DNA from: Planctomycetaceae bacterium
GTDB taxonomy: Bacteria; Planctomycetota; Planctomycetia; Pirellulales; Pirellulaceae
DNA length: 42,489 nt
Reading direction: 5' to 3'
Assembly: GCA_002724245.1 (NCBI GenBank)
Contig: PBOG01000018.1
Location: 30,149 to 72,637, forward strand
Below, one piece after another: positions 1 to 42,489 of this stretch (within the stretch, counting starts at the first letter, position 1; each line of letters starts with the position of its first letter). The position numbers and the translations under genes are program-made. Under the pieces are notes generated by a model, which saw nothing but the letters and a program-made list of their open reading frames with translations, did not search any database and had not been told where the DNA came from.

Positions 1-176
1 GTGAGATACAATTAAACCTGCGTGCGACTCGTCGCCCCCGTCACTCAATCCAAATTCCCTCTTAATAGTGCAGACGCGAACGGAGAAGCCACTGTACGGC
101 TTTTACGCGTCACTGGTCCTAATTTGCTCCATCTCTAATACACCACGCTGAAGCGTAGATTACGTAAGGGTTTTTC
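1..176. other. Non-coding leader upstream of ftsH
   Basis: No convincing gene is visible between the window edge and the ftsH start. A purine-rich AAGGG at about 165-169 lies a few bases before the ATG and can serve as a weak ribosome binding site. I could not define a -35/-10 pair with confidence. Confidence 0.5.
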
Positions 177-2258
177 ATGGAGAACCAATCCAAGGACGAC
201 CGTAAACAGGCCGATGCTAATCGCGGGCCAAAACGAGGAAATCCGGGCTTGTGGATTGTCGCAGCGACGGTAGTCCTGTTGCTGTTCCTCATGATGAACA
301 TGACGGGCAATCGGCCGTTTACACTTGAGCGTTATGAGTACTTCCTCCAACTCATCCGAGATGGCGAAGTAATCTCACTTAAGCTCAAAGAACGGCAGGC
401 TACCGGTGTCCTGAAAAACGAACGGGATGCCCCTGACGTACGCGACCCCGTCACCGGAAAAATGGAGCCCCAGACAAAAAACGGAAAGCCTGTCCGCTTT
501 CGAGAGTTTACTGTCAGACTCCCACCGAAAGAGAGCCAAGGGGAACTCGAAGAGTTGTTGCGCGACCCCAGCAACAGGACGATCGCACGGACCTACGAGC
601 CCGCCGACAATACCGGCATGTGGCTTTATGCAATCGCCCTGGGACTCCCACTGGTCGTATTCATCTACCTGTGGAGTTCCTTTCGGCGCACCCGCGACCA
701 GATCATGGGAGGTGGGTTTCTCTCCGGCTTCAGCAAAAGCCCGGCGAAACGTTTTGAGATTGCGGACAAACCGATACTTTTTCGCGACGTCGCCGGGTTG
801 GTGGGCGTCAAGGAAGATCTCGCCGAAGTTGTTGAATTCTTGAAGACTCCCGACAAATTCAGGAAGCTCGGTGGCCAGGTCCCCAAGGGCATCCTGTTAA
901 ACGGCCCTCCAGGAACCGGCAAGACCTTGCTAGCCAGAGCGGTCGCAGGCGAAGCAGACGTACCTTTCTACACCGTCAATGGCAGTGAGTTCATTCAGAT
1001 GTTTGTAGGCGTCGGAGCGAGCCGTGTGCGAGACCTTTTCCAGAACGCCAAAGAAAATTCTCCCGCGATCATTTTTGTTGACGAGATCGATGCGGTAGGC
1101 CGCCAGCGCGGTGCAGGCCTGGGTGGTGGACACGATGAACGTGAGCAGACACTGAACCAGATCCTTAGCGAAATGGACGGCTTTACTCCCAACGACTCGA
1201 CCATTGTGATGGCAGCCACCAACCGCCCCGATGTCCTGGATCCGGCACTCTTGCGCCCAGGTCGTTTTGACCGACATGTCACGGTCGGCCGACCCACGCG
1301 CGAAGGACGTGTCGAAATTTTCAAGGTACACGTGCGGGAAGTCCCACTGTCCGATGATGTCGACTTGGAACGGCTTGCCGATTCAACCATTGGTTTGACC
1401 GGAGCGGACATTCGCAACCTGGTCAACGAAGCTGCGCTGTGGGCCGCTCGCAACGACAAAAAGTCGGTCAGCATGGAAGACTTCGACTATTCCCGCGACA
1501 AGGTACTGATGGGAGCCAAGCGCGAAGAAGTACTGCGCGACGGTGAAAAGGAAAAAACTGCGTACCATGAAGCCGGACACACGCTCGCTGCCTGGTATCT
1601 CACTGGGGCCGATCGCGTCCATAAGGTTACCATCGTTCCACGGGGTAGAGCGCTCGGCGCCACGCAAACCATGCCAGTCGAAGATCGACTGAGCATCTCC
1701 GAGTCAGAGTTACAGGACCAACTCGTCCTGTTGATGGCTGGGCGGGCCGCCGAACAGATCGTTTACGAAGAGACAACGGTTGGTGCAGAAAACGACCTGG
1801 AACGTGCAACGAGCCTGGCGCGGCGCATGGTTACCCACTGGGGAATGAACATGCAGCTAGGTCCGGTGAGCTATAAGCTTTCTGACGAAGACCCGTTTCT
1901 GGGTCGTGAAATTCATCAGCAGCGTCAGTTCAGCGAGCACACGATGGAGCAGATCGATGGCGAAGTGACTCAGATCCTTCAGACAGCGGCAAAACGCGCG
2001 TTTTCGCTGCTTACCGTACATCGCGAGCAGCTTGAAATCGTGACACAGGCCCTGCTGCGGCGGGAAGAACTCGACGAATCGGAACTCACCGAGCTGATCG
2101 GCCCCTCGGTTCACGGTCCAAGAACTCCTGCATCGTCGGACGCAGGGCCTGAGCAAACGGCCCCGGCTGCCGAGTCAACATCGACGGAAGAAACCGACCC
2201 CTCGGTTTCCTCAGAAGGAACAGCAGCGTCCTCCGCATTTGATAACCAGGATGTCTGA
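177..2258 (+). CDS. ftsH: ATP-dependent zinc metalloprotease FtsH
   Basis: Membrane-anchored AAA+ protease that extracts and degrades misfolded membrane proteins and short-lived regulators; it acts as a hexamer at the inner membrane. The 693-aa protein has a short basic N-terminus, a first membrane helix at about residues 26-43, an exported domain, and a second helix at about 148-168. Next come the AAA domain with Walker A GPPGTGKT (243-250), Walker B IIFVDEID (298-305) and the second region of homology around 345-366. The M41 zinc motif HEAGH is at 464-468, with a later Asp (in AENDLERA) as the expected third ligand. The C-terminal tail of about 50 residues is Ser/Thr/Glu-rich and low complexity. 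All catalytic motifs are intact and the length is near the family norm. The ATG is preceded by AAGGG. It is convergent with the HEAT-repeat gene downstream. Confidence 0.97.
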
Positions 2259-2334
2259 CGCCAACTTGGATACGGTTTCTGTAAGGCACGCCAGCGCAGT
2301 GATCCTGAAAGTTACAAGAACGCGTTTTGCTACA

Positions 2335-3402
2335 TCAAGGAAACCGAGTGAGTGCCTCACTCGCGGCGTTCTGTAATGCCTGCGGCAGATCAGAGTCGCG
2401 AATCTGCGCAAGCCGATCACGCAAATCAGATAGACCAGAGGCAGGCTTTCGCGCGGCCAACCGTCCCGCCGCACGAATCGCATTCATCATGACCAGGTTT
2501 CGCTTCCTGGCACGTTCCGAATCGGATACTTCTCCTTCGACAACCTGACTGTTCTGCGCATCCAGCATTGCCAACAGAACCGGGACAGCACGCGTGTCGC
2601 CGTGCCGGCAAAGGCCAATGGCCGCGTTGTACCGCGCGTTCGGAAATGCGTCTTGCAACATCTCTCCAAGTCGGTCCCTGGCATTCTGGCCACCAACCAC
2701 CCCCAGAGTATACGCCGCAGCAGACCGAATCTTGGCGCGTTCGCTTCCGCCGCCTTCCTCCGCATAATCACGCGAAGCGTCCAACAAGGCCGCGAGAAGT
2801 TGTTCATTAGCCTGCAGCACCTTGGCGTCCTGTACCGCAACAAGATTTCTAGCCAGCACCGCGATCGCTTGTAACGCCGCGTCCCGCACCAACAAGTCTT
2901 CAGTGGTACGGTCTGTACGGACCGCCTCAACCAATGCCGGCAGAGCTTCCGCAACTCGAAACTCACCGAGCGCCCGACAAACAAACACACGCATCAAGAC
3001 GCTTTTTTCGTCGGTCGCACCAGCAGCCAACTGCCCTCGCAAAACTTGCGCGAGGTTTTCCGCGAGCAGCACATCCTTCTTGAGCTGATCATTGCTGGGA
3101 TTGCGAAGCATTTCCGCAAGAATGTCGGCTTTTTGCCAGCCTGACTCATTGGGGACGCGCAGCGCCGCAACAAGATCCTGCGGGTCATTCCCCAGATGTG
3201 CCATCCATGTGAAAGCAAGCCACACTCCCACGATCACGGAAACGATCATCATGGGAATCAAAAAAAGCTGCAGAATGAAACCGGCGGTCGGTGCTTCTAC
3301 CGGCGGCAGTGCCGAAGCACTCCCGTCGACGGGCACTGATGCTTGCGGGGAGTCCGTCTCCGGCACAGGAGAATCCGGATAGTCGTTCGAATCAGTGGAC
3401 AT
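2335..3402 (-). CDS. Membrane-anchored HEAT-repeat protein, function unknown
   Basis: A 355-aa protein. It has a Pro/Ser/Asp-rich N-terminal segment (residues 1-40), one strong hydrophobic helix (about 42-66) and then helical pairs rich in Ala/Leu/Arg. Segments such as VFVCRALGEFRVAEALPALV and NARYNAAIGLCRHGDTRAV are typical of HEAT/PBS-lyase-like repeats, which usually form protein-binding superhelices. I infer a single-pass membrane scaffold or adaptor; no enzyme motif is visible. An in-frame ATG lies 96 bases further upstream, but it would add a Cys-rich segment that does not look like a natural N-terminus. I therefore place the start at the ATG ending at 3402, where MSTDSND begins. No good Shine-Dalgarno is seen. 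It lies between ftsH (convergent) and clpB (same strand, 221 bases upstream), so a quality-control link is possible but unproven. Confidence 0.85.
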   Translation of the reverse strand: MSTDSNDYPDSPVPETDSPQASVPVDGSASALPPVEAPTAGFILQLFLIPMMIVSVIVGVWLAFTWMAHLGNDPQDLVAALRVPNESGWQKADILAEMLRNPSNDQLKKDVLLAENLAQVLRGQLAAGATDEKSVLMRVFVCRALGEFRVAEALPALVEAVRTDRTTEDLLVRDAALQAIAVLARNLVAVQDAKVLQANEQLLAALLDASRDYAEEGGGSERAKIRSAAAYTLGVVGGQNARDRLGEMLQDAFPNARYNAAIGLCRHGDTRAVPVLLAMLDAQNSQVVEGEVSDSERARKRNLVMMNAIRAAGRLAARKPASGLSDLRDRLAQIRDSDLPQALQNAASEALTRFP

Positions 3403-3623
3403 CAGTAAGCGATCGACCAGGTGGTAAACACAACAAGAACAAAACGCCATACATACACCAGTGTTTAGCGGGGCACCGACTGTGTCAACCGGCAACATCC
3501 AATGACACAGGTGCCAGCCACTGCACTGACAAACGTCAGCCGGCTTTCCACGTCAACTGGAAACCGCTGAAACGCACACCTGCGTGCGACGGCTCGCATC
3601 ACGACACCATAAGCACTAAACAG

Positions 3624-6305
3624 CTAGTGCTGCGTTGCGGCACCGTTTACCGAGTCGATGCAAAACTGGTCTCCATCAAAATCAACCGTGACATGGCTGC
3701 CTTCGTGAACCGTACCCTTGAGAATCTGGGTTGCCAGCGGATTATGGAGTTGTTGCTGGATCACGCGTTTGAGAGGGCGCGCTCCGTACGTCGGGTCGTA
3801 ACCTTCTTCGGCAATTGCGTCCCGGGCAGCGTCGGTCACCTCCAAGGTCGTTGCCTGCTCGGCAAGTTGACGCGAAAGCCGCTGCAACTGTAAACCCACG
3901 ATTTTGCTAATCTGGCCACGGGTCAGCGGCTTGAACACCAAAGTCTCATCGATGCGGTTAAGAAACTCCGGCAGAAAACGAGCCTGCAACAACTCCTGCA
4001 ACGAGTCCTTCATCTGGTCTTCGGTGCCGCCATCTTGTGAAACCTGCTGAATCAACTGGCTGCCAAGATTACTAGTCATCACCAGAATGCAATTGGTGAA
4101 GTCAACTGTCTTGCCGTGGTTATCAGTCAATCTTCCGTCGTCGAGAACCTGCAACAGTAAATTAAAAACGTCGGTGTGCGCTTTTTCGATTTCATCCAAC
4201 AAGATCACACTATACGGACGGCGCCGAACTGCCTCGGTTAACTTTCCGCCTTCTTCGTAACCTACGTAGCCGGGAGGAGCTCCAATCAACCGGCTGACGG
4301 TGTGCTTTTCCATGAATTCACTCATATCCAACCGTACCATCGCATGCTCATCGTCGAACATGACTTCTGCCAGTGCCTTGCAGACCTCGGTCTTGCCAAC
4401 CCCGGTCGGACCCAGGAACAAAAAAGACCCGATCGGGCGATTGGGATCCTGGAGACCACTGCGACTTCGGCGCACCGCGTGAGAAACCGCTGCAATTGCT
4501 TCCTCTTGTCCAACAACCCGTAAATGCAATCGTTCTTCCATCACCAGCAACCGTGCCCTTTCAGTTTCAAGCATCTTGGCGACAGGAATTCCGGTCCAGG
4601 CACTTACTACCTCGCCGATTTCCTCTTCGGTCACTTCCCGGCGCAATAGCCGGCGTTCGGTCTTGTTGGAGGTCGACTCCGCGCCGGCCTCCTTTGCCTC
4701 TTGCAATTCCTGCGCATCCTCGGCTTCCATGCGGTCCGCCAATTGCCGCCGTTGAAGATCAAGTTCATAGAGCTTCTGGTAACCCGACTCGCTGACCGGC
4801 ATGCCGCGTGATTGCTGATCCTTGATGGTTGCATCCAGCGACGTAAATTCGTGCGTCACGGCCTCAAGCTGCTGGCGCACTTTCTGGACATCGTCCAGCC
4901 CCGACTTTTCCGCTTCCCACTGCGCCCGCAGGTCAGCCAGCTTCTTCCCCAATTCGTCCATTTCTTGTTCGATCTCAGTCAGTTGATCTTGCGCAGTATC
5001 TTCGGTCTCTCCACGCAGTTGCCGCTGAACAAGCTGCAATTGACGCAAGCGCCGCTGGACTTCGTCAATTTCCGCTGGCACGCTCTCCAGTTCCATGGCA
5101 AGCCGACTGGCCGCCTCATCGATGAGATCAATTGCCTTGTCTGGTAAGAACCGATCTGTGATGTAGCGGCTGGAGAGACGGGCGGCGGCAACGATCGCCG
5201 AGTCCTTGATCTTGACCCCATGATGTGCTTCGTAGCGTGGCTTCAAGCCGCGCAGAATTGAAATCGTATCCTCAGCGGTTGGCTCACCGACCTGTACCGG
5301 CTGAAACCGACGCTCCAAAGCCTTGTCTTTTTCAATGTGCTGGCGATATTCATCCAGTGTAGTTGCACCAATGCACCGCAATTCCCCTCGAGCTAATGCA
5401 GGCTTGAGTAATTGAGCAGCATCTGCAGATCCCTCAGCCGCCCCTGCCCCCACAACGGTGTGTAATTCATCAATGAACAAGATGACCTCGCCACCCGCAT
5501 CCTCCATCTCACGCAGCACCGCTTTCAAGCGCTCTTCAAATTCTCCACGAAACTTGGTGCCAGCTACCAGTGCACCCATATCAAGCGCAACCACTCGCTT
5601 ATTCTTGAGACTCTGCGGAACATCTGCTTGAACGATGCGCAATGCCAGACCTTCGGCAATTGCAGTCTTGCCAACCCCGGGTTCGCCGATCAACACCGGA
5701 TTGTTCTTGGTGCGTCTGGAAAGCACTTGAATCACGCGCCGGATCTCTGAGTCCCGGCCAATTACCGGATCCAGCTTACCCTGGTTAGCACGGTCAACCA
5801 GATCGATTCCATATCGCTCTAACGCCTGGTATTTTTCTTCTGGGTTCTGATCGGTCACCCGAGCACTCCCTCGAATAACCTGCAGAGCCGCGAGAACATC
5901 CGCCTCTCGGATACCGTTCATCTGCAAAATACGCTGGCAACTACTCGCCACATGGGTCAATGAAAGTAGCAAGTGCTCTGTCGACGTGTATTCATCCTGC
6001 ATTGCCTCGGTTTGCGTTGCGGCTGCCTGCAGTACATCTTGCAGCTCGCGACTCGCCTGGGGCACAGCCCCCCCCTGACTGCTGGGAAGGCGGTCTAACT
6101 CCCCAATAGCCAAAGCCTTGAGCTGTGGGATATTTACGTCCATACGTTGCAACACGGAAACGACAATTCCATCGTCCTCCGCCATCAGCGCATGCAAAAG
6201 ATGCAATGGCCCCGTTTCAGCGTGCCCACGTTCCGTTGCCAGCTGCTGCGCCGCAACAACTGCCTCTTGAGCCTTCGTCGTCAGTTTGTCCATTCGGAAT
6301 GTCAT
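3624..6305 (-). CDS. clpB: ATP-dependent disaggregase ClpB
   Basis: Hexameric AAA+ chaperone that pulls polypeptides out of aggregates and passes them to DnaK. The 893-aa protein has the N-terminal substrate domain (about 1-150) and NBD1 with Walker A GEPGVGKT (207-214) and Walker B ILFIDE (275-280). The coiled-coil middle domain spans about 410-555. NBD2 has Walker A GPTGVGKT (632-639) and Walker [11 protein letters not shown] (about 699-708). The middle domain distinguishes ClpB from ClpA/ClpC. It is somewhat longer than the E. coli protein (857 aa), partly through an acidic stretch (about 527-548) at the end of the middle domain. The start [15 protein letters not shown] matches the usual ClpB N-terminus; a second Met four residues in is an alternative. 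It lies downstream of dnaK on the same strand, separated by a gap with a 23-bp tandem repeat, so it may have its own promoter. Confidence 0.97.
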
Positions 6306-6381
6306 CGATTCGGACCTTTCGTTGACGGACGTTCAGATTCAAAATTCCCGTACACGTCTCAAGACAAGCCTCGTACGCACC

Positions 6382-6473
6382 GCGAGACAGACACAGTACA
6401 CATCGTGAGACAGACACAGTACACATCGTGAGACAGACACAGTACACATCGTGAGACAGGCACAGTGCGCACA
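6382..6473. repeat. Four-unit 23-bp tandem direct repeat
   Basis: Four head-to-tail units begin at 6382, 6405, 6428 and 6451, with exactly 23 bases between unit starts. Units 2 and 3 are identical (starting GTGAGACAGACA and ending CACATC). Unit 1 differs at its second base, and unit 4 diverges in its second half. There are no spacers, so this is not CRISPR. The array lies 77-168 bases upstream of the clpB start. Confidence 0.95.
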
Positions 6474-6589
6474 AAACATTCTCGCGCCAATCACGCAACC
6501 AGGGCGGTGCTCCGCAGACCGTGCCCCAGAACGGACTCCACCGGTAACCACCCGGAGCACAACTTCGCTCGGCGCGAGGCAGATGCGTC

Positions 6590-6610
6590 ACGTTGCCACA
6601 GCCACAACGT
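6590..6610 (-). repeat. Inverted repeat downstream of dnaK
   Basis: ACGTTG at 6590-6595 pairs with CAACGT at 6605-6610 across a 9-base loop, 17 bases past the dnaK stop. A second short stem, TCGGA/TCCGA, lies between it and the stop. Neither is followed by a T-run on the transcribed strand, so a terminator function is only a possibility. Confidence 0.4.
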
Positions 6611-6626
6611 CGGACAAAACATCCGA

Positions 6627-8552
6627 TCAGGAGTCCTTGACTTCAAACTCCGCATCGATCGCATCGTCATCCGAACTACCACTGGTACCATCCGCGGGCG
6701 GTTCATCCGCGTCCCCAGCATTGCCGTCTGCCGCCCCCGTCTTTTCGTACAAGGTCTTGCTGAATGCCATGCGAGCCTGCTCTAACTCCTCGATTGTGGC
6801 CTTCAACGCCGGAACATCCTCTGCCTTAGCGGCCTCCCGCACTTTCTCGATCGATTTTTGTAAAGGATCCCGATCTGCATCGGTCAGCTTTTCGGCGTTA
6901 TCTTCGATCTCTTTCTCGAGCTGATAACACATGTGTTCCGCCTCATTGCGCGCTGTAGCCAACTCAAACTGACGTTTGTCTTCGTCGGAGTTCGCCTCGG
7001 CGTCACCACGCATGCGGTCAATTTCCGCCTGGTCCAACGCGGACGCCTGTTTAATCGTCACGGAAGCCTCTTTGTCCGTTCCCAGATCCTTGGCCGACAC
7101 GTTGAGGATCCCGTTTTGATCGATATCAAATTTAACCTGGATCTGTGGTGTTCCACGCGGTTGCGGAGGAATTCCTTCCAGATTGAATTCTCCCAGCAAG
7201 CGATTGTGCGCAGCCATTTTCCGTTCACCTTGGAACACCTTAACCGTTACGGCGGTTTGTCCATCGGCAGCCGTACTAAAATTCTCCTCCTTGGCCGCAG
7301 GAATCGTCGTATTGCGATTCACTAGCGCGGTGAAGATACCACCTTCCGTCTCAATGCCTAAGGTAAGTGGAGTGACGTCAAGCAATAAAACATCCGTGCG
7401 ATCGCCCGCCAAGACACTACCTTGTATCGCCGCACCGGCCGCCACCACTTCATCCGGGTTAACACCCTTATGCGGCTCCTTGCCAAACAGCTCCTTCACC
7501 ATCGCCTGGACCTTGGGCACCCGCGTTGAACCTCCGACAAGCACCACTTCGTCGATGTCGCCTGGAGAGAATTTTGCGTCCTTGAGCGCCTGTTCAATCG
7601 GTGTGCGACAGCGATCGACAAGGCCGTCAATCAGCTCTTCAAATGTCGCCCTGGTAATGGTCATCTGCAAATGCTTGGGACCGGATGCGTCCGCCGTGAT
7701 AAACGGCAGATTGATTTCGGTTTGCGGCACACTGCTCAGCTCTTTCTTGGCCTTCTCACAGGCTTCTTGCAGACGCTGCAATGCCATTTGATCCGTTCTC
7801 AGATCAATGCCACTTTCTGTTTTGAATTCTGCTGCCACATGGTTGATCAGCTTGTCGTCGAAATCATCGCCACCCAGGTGCGTGTCGCCACTGGTAGCAA
7901 CGACCTCGAAAACCTTATGTCCGTCTTCCTCTTCGACACGTAATACAGAGACATCAAAGGTTCCGCCACCGAGGTCAAAAACGGCAATTTTCTCGCTCTT
8001 CTCGTGTTCGATCCCGTAAGCCATTGCTGCAGCCGTCGGTTCATTGATGATCCGGGCCACTTCCAGGCCGGCGATCTCGCCAGCATCTTTTGTCGCCTGG
8101 CGTTGTGCATCATTGAAGTAGGCGGGGACTGTGATCACCGCCTTGTTGACTTTATGCCCCAGGTACGACTCCGCTGCTTCCTTCAATTTGCGCAGCGTCT
8201 TGGCTGAAATCTCTTGCGGTGTGAACTGGTTATCATCGATACCAACTTGAACATATTCACCGGAATCTCCAACAACGTTGTAAGGAACCATGGTTTCCTC
8301 AGATTCCACTTCATGGTGACGACGCCCCATGAACCGCTTGATCGAATAGACGGTGCGGGTAGGATTCGTCACAGCTTGCCGCTTGGCCGGTTCACCAACG
8401 AGTTCGCCTTTGTCGGTAAATGCAACAACGCTGGGAGTCAGCCGATTGCCTTCTGCGTTCTGCAACACCTTGGGTTCACTGCCTTCCATGACAGCCACCA
8501 CTGAATTCGTTGTTCCCAGGTCGATCCCAATGATCTTTTCGCCTTGTGACAT
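6627..8552 (-). CDS. dnaK: Hsp70 chaperone DnaK
   Basis: ATP-driven Hsp70 chaperone that binds exposed hydrophobic segments and works with DnaJ, GrpE and ClpB in the cytoplasm. The 641-aa protein has the phosphate-1 motif [10 protein letters not shown] (8-17), the phosphate-2 motif [11 protein letters not shown] (about 195-205), the adenosine motif [12 protein letters not shown], the interdomain linker [13 protein letters not shown] and the substrate-binding domain. A Gly/Asp-rich C-terminal lid ends in DAEFEVKDS. The length is normal. An open frame extends 41 codons further upstream, but the start is fixed at 8552: an AGGAGG (8561-8566) sits 8 bases before this ATG and [13 protein letters not shown] is the expected N-terminus. 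No dnaJ or grpE is adjacent. An exact sigma-54-type promoter lies about 155-170 bases upstream of the ATG. Confidence 0.98.
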
Positions 8553-8560
8553 ACTGATGT

Positions 8561-8566
8561 CCTCCT
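8561..8566 (-). promoter_or_regulatory. Shine-Dalgarno AGGAGG deciding the dnaK start
   Basis: A perfect AGGAGG on the minus strand lies 8 bases before the ATG at 8552. It shows that translation begins there rather than at the ATG 123 bases upstream. Confidence 0.85.
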
Positions 8567-8646
8567 GCACGTGGCCTGTTTTCACCAATGTCTTTGCTAA
8601 GTCTGGCTGTAAGCCAGTCGAATTTTCGTGAACAAAATCGAAGAAT

Positions 8647-8680
8647 CCGCCACTCCACAGAGCCCGCCGCTCCACAGAGC
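8647..8680. repeat. 17-bp tandem duplication in the dnaK leader
   Basis: CCGCCACTCCACAGAGC (8647-8663) is followed directly by CCGCCGCTCCACAGAGC (8664-8680), with a single mismatch. If the sigma-54 site is used, this lies just inside the 5' untranslated leader of dnaK. Confidence 0.9.
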
Positions 8681-8705
8681 AAAACGCGGTTGTAGTAACA
8701 AGTAA

Positions 8706-8722
8706 TGCAAAGGCCGTGCCAA
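8706..8722 (-). promoter_or_regulatory. Sigma-54 (RpoN) -24/-12 promoter for dnaK
   Basis: The minus strand reads TTGGCACGGCCTTTGCA. This equals the sigma-54 consensus TTGGCACG-N4-TTGCW at every defined position, with the GG and GC elements at the required spacing. It points toward dnaK. A transcript starting about 12 bases downstream (near 8696) would have a leader of about 145 bases. Use of the site would need an activator ATPase, and none is encoded in this window. Confidence 0.7.
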
Positions 8723-9036
8723 GGCTAAACCAAGATGCACATTAAATCGCAAGTCGTTTAAAATAAACACCTTACGGAAACGCACCGGAAACGTCGCATC
8801 TGGCAGTCGATTAACAGGCCCCAGAATCCTGCCAATTTGACAGCTCGCTAACCTGCGCCAAAGGCCTGACTCATCCGAGTCAGGTGGTAACGTAAACGCC
8901 GATGCCCAGGACCCCGGCGCATGTGATGGTTGGTTGACACCCTGTGGAGTCGTCAGTACAAGAACGCGCATCCCCGACGAGATATTGCCCACCATCGGTG
9001 CGTAAACGGAAAACGATGGGGCAACGGAATTGGACA

Positions 9037-10119
9037 ATGGCGAAAAAGAAATCCAGTCAAACGCGCCCCCCTGCCGCCAGTAAAGAACGGCAGCGCACTC
9101 TCAACCGACTGGACCGTGAGCTGGTGAAGCTACTGAATCAGCGTGCTAAGGCATATCAACAGCTAGATAAAACTGGAGAACTTGCCAACGGCAACACCGT
9201 AGCAAACAGTATTACCGCGACGAATAAAGGCCCCCTCACAGCACAAACAATCGAAGCCATCTTTCGTGAATTGCACAGCGGTTGTACGCACCTGAGAGAG
9301 AACATTCGAGTCGCATTTTTGGGCCCCGTTTACAGTTACAGTCACATCGCCGCAATCAAACGCTTTGGCCAGAGCCATGAGCTGGTTCCCGTAGGCACCA
9401 TCGCAGCGGTGTTTGAGTCGGTGAATCGCGGCCAATGCCAATTCGGAATTGTGCCGATTGAAAATTCCACAGATGGCCGCGTCGTCGACACGCTGGAGAT
9501 GTTTGCTCGTTTACCCGTGAAAATCTGTGGCGAAGTCAATCTACACATCCACCATTTTTTGCTGTCACTTTCCCAACTTGCCGAAATCAAAGAGATTTAT
9601 AGCAAGCCACAAGCGCTGTCCCAGTGTCGGGGTTGGCTCGCGCGGCATATGCCAAGCAGCCGGCTTGTCGAAATGACAAGTACCGCAGCGGCCGCCCAAC
9701 TAGCAAGCGAAAAACCAGGGGCCGCGGCAATCGCAAGCCTGCAGGCGGGTATCAATTACGGTCTCCAGCCGGCTGCATCAAATATCGAGGATAACAAGAA
9801 CAACATCACACGATTTGCCGTTATTGGAGACGCATCTCCCAAACGAACAGGACACGATAAAACATCCCTGATGTTTCAGATCTCACATCAGCCGGGCGCG
9901 CTGGCCGACGTGATGGCGATCTTCAAACGGAATCGCCTGAACCTGACCTGGATCGAGTCGTTTCCCATGGCTGGTACACCAAATGAATACCTGTTCTTTG
10001 TCGAACTGGAAGGACATCAAAACGACGCGAAAGTCAAACGCTCTCTGACATCACTGGGAAAAAAGACCGTGCGCCTGGACGCATTGGGAAGCTACGGAAT
10101 TTCTCAGGCTGTGCAATAG
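9037..10119 (+). CDS. pheA: Prephenate dehydratase with N-terminal chorismate-mutase-like domain (P-protein type)
   Basis: Enzyme of phenylalanine synthesis that converts prephenate to phenylpyruvate. The 360-aa protein has a helical AroQ-like N-domain (about 19-85), a prephenate dehydratase domain (about 90-265) with PIENSTDG (140-147) and the catalytic TRF motif (258-260), and an ACT domain (about 275-355). Deviations are visible. The N-domain has NTVANSITATN where E. coli has the K39/D48/R51/E52 region, so mutase activity is doubtful. The dehydratase opening reads GPVYSYSH in place of the common GPxGTFSH. The ACT motif usually written ESRP is ESFP (307-310), which may weaken phenylalanine feedback. 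The frame is open further upstream, but the start is set at MAKKKSSQ, the ATG nearest the conserved region; an ATG 21 bases earlier is an alternative. tpiA follows 102 bases downstream. Confidence 0.88.
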   Translation: MAKKKSSQTRPPAASKERQRTLNRLDRELVKLLNQRAKAYQQLDKTGELANGNTVANSITATNKGPLTAQTIEAIFRELHSGCTHLRENIRVAFLGPVYSYSHIAAIKRFGQSHELVPVGTIAAVFESVNRGQCQFGIVPIENSTDGRVVDTLEMFARLPVKICGEVNLHIHHFLLSLSQLAEIKEIYSKPQALSQCRGWLARHMPSSRLVEMTSTAAAAQLASEKPGAAAIASLQAGINYGLQPAASNIEDNKNNITRFAVIGDASPKRTGHDKTSLMFQISHQPGALADVMAIFKRNRLNLTWIESFPMAGTPNEYLFFVELEGHQNDAKVKRSLTSLGKKTVRLDALGSYGISQAVQ

Positions 10120-10221
10120 CCTTTGCGACACGGCATCACACACGATGACCGACGCTTTAGCATTCGTAGAACGGCGTAACGCGCTGCGACAACGCCCCAT
10201 TCTTATTTCGAGGACAAAAAC

Positions 10222-10992
10222 GTGAAACGATTCCTGATTGCCGGAAACTGGAAGATGAACCTCAATCGCAGCGAGGCAGTACAATGGGGACAACAGGTGG
10301 CCAGTGCGATTGCTGAAGACCATCCCGTGGACGTCATCGCCTGCCCACCGAGTGTTTACCTGCACGCTACTGGCGACGCGTTAAGAGGTTCTCCTGTTTC
10401 TTTAGCCGCCCAGGATATGTATCACGAACCAAATGGAGCCTACACCGGCGAGATTAGCGCTGCCATGCTGGTCGACTTGGGTTGTCGGTACGTAGTGCTC
10501 GGACATAGCGAGCGGCGTCACATCCTGGGCGAGTCAAACGGCCTGGTCCAGCAAAAAGTACAGGCCGCGATCGCGGCCGAGCTGATCCCGATTGTTTGCG
10601 TCGGTGAGACGCTGGAACAACGGCAAGCAGGCCAAACTACGGACATTGTGCAAGAACAGGTGGCTGGTAGCCTGGGCGACCTCTCCCCCCAGCAGGTTTC
10701 TCAGTTGGTGATCGCCTACGAACCCGTCTGGGCTATTGGAACTGGACAAGTCGCAACACCCGAGCAGGCCGAAGAAGTGCATGCAGACCTTCGCACGATC
10801 CTGGAAAACCGTTACAATCACGAGGCTGCCACGCAAGTACGGATTCAATATGGTGGCAGTGTAAAACCTGAAAATGCCGCCGAGTTGCTCGCCCAACCAA
10901 ATGTCGACGGTGCTCTGGTCGGCGGCGCATCACTGAAAGCGGACAGCTTTCTGGGAATCGTGGAGGCAGCTGCAACCTGCCTGAACTCTTAG
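10222..10992 (+). CDS. tpiA: Triosephosphate isomerase
   Basis: Interconverts dihydroxyacetone phosphate and glyceraldehyde 3-phosphate in glycolysis and gluconeogenesis; a cytoplasmic TIM-barrel dimer. The 256-aa protein has the whole active site: Asn9/Lys11 in GNWKMN, His95 in GHSERR and the base Glu167 in AYEPVWAIGTG, which also forms the hinged loop 6. The phosphate-gripping QYGGSVK and GALVGGASL segments near the C-terminus are present as well. The start is GTG. An AGGA about 8 bases upstream supports it, and the conserved N-terminus leaves no room for a later start. secG follows about 250 bases later on the same strand, a frequent pairing in bacteria. Confidence 0.97.
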   Translation: MKRFLIAGNWKMNLNRSEAVQWGQQVASAIAEDHPVDVIACPPSVYLHATGDALRGSPVSLAAQDMYHEPNGAYTGEISAAMLVDLGCRYVVLGHSERRHILGESNGLVQQKVQAAIAAELIPIVCVGETLEQRQAGQTTDIVQEQVAGSLGDLSPQQVSQLVIAYEPVWAIGTGQVATPEQAEEVHADLRTILENRYNHEAATQVRIQYGGSVKPENAAELLAQPNVDGALVGGASLKADSFLGIVEAAATCLNS

Positions 10993-11239
10993 GGTTCGAG
11001 CAGTTGCAACCCCTGCTTCGCGGTGGCCCCAGTTCCCTGCAAACAATACCCGTGTAGTTAAAATCCTTTCACCTGGAATCGCAGCCGGTATGGTGTTCGT
11101 ACACTTTCCAACAAATCGCGACCCCGTGACCGGCGCCCTCGAATGATTGGTGTGCTTTTCAAAAAACGCCAACGATCGAAGCAATTCCTGGATCTTTTCA
11201 ACATTCAATCAACGTCGTGAAACACGGAGTGACGCACGC

Positions 11240-11716
11240 ATGTCAATCCTAGCGATTCAGTGGGTTTGGTGGTTTCGAAGCACAGGTGGCTTGCTGATGT
11301 GCGTGACGTCGCTGTTCTTGATTTGCCTGGTGCTGCTGCAGCGTGGACGGGGTGGCGGATTATCGGGTGCTTTCGGCGGGGCCGGTGGTCAAAGCGCCTT
11401 TGGCACCAAAGCGGCCGATGTCTTCACCAAATTCACCATCGGCACTGCGGCGGTCTGGATTGCACTCTGCATCGGATTGATTTTTGTTTCCAGCAGCAGC
11501 AGCAGCAGCTCCAGTTTCTCGAACTTCGACGCAGAACCCGACACAACTGCTGTCGGTACGTCTGAAACTGAAAACACCGATGCGGGCAACGCTCTGACTA
11601 ATCCCCTCTTGGAAGGCGCCGGAACCAGCGCACCGGACACCACACCCCCTAAGGGCAAAACTGCCGACAATCCCTCACAAAATGAGGCCACGCCGGAGAG
11701 CAGCGAGACTCCCTGA
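11240..11716 (+). CDS. secG: Preprotein translocase subunit SecG
   Basis: Small accessory subunit of the SecYEG export channel in the inner membrane. The 158-aa protein has two hydrophobic helices (about 16-34 and 66-83). They flank the signature cytoplasmic loop [16 protein letters not shown] (34-49). SecG is usually 70-110 aa; here a Ser run (84-92, encoded by a (CAG)6 tract) leads into a 65-residue acidic, Thr/Ser/Pro-rich tail. The open frame continues 31 codons upstream, but the start is placed at [11 protein letters not shown] because a GGAG lies about 10 bases before it and the helix begins soon after. It lies between tpiA and yicC. Confidence 0.93.
11491..11508. repeat. (CAG)6 microsatellite inside secG
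   Basis: Six consecutive CAG units encode part of the Ser run that joins the second SecG helix to its tail. In-frame length variation here would leave the protein readable. Confidence 0.9.
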
Positions 11717-11725
11717 ATTCCGCAC

Positions 11726-11748
11726 CACATGCCAGACAGCGACATGTG
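11726..11748 (+). repeat. Inverted repeat downstream of secG
   Basis: CACATG (11726-11731) pairs with CATGTG (11743-11748) across an 11-base loop, beginning 10 bases past the secG stop. The sequence CTTTGTG follows. It could be a weak terminator, but the stem is short. Confidence 0.3.
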
Positions 11749-11920
11749 CTTTGTGTTGAACGCCGTGGGAACAGCAACTTGTTACGTCTACCAACTCCGC
11801 AAAACGCGATCGTGTAGCAAGAGGTTACCTGGCAAGCTGTCACACGCTGCCGGGCACCTGCAAATATATACTCAAACCAGGCGGGGTTAGTTGGCCCGCA
11901 AAACGTGGGAGTGTTTTCCG

Positions 11921-12805
11921 TTGCTACTGAGCATGACCGGACATGGCGAGTCGTACTATGAGTCCAACGAACAAAACGTTACGGTCGAAGTGCGCAGCGT
12001 CAATAATCGATACCTCAAAGTTAACGTCCGGGCAGGAGATACCCACGCCTCACTTGAGCCTCGCATCGAAACACTCGTCCGCGAGTTGATTCGTCGCGGC
12101 ACAATTCAAGTGTCTGTCAAGATCGAGCGCAGTACCTCTGGTAAAGACTACTCCCTCAACGAACAGATTCTTGGCGGATACCACTCGCAATTGGTCAAAT
12201 GGGCCGAGGGAACCGGCGCGTCATTCTCCGTCGACCTGGCGACGCTTTTGACCCTGCCAGGGGTCGTGGAAAACAGAACTCGCGACGACCTGAATTTGGA
12301 GGCAGAGTGGATCGTTCTCGAGCCAGTCATCCGTGAAGCGCTTGGCCGCTTGACCCAAATGCGCGCGGAAGAAGGTAGCGCGATGGCACTCGATCTGCGA
12401 ACCAACTGCCAGACGATTGCCGATCAGCTGGATGCCGTTTCAGCCCGAGCGCCTGATGTCGTTCGCGCCTACCACAGCCGCCTCACAGAACGCATCAACC
12501 AATGGCTCTCCGATTATGAAATTGAAATCAAAACCGTCGACATCGCCCGGGAACTGGGGCTGATTGCGGAACGCTGTGACATTTCCGAAGAAATTGTGCG
12601 GTTGCAAAGCCACCTGGAACAGTTCGATTCGATCTTGAATCAACCCGCCAACAACGGTCGCAAGCTGGAATTCGTGATTCAGGAGATGTTTCGCGAAGCC
12701 AATACCATAGGATCTAAAGCGAACGATTCAGAAATCTCAAAATACGTCATCGAAATGAAATCAGCGATTGAACGCATGCGAGAAATGATTCAGAATGCGG
12801 AGTAA
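11921..12805 (+). CDS. yicC: YicC family protein (putative endoribonuclease)
   Basis: Member of the YicC/YloC family, which has been linked to RNA degradation and stationary-phase survival. The 294-aa protein begins MLLSMTGHGES, the family's typical opening, then has the N-domain segment VEVRSVNNRYLKV. The C-terminal DUF1732 region has ERCDISEEIVRLQSHLEQF and GRKLEFVIQEMFREANTIG, both strongly conserved. I chose the TTG at 11921, because GGGAG (11907-11911) sits 9 bases upstream and the protein then starts as family members do. An upstream TTG at 11891 and an ATG at 11933 are alternatives. gmk follows after about 75 bases; yicC-gmk-rpoZ is a widespread gene order. Confidence 0.93.
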   Translation: MLLSMTGHGESYYESNEQNVTVEVRSVNNRYLKVNVRAGDTHASLEPRIETLVRELIRRGTIQVSVKIERSTSGKDYSLNEQILGGYHSQLVKWAEGTGASFSVDLATLLTLPGVVENRTRDDLNLEAEWIVLEPVIREALGRLTQMRAEEGSAMALDLRTNCQTIADQLDAVSARAPDVVRAYHSRLTERINQWLSDYEIEIKTVDIARELGLIAERCDISEEIVRLQSHLEQFDSILNQPANNGRKLEFVIQEMFREANTIGSKANDSEISKYVIEMKSAIERMREMIQNAE

Positions 12806-12880
12806 GTCAAATTTGAGTTGACCCGAATTCAGCCCGGCACTCGCTTCCCCCCCCGAAACCTCGGCCTCCCTCGAATTTGC

Positions 12881-13462
12881 ATGGAACTTGGAAATGGCAA
12901 ATTGGTGATTATTTCTGGACCTTCGGGTTCCGGAAAATCAACGGTAGTGCGTGGCCTCCTGGAAACCTGCGACCTGCCGCTGGTTGTCAGCGTATCCGCT
13001 ACGACCCGTGAACCGCGTACCGGGGAACGCAACGGCTTTGACTATCATTTCCTTAGCAAGGAGACCTTCGCGGAGCGACTCGCAGCCGGCGATTTCCTGG
13101 AATCCAAAGAGGTTTTCGGACGCGGGCACTGGTATGGAACGCTGCGTAGTGAGGTCCAGGCTGGCCTTTCCGACGGAAAGTGGGTAGTTTTGGAGATTGA
13201 CGTGGAAGGCGCTCTGGCGGTTTTAGAGGAAGTTCCAGACTGCATCACCATCTTTGTACACACCAATTCCCTGGATGAATTAGAGCGACGGTTGCGAAAC
13301 CGGAAAACGGACTCGGAAGCGTCAATCCGACGACGCCTCGAAGTCGCACAACACGAGTTGGACCAAAGGCATCAATACAAGCATGCCATCCTCAATCAGC
13401 GAGTGAATGACACTGTTCAGAAAGTCTGTGAAACGCTCGCACAATATGGAGAAAATACCTGA
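12881..13462 (+). CDS. gmk: Guanylate kinase
   Basis: Phosphorylates GMP (and dGMP) to GDP using ATP, in the cytoplasm. The 193-aa protein has the P-loop GPSGSGKS (13-20), the GMP-binding segment with STREPR-like TTREPRTGERNGFDY, then EVFGRGHWYGT and the VLEIDVEGAL strand. The length is near the usual 200-210 aa. The ATG at 12881 gives a start just before the first strand. The frame is open back to a TTG at 12818, which would add 21 Pro/Arg-rich residues; neither start has a strong ribosome binding site. The stop overlaps the next ATG by one base (TGATG), implying translational coupling. Confidence 0.95.
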   Translation: MELGNGKLVIISGPSGSGKSTVVRGLLETCDLPLVVSVSATTREPRTGERNGFDYHFLSKETFAERLAAGDFLESKEVFGRGHWYGTLRSEVQAGLSDGKWVVLEIDVEGALAVLEEVPDCITIFVHTNSLDELERRLRNRKTDSEASIRRRLEVAQHELDQRHQYKHAILNQRVNDTVQKVCETLAQYGENT

Positions 13463-13725
13463 TGCTGGAAGAGTTAAAAGAAGAAGAGATTGTCAATAAA
13501 CTCGGTGGTCGCTTCAAACTCTCAACCCTGATCCAAAAACGGCTCGTCCAGCTGAATGCGGGTAGCCGTGCACTCGTCGATCTCGACACGACCGACAAGA
13601 TGTCGGTCGTGCTGCAGGAAATCACTCAAGACAAGATCTTTCTGGATACTTCTAACGAAGTACGCGTCACAGGTGAGATGCCAGAGGGCGGTGACAGTCC
13701 CGAACTGGACCTGAACGATCTATGA
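13462..13725 (+). CDS. rpoZ: RNA polymerase omega subunit (RpoZ-like)
   Basis: Small subunit that helps fold and assemble the beta-prime subunit of RNA polymerase. The 87-aa protein has the expected size and helical N-terminus (IVNKLGGRFKLSTLIQKRLVQLNAGSRALV), resembling the omega core in which a helix after NRF is followed by a KRxxQL segment. Its C-terminus is acidic. Similarity to proteobacterial omega is modest; the call rests on this core and on the position directly after gmk. It overlaps gmk by one base (TGATG) and coaC by four bases (ATGA), so all three are probably translated together. Confidence 0.8.
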   Translation: MLEELKEEEIVNKLGGRFKLSTLIQKRLVQLNAGSRALVDLDTTDKMSVVLQEITQDKIFLDTSNEVRVTGEMPEGGDSPELDLNDL

Positions 13726-14267
13726 GCGGCCCGGAAATTATCGTTGGTGTGACCGGGGGAATTTCGGCCTATAAATCGGCAGATCTGGTCAGCCAACTTG
13801 TGCAATCAGGTGTACTCGTCAATGTTGTGATGACCGGGGCCGCCCAGGCTTTTATCGGCAAAGCGACATTTGCGGCTCTGAGCGGCCGGCCTGTCGTGGA
13901 CGAATTATTTGATAGTCAGCGACACCCGCTAGGGTCGCACATCACGTTGCCGGAACAATCACAGCTGCTTTGTATCGCTCCGGCGACCGCGGATTTCCTG
14001 TCCAAAGCCGTCAACGGGATCGCCGATGATCTGTTGTCGACACTCTATCTGGCATTTTCCGGACCTGTCGTCATGGCTCCGGCGATGAACTCATCCATGT
14101 GGTCACATCCGGCCGTGCAACGAAATGTCAAACAATTGCAAGAGGATGGTGTCCATCTCGTCGGCCCCGACGCTGGCTGGCTGAGCTGTCGCAGTCAGGG
14201 GTTGGGGCGCATGGCGGATCCCACCACGATTGCCAACGAAATCCAACTGCTACTGGATTCACGTTGA
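13722..14267 (+). CDS. coaC: Phosphopantothenoylcysteine decarboxylase (stand-alone CoaC flavoprotein)
   Basis: FMN-dependent decarboxylation of 4'-phosphopantothenoylcysteine to 4'-phosphopantetheine in coenzyme A synthesis. The 181-aa protein has the flavoprotein opening IIVGVTGGISAYKS, the active-site His73 (SHITL), the PAMN motif (120-123) and the substrate-clamp Cys156 in LSCRSQGLGRM. Most bacteria fuse this domain to the CoaB ligase in a protein of about 400 aa. Here the frame stops cleanly at the end of the CoaC domain and no CoaB sequence follows in the next 400 bases. Its start overlaps the rpoZ stop (ATGA). Homologous HFCD flavoproteins such as UbiX exist, but the His/PAMN/Cys trio favours CoaC. 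Confidence 0.9.
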   Translation: MSGPEIIVGVTGGISAYKSADLVSQLVQSGVLVNVVMTGAAQAFIGKATFAALSGRPVVDELFDSQRHPLGSHITLPEQSQLLCIAPATADFLSKAVNGIADDLLSTLYLAFSGPVVMAPAMNSSMWSHPAVQRNVKQLQEDGVHLVGPDAGWLSCRSQGLGRMADPTTIANEIQLLLDSR

Positions 14268-14676
14268 ACAAATTCGTATGAGGTCCACGTCAATGCCCGG
14301 TATCGAATGCGCGAGTGTTTACCGTGCCCGGCAAAGGCACGTGCAGAGGACCTGGCAAGCCTGCCGCGAGTTCCATACCGGAAAAAGATACCTGAACAGT
14401 AACGGCGCAACTTTCATCTCGGTCGTAGCCCCACACCTGCCCGAAACTAGTTCAAATCGCTAGTTGGGACGGCAAGTCAAGAATCTAATCCACCCAAGAG
14501 ACCATTCTCCCAATGCGTGATTTTCGGCCTATGGTGATTTTCGACAAGCTTTGCTCAACGCTTCAACTACTCCAACGCATTTGACACCAACACATTGACA
14601 TTTCCTGGCCCAGGCGAAACAGTTCAGAGCGACCGGTAACTCCCGACAAGCATTGCGTAGAGAGAGCTTCTCCATC
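14268..14676. other. Intergenic region between coaC and the HemG/HemY-type gene
   Basis: About 410 bases without a supported gene. One short inverted repeat is visible: AACTAG (14445-14450) and CTAGTT (14460-14465) with a 9-base loop. A 77-codon open frame here has no recognisable content. The promoter of the oxidase gene should lie in the distal half. Confidence 0.5.
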
Positions 14677-16089
14677 GTGCAACAACGTCCCAAACAAATC
14701 GCGGTTATCGGGGGAGGTATCTCTGGGCTATCCGCAGCCCATCATCTGCAAGAGCTCGACTCGCATTGTCGCATCACTCTGTTTGAAGCATCAGATCGGA
14801 TCGGAGGCGTCATCCGCTCTGAACAACAGGCTGATTGCCTTGTTGATCGCGGTGCTGACATGTTCACGACTCGTGACCCGTGGGCTCTCGATCTATGCCA
14901 GCGTATCGATTTTGACCAACAGCTGATTTCAACCAATGCCAAACAACGGCGCGCGTTTGTCGTTCACCGTGGCAAGCTCTGCGAAGTACCTCCCGGCTTT
15001 ACTCTGATGAGTCCGTCACGTATTTATCCGGTACTGCGTACGCCGCTCCTGTCCTGGAAAGGAAAACTCCGACTTGCCGCCGAGTTACTGGTACCGCGAA
15101 AGAAGGACCAGATGGACGAAAGCCTGAAGGCAATGGCAACACGACGTTTTGGTAAAGAAGCATACGAGCGACTGATTCAACCACTCATCGGGGGTATTTA
15201 TACCGCCGATCCACAAAAGCTGAGCATGGCAGCCACCATGCCTCAGTTTGCCGAAATGGAACGTGAATTCGGCAGTCTGATTCGCGGTGTCCGAAAAGCA
15301 GCCCGGCACAATACGTCCGCCAGTGGTGCGCGTTACGGGATGTTTGTCGCGCCCCGGGGTGGCATGACCGACCTGGTGAATGCCATCGCCGCCCGCCTTC
15401 CAGCCAATACCATACGACGCCAGCAAACCATTTCACGAGTACAGCGGACGGCAACCGGCTGGGAACTACACACCAGCCAACCACAACAGTCACAGATGTT
15501 CGATGGTGTGATTGTAGCAATACCCGCCTTCCGAGCAGCCGACCTTCTGGCAGACAATCACCGGGAACTCACCACACGGTTACGCTCAATTCCCTACGCC
15601 AGCGCCGTCGTAGCGGCATTGGTTTATCGCCGTGAACAAATCAAACACGCCCTCAACGGCTTTGGCTTTGTCGTTCCGCAATGCGAAGGGCGAAAGGTTC
15701 TGGCTGCCAGTTTCTCACACGTGAAATTTTCCGGGCGGGCGCCGCAAGACCTGGCATTGATTCGAGTTTTCCTGGGTGGTGCACTACAACCACAACTGCT
15801 CGACCTCGCAGACCACGAACTGGAACAGATTGCCCGCGCCGAGTTGAACGAGTTAATCGGCGCGCAAGGGGAACCCATTGCCAGCCAGTCGGTACGTTGG
15901 CGACAGGCGATGCCACAATACCATGTGGGCCACCTGGAACTCGTGGACAAAATCGAACAGACAGTTGCTACTTTGCCCGGACTGGAACTCGCGGGCAATG
16001 CATACCGCGGCGTTGGAATTCCATTCTGTATTCGCAGCGGAGAACAAGCGGCCGAGAGACTACTCACCTACTGCAATCAGGCACTCTGA
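14677..16089 (+). CDS. HemG/HemY-type porphyrinogen oxidase
   Basis: FAD-dependent oxidase of late haem synthesis that converts protoporphyrinogen IX, or coproporphyrinogen III in the alternative pathway, to the porphyrin. The 470-aa protein has the FAD dinucleotide-binding motif VIGGGISGLSAAHHL (GxGxxG at 12-17). FEASDRIGGVIRS, the family segment GGIYTADPQKLSM and the C-terminal GVGIPFCIRSGEQAAERL are also present. Length is typical. I take the GTG at 14677, preceded by AGAGAG; a TTG 24 bases earlier is possible. No haem genes are adjacent, so substrate choice cannot be read from context. It is convergent with the transporter downstream. Confidence 0.92.
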   Translation: MQQRPKQIAVIGGGISGLSAAHHLQELDSHCRITLFEASDRIGGVIRSEQQADCLVDRGADMFTTRDPWALDLCQRIDFDQQLISTNAKQRRAFVVHRGKLCEVPPGFTLMSPSRIYPVLRTPLLSWKGKLRLAAELLVPRKKDQMDESLKAMATRRFGKEAYERLIQPLIGGIYTADPQKLSMAATMPQFAEMEREFGSLIRGVRKAARHNTSASGARYGMFVAPRGGMTDLVNAIAARLPANTIRRQQTISRVQRTATGWELHTSQPQQSQMFDGVIVAIPAFRAADLLADNHRELTTRLRSIPYASAVVAALVYRREQIKHALNGFGFVVPQCEGRKVLAASFSHVKFSGRAPQDLALIRVFLGGALQPQLLDLADHELEQIARAELNELIGAQGEPIASQSVRWRQAMPQYHVGHLELVDKIEQTVATLPGLELAGNAYRGVGIPFCIRSGEQAAERLLTYCNQAL

Positions 16090-16179
16090 AAACAACCCGC
16101 GGCCTCTGCCCGGCATGAGCGCATGTGTCCCCTGAAAACGTAATGGCAGGCCTCGCTCCCTGCATTCGAGCAGGCCGCC

Positions 16180-17172
16180 TCAGTGATCCCCCGCATAGTA
16201 CGGTTCAATGTGCACAACGACGTCCTGCACTGCAGGCCATTCCGTACGAATTCGTGCGCGAACGTGCTGGGCAATGACATGCGCGTTGCGGACTGTCGCG
16301 TCGGGGTCAACCTCCACATCGATATCAACGTGGGCATCAGGGCCTGCGTTTTGAATACGAATCTTCTCGACCTCCAGGACACCGGGAACCTCAACAGCTG
16401 CGCGTTGGACCAAATCGAACCACTTCGCTTCGGGAATGCGGTCCATTAACTGATGCAGGTTCTCTCGCGCCGCCACAATTCCTAATACAATCATCATGGC
16501 TGCCAGCAACATAGCAAAGAGATGGTCGATCAACAGACTCAGGTCTTGCCATCCGAAGCCAGGCGCCATAGTAGCCACCAGCAAGCCAACAGCCGCCAAC
16601 AAACTGGAAATCGCGTCGATGCGGTAATGCGTTGCCTCAGCAACCAGTGCCGCACTATTTTCTCGCTTGCCGATTCGAGAAATCCAACGATAGCTGACTT
16701 CCAGCAATAAGGCCGCCAAAGCCGGAATCGCACAAGCCCAAACTGTCACGACACCGACCGCTGGCTCCACCACGGCTGAAAACAGCTGCTGCCCGAACAA
16801 ATAGCAGCCCACCAGGGAAATCAACAACGCCAGCTGCAAGCCAGCCAAGGGCTCGTAGCGGCCATGTCCAAAAGGATGTTCTCGATCGGGCGGCCGTTGC
16901 GCAAGGCGAATGGCAACAACGATGGATAGACTCGCCACCACGTCAGCAATCGTCGCCAGCGCATCGACCAACAAAACGGAGTAACGCCAATAACTGAAGC
17001 CTGCCAACTCAATCACAATAATCAGGAGCCGCACGCCGACTCCCAAAAAAGCAACTCGTGTCAAACGATGGGTTCTTTCACGCCGTTCGTGCTGGATTTC
17101 ATCCGGAACACGAACGGGATCCGGAAATGTTTCGGCGTTCAGGCTGTCGCTGCTGCCAGGATACTCTTGCAT
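16180..17172 (-). CDS. Cation diffusion facilitator (CDF) family transporter
   Basis: Inner-membrane proton-coupled exporter of divalent metals. The 330-aa protein has a charged N-terminal segment (about 1-35), six predicted helices and a C-terminal cytoplasmic domain (about 245-325) with the ferredoxin-like metal-sensing fold (VPGVLEVEKIRIQNAGPDAHVDIDVEV). HPFGHGRYEPLAGL is a family hallmark. The helix-5 metal site THYRID keeps the HxxxD pair. The helix-2 site reads DALATIAD, where the family usually has DSxHSxxD or DSLVD, so the first ligand (His/Asp) is Ala. Metal specificity is therefore uncertain. An ATG 192 bases upstream is in frame but adds a non-conserved stretch; the start is set at MQEYPGSSD. 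Confidence 0.9.
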   Translation of the reverse strand: MQEYPGSSDSLNAETFPDPVRVPDEIQHERRERTHRLTRVAFLGVGVRLLIIVIELAGFSYWRYSVLLVDALATIADVVASLSIVVAIRLAQRPPDREHPFGHGRYEPLAGLQLALLISLVGCYLFGQQLFSAVVEPAVGVVTVWACAIPALAALLLEVSYRWISRIGKRENSAALVAEATHYRIDAISSLLAAVGLLVATMAPGFGWQDLSLLIDHLFAMLLAAMMIVLGIVAARENLHQLMDRIPEAKWFDLVQRAAVEVPGVLEVEKIRIQNAGPDAHVDIDVEVDPDATVRNAHVIAQHVRARIRTEWPAVQDVVVHIEPYYAGDH

Positions 17173-17537
17173 AGGTTTCAAGCATGCACTTGGAAGCACA
17201 GTTTTGACAATCCATCGCATCTGTTTTCGACTATGCAAAATCGTGCAGCGCGTCACCCACCTCGCCCGTCCCTCAGCTGGATAGCTGGCCCCAGGTGCAC
17301 CGCATGATCGGCGTGCGGGCCCAGCGCGGTGGATGTGGAAACCGTACGATGTGCTGCCATCCAAAAGTTTGACGAGCCAGATGAGGAGCGATAGGATGAG
17401 GCGCGCATGCCAGGTCGGGAACTCGCGAGGTGCTGTGTTTTCCCGCGTGGGATCCCGTGATTTCCACGGTACAGGTGCATAAGGAAGAGACCTGCGTGCA
17501 CCGATCCGATCGGGAACTCCAACTTGAGTGACTGGTG
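17173..17537. other. Divergent intergenic region, transporter/GNAT
   Basis: About 365 bases between divergent genes, with no supported coding sequence. It should carry both promoters, but I could not pick a convincing pair of boxes. Short open frames here lack recognisable protein content. Confidence 0.5.
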
Positions 17538-18098
17538 ATGGGGTTGACTTACTTCAAACGTTACCGCATGGAAATCGACTTGTCCGATGGTATTTTTGCG
17601 CCGCCACCAATGCCGACAGGTTATCGACTGCTGTCCTGGTCGACGTCCTTGCTACAACATCACGCGGAAGCGAAATACCAGAGTTTCTGCCATGAAATTG
17701 ATGCAAATGTTTTCCCCTGCCTTGGACAGCGGGAAGGCTGTCAGAGGTTGATGAAAGAGATCTCGCAGCGCCGCGATTTTGTTCCCCAGTCAACCTGGCT
17801 GTTGCAGTGCCAGCAGAGCCCATCCTCTGTAGATGAAATGTCCGGTACGATTCAGGGCATTCGACAAGATCGCAATACCGGGTCGGTGCAAAACATTGGT
17901 GTAACGCCGCAACATCGCAGTCAGGGGCTGGGTACCCAGTTACTGCACGCGGCGTTATCCGGATTCCAGGCGGCCGGCATGTCTCGTGTCCAACTCGAAG
18001 TGACGGCGCAGAATACAGGAGCGCTGCGACTTTACCAACGGCTCGGGTTTCGCCGCATCAAGACCGTCTATAAAGCAGCCGAAGTCGTCTACGCGTGA
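17538..18098 (+). CDS. GNAT family N-acetyltransferase
   Basis: Transfers an acetyl group from acetyl-CoA to an amine; the acceptor is unknown. The 186-aa protein has the GNAT core in its C-terminal half. The strand leading to IGVTPQHRSQGLGTQLL contains the acetyl-CoA pyrophosphate loop HRSQGLG (126-132). Then come VQLEVTAQNTGALRLYQRLGFRRI, the classic motif B with the Asn and Tyr next to the LGF turn. The N-terminal 90 residues do not match a known acceptor-binding domain. A GTG immediately precedes the ATG used here. The gene stands alone between divergent and distal neighbours. Confidence 0.9.
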   Translation: MGLTYFKRYRMEIDLSDGIFAPPPMPTGYRLLSWSTSLLQHHAEAKYQSFCHEIDANVFPCLGQREGCQRLMKEISQRRDFVPQSTWLLQCQQSPSSVDEMSGTIQGIRQDRNTGSVQNIGVTPQHRSQGLGTQLLHAALSGFQAAGMSRVQLEVTAQNTGALRLYQRLGFRRIKTVYKAAEVVYA

Positions 18099-18451
18099 TG
18101 CGTGGCACGACCTCTCGGTTTCCCACTTCCCAGCGACCGTACACGAGCCGCGTCCTGGAGACGATAATGACATTGAACGCAAGGCACATCGATCTCTGGA
18201 AGTCATACCTGCGCGTCTCCGAAGCCTCATTTCCAGGACGACTTCAAAAGACATCGGCAGCAACCGTCAAAGCAACTCAAAAGATCTTTGTTGGATGGGT
18301 AGTCTAGCGGGAACGCGAAGCGGTAAACTGACGGTAGGCCGCTCTCTTCCGACCCGCGTATTGGACCGATGAGCAAATGAGTAACCCGTACTCCGGCGGC
18401 CTGACCACGTCTCCTTCGAACGGTGTTCGCCAACTCTGAATAAAGATCAAC
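18099..18451. other. Intergenic region before the M16 pair
   Basis: About 350 bases with no gene I can support. A 70-codon frame beginning at the GNAT stop has no recognisable features. No clear hairpin or promoter boxes were found. Confidence 0.5.
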
Positions 18452-19711
18452 GTGACACAAAACGCTTTCTCTCACTCGCTCTCTAATGGTCTCGTTTTGC
18501 TGGCAGATCCCATGCCCTGGCTGGAATCGGTGGCGTTTGCAATGCTGTTACCTGCCGGCGTCCGGTACGATCCCGATGATCGTGCCGGCCTCGCGAATCT
18601 GACATGTGAAATGGTGCAACGTGGTTGCGGCAAACGCAACAGCCGCCAGTTTGTCGAAGATCTGGAAAACCTGGGGGTTGATCGTTCCGCTTCGGTTTCC
18701 AATGCCCACACCAGCTTTGGCGGCGCGATGCCCGCGGAGCGGCTGGGTATGGCGTTACAGATCTACGCAGATCTTGTGCAACGTCCGCTGCTGCCCAGCG
18801 AGCAACTCGAGGACAGTCGACAAGTTTGTCTCCATGAAATTCGCGCCATAGACGACGACCCTGCACAGAAAGCGATGCACGAGCTCCGCAATCGACATTA
18901 CGGAGAACCTTACGGAAAGCCGACTCCAGGCACCCTTGCCGCGGTCGAGAACATTTCCATCAGTGACGTACAGAACCATGTAGATGCAACCTACCAACCC
19001 GGCGAAGCTATTCTCAGCGTCGCCGGGAAATTCGACTGGGACGAGTTGCGCAAACAGATAGACGAGCTGTTTGGTGATTGGCCAGCACGACCGACGCGGT
19101 CGATTACGGAAAAATCCGGAACCGGTGGCTACATTCACATGGACCACGACTCCAGCCAAACGCACATCGCGATTGCGTATCCCAGCGTCCCGTATTCCGA
19201 TCCACAATATTACCAGGCCCGTGGCGCTGTCGGTGTCTTGAGTGATGGCATGAGTTCGCGGCTGTTTGACGAAGTTCGAGAAAAACGGGGCTTGTGTTAC
19301 ACCGTACATGCACACTGCCATTCTTTCCGTGACCGTGGCAGCGTGATTTGTTACAGCGGTACAACAACAGAACGCGCGCAAGAAACTCTCGATGTCCTCA
19401 TCGGAGAACTGACACGGTTGTCAGAAGGCATCCGGCAAGAGGAGCTCAATCGCCTCAAAGCAAGAATCAAGAGCGCACTGATTATGCAACAAGAATCCAG
19501 TGCCGCCCGTAGTGGATCGATTGCCGCAGATTGGTACTACCTGAAACGTGTCCAGACATTAGAGGAAATCGGTCGCATCATTGACGATCTGAGTTGTGAC
19601 AGTATCAATGCGTATTTGGCCGAACATCCCCCCGCCGATTTCACGATTGTGACGCTGGGTGAAAAACAACTGGAGATCCCTCTTGGAATTTCGTCAGCAA
19701 ACGCTCGATAA
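18452..19711 (+). CDS. M16 family peptidase-like protein, non-catalytic partner
   Basis: The 419-aa protein has the two-lobe M16B (pitrilysin/MPP-like) fold. Where active members have HxxEH (as in HFLEH), it reads GLANLTCEMVQRG (46-58), so zinc cannot be bound in the usual way. It keeps the C-terminal-lobe segment SSRLFDEVREKRGLCYTV (about 267-284), whose Arg and Tyr position substrate in active pairs. It is followed with overlap by a second M16 gene that has HxxEH. The natural reading is a heterodimer resembling mitochondrial processing peptidase: this subunit supplies the substrate-binding lobe and the next one supplies catalysis. The start is GTG. No signal peptide is visible, so the site of action is probably cytoplasmic. 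Confidence 0.9.
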   Translation: MTQNAFSHSLSNGLVLLADPMPWLESVAFAMLLPAGVRYDPDDRAGLANLTCEMVQRGCGKRNSRQFVEDLENLGVDRSASVSNAHTSFGGAMPAERLGMALQIYADLVQRPLLPSEQLEDSRQVCLHEIRAIDDDPAQKAMHELRNRHYGEPYGKPTPGTLAAVENISISDVQNHVDATYQPGEAILSVAGKFDWDELRKQIDELFGDWPARPTRSITEKSGTGGYIHMDHDSSQTHIAIAYPSVPYSDPQYYQARGAVGVLSDGMSSRLFDEVREKRGLCYTVHAHCHSFRDRGSVICYSGTTTERAQETLDVLIGELTRLSEGIRQEELNRLKARIKSALIMQQESSAARSGSIAADWYYLKRVQTLEEIGRIIDDLSCDSINAYLAEHPPADFTIVTLGEKQLEIPLGISSANAR

Positions 19712-20918
19712 CGGCTTGGAAGTGGTCGCCGAATGCAACCCGCAAGCCTATTCAACCGCGATCGCTTTCTTCGTGAAGACAGGTGCTCGGGACGAAACGC
19801 CCGAGCTCGCCGGAGTGAGTCACTTCCTGGAACACATGGTCTTCAAGGGCACTACCACGCGCACCGCCGAGGATGTGAACCGTACCCTGGATGAAATCGG
19901 CTCTCATTCCAATGCGTTTACGAGTGAGGAACAGACCGTCTTTTTCGCCACGGTCTTGCCCGAATACCAGGACCATGCTGTTGAACTGCTTGGCGACATC
20001 ATGCGACCGGCTCTCCGTGAGCATGATTTCGAAACGGAAAAGCAGGTGATTCTCGAGGAGATCGCTAAGTACGATGACCAGCCTCCTTTTGGTGCCAACG
20101 AAAAATGTATGGCCGCACATTTTCCGCAGCATCCATTGGGACAAAGCGTGCTGGGAACCTGTGACAGTGTCACCGCGTTGAGCGCCGAACAGATGCGTGG
20201 TTACTTTGAAGAGCGTTACAGTCCGCAAAACATGGCGTTAGTCGCAGCCGGGAACGTCGATTTTGACCGTCTGGTCGAGCAAGCCAGTCAGTCGTGCGGA
20301 CAATGGAAACCGTTTCCGACGCAACGTGAGACACCCCGCGCCCAGGCACACAGCGGCCTGGAAATCGTGCAGCACAGCGCTGCACATCAGGAATACGTGG
20401 TCCAAATCACGAATGGACCGGCTGCCGAAGACTCCAGTCGCTACGCAGGGCGTTTGCTGGCAACCATTCTTGGCGACGACAGTGGCAGCCGGCTCTTCTG
20501 GGAGCTGGTCGATACGGGTCTCGCAGAATACGCTTCCGTCGCCGCCTATGAATTCCAAGGTACCGGCATTTTCATGACGTTCCTATGCTGCGCCCCGGGG
20601 GACACTTCACGCAACCTCGAGCGAGTACGTGAAATTGAATTGGAACTGGAGTCTGGTGGAGTCCGGCCGGAAGAACTGCAACAAGCACAAAACAAAATCT
20701 CGGCACATCTCATTCTGCAAAGCGAACGTTCCACAAACCGCATGTTTAGTGTCGGAAACCATTGGATTCAACGCCACGAATATCGTACGGTGAGAGATAT
20801 TATCAACGCTTATCAAGAAGTCACCTGCGACCACCTTGCCAGGCTGATTCAGCAGTATCCACTAAGTGCTAGCACCACTGTTGTCGTTGGGCCACACGCC
20901 GAACTCACACCGTCCTGA
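19683..20918 (+). CDS. M16 family zinc peptidase, catalytic partner
   Basis: The 411-aa protein is an M16B peptidase with intact inverted zinc motif HFLEH (47-51) and the downstream Glu ligand in ILEEIAKYDD (125/126). FKGTTTRTAEDV and the NAFTSEEQTVFFATVLPE segment are also typical of active processing peptidases. It overlaps the preceding non-catalytic M16 gene, so the two are very probably co-translated as a heterodimer that cuts peptides or exported precursors. I place the start at TTG 19683, which has GGAG 6-8 bases upstream and gives MEFRQQTLDNGLEVV. A GTG 24 bases earlier is the alternative. A strong hairpin lies downstream, just before the next gene. Confidence 0.93.
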   Translation: MEFRQQTLDNGLEVVAECNPQAYSTAIAFFVKTGARDETPELAGVSHFLEHMVFKGTTTRTAEDVNRTLDEIGSHSNAFTSEEQTVFFATVLPEYQDHAVELLGDIMRPALREHDFETEKQVILEEIAKYDDQPPFGANEKCMAAHFPQHPLGQSVLGTCDSVTALSAEQMRGYFEERYSPQNMALVAAGNVDFDRLVEQASQSCGQWKPFPTQRETPRAQAHSGLEIVQHSAAHQEYVVQITNGPAAEDSSRYAGRLLATILGDDSGSRLFWELVDTGLAEYASVAAYEFQGTGIFMTFLCCAPGDTSRNLERVREIELELESGGVRPEELQQAQNKISAHLILQSERSTNRMFSVGNHWIQRHEYRTVRDIINAYQEVTCDHLARLIQQYPLSASTTVVVGPHAELTPS

Positions 20919-20951
20919 TTGGCAATTACCCAGAACAAGCAATTCAACCCA

Positions 20952-20985
20952 TTGGCGAACCAAGCCGTCAGGCCTGGTCCGCCAA
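20952..20985 (+). repeat. 15-bp hairpin immediately upstream of the PQQ gene
   Basis: TTGGCGAACCAAGCC (20952-20966) pairs with GGCCTGGTCCGCCAA (20971-20985) at 13 of 15 positions across a GTCA loop. It ends 5 bases before the GGAGG ribosome binding site (20991-20995) of the next gene. No T-run follows, so a translational or mRNA-stability role is as likely as termination of the M16 transcript. Confidence 0.8.
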
Positions 20986-21001
20986 CCAGTGGAGGTCGTC
21001 G

Positions 21002-24000
21002 ATGCTGTTACGCCAGCGTATCCTGCAGGCAAGTCTGTGGCTCCTAATTGGAAATCTGGCACTTGCTGCGCGGGCCGCTGATTGGCCCACCTACCAGCAG
21101 AATAACCGGCGCAATGCCCACACCAACGAACAGCTCGACGTGAAGCAGCTCGTGGTGCAATGGAAGTGGACTTCCGCAGCGTTGCCTGATCCCGCCTGGT
21201 CGGGACCCGCTAAATGGGATGCATATGCCGGCATCCGCGGTCTGCGCTCCATGCGCAATTATGACCCGGTTTTTCATCCGGTCTCGGTGCAGCACAAGAT
21301 TTGGTTCGGATCTACTGCGGACGAAGGCGTCTATTGCCTCGATGCGGCAACCGGCAAGAAAATCTGGATGTTTTCTACCGGGGGCCCGGTACGAGTGGCT
21401 CCAACCTGGGCTGACGGACGGCTGTATTTTGCCTCAGATGATGGATTTGCCTACTGCCTCAATGCCAACAGCGGAGCACTCATCTGGAAATTCAAACCCA
21501 GTCCCGAAAGCGATCAGATCGTGAACAATGGACGACTCATTCCGTTCTGGCCATGCCGCAGCGGTGTACTCGTCGATAAGAAGGTAGCCTACTTCACTGC
21601 TTCAATGCTACCCTGGAAGACCTCCTATCTGTGCGCTGTGGATGCCCTGCGGGGAACCCCCGAGGCCGAGGGATGTTTTGTCCGTGAAATCAACGAACAA
21701 ACGATGGAAGGTCCGCTCGTTGCCTCTCCCACAAGGCTCATCGTGCCTCAAGGTCGGGTCGCACCCCAGCTATTTTCGCGGACGGATGGAAAACCCCTCG
21801 GTGCCCTGAAAGGTGGCGGCGGATCGTTTGTCGTACTGGCCAACGAAGATTTAATCCTCCACGGTCCCGGTAACAAGAAAGGCTGGATCACCGCCAGCAA
21901 ATCGACAACGGGAGAGACGATCGCCACTTATCGTCGTGGTAATGCGATGGTCGTAGCCAACGCGGTGTCATACATGTTGACCGACGATACGCTGGCCGCA
22001 ACCGACGTCGCCCGGAGAAAGCCCCTATGGCAGACCCCTTGCGATTGCGGACTGGCACTGGTTCTTGCGGGAGATACGTTGTTTGCCGGTGGCACCGATC
22101 GCGTCTGTGCATTTCGGGTCAGCGACGGACAGCAAGTCTGGGAACACGAGGTCTCCGGGAGAGCCTATGGCTTGGCAGTCGCCAACGGCCAATTACTCGT
22201 CAGTACCGATCTGGGTGTGCTCTACGCCTTTGCCCGCGGCGAACCCCGCGCGGTCACAGCCAGCACAACGCCAGAGGAAACTGCCAGTGTTGAGATAACG
22301 CAAAAACTGTCACCCATCCCCCAAATCGATGATGCGGGTCTGGCTGGCCGCTGGGTTTTCCATCGGAGCCAGCGATCCGCTGGAGCGATCCGCAACCTCG
22401 CGGGAAAACGCGCCGCAACCTTGACTGGAAAACCTCGCTTCGCGCGCGTTGAAGATCATGAAGCACTCGTACTTGACGGTAGTTCGACGCAAGTGCTGAT
22501 TGCCAAAGACCATCGCACGGCCAGATTACCCAACCGTGAAATCACGGCAGAAGCCTGGGTACGCATCGATACGCCACTCCAATGGGGCGGAATCGTGGGC
22601 GCTATTCAAGACAACGGTACTTTCGAGCGTGGCTGGTTATTGGGGTATAGCGAACTGAATCCGACCTTCGCCTTAGCCAGTAAAAAAGGCAGTGGAAAAC
22701 TAACTTACTTAAAAGCAAAAACTGCGTTACGGCAGGGCAAGTGGTACCACGTGGTGGGCACCTACGATGGACAACAAATGCGACTGTACATCAACGGCAA
22801 GCTGGAGAACCAGTCGAGTGCAGAGCAGGGGGATATCTTTTACCCGCCCCAGGCGTTCTTCGAAATCGGCGCGTACCACGACAAGGATGAGAATTTCAGA
22901 ATGACTGGAATGCTCAATGAAGTCCGTATCTATCGCCGCGTCCTCACGGCCACAGAAATTCAACAACACGCAGAAACAAAAACACTGCGCACTCCTCCAC
23001 CGGCCGACCTCGCTCTGGGGCCGTATCTCCAGTTCACCGAACCCGGCAAGGCCGTCATCCGGTGGCACACGCATCAGCCGACCAGTACCCACTTGAGTTA
23101 TCAGTTAGACAGTAGCGAGAGCACCCAGCGCATACATCTCGAAGGTTCACGCCTGGAACACGAGGTCGTGTTAACCGGATTACGACACAACCGCGTCTAT
23201 TCTTACTCTATTCATTTAGACGATCCGGCCAACCCATCCGGAACTGCCGGGCCCTACGAATGCGATACCTTCTTCAATTACGAAGCCCGCCGCGTCAGGG
23301 TACCTGTGCCAGGCAGTTCCGCTACAGCATCCGCTGTCAACCAGGCAGCAGTAACGCCCCAACCTGTGGTGGACCTTGTTCAAGGGATCCTACAAAACAC
23401 GCCCGCAAAACGCGGGATCTGCCTCGTACTGGGAGCAGATGTGGAACTCTGCCAATCGTTGGCACGTCAAAGTCAGTTCCGCATCGTGGTCGCCGAACAA
23501 GAACCAACCCGTCTGGCAAAACTCGTTCCGATAGCATCTGCTGCGGCCGGTCGCATCGTGTTACGTCAGGTGACCTCTTTTGAGCGGCTACCCTTCACCA
23601 GCGCATTCGCCAACCTGGTGATCTGCAGCCAGATGACAAAATCAGGAACACCAGTGCCCATTTCGCCGCAAGAGTGCCAGAGACTTGCACGGCCCGATGG
23701 TGGCGTCGTCTGGTGGCCGGCTAGTGACAAACGCGGACAACAGTTCTTTCCCCGATCGTCTTCGCTGGCAATCTCTGGACACAACCTGCTACGTGCCCAG
23801 CGCGACGCGTTACCTGGCGCTGGAGAATGGTCGCACCTCTACGGCAAACCAAACAACTCAGCTTTTGGTGGAGAAACACTCGGCGGTGCCGCCAACGTCG
23901 GCGAACTGGAAGTCCAGTGGGTCGGCAAACCTGGCGCGCGTTATCAGCCGGACCGCAACGGCCGTAAACCTGCACCCTTGTCGACCGCGGGTCGTCTTTT

Positions 24001-25120
24001 CCTGCAAGGCTTACAGCGTTTGATCGCGCTCGATGCTTACAACGGAACCGTCCTCTGGTCATTAGAGATCCCACCACTCGGCCGGTTCAATATGCCACGT
24101 GACTGTAGCAACTGGTGTGCCGATCGCGACCATCTATTCGTCGCAATCCAAAACCGCTGCTGGCAAATCAATGCGGCCACCGGAGAGATACGCCGTTTTC
24201 ACGAGGTACTGAAGGACAGCCGCTACGCTTGGGATGCGGATTGGGGCTATGTGGCACGGGTCGACAACCTCCTGATCGGAAGTAGTGTGAAGAAAGGCTC
24301 CAGCTTCACCAGCTTCTGGGGCGGTGCAGGGCAGGGGTGGTACGATTCCGTATCGGGAGAAGTCACTCACCAGGTCTGCAGCGATCAAATCTTCGCCATC
24401 GATTTGCCCGGCAAGCAACCCGCCTGGAACTACCAATCGGGTGTAATTCTCAACCCAACGATTACGATTGGTGATGGACACATCTTCTTCGTCGAATGCC
24501 GCCAGCCGGACATCCAACAGGAAGCCGTGAGGAGAATTGGTCGATCGGAACTCTGGCAGGACCAGTTCCTCGTCGCCTTGGACGCGGCCACTGGGAAAAA
24601 AGTCTGGGAAAAACCGCTGACCAGTGCCCCGGGTACTGTCGTGTTTTACCTAGCACAAAGTGATAACCAGCTGGTCCTGGTCTCCTCCACAGACAAACAC
24701 TATCACACCTACGTTTATCAGACAAAAGACGGTACCCCTATCTGGAAAAAACGTTTCGCCTGGCAAAGCGACAACCACGGCGGTCACATGTCTCGGCCTG
24801 CGATTGTCGACAATACGTTGTATGTCAGGCCACGCGTATTCGAACTGGGTACAGGCCTGGAACTGTCCCGAAAACTGCCGGCAGGTGGCTGTGGTACCTA
24901 CGCCTGTACAACCGATGCGCTCTTTTTCCGCTCTAGCCAGGTCACGGTATGGGATCGTGAACGTGGTAACACGACCCAGTGGAAGCGACTGCGACCTGAC
25001 TGCTGGTTGAGCACAATTCCCGCTGGCGGGATGTTACTGTCACCAGAAGCGGGGGGCGGGTGCAGCTGTGGATCCTGGATGGAAACGTCGATCGGATTTC
25101 GGCCACGACTGCGCAACTAA
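21002..25120 (+). CDS. Secreted PQQ-propeller/LamG protein with methyltransferase-like insert
   Basis: A 1372-aa exported protein. It has a signal peptide (about 1-25), then a PQQ-type beta-propeller (about 28-420) with repeats such as VYCLDAATGKKIWMF and AYCLNANSGALIWKF. A LamG/concanavalin-like domain (about 446-657) contains AEAWVRIDTPLQWGG, GKWYHVVGTYDGQQMRLYINGK and LNEVRIYRRVLTATEI. A fibronectin-III or phosphatase-N-like domain lies at about 670-770. Residues about 800-905 resemble a class I methyltransferase core (CLVLGADVEL, then FANLVICSQM, then ECQRLARPDGGVVWW), but the Gly-rich loop is lost. A second propeller (about 940-1365) follows. No PQQ-enzyme catalytic set is evident, so a binding or scaffold role is likely. 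GGAGG at 20991 fixes the ATG. It stands alone, convergent with the zinc peptidase. Confidence 0.85.
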   Translation: MLLRQRILQASLWLLIGNLALAARAADWPTYQQNNRRNAHTNEQLDVKQLVVQWKWTSAALPDPAWSGPAKWDAYAGIRGLRSMRNYDPVFHPVSVQHKIWFGSTADEGVYCLDAATGKKIWMFSTGGPVRVAPTWADGRLYFASDDGFAYCLNANSGALIWKFKPSPESDQIVNNGRLIPFWPCRSGVLVDKKVAYFTASMLPWKTSYLCAVDALRGTPEAEGCFVREINEQTMEGPLVASPTRLIVPQGRVAPQLFSRTDGKPLGALKGGGGSFVVLANEDLILHGPGNKKGWITASKSTTGETIATYRRGNAMVVANAVSYMLTDDTLAATDVARRKPLWQTPCDCGLALVLAGDTLFAGGTDRVCAFRVSDGQQVWEHEVSGRAYGLAVANGQLLVSTDLGVLYAFARGEPRAVTASTTPEETASVEITQKLSPIPQIDDAGLAGRWVFHRSQRSAGAIRNLAGKRAATLTGKPRFARVEDHEALVLDGSSTQVLIAKDHRTARLPNREITAEAWVRIDTPLQWGGIVGAIQDNGTFERGWLLGYSELNPTFALASKKGSGKLTYLKAKTALRQGKWYHVVGTYDGQQMRLYINGKLENQSSAEQGDIFYPPQAFFEIGAYHDKDENFRMTGMLNEVRIYRRVLTATEIQQHAETKTLRTPPPADLALGPYLQFTEPGKAVIRWHTHQPTSTHLSYQLDSSESTQRIHLEGSRLEHEVVLTGLRHNRVYSYSIHLDDPANPSGTAGPYECDTFFNYEARRVRVPVPGSSATASAVNQAAVTPQPVVDLVQGILQNTPAKRGICLVLGADVELCQSLARQSQFRIVVAEQEPTRLAKLVPIASAAAGRIVLRQVTSFERLPFTSAFANLVICSQMTKSGTPVPISPQECQRLARPDGGVVWWPASDKRGQQFFPRSSSLAISGHNLLRAQRDALPGAGEWSHLYGKPNNSAFGGETLGGAANVGELEVQWVGKPGARYQPDRNGRKPAPLSTAGRLFLQGLQRLIALDAYNGTVLWSLEIPPLGRFNMPRDCSNWCADRDHLFVAIQNRCWQINAATGEIRRFHEVLKDSRYAWDADWGYVARVDNLLIGSSVKKGSSFTSFWGGAGQGWYDSVSGEVTHQVCSDQIFAIDLPGKQPAWNYQSGVILNPTITIGDGHIFFVECRQPDIQQEAVRRIGRSELWQDQFLVALDAATGKKVWEKPLTSAPGTVVFYLAQSDNQLVLVSSTDKHYHTYVYQTKDGTPIWKKRFAWQSDNHGGHMSRPAIVDNTLYVRPRVFELGTGLELSRKLPAGGCGTYACTTDALFFRSSQVTVWDRERGNTTQWKRLRPDCWLSTIPAGGMLLSPEAGGGCSCGSWMETSIGFRPRLRN

Positions 25121-25237
25121 GGAATCCTGGCGGCGACGGGATCGCTAACGGCCCAGCCACGCGTTGTGTCAGCGCAAACGCAATTCGAACGGGCGGAGTC
25201 GTGCAAAAACGAGACGGATTCTGCCAGGGCAACGTGG

Positions 25238-25918
25238 TTATTCTCGAGCCCGCATGAAGAAATAGAGCAGCGTCAGCATGCTGCTGATGACGGCAGCCAC
25301 GTAGGTAAGCGCTGCCGCGTTGAGTACCCGATCGATTCCCTTCCGTTCATCCGGGTCAACGATACCGGCTTCCAACACGAGATGCTTCGCGCGTGAACTA
25401 GCGTCAAATTCGACGGGCAACGTAATGACTTGAAACAAGAGCACCAGAGAGAACAGGGCAGCCCCCACCAGTAGCAAGGGGGTCATCGACATCAAGAGAC
25501 CGACTAACATCACTAGATAACCCAGCGACGATCCAATCCCGGCCAGAGGTACCAGCGCAGTGCGCATTCCCAGAAACGCGTACTTCTCTGCGTGCTGGAT
25601 AGCGTGCCCCGCTTCATGGCAGGCAATACCAATCGCTGCCACCGAGGAGCTGTTGTAAACGTTTTCAGACAGCGCCAGCTGACGATTACTCGGATTGTAG
25701 TGATCACTCAAGTCACCATGCGTGGGGACAATCGTCACATCGTCGATGCCGGCGCGCTGCAACAAAATCTGGGCTGCCTGCGCACCGGTAATCCCGCGAC
25801 GCGCAGCCACTTGTGAATAGCGATTGAAAGCCGCCCGAACCGCGAGGCTGGCAGCCCCCGAAATCAACATGCCGGGTAGCATGACCACCAGTACGTAGAG
25901 TGGGTCAAAAACAAACAT
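25238..25918 (-). CDS. YugP-type membrane zinc metallopeptidase
   Basis: Member of the neutral zinc metallopeptidase family that includes Bacillus YugP (Zn_peptidase_2). The 226-aa protein has an N-terminal membrane helix (about 7-27) and a soluble segment with LSDHYNPSNRQLALSENVY. The zinc motif HEAGH (101-105) is followed by AIQHAEKYAFLGMR. Two or three more hydrophobic helices lie at about 118-165 and near the C-terminus. The PVEFDASSRA segment between them is family-typical and probably supplies the third ligand. The substrate is unknown. A GGAGGAG (25924-25930) five bases before the ATG fixes the start. It is divergent from hisE. Confidence 0.93.
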   Translation of the reverse strand: MFVFDPLYVLVVMLPGMLISGAASLAVRAAFNRYSQVAARRGITGAQAAQILLQRAGIDDVTIVPTHGDLSDHYNPSNRQLALSENVYNSSSVAAIGIACHEAGHAIQHAEKYAFLGMRTALVPLAGIGSSLGYLVMLVGLLMSMTPLLLVGAALFSLVLLFQVITLPVEFDASSRAKHLVLEAGIVDPDERKGIDRVLNAAALTYVAAVISSMLTLLYFFMRARE

Positions 25919-26250
25919 CCTTACTCCTCCGAGGTGTCAATACACTGCCCGTTACCTAGCATTACCCCACAAAACAGGTCAAGTCCTACTTCCGGAGATT
26001 CCGATGACGACGCCAGCTAACTCCGCCCTCAATTGGAACCAAAAAGTGGTTTAAGTTGAGGTACGCACCTGTTCAAAGGGTTGTTCGTTCACCAAGCAAC
26101 GATCTTGCCAGAGTTTTGTCGGCACAACAAAGGTTTTTCGTATTTCAGTGGTAGTTCCACAATTGCCCGGCTGCTCGGGGCTCGCTAGGCTCTCTGATCA
26201 GGAACAACCCTGATTATTCAGCCCTGTTCTCCAAATGGAATTTTCAACTC
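25919..26250. other. Divergent region, zinc peptidase/hisE
   Basis: About 330 bases without a gene. It holds the zinc peptidase ribosome binding site and, near the hisE end, a small hairpin (26195-26216). Promoter boxes could not be assigned confidently. Confidence 0.5.
26195..26216 (+). repeat. Hairpin upstream of hisE
   Basis: TGATCAGG (26195-26202) and CCTGATTA (26209-26216) can pair over 8 positions with one G-T pair, leaving an AACAAC loop. It lies 34 bases before the hisE GTG. It could be an operator or an mRNA structure; no T-run follows directly. Confidence 0.5.
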
Positions 26251-26595
26251 GTGAAAGCACTGCTCACTTTGCAGAAATTGATGGGGCTCATCGAAGCGCG
26301 GCGAGACCAACCTCCTGAAAACTCGTACACTGCAACGCTGCTGGCCGGCGGCATCAACCGTATCGGAGAAAAACTCCGCGAAGAAGCAGCGGAAGTCATT
26401 TCCGCTGCCGAGAAGGTCGATGGCAGCGAAACACGTCGCGACGAGGTCGTTCACGAAGCGGCGGACCTGATGTACCACCTGTTTGTACTGCTGGCTTTCA
26501 GCCGCGTGGGCCTCGATGAAGTATCCGCAGAGCTACGTTCCCGTTTCGGGACGTCGGGACTCAAAGAAAAAGCATCCCGGAAACCGCGACCGTAA
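26251..26595 (+). CDS. hisE: Phosphoribosyl-ATP diphosphatase
   Basis: Second step of histidine synthesis: hydrolyses phosphoribosyl-ATP to phosphoribosyl-AMP and pyrophosphate. The 114-aa protein is an all-helical MazG-superfamily enzyme. It has SYTATLLAGGINRIGEKLREEAAEVISAA with the metal-binding EExxE-type acidic helix, then RRDEVVHEAADLMYHLFVLLAF with the second acidic set (E, E, D). The length is typical of stand-alone HisE. The start is GTG at 26251. No other his gene is in the window, so the pathway genes are dispersed or elsewhere. It is convergent with the PVC heme protein gene. Confidence 0.95.
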   Translation: MKALLTLQKLMGLIEARRDQPPENSYTATLLAGGINRIGEKLREEAAEVISAAEKVDGSETRRDEVVHEAADLMYHLFVLLAFSRVGLDEVSAELRSRFGTSGLKEKASRKPRP

Positions 26596-26674
26596 ACCAG
26601 TCTTCTCTCTATCCTCCACGGCGATCCGGTCTGGCCCACGCAACAAACATTACCACGAATCGCGTCGGCACGGC

Positions 26675-29600
26675 TCAGCGCAACGAGTCAAGATAAGCGA
26701 GTAAATCGGCCATCTTTACCAGATCGAGCTCTTTCTCGAGCCCTTCAGGCATAAACGACAGACCGGTACTGCTCATTTGGTCAACGTCCGCCCTGGGAAC
26801 TTCAACTAGGACTCCGTCTGGACGTCGTAGCAAGAGGCTATTGGCGCTTTCCGACTCGACCATTCCTGTGATCACTCGGGCATCCAGCGTGGTCAATACG
26901 TAGGCCAGGTACTTGGGTTTGACTTCGCGATTCGGGTCCAAGATATTCAACAAAATCGCGGGAAGTCCGCGATTGCGGATCCCACGCAAATCTGCACCGA
27001 GTGCAGTGCCAACTCCTTCCAGCCGGTGACACGCCGAACAGACTTTCTTGAATACCTGCTGGCCGCGGCGTGGGTCACCCTGACGCTGCAGTGCGGGCTG
27101 GAAGGACTCTACGATTTGCGACCGGCGTCCCGGTTGGGGCGCACCAAACAACTCGGTAGCCCGGCGTGCCAGCAGCGGATCCGGTTGTTTCTGCAACAAC
27201 GCAATCCGCGCCGGGTCCACTTCGGCACGGCGCACCCGATCCTGCCCCACCGCCTCCAGGAACGCAGCGATCCAGGAGGGACGCGATAGCAACGCCTCCG
27301 CAGCAGCCGCGCGCAAACCAGGACTCAGTGTCTGCCAGCGTCCCAGGAGCACTGCCGCCACCGCTGGCTCACTGTAGGAACCTAAGGTCTCGATCACAGC
27401 TGCCTGGATGCGGGCCGGTTGTTGCAGATCAAAACACTGCTCCAATAACTCGCGGGTATCGCTAAACGGCGCCAATCTCAGGCTGCGAACTGCTTCGACA
27501 CGACGTTGCAAGCGTTGTGCATCATCCACCGCCACCACTTTGGCCTGACTGATCAGCTCCGCCAGAATTTCTGCGGCTTTGCCGCCCGTGGCGCTCAGTT
27601 CACGACGGCGTTTCGGATCTTTCAAACGCGTCACGAGCCCGGCGACAATGCGCTGCGCGAGTTTCCGTTCCAGGGTCGTCACCTGTTGCAGGGACTGAAG
27701 GACGGCCGCAACCTGGCTATCACGATTGGCTGCACCGATTTGCTCTGCCAATGCAACGAGGAAAAGAGGGCCGTGCTCACTCCCTGTAAAGTCGCGATCT
27801 GCCAGTAACTCGGAAAACACAACGCCACCTGTATCTTTGAGCGAACTAAGCAGCGCCAGGCGAACCCATTGATCATCTCCGTCCATCTTCGCCAGTCGAG
27901 CCAGCGCCTGAATGCTTGTCCGGCCATCCCAGGATCCCAATGAAAATGCCAATTGATACCGGACGCGTGGATCTACATCGTTCGTCATCTCCGTAACACG
28001 AAGGCCGATCTCGGGGGCTTCGGCGATCATCGGTTCAGCGAGCTTCAAAGCGTGTACACGGACCATCGGTTCGACGTCTTGCAAACCAGCAAGAATCTCC
28101 GCAGTCGTCAATGCAGAGAGGCCTCGCAAGGCATACATGGCGGTCATACGCCCCTGTGGAAGTCGGGCCTTAACGACCATCTCACGTAATGGTCGAATCG
28201 CATCCCTGTCTTGACGCTGGTAAAGGAGTCTGGCCGCCGTGTCCCGGTGCCAGCCGTTTGGATGATCAAGCATGCCTGCCAGCTGTTGTGTCGTTGCTGC
28301 CCGCAGATTGGGGGGACTGGTCGGCTGAAACTCTGCGGTAGCGATCCGATAAATCCGCCCCCGGTCGTTACCGCCAACGGGCTTCAAATGCGGAAGAAAC
28401 TCTGGAGGCAAGAAAGCCGCACCCTCGATCAACGAGCGATAGATATCAAGGAGGTAGAGATTACCGTCTGGTGCATTGACAAACTGAACTGGTCGCGTCC
28501 AGATATCGCGAGAAGCCAGAAATTCGCGATCTGTTTCGGCGCGCCGCGCTACCAACCCTAAACCCTCGGTTACCAACCGTGCTCGATAAACCAGATTGTT
28601 AGCTGCGTCGCCGATCAACAAGCTACCCGCGAATTGCGCGGGCCAGGCATGGCCTCGATAGACCGTGATGCCCGTCGCCGCAGTAAAAAAGCCAAACGGC
28701 TTTCCCCCTTCATCGGACCCGCGAAAACGGCCCTCCCGACGAAGTGTCGTGCGCAGTACACGCCACGGTTCATTCGGACTGATACGAAACAAACGTGTAA
28801 ATTTTCCCTGTGGCGTAATGTCTACTGCCGCGGCAGGAGATTTCGTGTATGGGTTGCGTGCCAAATAGCGATCGTCGTACATCAGCATCTGGGCCGGAAC
28901 GCTATTGGAACACACGAATTTCCGCCCCCAATCATCCATGCTCATTCCATGCTGGCCGCCACCGCTGGTCAGTTCAAATTGACTTGGATCACGGGGATCA
29001 AAGATCAATCCGCGGCCGCGTACAGATACCGGTGCCGACGCTCCAGGCGTGTTAGGACGAACCTCCCCACCCGCAAGACTGGTGGACAGATGAAATCGGT
29101 TATCAAGACCCCACCGTAATGAATTAAGATGCGCTTCACCTGCCTTGTCACGACCGAAACCGGTGAATACCACCTTTCGTACATCGGCATGGCCATCGCG
29201 ATTCGTATCTTTCAGATACAGCAAATCAGGCGCCGCGCCGACAAATACACCACCGTCCCAACAGGCGACTGCCGTCGGGTATTCGAGTCCATCGGCAAAT
29301 ACCACACTCTGATCATAGATTCCATCTCCATTGGTATCTGCGAGGCGGCGCACAGATCCTTTGGGAACCGGGGTCGTCACGGCGTAGGCGTTGTACTGTG
29401 GCAATTCAACGACGTACATCCGGCCAACAGCATCAAAATCAACGGCCACCGGATCGCGCACATCAGGTTCTGCCGCGACCAGATCGACACGAAATCCCGA
29501 TCGCAATTGCATCTGTTCGCGCGACGCATTCGGTTTTCGAGGTGGCACAGGTTCGAGCTTTGCCGCCAATTCCGCGATCAGACGATTCTTGGCGTCTTTT

Positions 29601-29698
29601 TCCGATTCCTGTTGGGCGGTCAGTCCATACGGCAATAAGCCCATCGCCAATAGAACTGCCCCTATTTGCCCCCGAGACGCCATCCCCAAATCAAACAT
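26675..29698 (-). CDS. PVC-type heme-binding protein (dehydrogenase-like propeller, HEAT, cytochrome c)
   Basis: A 1007-aa exported protein of the planctomycete family annotated as a membrane-bound dehydrogenase domain plus heme-binding domain. A signal peptide (about 1-28) is followed by a six-bladed NHL/sorbosone-dehydrogenase-like propeller (about 60-450; FRVDLVAAEPDVRDPVAVDFD, LADTNGDGIYDQ and HGMSMDDWGRKFVCSNS). Next is a HEAT-repeat region (about 470-840). The C-terminal cytochrome c domain has CSACH (about 884-888) and ends in the conserved GLSFMPEGLEKEL and ADLLAYLDSLR, where the Met is the likely distal ligand. A role in periplasmic sugar or polyol oxidation is inferred from the family, not shown. 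AGGAGG (29709-29714) ten bases before the ATG at 29698 decides the start over an in-frame ATG 33 bases upstream. Confidence 0.92.
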   Translation of the reverse strand: MFDLGMASRGQIGAVLLAMGLLPYGLTAQQESEKDAKNRLIAELAAKLEPVPPRKPNASREQMQLRSGFRVDLVAAEPDVRDPVAVDFDAVGRMYVVELPQYNAYAVTTPVPKGSVRRLADTNGDGIYDQSVVFADGLEYPTAVACWDGGVFVGAAPDLLYLKDTNRDGHADVRKVVFTGFGRDKAGEAHLNSLRWGLDNRFHLSTSLAGGEVRPNTPGASAPVSVRGRGLIFDPRDPSQFELTSGGGQHGMSMDDWGRKFVCSNSVPAQMLMYDDRYLARNPYTKSPAAAVDITPQGKFTRLFRISPNEPWRVLRTTLRREGRFRGSDEGGKPFGFFTAATGITVYRGHAWPAQFAGSLLIGDAANNLVYRARLVTEGLGLVARRAETDREFLASRDIWTRPVQFVNAPDGNLYLLDIYRSLIEGAAFLPPEFLPHLKPVGGNDRGRIYRIATAEFQPTSPPNLRAATTQQLAGMLDHPNGWHRDTAARLLYQRQDRDAIRPLREMVVKARLPQGRMTAMYALRGLSALTTAEILAGLQDVEPMVRVHALKLAEPMIAEAPEIGLRVTEMTNDVDPRVRYQLAFSLGSWDGRTSIQALARLAKMDGDDQWVRLALLSSLKDTGGVVFSELLADRDFTGSEHGPLFLVALAEQIGAANRDSQVAAVLQSLQQVTTLERKLAQRIVAGLVTRLKDPKRRRELSATGGKAAEILAELISQAKVVAVDDAQRLQRRVEAVRSLRLAPFSDTRELLEQCFDLQQPARIQAAVIETLGSYSEPAVAAVLLGRWQTLSPGLRAAAAEALLSRPSWIAAFLEAVGQDRVRRAEVDPARIALLQKQPDPLLARRATELFGAPQPGRRSQIVESFQPALQRQGDPRRGQQVFKKVCSACHRLEGVGTALGADLRGIRNRGLPAILLNILDPNREVKPKYLAYVLTTLDARVITGMVESESANSLLLRRPDGVLVEVPRADVDQMSSTGLSFMPEGLEKELDLVKMADLLAYLDSLR

Positions 29699-29708
29699 CT
29701 TCCAGAAT

Positions 29709-29714
29709 CCTCCT
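29709..29714 (-). promoter_or_regulatory. Shine-Dalgarno AGGAGG of the PVC heme protein
   Basis: A perfect AGGAGG on the minus strand, 10 bases before the ATG at 29698. The in-frame ATG at 29731 lies upstream of this site and so cannot use it. Confidence 0.75.
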
Positions 29715-29936
29715 GACACAAAGAACCGCATGTCGCGTACCGGCGAGTCTAGGCGCTGACAACACTACTTGTCAAAGTGATCGCCTTCAGCTCAAGCAGA
29801 GACTCCCGGCAACACCACATTCGTACCCATTTGAACAAACCGGACAACAGAACACGGTGTGCTAGGTCCGATTAAGTTCCACTCCCGCGTCTGCCCGGAC
29901 CCATTTCCTGCCAGTCTGATTCGCACGAGAACTCCC

Positions 29937-30260
29937 ATGAATAATCTGTTTGCCACAATTCCCGACGATTTACCCACAGAACTCTTTGACACCTTATTGG
30001 AAACACCGTCGCTGCGCATCGAACGCATCATTTCAGAGGGGCACACAACAGCAGCAGGAGATTGGTACGACCAGTCACAGAATGAATGGGTGTTGCTTGT
30101 CCAAGGTGCGGCACGTTTACAATTCGAGGACGAACCACATCAACGAGAACTGAAACCCGGCGACTACATCAACATCGCTTCTGGTGTCCGGCATCGTGTT
30201 ACCTGGACTACACCTGACAAACCAACAGTCTGGCTGGCGATTCACTATGGGAATGATTGA
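29937..30260 (+). CDS. Small cupin-domain protein
   Basis: A 107-aa single-domain cupin. Motif 1 is NEWVLLVQGAARLQFED and motif 2 is LKPGDYINIASGVRHRV, ending in a strand with WLAIHY. The usual HxH of motif 1 is not present (the region reads GDWYDQSQNEW), but the Glu and the motif-2 His are kept, so any metal site is reduced. The substrate or ligand is unknown. The frame is open for 26 more codons upstream, but MNNLFATIPDDLP is the natural start and the cupin fold begins soon after. It is divergent from the PVC heme gene and lies 58 bases before the DUF1990 gene, with which it may form an operon. Confidence 0.88.
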   Translation: MNNLFATIPDDLPTELFDTLLETPSLRIERIISEGHTTAAGDWYDQSQNEWVLLVQGAARLQFEDEPHQRELKPGDYINIASGVRHRVTWTTPDKPTVWLAIHYGND

Positions 30261-30318
30261 CTGTCTTTTCGGTGACCTCTTGCGGTAAACTGGGGACGGC
30301 ATCTGCAAGGAGTTCTCT

Positions 30319-30900
30319 GTGTTCCTGATCCGTAAACCGACAGCCCTGGCAATCGACCAGTTTCGCCAGTCTCAAGCCGGCCTGGACTTCACTTACTCCG
30401 CGGTCGGTGCGACCCGAGACACACCACCGTCAGGCTTTGTGGTCGACCACACGCGCGGACAGATCGGAGTCGGCGAAACGGATTTTCGGCGTGCCCAGGA
30501 AGCGTTGCGTAATTGGCGACAACTGGAACTGGGATGGGTTTCCACCGGTACGCTTCCTCCAGCTGTCGAAAAAGGCGAAACGGTTTCTGTATTAGCTCGG
30601 GTGTGTGGGCTGTGGTCGCTCAACGCCTGCCGGGTCGTCTACGTCATACAACAGCAGACACCCTGGCCAAGTTTTGGCTATGCCTACGGCACACTTCCGG
30701 ATCATGCGGAAGCGGGCGAGGAACGCTTCCTGGTCGAATGGACACCGAGCGATAATGCCGTCTACTACGATATTCTGGCTTTCTCGCGACCACAACATCT
30801 CCTCTCCCAACTTGGCTATCCAATAGCACGTCGATTCCAACGACGATTCGCTCGCGAATCGATGGCCGCAATGCGGCACGTTGTCGAGCAGGTCAAATAG
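30319..30900 (+). CDS. DUF1990 family protein
   Basis: A 193-aa protein matching the DUF1990 family, of unknown biochemical function. Recognisable segments are LDFTYSAVGATRD near the N-terminus, GVGETDFRRAQEALRNWRQLELGW, and FGYAYGTLPDHAEAGEERFLVEW. The C-terminal AFSRPQHLLSQLGYPIARRFQRRFARESMAAM is the most conserved part of the family. No catalytic motif is assigned. The GTG start has AAGGAG about 6 bases upstream. It follows the cupin gene by 58 bases on the same strand. Confidence 0.92.
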   Translation: MFLIRKPTALAIDQFRQSQAGLDFTYSAVGATRDTPPSGFVVDHTRGQIGVGETDFRRAQEALRNWRQLELGWVSTGTLPPAVEKGETVSVLARVCGLWSLNACRVVYVIQQQTPWPSFGYAYGTLPDHAEAGEERFLVEWTPSDNAVYYDILAFSRPQHLLSQLGYPIARRFQRRFARESMAAMRHVVEQVK

Positions 30901-31119
30901 AGTATCCCTTGCTGGAACTGGCGACGAGATGCGACTGGTGTAAACTGCCCATCTAGCACTGGCGGCCCCAAGCAGATCGGTCCGTACAACCGCCCGGACC
31001 ATGCGGGTTCTATGCCCCACCGTTTGAGTTAGAATCTGCCAGAGAACAACCAGTGGTTTTCGCAGAGCAACTCGCCAACTTCCGTATCTCAGGGGCGATC
31101 ACACCGGTCCCAGTCGATC

Positions 31120-32271
31120 ATGCAAATCTCCAATTTCGAACTATTTCCCATCAGTGTTCCTTACCTGCACGATGAACGTAGCAGTCGCGTCCACCGCGGT
31201 GGTGTTACCGCCATTGCGATCCGTCTGTCCACAGATGACGGACACGTCGGTTGGGGAGAAGCCTGCGTCGGCGCAGACGCAGCGTCGATTCTGGCGGCTG
31301 CCGAATCAGCTCGTCCTTTTCTCATCGGGCGTTCCCCATGGCAGAGCGAGGCCATTGCCCGCGACTTCTTTGGGACTGGCCTTTGGGACCATCGGGCAAT
31401 GACCGGCAATTTTGCCTTCGCCGGCATCGATATGGCACTGTGGGACCTTTGTGGCAAGTCCTGCGGTGAGCCCATTTATCGCATGCTGGGAGGATCCCTG
31501 CGCGATGAAGTCGACTACTTCTGCTACCTGTCGCAGGGTTCTGTTGAGCACCTCCGCAGAGAGTGTCAGGAAGGGGTGAAACGCGGCCACACCTGTTTCT
31601 ATCTGAAGGTTGGTATCGACGCTGAAGCAGAGACTGAAATGCTGTCCACCGTGCGCGCAGCGATCGGCCCTGACCGCAAGCTGAGAATCGACGCCAATCA
31701 AGCCTGGACCGTGCCTGTGGCAACTCAACTCCTCAATCAATGGCACCAGGCCTTTTCCATTGATTTTGTGGAAGCGCCAGTACCCGTCTTTCCACTGGCC
31801 AATATGCGCGACTTGCGGCAACGTGTGGACGTTAGCTTTTGCGCGAACGAAGGACTATGGACTACAGCGGATGCCTACCGCGTGATTCGCAGCCGCTGTG
31901 CAGACATACTCTGCTTTAGCGGTTACTGGGTAGGAACATTGCGTCGTTTCCACACACTCTGCCAGGTCGCCCACCTGGAAGGTCTCGCTGTCTGCAAGCA
32001 CACTCACGGTGAACTTGGAATCGCCGCCGCCGCCGCGCAGCATGTTCTCCTGGCAATCCCCAACGCCTGCGACGGCGCCCAACAAACTGCTGCGATGATG
32101 GCAGACGACATCCTCCAGACACCACTTCCGATCGCCTCGACAGCCCGCTGGGGACGCATCGACGGACCCGGTCTGGGCATCGAAGTCAGCGAAGAAAAAA
32201 TCGCGACTTACGCGGAACTATACCGCCAGCAAGGGCAGTTCCTCCCCTATCAGTCTGATCCGCCACAATAA
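31120..32271 (+). CDS. Enolase-superfamily enzyme (mandelate racemase/muconate lactonizing type)
   Basis: A 383-aa enzyme that should abstract a proton alpha to a carboxylate with help from Mg2+. The N-terminal capping domain (about 1-125) has GWGEACVGAD and the FAFAGIDMALWDLCGK segment. The barrel supplies metal ligands Asp191 (RIDANQAW), Glu218 (DFVEAPV) and Glu244 (CANEG). The strand-2 base region has only Lys163 (YLKVG), not KxK. The C-terminal end carries CKHTHGELG (292-300) with Asp262 upstream, which could give a His-Asp dyad as in mandelate racemase. The acid substrate cannot be predicted from this window. The ATG has no strong ribosome binding site. The gene ends 25 bases from the convergent pepN stop. 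Confidence 0.92.
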   Translation: MQISNFELFPISVPYLHDERSSRVHRGGVTAIAIRLSTDDGHVGWGEACVGADAASILAAAESARPFLIGRSPWQSEAIARDFFGTGLWDHRAMTGNFAFAGIDMALWDLCGKSCGEPIYRMLGGSLRDEVDYFCYLSQGSVEHLRRECQEGVKRGHTCFYLKVGIDAEAETEMLSTVRAAIGPDRKLRIDANQAWTVPVATQLLNQWHQAFSIDFVEAPVPVFPLANMRDLRQRVDVSFCANEGLWTTADAYRVIRSRCADILCFSGYWVGTLRRFHTLCQVAHLEGLAVCKHTHGELGIAAAAAQHVLLAIPNACDGAQQTAAMMADDILQTPLPIASTARWGRIDGPGLGIEVSEEKIATYAELYRQQGQFLPYQSDPPQ

Positions 32272-32296
32272 TCCGAGCGGTGTTCCCGGCAGCGCT

Positions 32297-34957
32297 TCAC
32301 GTCGCCGATCCCAACGCACGATTCACAATCTCGGCCACATCGTTGGAAAGCTGCGCATGCGAGCGAATTCGGTCCAATTGCGCCAACATCAATGCCTGAC
32401 GTTCCTGGTCAAAGCGTTTCCAATCATTGAGCGCTGCCACCAGGCGTGCCGCGACTTGGGGATTCGCCCCATCCAGCTCCAACACGATGTCTGCCAAAAA
32501 GGCATACCCCCTGCCATCACTCGAATGGAATCGTAACTGATTCTGCATGCCAAACGTCCCGGCCAGGGAACGGACACGGTTAGGATTCGACAAATGATAG
32601 TCAGGATGCTGGGACAATTGCACAACACAGTCAACCGCATCGGCGCGTGTGGAAACAGCCTGCACACCAAACCACTTGTCTAATACCAGCGGGTCCTCTT
32701 TCCACCGGTCGTAAAACTCCGCCAGTGCCGCATCACGTTCCGGCACCGTTAAATCGATCAGGCAGGCCAGTGCAGACTGCTGATCGGTCATGTTGTCCGC
32801 TGATCTGAATTGACCGATTGCCAGATCGACGGATTCCTGCTCGCCCAGTGTGACCAGGTATCCCAATGCGGTATTTTTCAGACGCCGTGCCTGAATCGAC
32901 GCCGAGTCTTTACGATAGGGGCCAGTTACAACACAAGCTTCGTACAATTCCCTGAGCGGATCCCGAAAGTGCGTCGCCAACTGGCCACGTAGAAATTCAC
33001 GTGCCTGGTGGATACTGTCCGGATCAACCACTTCCATCTCTTGTCCCAACACCATCTCACCTGGCAGCGTCAGCAACAGCGATTTGAAGGCCCCATCCAA
33101 CGCTTCATCGCGCAACAAACTGCCAAATGCTTCGAGAAACAACGTATCTACCTGCAACGGTACATCACGGCCAGCCTGCTCACACAATTCCAGCAACAAC
33201 TGCGTGCCAAAGGTCTGCGCCGCATCCCAGCGATTGAACGGGTCACTGTCATAACTCATCAAGAATGCCAGCTCTTCACGATCGCGTTTCAGATGCAGGC
33301 GTACCGGGCTGGAAAACTCTCGCAAGACGGATGGAACAGGCCGCTCAGGAAAACCTTTGAACGTGTACCTCTCAGATTGTGCGTGCAACTCTAATAAATG
33401 CGTAGCTTGCGGCTGCCCAGGCTGTTCAGCGCACTCGGCCTCCAACGCCCTGCCATCCGCCCCCAGCCAACCAATCTTCACCGGCAAGTGCAGTGGTCGT
33501 CGATTCTGGGTTCCCGGGAGGTCATAGGCGTGTTTCGGGTAGCCCTGTGAAAACTGAAGCTCGTAAACCCCCTCGTCGGGCTTCCATGTACCGTCAACAT
33601 GCAACTCAGGAGTACCCGCCTGCGCATACCAAAGACCGAATTGATCCAGATCCACACCGTTCGCATCCGCCATACTCGCGCGAAAATCATCGCAGGTCAC
33701 AGCCTGGCCATCGTGCCTCTGGAAATAGAGGTCCATTCCCTTACGAAATCCATCTGCCCCTACCAAGGTGTGGTACATCCGAATGATCTCAGCCCCTTTC
33801 TCATACACCGTGACAGTGTAGAAATTGTCCATGGAGATGTAGGACTCGGGACGAATCGGGTGGGCCATCGGTCCGCTGTCTTCCGGAAATTGCCGCGTTC
33901 GCAGTTGTTTGACATCTTCAATCCGTTTCACCGCAGCAGAGGTCTGGTCTGCCGTAAACTGCTGGTCACGGAAAACCGTTAAACCTTCTTTCAAAGTCAA
34001 CTGAAACCAATCGCGACAGGTCACCCGGTTACCCGTCCAATTGTGGAAGTACTCGTGGGCAATGATTGCTTCGATCAACTCATAGTCCGCATCGGTCGCC
34101 GTATCCGGGCGTGCCAGCACATATTTCGAATTGAAGACGTTCAGGCCTTTGTTTTCCATGGCGCCCATGTTGAAGTCGTTCACTGCAACAATCATGTAAA
34201 TGTCCAGGTCGTATTCCAGCCCAAAGACCTGTTCATCCCACTCCATCGCCTTAATTAACGACTGCAACGCATGCTCACAGCGGTCAATGTTTTCAGGCTG
34301 CACCCAAATCTCCAGCTGGACCTGGCGACCACTCTGTGTCGAAAAGAGGCCGCGATGACAACGCAAATCACCAGCCACCAAAGCAAATAAATAAGAAGGC
34401 TTAGGATGAGGATCTTCCCAACTGACCTGATGCCTCCCATCCTCTAACTCACGTGACGCCACGCGGTTCCCGTTCGACAACAAGACCGGGTACTGGGTTT
34501 GATCCGCTGAAATCGTGACACGGTAGGTCGCCATGACATCAGGCCGATCCAGGAAGTAGGTGATACGCCGGAAGCCCATCGCCTCGCATTGCGTACAGAA
34601 GTTGCCACTGGACCGATAGAGACCACTGAGGGAGGTGTTCTCGTCGGGGTTAATTTCAACCAGGATTTCCAGCGTAAAACGCTCTGGGACTTGCTCAAGC
34701 GTCAAGAGATTGTCAGCAAGCCGATACTCTTGTGCGTTGAGCTCCCGCCCCTCAAGCCAGACTCCGAGAAGCTGAAGATCTTCTCCATTGAGTACCAAGG
34801 GGCCCTGCGGAACCTGTTCATTCTGGAAAAACTTGATCCTGCTACGAACACGAGTTTGCTGTTCCTGCAGATCGAAATCGAGTTCCACCGACTCGATCCA
34901 ATACGTCGGTGGGGCGTACTGATTGCGTTGAACGACCGTGGGCTGCTTGGCGGACAT
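32297..34957 (-). CDS. pepN: Aminopeptidase N (M1 family)
   Basis: Zinc aminopeptidase that removes N-terminal residues from peptides, mainly in the cytoplasm. The 886-aa protein is close to the E. coli length (870) and has the same four-domain arrangement. The exopeptidase motif GAMEN is at 265-269. The zinc motif HEYFH is at 301-305 with the third ligand Glu324 (LKEGLTVFRDQQF). The YRSSGNFCTQCEAMGFRRITYFLDRPDV segment is typical of PepN. The beta-sandwich and C-terminal helical domain follow (DUF3458-type). No signal peptide is visible. The start MSAKQPTVVQ is the only good Met before the conserved region. It lies 214 bases downstream of the giant copper-heme gene on the same strand. Confidence 0.97.
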   Translation of the reverse strand: MSAKQPTVVQRNQYAPPTYWIESVELDFDLQEQQTRVRSRIKFFQNEQVPQGPLVLNGEDLQLLGVWLEGRELNAQEYRLADNLLTLEQVPERFTLEILVEINPDENTSLSGLYRSSGNFCTQCEAMGFRRITYFLDRPDVMATYRVTISADQTQYPVLLSNGNRVASRELEDGRHQVSWEDPHPKPSYLFALVAGDLRCHRGLFSTQSGRQVQLEIWVQPENIDRCEHALQSLIKAMEWDEQVFGLEYDLDIYMIVAVNDFNMGAMENKGLNVFNSKYVLARPDTATDADYELIEAIIAHEYFHNWTGNRVTCRDWFQLTLKEGLTVFRDQQFTADQTSAAVKRIEDVKQLRTRQFPEDSGPMAHPIRPESYISMDNFYTVTVYEKGAEIIRMYHTLVGADGFRKGMDLYFQRHDGQAVTCDDFRASMADANGVDLDQFGLWYAQAGTPELHVDGTWKPDEGVYELQFSQGYPKHAYDLPGTQNRRPLHLPVKIGWLGADGRALEAECAEQPGQPQATHLLELHAQSERYTFKGFPERPVPSVLREFSSPVRLHLKRDREELAFLMSYDSDPFNRWDAAQTFGTQLLLELCEQAGRDVPLQVDTLFLEAFGSLLRDEALDGAFKSLLLTLPGEMVLGQEMEVVDPDSIHQAREFLRGQLATHFRDPLRELYEACVVTGPYRKDSASIQARRLKNTALGYLVTLGEQESVDLAIGQFRSADNMTDQQSALACLIDLTVPERDAALAEFYDRWKEDPLVLDKWFGVQAVSTRADAVDCVVQLSQHPDYHLSNPNRVRSLAGTFGMQNQLRFHSSDGRGYAFLADIVLELDGANPQVAARLVAALNDWKRFDQERQALMLAQLDRIRSHAQLSNDVAEIVNRALGSAT

Positions 34958-35171
34958 CTTGATTCTAATCCGTGGGTGTAAGTCAACGTGTCAATAAGAA
35001 ACCAAATGGAAGCATGCTCATCCGCGACCGCTGTACGAGCAAGCCCGCGCTGATCGCAGAGCACTGATCAAATCGAAGTCTGGCAGGTCGCCAGGCATTG
35101 CAACAGGCGTTCTACCACGTCCATCGAACCCACCATGCGAAAAGTTCCTCCACCGGGAAAGGGGCAATCAA
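34958..35171. other. Spacer between the giant gene and pepN
   Basis: Two hundred bases with no gene or clear hairpin. pepN probably uses its own promoter here, but I could not assign one. Confidence 0.4.
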
Positions 35172-38100
35172 TTACTTTCCATGGTGGTGCGCTTCGAACA
35201 GGGGGTGCTTTGCATTACCACGAGAAACAACGTAGGCGATGAGATCCAAAATTTCTTCACGTGACAGCCGGTTCAGCAAGCCCTTCGGCATCATGGAAAC
35301 CGGAGACTTCTGACGCGACTCAATCTCAGCGGTCAATAGCCGTGTCGGTTTCCCTTTGGCGAGCGGGTCGATCACGATTTCCACCGCCTCCGGCTTTTCA
35401 CCCACAACCATCCCCGTGATAAGTTTTCCAGATTCCATCACAAAGACATAGGAGGCAAACTTCTCATCGATTTGCTTGGACGGATCAAGAATCGACTGCA
35501 GGATGTGCTCAGCCGTCTGTTTCTTGGGATCCAGTTTAGCCAAGTCAGGACCAAACTGCTGTCCCACATTATTCAGCTTGTGGCAAGCGACACAGTTGGC
35601 CACCTTGAACAGTTCTTTGCCCACCTCAAATGCCCGCCCGCCCGGCAACGGCTTCACGTTTGCCGCAAGGTCCGCAAACTTCCACTCCTGCGACCGCGTA
35701 TTGAACTTCAGCAATTCATCCTTCAATGTGAGGGGTTTTGCTGCCAGATACGCCACCGGGTCGGCGCGGTACTCTTCCAGGTCGTCAACCACATACAAGG
35801 CGCCATACATTCTTCGCCAGTGACCTGGATACGTACAGACGTAAGGGTAGACACCTGGAGCCGTGGGAACTTCAAAGACCAGGGCCTGAACCTGGCCTCC
35901 CTGCAACAGGCGACTTGCCAGCAAGATCTGGTCTGACTCGGGAATGTACTGCCGCGCCATCGCATCCGCATCCCGGGCACTCGACTCAGCCAGCATGCCT
36001 ACCTCTGCCAGTGAGCCGGGACGAAGAATGGCAAAGTTGTGGGGCATGTTATCTGAATTCGAGAAGCGGAATTCAACCGGTTTGCCGGCTTGAACAACGA
36101 TTCTCTCCTTGTCGTAGATCATCCGATGTGGAACGGTGCCCACAGCAATCACCCGCACATCCAGATTCGTCAGCCGGTCCTGAATTGCCTGCCCTTCTTC
36201 GGCCGACAGCTTTCCGGACAGTCCACGAGCCAATGCCATCGCTTCGGTCGCAGCTGGACCGGTGCGGAATTCCGTTGGAATCTCGCTGAGGTAACCGACC
36301 AGGTTGTCCACCAACGGGCGGACTTCTTTAACCGGCCAGTGTTTCGTTGGAATCGCCCGCAGCGCCCGGATCGCAGCGTCGCGACTGCGGCCTGCCTTGA
36401 CCAGTGCTGTCAGGTCAGTGACTTTTTCCTGCTCATGACCGGGAATCTCCGCAAAAGCGCGAATTGCGACGTCGTGCAATGTCTCACCACCCTGAACTGT
36501 GAGACGGTCGAGCGGAATAACTTGTTTCCGGAACCCGGGGCCAGCCCACCGAACCTGCAACCCATCCGCACCACCATTGTCGAAATAAGTTACTGTGATC
36601 GGATGGGAACCCGCGGGCAGATCGATAGCTCCGGATTTTTCGACCATGCCATGCAGGCCATCATTGTTGACCACCATCCGATCTCCGAGATAGATTCGTG
36701 AACCATCATCGGAGTTCGCAAAAAACGTATACCGACCCGACTTCGGAATGTACAACGAGCCGCTGAATCGCAGGGCAAATTGATCCGCCTGTTTCCGCTG
36801 CGGCACATCAATGGTGATCCGACTGGCGATCCCCGTCTCCTTGGGCTTCATTTTGGCGAGTGTCTCACGCGCTACGTTGTTAGCGCTAGGGTAAAAGTAA
36901 TCAACGCGAAGGCCATGTTGCTGCAGATTGGCACCACCTTGTTCCGCCGCCAGCGAGCCGGGCAATTCAGAGATCAACGGCCGCACTTTGGTATACAGCG
37001 TCGCTCGCAGCGTTTCATTAGCAACACCGGGAATCGCGTCCAGGAAATCGCGCAAGCGAGATTTGCTCTGTACGGCGGCAAGATAGGCATCATCGGCTGA
37101 CCCGGACGCCGTGATCCAAGCGGCATAGCCCAATTGGCGGGTTGCCTGCGAAGCACCCTTCGTTGCCAAAGCCTCAATCCTCGTTTGCAGTTTCTGCAAT
37201 GCCTCCGTCGATTGCACCAGGAGCAGTTGGCCAAGTCCCTCAAGATTACTCTTGGGTTCCCTGGTGATACGATCCTCAATGACTTCCATTAATAACTCGG
37301 GCTCTGGGGCGCCGCGCACCACAGCTAAACTGCGCAGCGCCTCCCGCAGTGGGTCAATCGGCACACCGGTCCGTGAGAGGATCGCCAGGCAGACAGCCTC
37401 CGTACGTTCCAGCTTAAGCAGGTCGGTAACGCTGGCGTTACGGAGCACGTAACGCTGCGCCGCGGATGACAACGGGCGTCCCGATTTCACCGCGTCCTGG
37501 ACAACCTGATCCACATTGATCCGACCTTGTGCATATTTAATCACCGTATCCAGTTCGGGATCGGTCGGACGCGTAGCCACCTCAAAAATAACCTCCGCCG
37601 CATCCAGCCCCGGAAAAGCTACCGCCGCTTTCACCGCCTCTGCGCGCACCAAAGCCGCAGTGTCCCGGGCCGCTGATACCAGAATATCTTCGCCCTCCTT
37701 AACACGCGTTCCCCAGTGACCCAGTGTTCGAATCGCTGCAGCCCGCACGCGCGGCTCCTCAGCCTGGAACACGGTCTTCAGTAAATCGAGATTCACAACC
37801 CGCTGCTCCTCCAGGACCCACAGGCACTCCAACAAGGCCTGCGCATCGGCGGGATCGGCGGGATCGAGACCGGCTGCCCAACGCCCAACCTCGGTAGCAA
37901 CGTGGTCACGTTGCCGGCCACTCAGTTCCAGTCGCGCGCGGTACCGGACACCATTTTCGGCCGCGTAGAAAGCCTGCAAAACGTCAACGACCGGTTTACC
38001 TTTCAGCTTCACTGGGTCCAGCAACGGACGCCCTTTGTACGTAACGCGGTAGATACGACCATGCGCGTGATCCCGGTTGGGATCACGCATATTATGCTGC

Positions 38101-40112
38101 ATGTGACCGATCAATACGTTACACCAATCCGAAACGTAGAGCGCGCCATCGCCGCCAACTTCAATGTCAGTCGGGCGAAAATTCGGATCCGATGAAACCA
38201 GAATAGGATCTACTTCATGCGCCGTGATATCTGCACCGTTGTAACGCACTTCATGCTGCAGAACTCCCAGGAATCCGATGCAATTGCAGATCAGGAAATT
38301 ACCGTTATTACGCTCCGGGAAATGTGAGCTGGAGAGAATGCCAGTGGCGGACACGGGACGAACGCGTTTGCGAAACCACTGCTTATTTCCCACACCCTGG
38401 CCAATGTTTACATACGAGCCAGTGCCACTGGTTCCGTCGTTGGCAAACTGGTACCCCCATTGGTCGAAGACATCGCCGTGTGGATTGGGACCGATGGGAA
38501 ACACAAAGCTCATCTCATAAGTCCGCGGATCAAACCGGTAGACCCCCGATTTGCCCGAACGAAACGTACCCGTTGGAGTCTCAATATTGGAAACATTGAA
38601 AATACCACGCGACCAATACAAACCACCGTCCGGACCAATGGTCAGCGCGTTGGCAGTATGGTGCGTGTCCGCACTCGACAGTCCTTGCAGAACGCGAATT
38701 TTGACGTCCGCCTGATCATCTCCGTCGCTGTCCTTGAGAAACCAGATTTCCGGAGGCGCCGCCACCAGCATGCCGCCTCCCCAAAACTCAAAGCCCGTAA
38801 TACTGTTGAGCTGGTCGGCAAAAATCACACACTTGTCGGCAACCCCGTCACGATTTTCATCCGGAAAGCAGAGAATACGGTCGGTACGTGGTTCAGTAGG
38901 ATTCCAGTGTGGGTAAGAAGGCCACACCGATGCAAACAGGCGACCGTCGGTATCCACCGCCATCTGCACAGGGTTGACCAATTCGGGGAACATCTCCTCC
39001 GAAGCGAACACATTCACCTGCATCCCCTCGGCAATCTTCATCTTGCCGATCGAGTCCTGGGCAGAAAGGTAGGGATGCTTGCCGCCAGCCAGCGCACCCG
39101 GTTTGTTCGTTTTCACAGCCAGCAACTTGGGGAGATTCTTATCGGATATTTTTAGATCACCGCCCGCTGCGACCGACCAAACACGTTGGTCACGATTCGC
39201 AGTCATCACATCAAAGATCTCCATTTCTCTGCGCATCACGTCTGCATTGGATTGGCCAAACCAGTTCAATTTCGACCTGCCCCCAAACACGTTATAGCCG
39301 TCAACGACGCGATAGCGACTGAACCAATGGAGATTCTTCTCAAGGACCGCTTGTCGCAGTTTTTCCAGCTGCTCGGGGTTAGCAGAAGAAGCGCCGGCAA
39401 CACCAAACAGGTCCTGCATGATGACATCTGCGAGCACGCGGTTCCCGTGTTCCAGCAGGTGGATCCCATTCATCGAGAGTGGCTTGGACTGAGCGCTCGC
39501 ATAACGCTCCAGCGTGGGATGAAACAAGTCGACGAACAACACGCCCGCCGCTTTACTGACGCGCTGCATGACCTGGGTGTAACGCAGGAGATTTCGGTTA
39601 TTTTCGACACCATCCGGGAGATAAGGGAGATTCAGATTCTCGTGCGCGATCGGAGAAAACACAACGATTCGTGGTGCCGCCTGTCCGTTGTATTTCTGGC
39701 GTTTCATTCCGGCCAGCATCGCAGTCACGTTTTTCTCGAATGCCGGCAGGCCAGCCTCACCGCGCAACGCTTCGTTGTAGCCGAAAAAACAGAACACAAC
39801 GTCGGCACCGACTTTAGTGAGCCACGCATCGGCAGTACCAAAATTGTCTGAGCGTGGACGGGACTGAACTTCGTCACCCGCAAAACCGAGATTGCGAAAC
39901 GTCAAACGGTGCCGGGGATACCGATCATGAATCAATGTCTCCAGCCAGGCGTGGTGCTGCATGCGATCAGCAAGCGTGTTCCCGACATAACAGACGCGGT
40001 CTTCTGGCTGAAAGGTCAATCTCGGCTCGGCAGCCCCCGCCTGGGCCCACACCATCAGCAACCACACCCACAGAACACTGTGACTGACAAGAACACGCTG
40101 CTCTGAAATCAT
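35172..40112 (-). CDS. Giant exported protein: SGNH-like, propeller, HEAT, PA14, cupredoxin, cytochrome c
   Basis: A 1646-aa secreted protein. A signal peptide (about 1-28) precedes an SGNH/GDSL-like domain (about 31-237) whose motifs are altered: GNTL (44-47) replaces GDSL, GYNE (111-114) replaces GxND and NGIH (215-218) replaces DxxH. A dehydrogenase-like propeller (about 359-690) is followed by HEAT repeats (about 700-1040) and a PA14 domain (about 1062-1200; FFANSDDGSRIYLGDRMVV). A cupredoxin (about 1320-1445) has type-1 copper ligands His (NMPHNF) and the Cys-His-Met set in YVCTYPGHWRRM. The C-terminal cytochrome c domain has CVACH (about 1505) and MMPKGLLNRL. Copper plus haem suggests internal electron transfer; PA14 suggests carbohydrate binding. 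I set the start at MISEQRV, before the hydrophobic segment, with a GGAAAGAGA upstream. It is divergent from the DUF1501 genes. Confidence 0.92.
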   Translation of the reverse strand: MISEQRVLVSHSVLWVWLLMVWAQAGAAEPRLTFQPEDRVCYVGNTLADRMQHHAWLETLIHDRYPRHRLTFRNLGFAGDEVQSRPRSDNFGTADAWLTKVGADVVFCFFGYNEALRGEAGLPAFEKNVTAMLAGMKRQKYNGQAAPRIVVFSPIAHENLNLPYLPDGVENNRNLLRYTQVMQRVSKAAGVLFVDLFHPTLERYASAQSKPLSMNGIHLLEHGNRVLADVIMQDLFGVAGASSANPEQLEKLRQAVLEKNLHWFSRYRVVDGYNVFGGRSKLNWFGQSNADVMRREMEIFDVMTANRDQRVWSVAAGGDLKISDKNLPKLLAVKTNKPGALAGGKHPYLSAQDSIGKMKIAEGMQVNVFASEEMFPELVNPVQMAVDTDGRLFASVWPSYPHWNPTEPRTDRILCFPDENRDGVADKCVIFADQLNSITGFEFWGGGMLVAAPPEIWFLKDSDGDDQADVKIRVLQGLSSADTHHTANALTIGPDGGLYWSRGIFNVSNIETPTGTFRSGKSGVYRFDPRTYEMSFVFPIGPNPHGDVFDQWGYQFANDGTSGTGSYVNIGQGVGNKQWFRKRVRPVSATGILSSSHFPERNNGNFLICNCIGFLGVLQHEVRYNGADITAHEVDPILVSSDPNFRPTDIEVGGDGALYVSDWCNVLIGHMQHNMRDPNRDHAHGRIYRVTYKGRPLLDPVKLKGKPVVDVLQAFYAAENGVRYRARLELSGRQRDHVATEVGRWAAGLDPADPADAQALLECLWVLEEQRVVNLDLLKTVFQAEEPRVRAAAIRTLGHWGTRVKEGEDILVSAARDTAALVRAEAVKAAVAFPGLDAAEVIFEVATRPTDPELDTVIKYAQGRINVDQVVQDAVKSGRPLSSAAQRYVLRNASVTDLLKLERTEAVCLAILSRTGVPIDPLREALRSLAVVRGAPEPELLMEVIEDRITREPKSNLEGLGQLLLVQSTEALQKLQTRIEALATKGASQATRQLGYAAWITASGSADDAYLAAVQSKSRLRDFLDAIPGVANETLRATLYTKVRPLISELPGSLAAEQGGANLQQHGLRVDYFYPSANNVARETLAKMKPKETGIASRITIDVPQRKQADQFALRFSGSLYIPKSGRYTFFANSDDGSRIYLGDRMVVNNDGLHGMVEKSGAIDLPAGSHPITVTYFDNGGADGLQVRWAGPGFRKQVIPLDRLTVQGGETLHDVAIRAFAEIPGHEQEKVTDLTALVKAGRSRDAAIRALRAIPTKHWPVKEVRPLVDNLVGYLSEIPTEFRTGPAATEAMALARGLSGKLSAEEGQAIQDRLTNLDVRVIAVGTVPHRMIYDKERIVVQAGKPVEFRFSNSDNMPHNFAILRPGSLAEVGMLAESSARDADAMARQYIPESDQILLASRLLQGGQVQALVFEVPTAPGVYPYVCTYPGHWRRMYGALYVVDDLEEYRADPVAYLAAKPLTLKDELLKFNTRSQEWKFADLAANVKPLPGGRAFEVGKELFKVANCVACHKLNNVGQQFGPDLAKLDPKKQTAEHILQSILDPSKQIDEKFASYVFVMESGKLITGMVVGEKPEAVEIVIDPLAKGKPTRLLTAEIESRQKSPVSMMPKGLLNRLSREEILDLIAYVVSRGNAKHPLFEAHHHGK

Positions 40113-40420
40113 TCGATCTCTTTCCAAGTTGCCATGACCAACTGTAGCGATCTCATCGCCAACGCCACTTTCGCCGACGATACTCGCCGCATAGCTTAAC
40201 AGAAAAAGATGCCGGCAAGGCAATTCTGCGGGTATTGCCGAGCCCTTGGCCGCTCAGCCGTCTGCTGGCACAGTCGCCACGTCGACAACATCGTGGAGTC
40301 CACATCGGCAATCGAACTCGCCCCGGTGACAAACCCTCGAAGTTGTCCATTGCCCTGCGGCTCCCACTGGCCGATAATGAATTTCGTGTGGCCCCGAAAC
40401 CTGTCTTCCGAGGCTTCCTC
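40113..40420. other. Divergent region, giant gene/DUF1501
   Basis: About 308 bases between divergent genes. A plus-strand frame is open through part of it, but it lacks family similarity and is not called. Both promoters should be here; none is clear. Confidence 0.5.
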
Positions 40421-41929
40421 GTGCTTACGTTTTCCGGTTCCCGACGAACACTCTGTGATGGTCTCAACCGCCGCCAGCTACTCCAGGTCGGCGGGCTGGA
40501 ATTGCTCGGCCTGACTGCGCAGCAACAGACCCTGACTGCGCAGCAACAGACACTGGGGAATAACAACGCCACCCTGCCCGCGTTTGGGCGTGCCAAGTCG
40601 TGCATCCTGATCTTTCCGTACGGATCACCATCCTCCCACGAGACGTTTGATCCCAAACCCTCCGCACCTGCCGAAGTGCAGGGCGAAATGAAAGCCATTT
40701 CCAGTGTTGTGCCGGGCCTGTCGGTCTGTGAGCGAATTCCCAGCATGGCAACCGTGATGGACAAAGTCACGGTGATTCGCTCGATGACGCACCCCTACCC
40801 GCTGCACGGGCTAGCGTACGCTGTAACCGGAATCCCCACCTATACGCCTGCCCTGGAAACACGGGCACGGGACAAGCAGCACTGGCCCTTCATTGGGTCC
40901 ATCGTCGATTTCGTCGACACCGCCGCGGGGCGCGGAAATGCCGAGCTGCCACGCAATATTGGATTGCCCTGGCTGGTGAACTCGAAAACCGACAACCCCG
41001 CTGTCAATGCCGGTCCCTTCGCTGCCTTCCTGGGGGCCGCCCACGACCCGATCTGGACCGACTTCGACGGTCCCGGGCTGCACATCGCGCCCAAGAACAC
41101 GGTTGCCCAAACCGAACGGTTCCGCAATCCGTTCGGTGGGACACTGCCACGAGGACGATTTCACTTGTCCAGTGCAGCCGAACGCCCTGCTGACGTTTCC
41201 ATCAAGCGGCTGGGACTGCGTGATTCACTGCTCGCGCAATTCGACCGGCAACGCCCCCAACTGGCAAACCTGCCGCGTGTCGCTGGCTATGATCGACAAC
41301 GGGAACAGGCCCTGACGTTGCTGACTTCCAACCAAATGCGACACGCCCTGGATATCAGTCGCGAACCACAACGCGTACGCGAAGCCTATGGCATGCACCT
41401 GTTTGGCCAATCCTGCCTGGCCGCTCGACGGATCATCGAGGCTGGCGGTCGATTTGTGAGCGTTTTCTGGGACTGCTTTGGTCAATTTGCCAATGGCGCT
41501 TGGGATACACACCAATACCATTACCCGCGCATGAAAGAACTACTGCTGCCGGGATTTGACACGGCGTTTCCGACGCTGCTGAACGACCTGCAACAGCGTG
41601 GCTTGCTCGATGAAACTCTGGTGATCTGGATGAGCGAGCATGGCCGCACACCGACACTGGTTCCCAACCGTCCCGGTGGCGGTCGGGATCATTGGTCCCG
41701 TGCCTACTCCGCGCTGGTGGCAGGTGCCGGCACGGCGCCCGGTAAAATTGTCGGAAAAACCACACCCGATGGTGGAGATGTCTTGGACACGCCAGTTTCT
41801 CCGAAGGATATTCTGGCGACCACTTTTCATCTCCTGGGCATCGATCCACACCTCAATCTCATCGATCCGCTGCAACGTCCGCATCCCATCGCCGGCAGCG
41901 GTGTCGTACGCCCGGAACTGCTGGCTTAG
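40421..41929 (+). CDS. DUF1501 protein with Tat signal
   Basis: A 502-aa member of the DUF1501 family (alkaline phosphatase/sulfatase-like fold), very common in planctomycetes. A twin-arginine signal NRRQLLQVGGLELLGL lies at about 16-31. The core has the metal-site-like HETFDPKPSAPAEVQGEM, RSMTHPYPLHG, the segment GGRFVSVFWDCFGQFANGAWDTH and the late DETLVIWMSEHGRTP and GRDHWSRAYSALVAGAG, which supply the expected Asp/His ligands. The substrate is unknown; sulfate or phosphate esters are inferred from the fold. I set the start at GTG 40421, with GAGG about 7 bases upstream, because the next gene starts at the matching residue (MLTFSGS here, MLDLTGS there). A 21-bp in-frame duplication gives LTAQQQT twice after the signal. 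Confidence 0.92.
   Translation: MLTFSGSRRTLCDGLNRRQLLQVGGLELLGLTAQQQTLTAQQQTLGNNNATLPAFGRAKSCILIFPYGSPSSHETFDPKPSAPAEVQGEMKAISSVVPGLSVCERIPSMATVMDKVTVIRSMTHPYPLHGLAYAVTGIPTYTPALETRARDKQHWPFIGSIVDFVDTAAGRGNAELPRNIGLPWLVNSKTDNPAVNAGPFAAFLGAAHDPIWTDFDGPGLHIAPKNTVAQTERFRNPFGGTLPRGRFHLSSAAERPADVSIKRLGLRDSLLAQFDRQRPQLANLPRVAGYDRQREQALTLLTSNQMRHALDISREPQRVREAYGMHLFGQSCLAARRIIEAGGRFVSVFWDCFGQFANGAWDTHQYHYPRMKELLLPGFDTAFPTLLNDLQQRGLLDETLVIWMSEHGRTPTLVPNRPGGGRDHWSRAYSALVAGAGTAPGKIVGKTTPDGGDVLDTPVSPKDILATTFHLLGIDPHLNLIDPLQRPHPIAGSGVVRPELLA
40511..40552 (+). repeat. 21-bp tandem duplication in the DUF1501 gene
   Basis: The 21 bases at 40511-40531 are repeated at 40532-40552 with one mismatch at the last base. 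The result is LTAQQQT repeated twice, just after the Tat signal, so the linker is lengthened in frame. Confidence 0.95.
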
Positions 41930-42019
41930 TGCCACCCGCCACACCAGGCGACCGCGTGGCCCCTCCGACACAGGATTCACTTGAGCGTGCCCAGCCACCA
42001 AGGTTAAGATAGCCAGAGC

Positions 42020-42038
42020 GAATCGCAGTATGCGATTC
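42020..42038 (+). repeat. 8-bp perfect hairpin between the DUF1501 genes
   Basis: GAATCGCA (42020-42027) and TGCGATTC (42031-42038) pair perfectly over a GTA loop. It lies 19 bases before the AGGAGG of the second gene. It could be an operator or a processing hairpin; no T-run follows. Confidence 0.65.
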
Positions 42039-42057
42039 CCGCAGTCCCGTTCGAGAC

Positions 42058-42063
42058 AGGAGG
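42058..42063 (+). promoter_or_regulatory. Shine-Dalgarno AGGAGG of the second DUF1501 gene
   Basis: A perfect AGGAGG, 6 bases before the GTG at 42070. It fixes the start of a gene that is otherwise cut off by the window end. Confidence 0.85.
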
Positions 42064-42069
42064 CCTGGT

Positions 42070-42489
42070 GTGTTGGATCTGACCGGCTCAGCGACGCGCC
42101 TGTGCGATGGACTGACACGCCGCGATTGGTTGCAGATTGGCAAGCTGTCGGCCCTGGGACTCGGCCTGGAACAGGCGTTGCAGCTCTCGGCAACCCAGGC
42201 GGATTCCAGCCAGCCTGCTCCCCACTTCGGGCGTGCCAAGAACTGCATTCTGGTCTTCCTTACCGGTTCACCGCCCCAGCACGAGACCTTCGACCCCAAA
42301 CCGGCTGCCCCCGCAGAAGTCCAAGGGGAAATGCAGGCCATCGATACCAACGTACCGGGCCTGCAAATCTGTGAACTCCTGCCGCACCACGCCCAAATTA
42401 TGGACCGGCTGACCGTGGTGCGTTCGATGAGCCATCCCTATCCACTGCATGGAGTCGGTTATGCCACCTCCGCCATGCCGCTGACCAGC
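42070..42489 (+). CDS. Second DUF1501 protein with Tat signal (partial, truncated by the window end)
   Basis: The first 140 codons of a second DUF1501 gene; it is open to the last base. It is clearly paralogous to the preceding protein, sharing RLCDGL or TLCDGL before the Tat motif (TRRDWLQIGKLSALGLGL here), FGRAKNCILVF, HETFDPKPAAPAEVQGEM and VRSMSHPYPLHG. The start is GTG at 42070, set by AGGAGG at 42058-42063. It lies 140 bases downstream of the first copy on the same strand, so the pair looks like a tandem duplication. The intergenic hairpin lies between them. The rest of the protein, including the late ligands, is outside the window. Confidence 0.93.
   Translation, partial: MLDLTGSATRLCDGLTRRDWLQIGKLSALGLGLEQALQLSATQADSSQPAPHFGRAKNCILVFLTGSPPQHETFDPKPAAPAEVQGEMQAIDTNVPGLQICELLPHHAQIMDRLTVVRSMSHPYPLHGVGYATSAMPLTS

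Follow-up and report, generated by a model that had tools for sequence, protein, structure and literature searches.

A putative sigma-54-dependent chaperone regulon at dnaK in Planctomycetota

The dnaK gene of the planctomycete DNA analysed here (42,489 nucleotides, referred to as the window) is almost certainly preceded by a sigma-54 promoter, and the evidence points to a chaperone regulon that reaches beyond this single gene. A two-component sigma-54 chaperone regulon, in which the dnaK element is served by an activator of the L008 type reading an upstream palindrome (TGYCA-N3-TGRCA), is the best explanation of the observations and is considered likely (Table 1). A preliminary description of the window had proposed that dnaK may be under enhancer-dependent, activator-gated control. 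Such gating is well supported because the palindrome is conserved, the same pair of sites recurs at other chaperone genes, and the activator gene adjoins dnaK in 20 of 67 genomes from the rest of the phylum.

Table 1. Features of the dnaK region in the window, and the five sigma-54 activators of the same genome
Feature	Position	Strand	Basis or domains
sigma-54 promoter, -24/-12 element TTGGCACGGCCTTTGCA, 17 bases	8706..8722	-	0 mismatches; conservation
Upstream palindrome TGTCAAATTGGCA (TGYCA-N3-TGRCA), probable activator site	8830..8842	-	Conservation; 121 bp from the T of TGGC
Second palindrome GTAA-N19-TTGC (consensus cGTAA-N19-TTACg)	8749..8775	-	Enriched in family and phylum upstreams
dnaK, 641 aa	6627..8552	-	Pfam HSP70, E 2.9e-250
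clpB-type disaggregase gene, downstream of dnaK	3624..6305	-	Pfam ClpB_D2-small, AAA_2
FtsH-type protease gene	177-2258	+	AAA and peptidase M41
Activator L006			FHA-GAF-AAA-HTH
Activator L007			GAF-AAA-HTH
Activator L008	G000:C80:42433-43833		REC-AAA-HTH; PF00072, PF00158, PF02954 (Fis-type HTH)
Activator L009			AAA-HTH alone
Activator L010			REC-AAA-HTH

The sigma-54 element and its conservation

As the preliminary description had stated, the element (TTGGCACG-GCCT-TTGCA, read from 8722 to 8706 on the minus strand) agrees with the RpoN consensus at all defined positions, with no mismatch to TTGGCACGN4TTGCW. Its GG at -24, its GC at -12 and their fixed spacing all fall inside the TGGCACG-N4-TTGCW consensus. 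In the whole window, it is the sole match to TTGGCACGN4TTGCW with fewer than two mismatches. It is correctly oriented and ends 154 bases before the dnaK ATG at 8552, close to the 155 or so given earlier, and transcription from it would be expected to start near 8695. The genome also contains the sigma factor on whose presence the earlier reading depended, with one rpoN found (PF04552 match, E 1.6e-61).

From base composition, about 0.003 exact matches are expected in the window. Over the whole assembly (7.8 Mb in 287 contigs), TGGCACGN4TTGCW has four exact matches compared to two for a backwards control pattern. Genome-wide, exact matches are therefore just twice as frequent as the control, so that exactness is weak evidence alone and conservation must decide. 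Two of the four matches lie in front of dnaK and hsp20. The remaining two (L002 position 1501 and L003 position 1516) have no palindrome and precede ORFs that were judged by eye, rather than by a search, to be subtilase-like and transporter-like, respectively.

A DnaK search of 100 family genomes was positive in 91, with 100 matches, and upstream DNA was read for 90 of these matches (seven were unfetched and three lacked a gene start). Each dnaK upstream was scored for agreement with the consensus at 12 positions, GG and GC being required, and at least 10 matching positions within 350 bp counted as positive. By this measure, 86 of the 90 upstreams from the family carry the element, compared to 3.3% of dinucleotide shuffles and 0/90 on the reverse strand. 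Judging from their matches and starts, three of the four failures (L168, L182, and L185) are likely to be second or divergent DnaK copies. The fourth (L133, from G096) has a long tandem repeat that occupies the 700 bp before dnaK, where neither promoter nor palindrome is visible.

For the rest of the phylum, 45 of 113 DnaK matches were unfetched and L254 had no recognisable start, leaving 67 of 68 loci; 48 of these 67 dnaK upstreams carry the element with at least 10 positions, compared to 2.2% of shuffles and 3/67 reversed upstreams. The shuffles for the family element count keep dinucleotides, and those for the rest of the phylum, for the palindromes and for groES keep single-base composition only. 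Outside Planctomycetota, the element was found in 3/69 dnaK upstreams and the TGYCA-N3-TGRCA palindrome, with at most one mismatch, in 7/69. This control set began as 79 loci, of which four were dropped (short upstream or no start) to leave 75, and six planctomycetes, recognised by title, were then set aside; among these six, the promoter is present in four and the palindrome in five. Conservation of the site in the dnaK leaders of relatives, which had been suggested as a check, was thus found both in the family and in the rest of the phylum, and the earlier view that a chance match is unlikely agrees with both the expectation for the window and the 86 of 90 family upstreams that keep the element.

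Downstream, dnaK and the clpB-type gene are on the same strand and separated by 321 bp. This gap (6306-6626) yielded no sigma-54 site matching at 11 or 12 positions, and the clpB-type gene is possibly served by read-through from dnaK. Within the gap, a unit of about 26 bases (CTGTGTCTGTCTCACGATGTGTA and variants) is repeated head to tail. With the FtsH-type protease, the ClpB-type disaggregase and DnaK all encoded inside 9 kb, the region is a protein quality-control neighbourhood.

Upstream palindromes and other chaperone genes

The upstream palindrome was first noticed when the 86 family promoters were lined up, and it lies upstream of the -24 box. In the family, it is perfect in 62/86 upstreams and has at most one mismatch in 80/86 (shuffles 0.06% and 3.7%, respectively); in the rest of the phylum, the corresponding counts are 32/67 and 53/67 (shuffles 0 and 4.0%). 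Its distances from the promoter fall in helical-turn steps, with a 10.5-bp period for family dnaK (p 0.0016) and groES (p 0.0048), both calculated on unique distances, and for the other phylum dnaK genes (p 0.03; 60 distances, not reduced to unique), although the related sequences behind these p values are not fully independent. TGYCA-N3-TGRCA is the probable binding site of the activator.

The palindrome is not confined to dnaK. The assembly contains seven TGYCAWWWTGRCA palindromes compared to one for a control pattern, and five of the seven precede chaperone genes, namely dnaK, hsp20 (two palindromes), groEL, and groES, identified by Pfam HSP20, Cpn60, and Cpn10. The sigma-54 elements at the dnaK, hsp20, groEL, and groES promoters match 12, 12, 12, and 10 of 12 positions, and the palindromes are 121 bp (dnaK), 150 and 113 bp (hsp20), 121 bp (groEL), and 132 bp (groES) from them. 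A second GroEL-like ORF, judged by eye, comes after groES. Neither of the remaining two palindromes has a chaperone gene nearby or a sigma-54 element in the expected place. Additionally, the groES upstreams of relatives, taken as one locus each from 30 of 41 genomes searched, carry the promoter in 28/30, the palindrome in 26/30, and both in register in 22/30. Shuffles gave 3.0% for the promoter and 5.3% for the palindrome, and the reverse strand gave 2/30 for the promoter. One locus (L376) was misplaced owing to a short contig flank and was scored as a miss.

Between the palindrome and the dnaK promoter there is a further conserved element, cGTAA-N19-TTACg. When different spacers were compared with two mismatches allowed, 19 alone stood out (50/86, compared to 25.8 expected), the other spacers giving 12-28 matches, and 33 of these 50 matches sit 54-56 bp ahead of the promoter. 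With one mismatch allowed, the element occurs in 26/86 family upstreams (3.1 expected) and in 14/48 outside the family (1.7 expected). The genome studied here has further copies ahead of groES (one mismatch) and of hsp20 (two mismatches), which lie nearer by roughly one helical turn. The conserved second palindrome suggests that a further regulator acts at dnaK.

The strongest competing account is that dnaK relies mainly on a promoter of the sigma-70 or heat-shock sigma type at another place in the 485-bp gap, with sigma-54 adding to expression conditionally. DnaK is required under all conditions, which would favour an ordinary promoter, and so would the other regulator that the second palindrome suggests. 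However, no sigma-70-like site on the dnaK strand passed the scan, and no convincing sigma-70 or sigma-32 site was seen there, the E. coli consensus sequences being assumed. By the same sequences, the best sigma-70 match before dnaK (8/12) overlaps the -24 box, and the best match to the sigma-32-like consensus (9/12) falls where the divergent gene begins. A main promoter of this kind is regarded as unlikely.

HrcA/CIRCE and sigma-32 are the textbook systems of heat-shock control. HrcA was found in 0/100 family genomes by a search that was positive in 7/14 control genomes. The preliminary description had noted that no CIRCE is visible, and this holds in the scans of 90 family and 67 phylum dnaK upstreams (0/90 and 0/67), which lacked a positive control, since none was found in the 75 control loci either. 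The usual place of CIRCE in Firmicutes is ahead of hrcA rather than dnaK, so that a scan of dnaK upstreams provides no positive test and the firmer result is that of the HrcA search.

The candidate activator and its kinases

Five strong sigma-54 activators (PF00158) with an HTH domain are encoded in the genome (Table 1). Evidence that is good but indirect names the L008-type regulator as the one acting on the chaperone genes. L008 is classed by its domains as an NtrC-type response regulator despite the absence of a canonical GAFTGA loop, for which it reads GAFTDA. Nine family copies (L008, L212, L209, L203, L201, L204, L200, L206, and L221) have GAFTDA, GAFTHA, or GAYTDA at this position, and nine members of its clade outside the family have a sigma-54 contact loop of GAFTGA or GSFTGA.

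Gene order links this clade to dnaK. In 18 of 67 non-family genomes, the gene directly upstream of dnaK on the same strand encodes an activator with the RTLYRK recognition helix of the L008 clade, and 12 of these 18 genomes carry a sigma-54 site of at least 10 positions. The gene order of G133 and G185 adds two cases, such that an L008-type activator lies directly upstream of dnaK in 20/67 phylum genomes, spanning 11 families (f7, f8, f15, f16, f24, f27, f31, f37, f41, f46, and f49). An activator beside dnaK was found in 0/91 genomes of the family itself. Among the 109 activators placed in a tree, every one of the 11 dnaK-adjacent proteins used groups with L008; their clade has 25 members drawn from 25 genomes, one per genome, and moderate SH-like support (0.868). 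The robustness of this clade was assessed with 60 FastTree bootstraps rooted on L006: L007, L009, and L010 of the same genome fall outside it in 60/60, and it stays one per genome in 43/60.

It could instead be that the sigma-54 promoter is real and is driven by L006, L007, L009, L010, or a mix of these. L008 is a single match in each of 91/100 family genomes (71/72 good ones), and the L006, L007, and L009 types likewise accompany it in every family genome with all activators read; inside the family, therefore, just linkage and phylum-wide occurrence favour L008. L010 was rejected as a universal activator, being absent in G002 and G067, for which all activators were read and which both have the L006, L007, L008, and L009 types. 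The clades of L006 and L007 are made up of family genomes only, whereas the palindrome is phylum-wide. Furthermore, dnaK is adjoined only by the L008 clade, from which the bootstraps consistently exclude L007, L009, and L010.

Co-occurrence across the phylum gave a mixed outcome. The prediction was fixed beforehand, and 32 phylum genomes were searched, with G107 and some others added to the original list; a clear L008-type protein was defined as one of at least 560 bits, a line drawn after the scores were seen. Of 22 genomes with both sites, a clear L008-type protein was found in 18 but not in the other four (G190, G120, G129, and G168), which is some support for another activator. Of 10 genomes without the site pair, six nevertheless have an L008-type protein. 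The presence of the L008 clade thus failed to separate site-bearing from site-less genomes among these 32. Three of these six (G133, G173, and G179) have the activator directly before dnaK with no convincing promoter in the DNA read, and so some lineages are either wired differently or have motifs that have diverged. Weighing these observations together, a role for activators other than L008 is improbable, and more so than an ordinary promoter. Finally, that the -24/-12 match is a functionless coincidence of sequence, as the genome-wide count of four exact matches to two would allow, is hardly credible given the 86/90 and 48/67 conservation and the phased palindrome.

Returning to the L008-type activator as the preferred regulator, a kinase ORF was seen next to the activator gene at 7 of the 18 loci read for the clade, some of which are too short to show one, and at five further loci. 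Eight kinases were scanned and have HisKA and HATPase-type domains, with no sensor domain detected at E 0.001. The kinase of G133 has about 300 residues without a Pfam match ahead of the kinase domains, in a stop-to-stop frame. No kinase lies alongside L008 itself, whose neighbours are an ABC transporter gene and a MutL-like gene. In two genomes, TGYCA-N3-TGRCA is found just before the kinase-activator pair, as a perfect copy in G185 (L407 position 2530) and with one mismatch in G107 (L411 position 1317), which hints at self-control.

Proposed mechanism and relation to known systems

In the mechanism proposed here from comparative sequence data, RNA polymerase with sigma-54 would transcribe dnaK from the -24/-12 element, where the holoenzyme would wait as a closed complex. 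L008, as an NtrC-type protein, is predicted to bind TGYCA-N3-TGRCA about 100-175 bp upstream on a preferred helix face, and the bound activator would presumably loop to the promoter and open it by ATP hydrolysis. Phosphorylation of the activator and induction of the regulon by heat are both expected under this scheme. The same activator would serve hsp20, groES-groEL, and the second groEL, and the regulon would take the place held by HrcA/CIRCE or sigma-32 in other bacteria. In relatives, the activator often appears to have as its partner a small histidine kinase in which no sensor domain is recognisable, and the signal of stress may therefore be relayed to this kinase by another protein; free DnaK or unfolded protein could be guessed to be that signal. 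Heat as the stimulus and feedback by DnaK would fit this arrangement. The genome studied here may also use a partner kinase, although none adjoins L008.

The sigma-54 chaperone regulon is probably ancestral in Planctomycetota. A broader scheme is more tentative, and its chances are put at slightly less than even: heat-shock chaperone control throughout the phylum, replacing HrcA and sigma-32 and ancestral to the group, would consist of a sensorless kinase (perhaps checked by DnaK), a single-copy NtrC-type activator reading TGYCA-N3-TGRCA, and a second factor at cGTAA-N19-TTACg. If true, a core stress response would be gated by an ATP-driven enhancer mechanism. Now that the promoter and the operator are defined and there is a single candidate activator, whose gene is linked to dnaK in 11 families, planctomycete heat-shock control becomes directly testable.

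The putative target genes are the same as those of HrcA/CIRCE and sigma-32 control. The difference lies in the regulators, as HrcA was found in none of the 100 family genomes, no CIRCE was found in the upstreams scanned, and no convincing sigma-32-like promoter was seen before dnaK. A parallel in promoter type is provided by groESL3 of Bradyrhizobium, which is one of several such operons, is controlled by NifA, and is tied to nitrogen fixation. Its RpoN dependence is recorded in PMC4842269, where it is listed with nif and fix genes; as here, a chaperonin operon is placed under a -24/-12 promoter. In Myxococcus xanthus, according to the account in PMC9109919, the HsfB-HsfA phosphorelay acts on lonD. 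As in the present proposal, a histidine kinase and an NtrC-like response regulator turn on a heat-shock gene. The Myxococcus system, as described there, has a hybrid kinase and acts on lonD and secondary-metabolite genes, whereas in the one proposed here the kinase, as seen in relatives, would be small and the targets would be dnaK, groE, and hsp20.

Within Planctomycetota, an array study of R. baltica (PMC2754498) reports the induction of dnaK, GroEL, Hsp20, and ClpB on a shift from 28 to 37 C, and rpoE and rpoN are among the sigma-factor genes that it discusses as not seen to be regulated on that shift. Among open-licence full texts, no report of the palindrome or of the activator was found. 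The nearest precedent is a 2025 computational survey (PMC12316311), which cites an earlier sigma-54 study in Pirellula strain 1 and reports that sigma-54 promoters are enriched before the GroEL, GroES, GrpE, DnaJ, DnaK, and IbpA groups in Planctomycetota and Bacteroidota. The promoter type and the genes are the same as here. The main text of that survey does not contain the term UAS, and its available portions give no upstream operator, activator assignment, spacing, or gene linkage. Overall, sigma-54 enrichment at planctomycete chaperone genes was already published in 2025, and the operator and the candidate activator are apparently new here.
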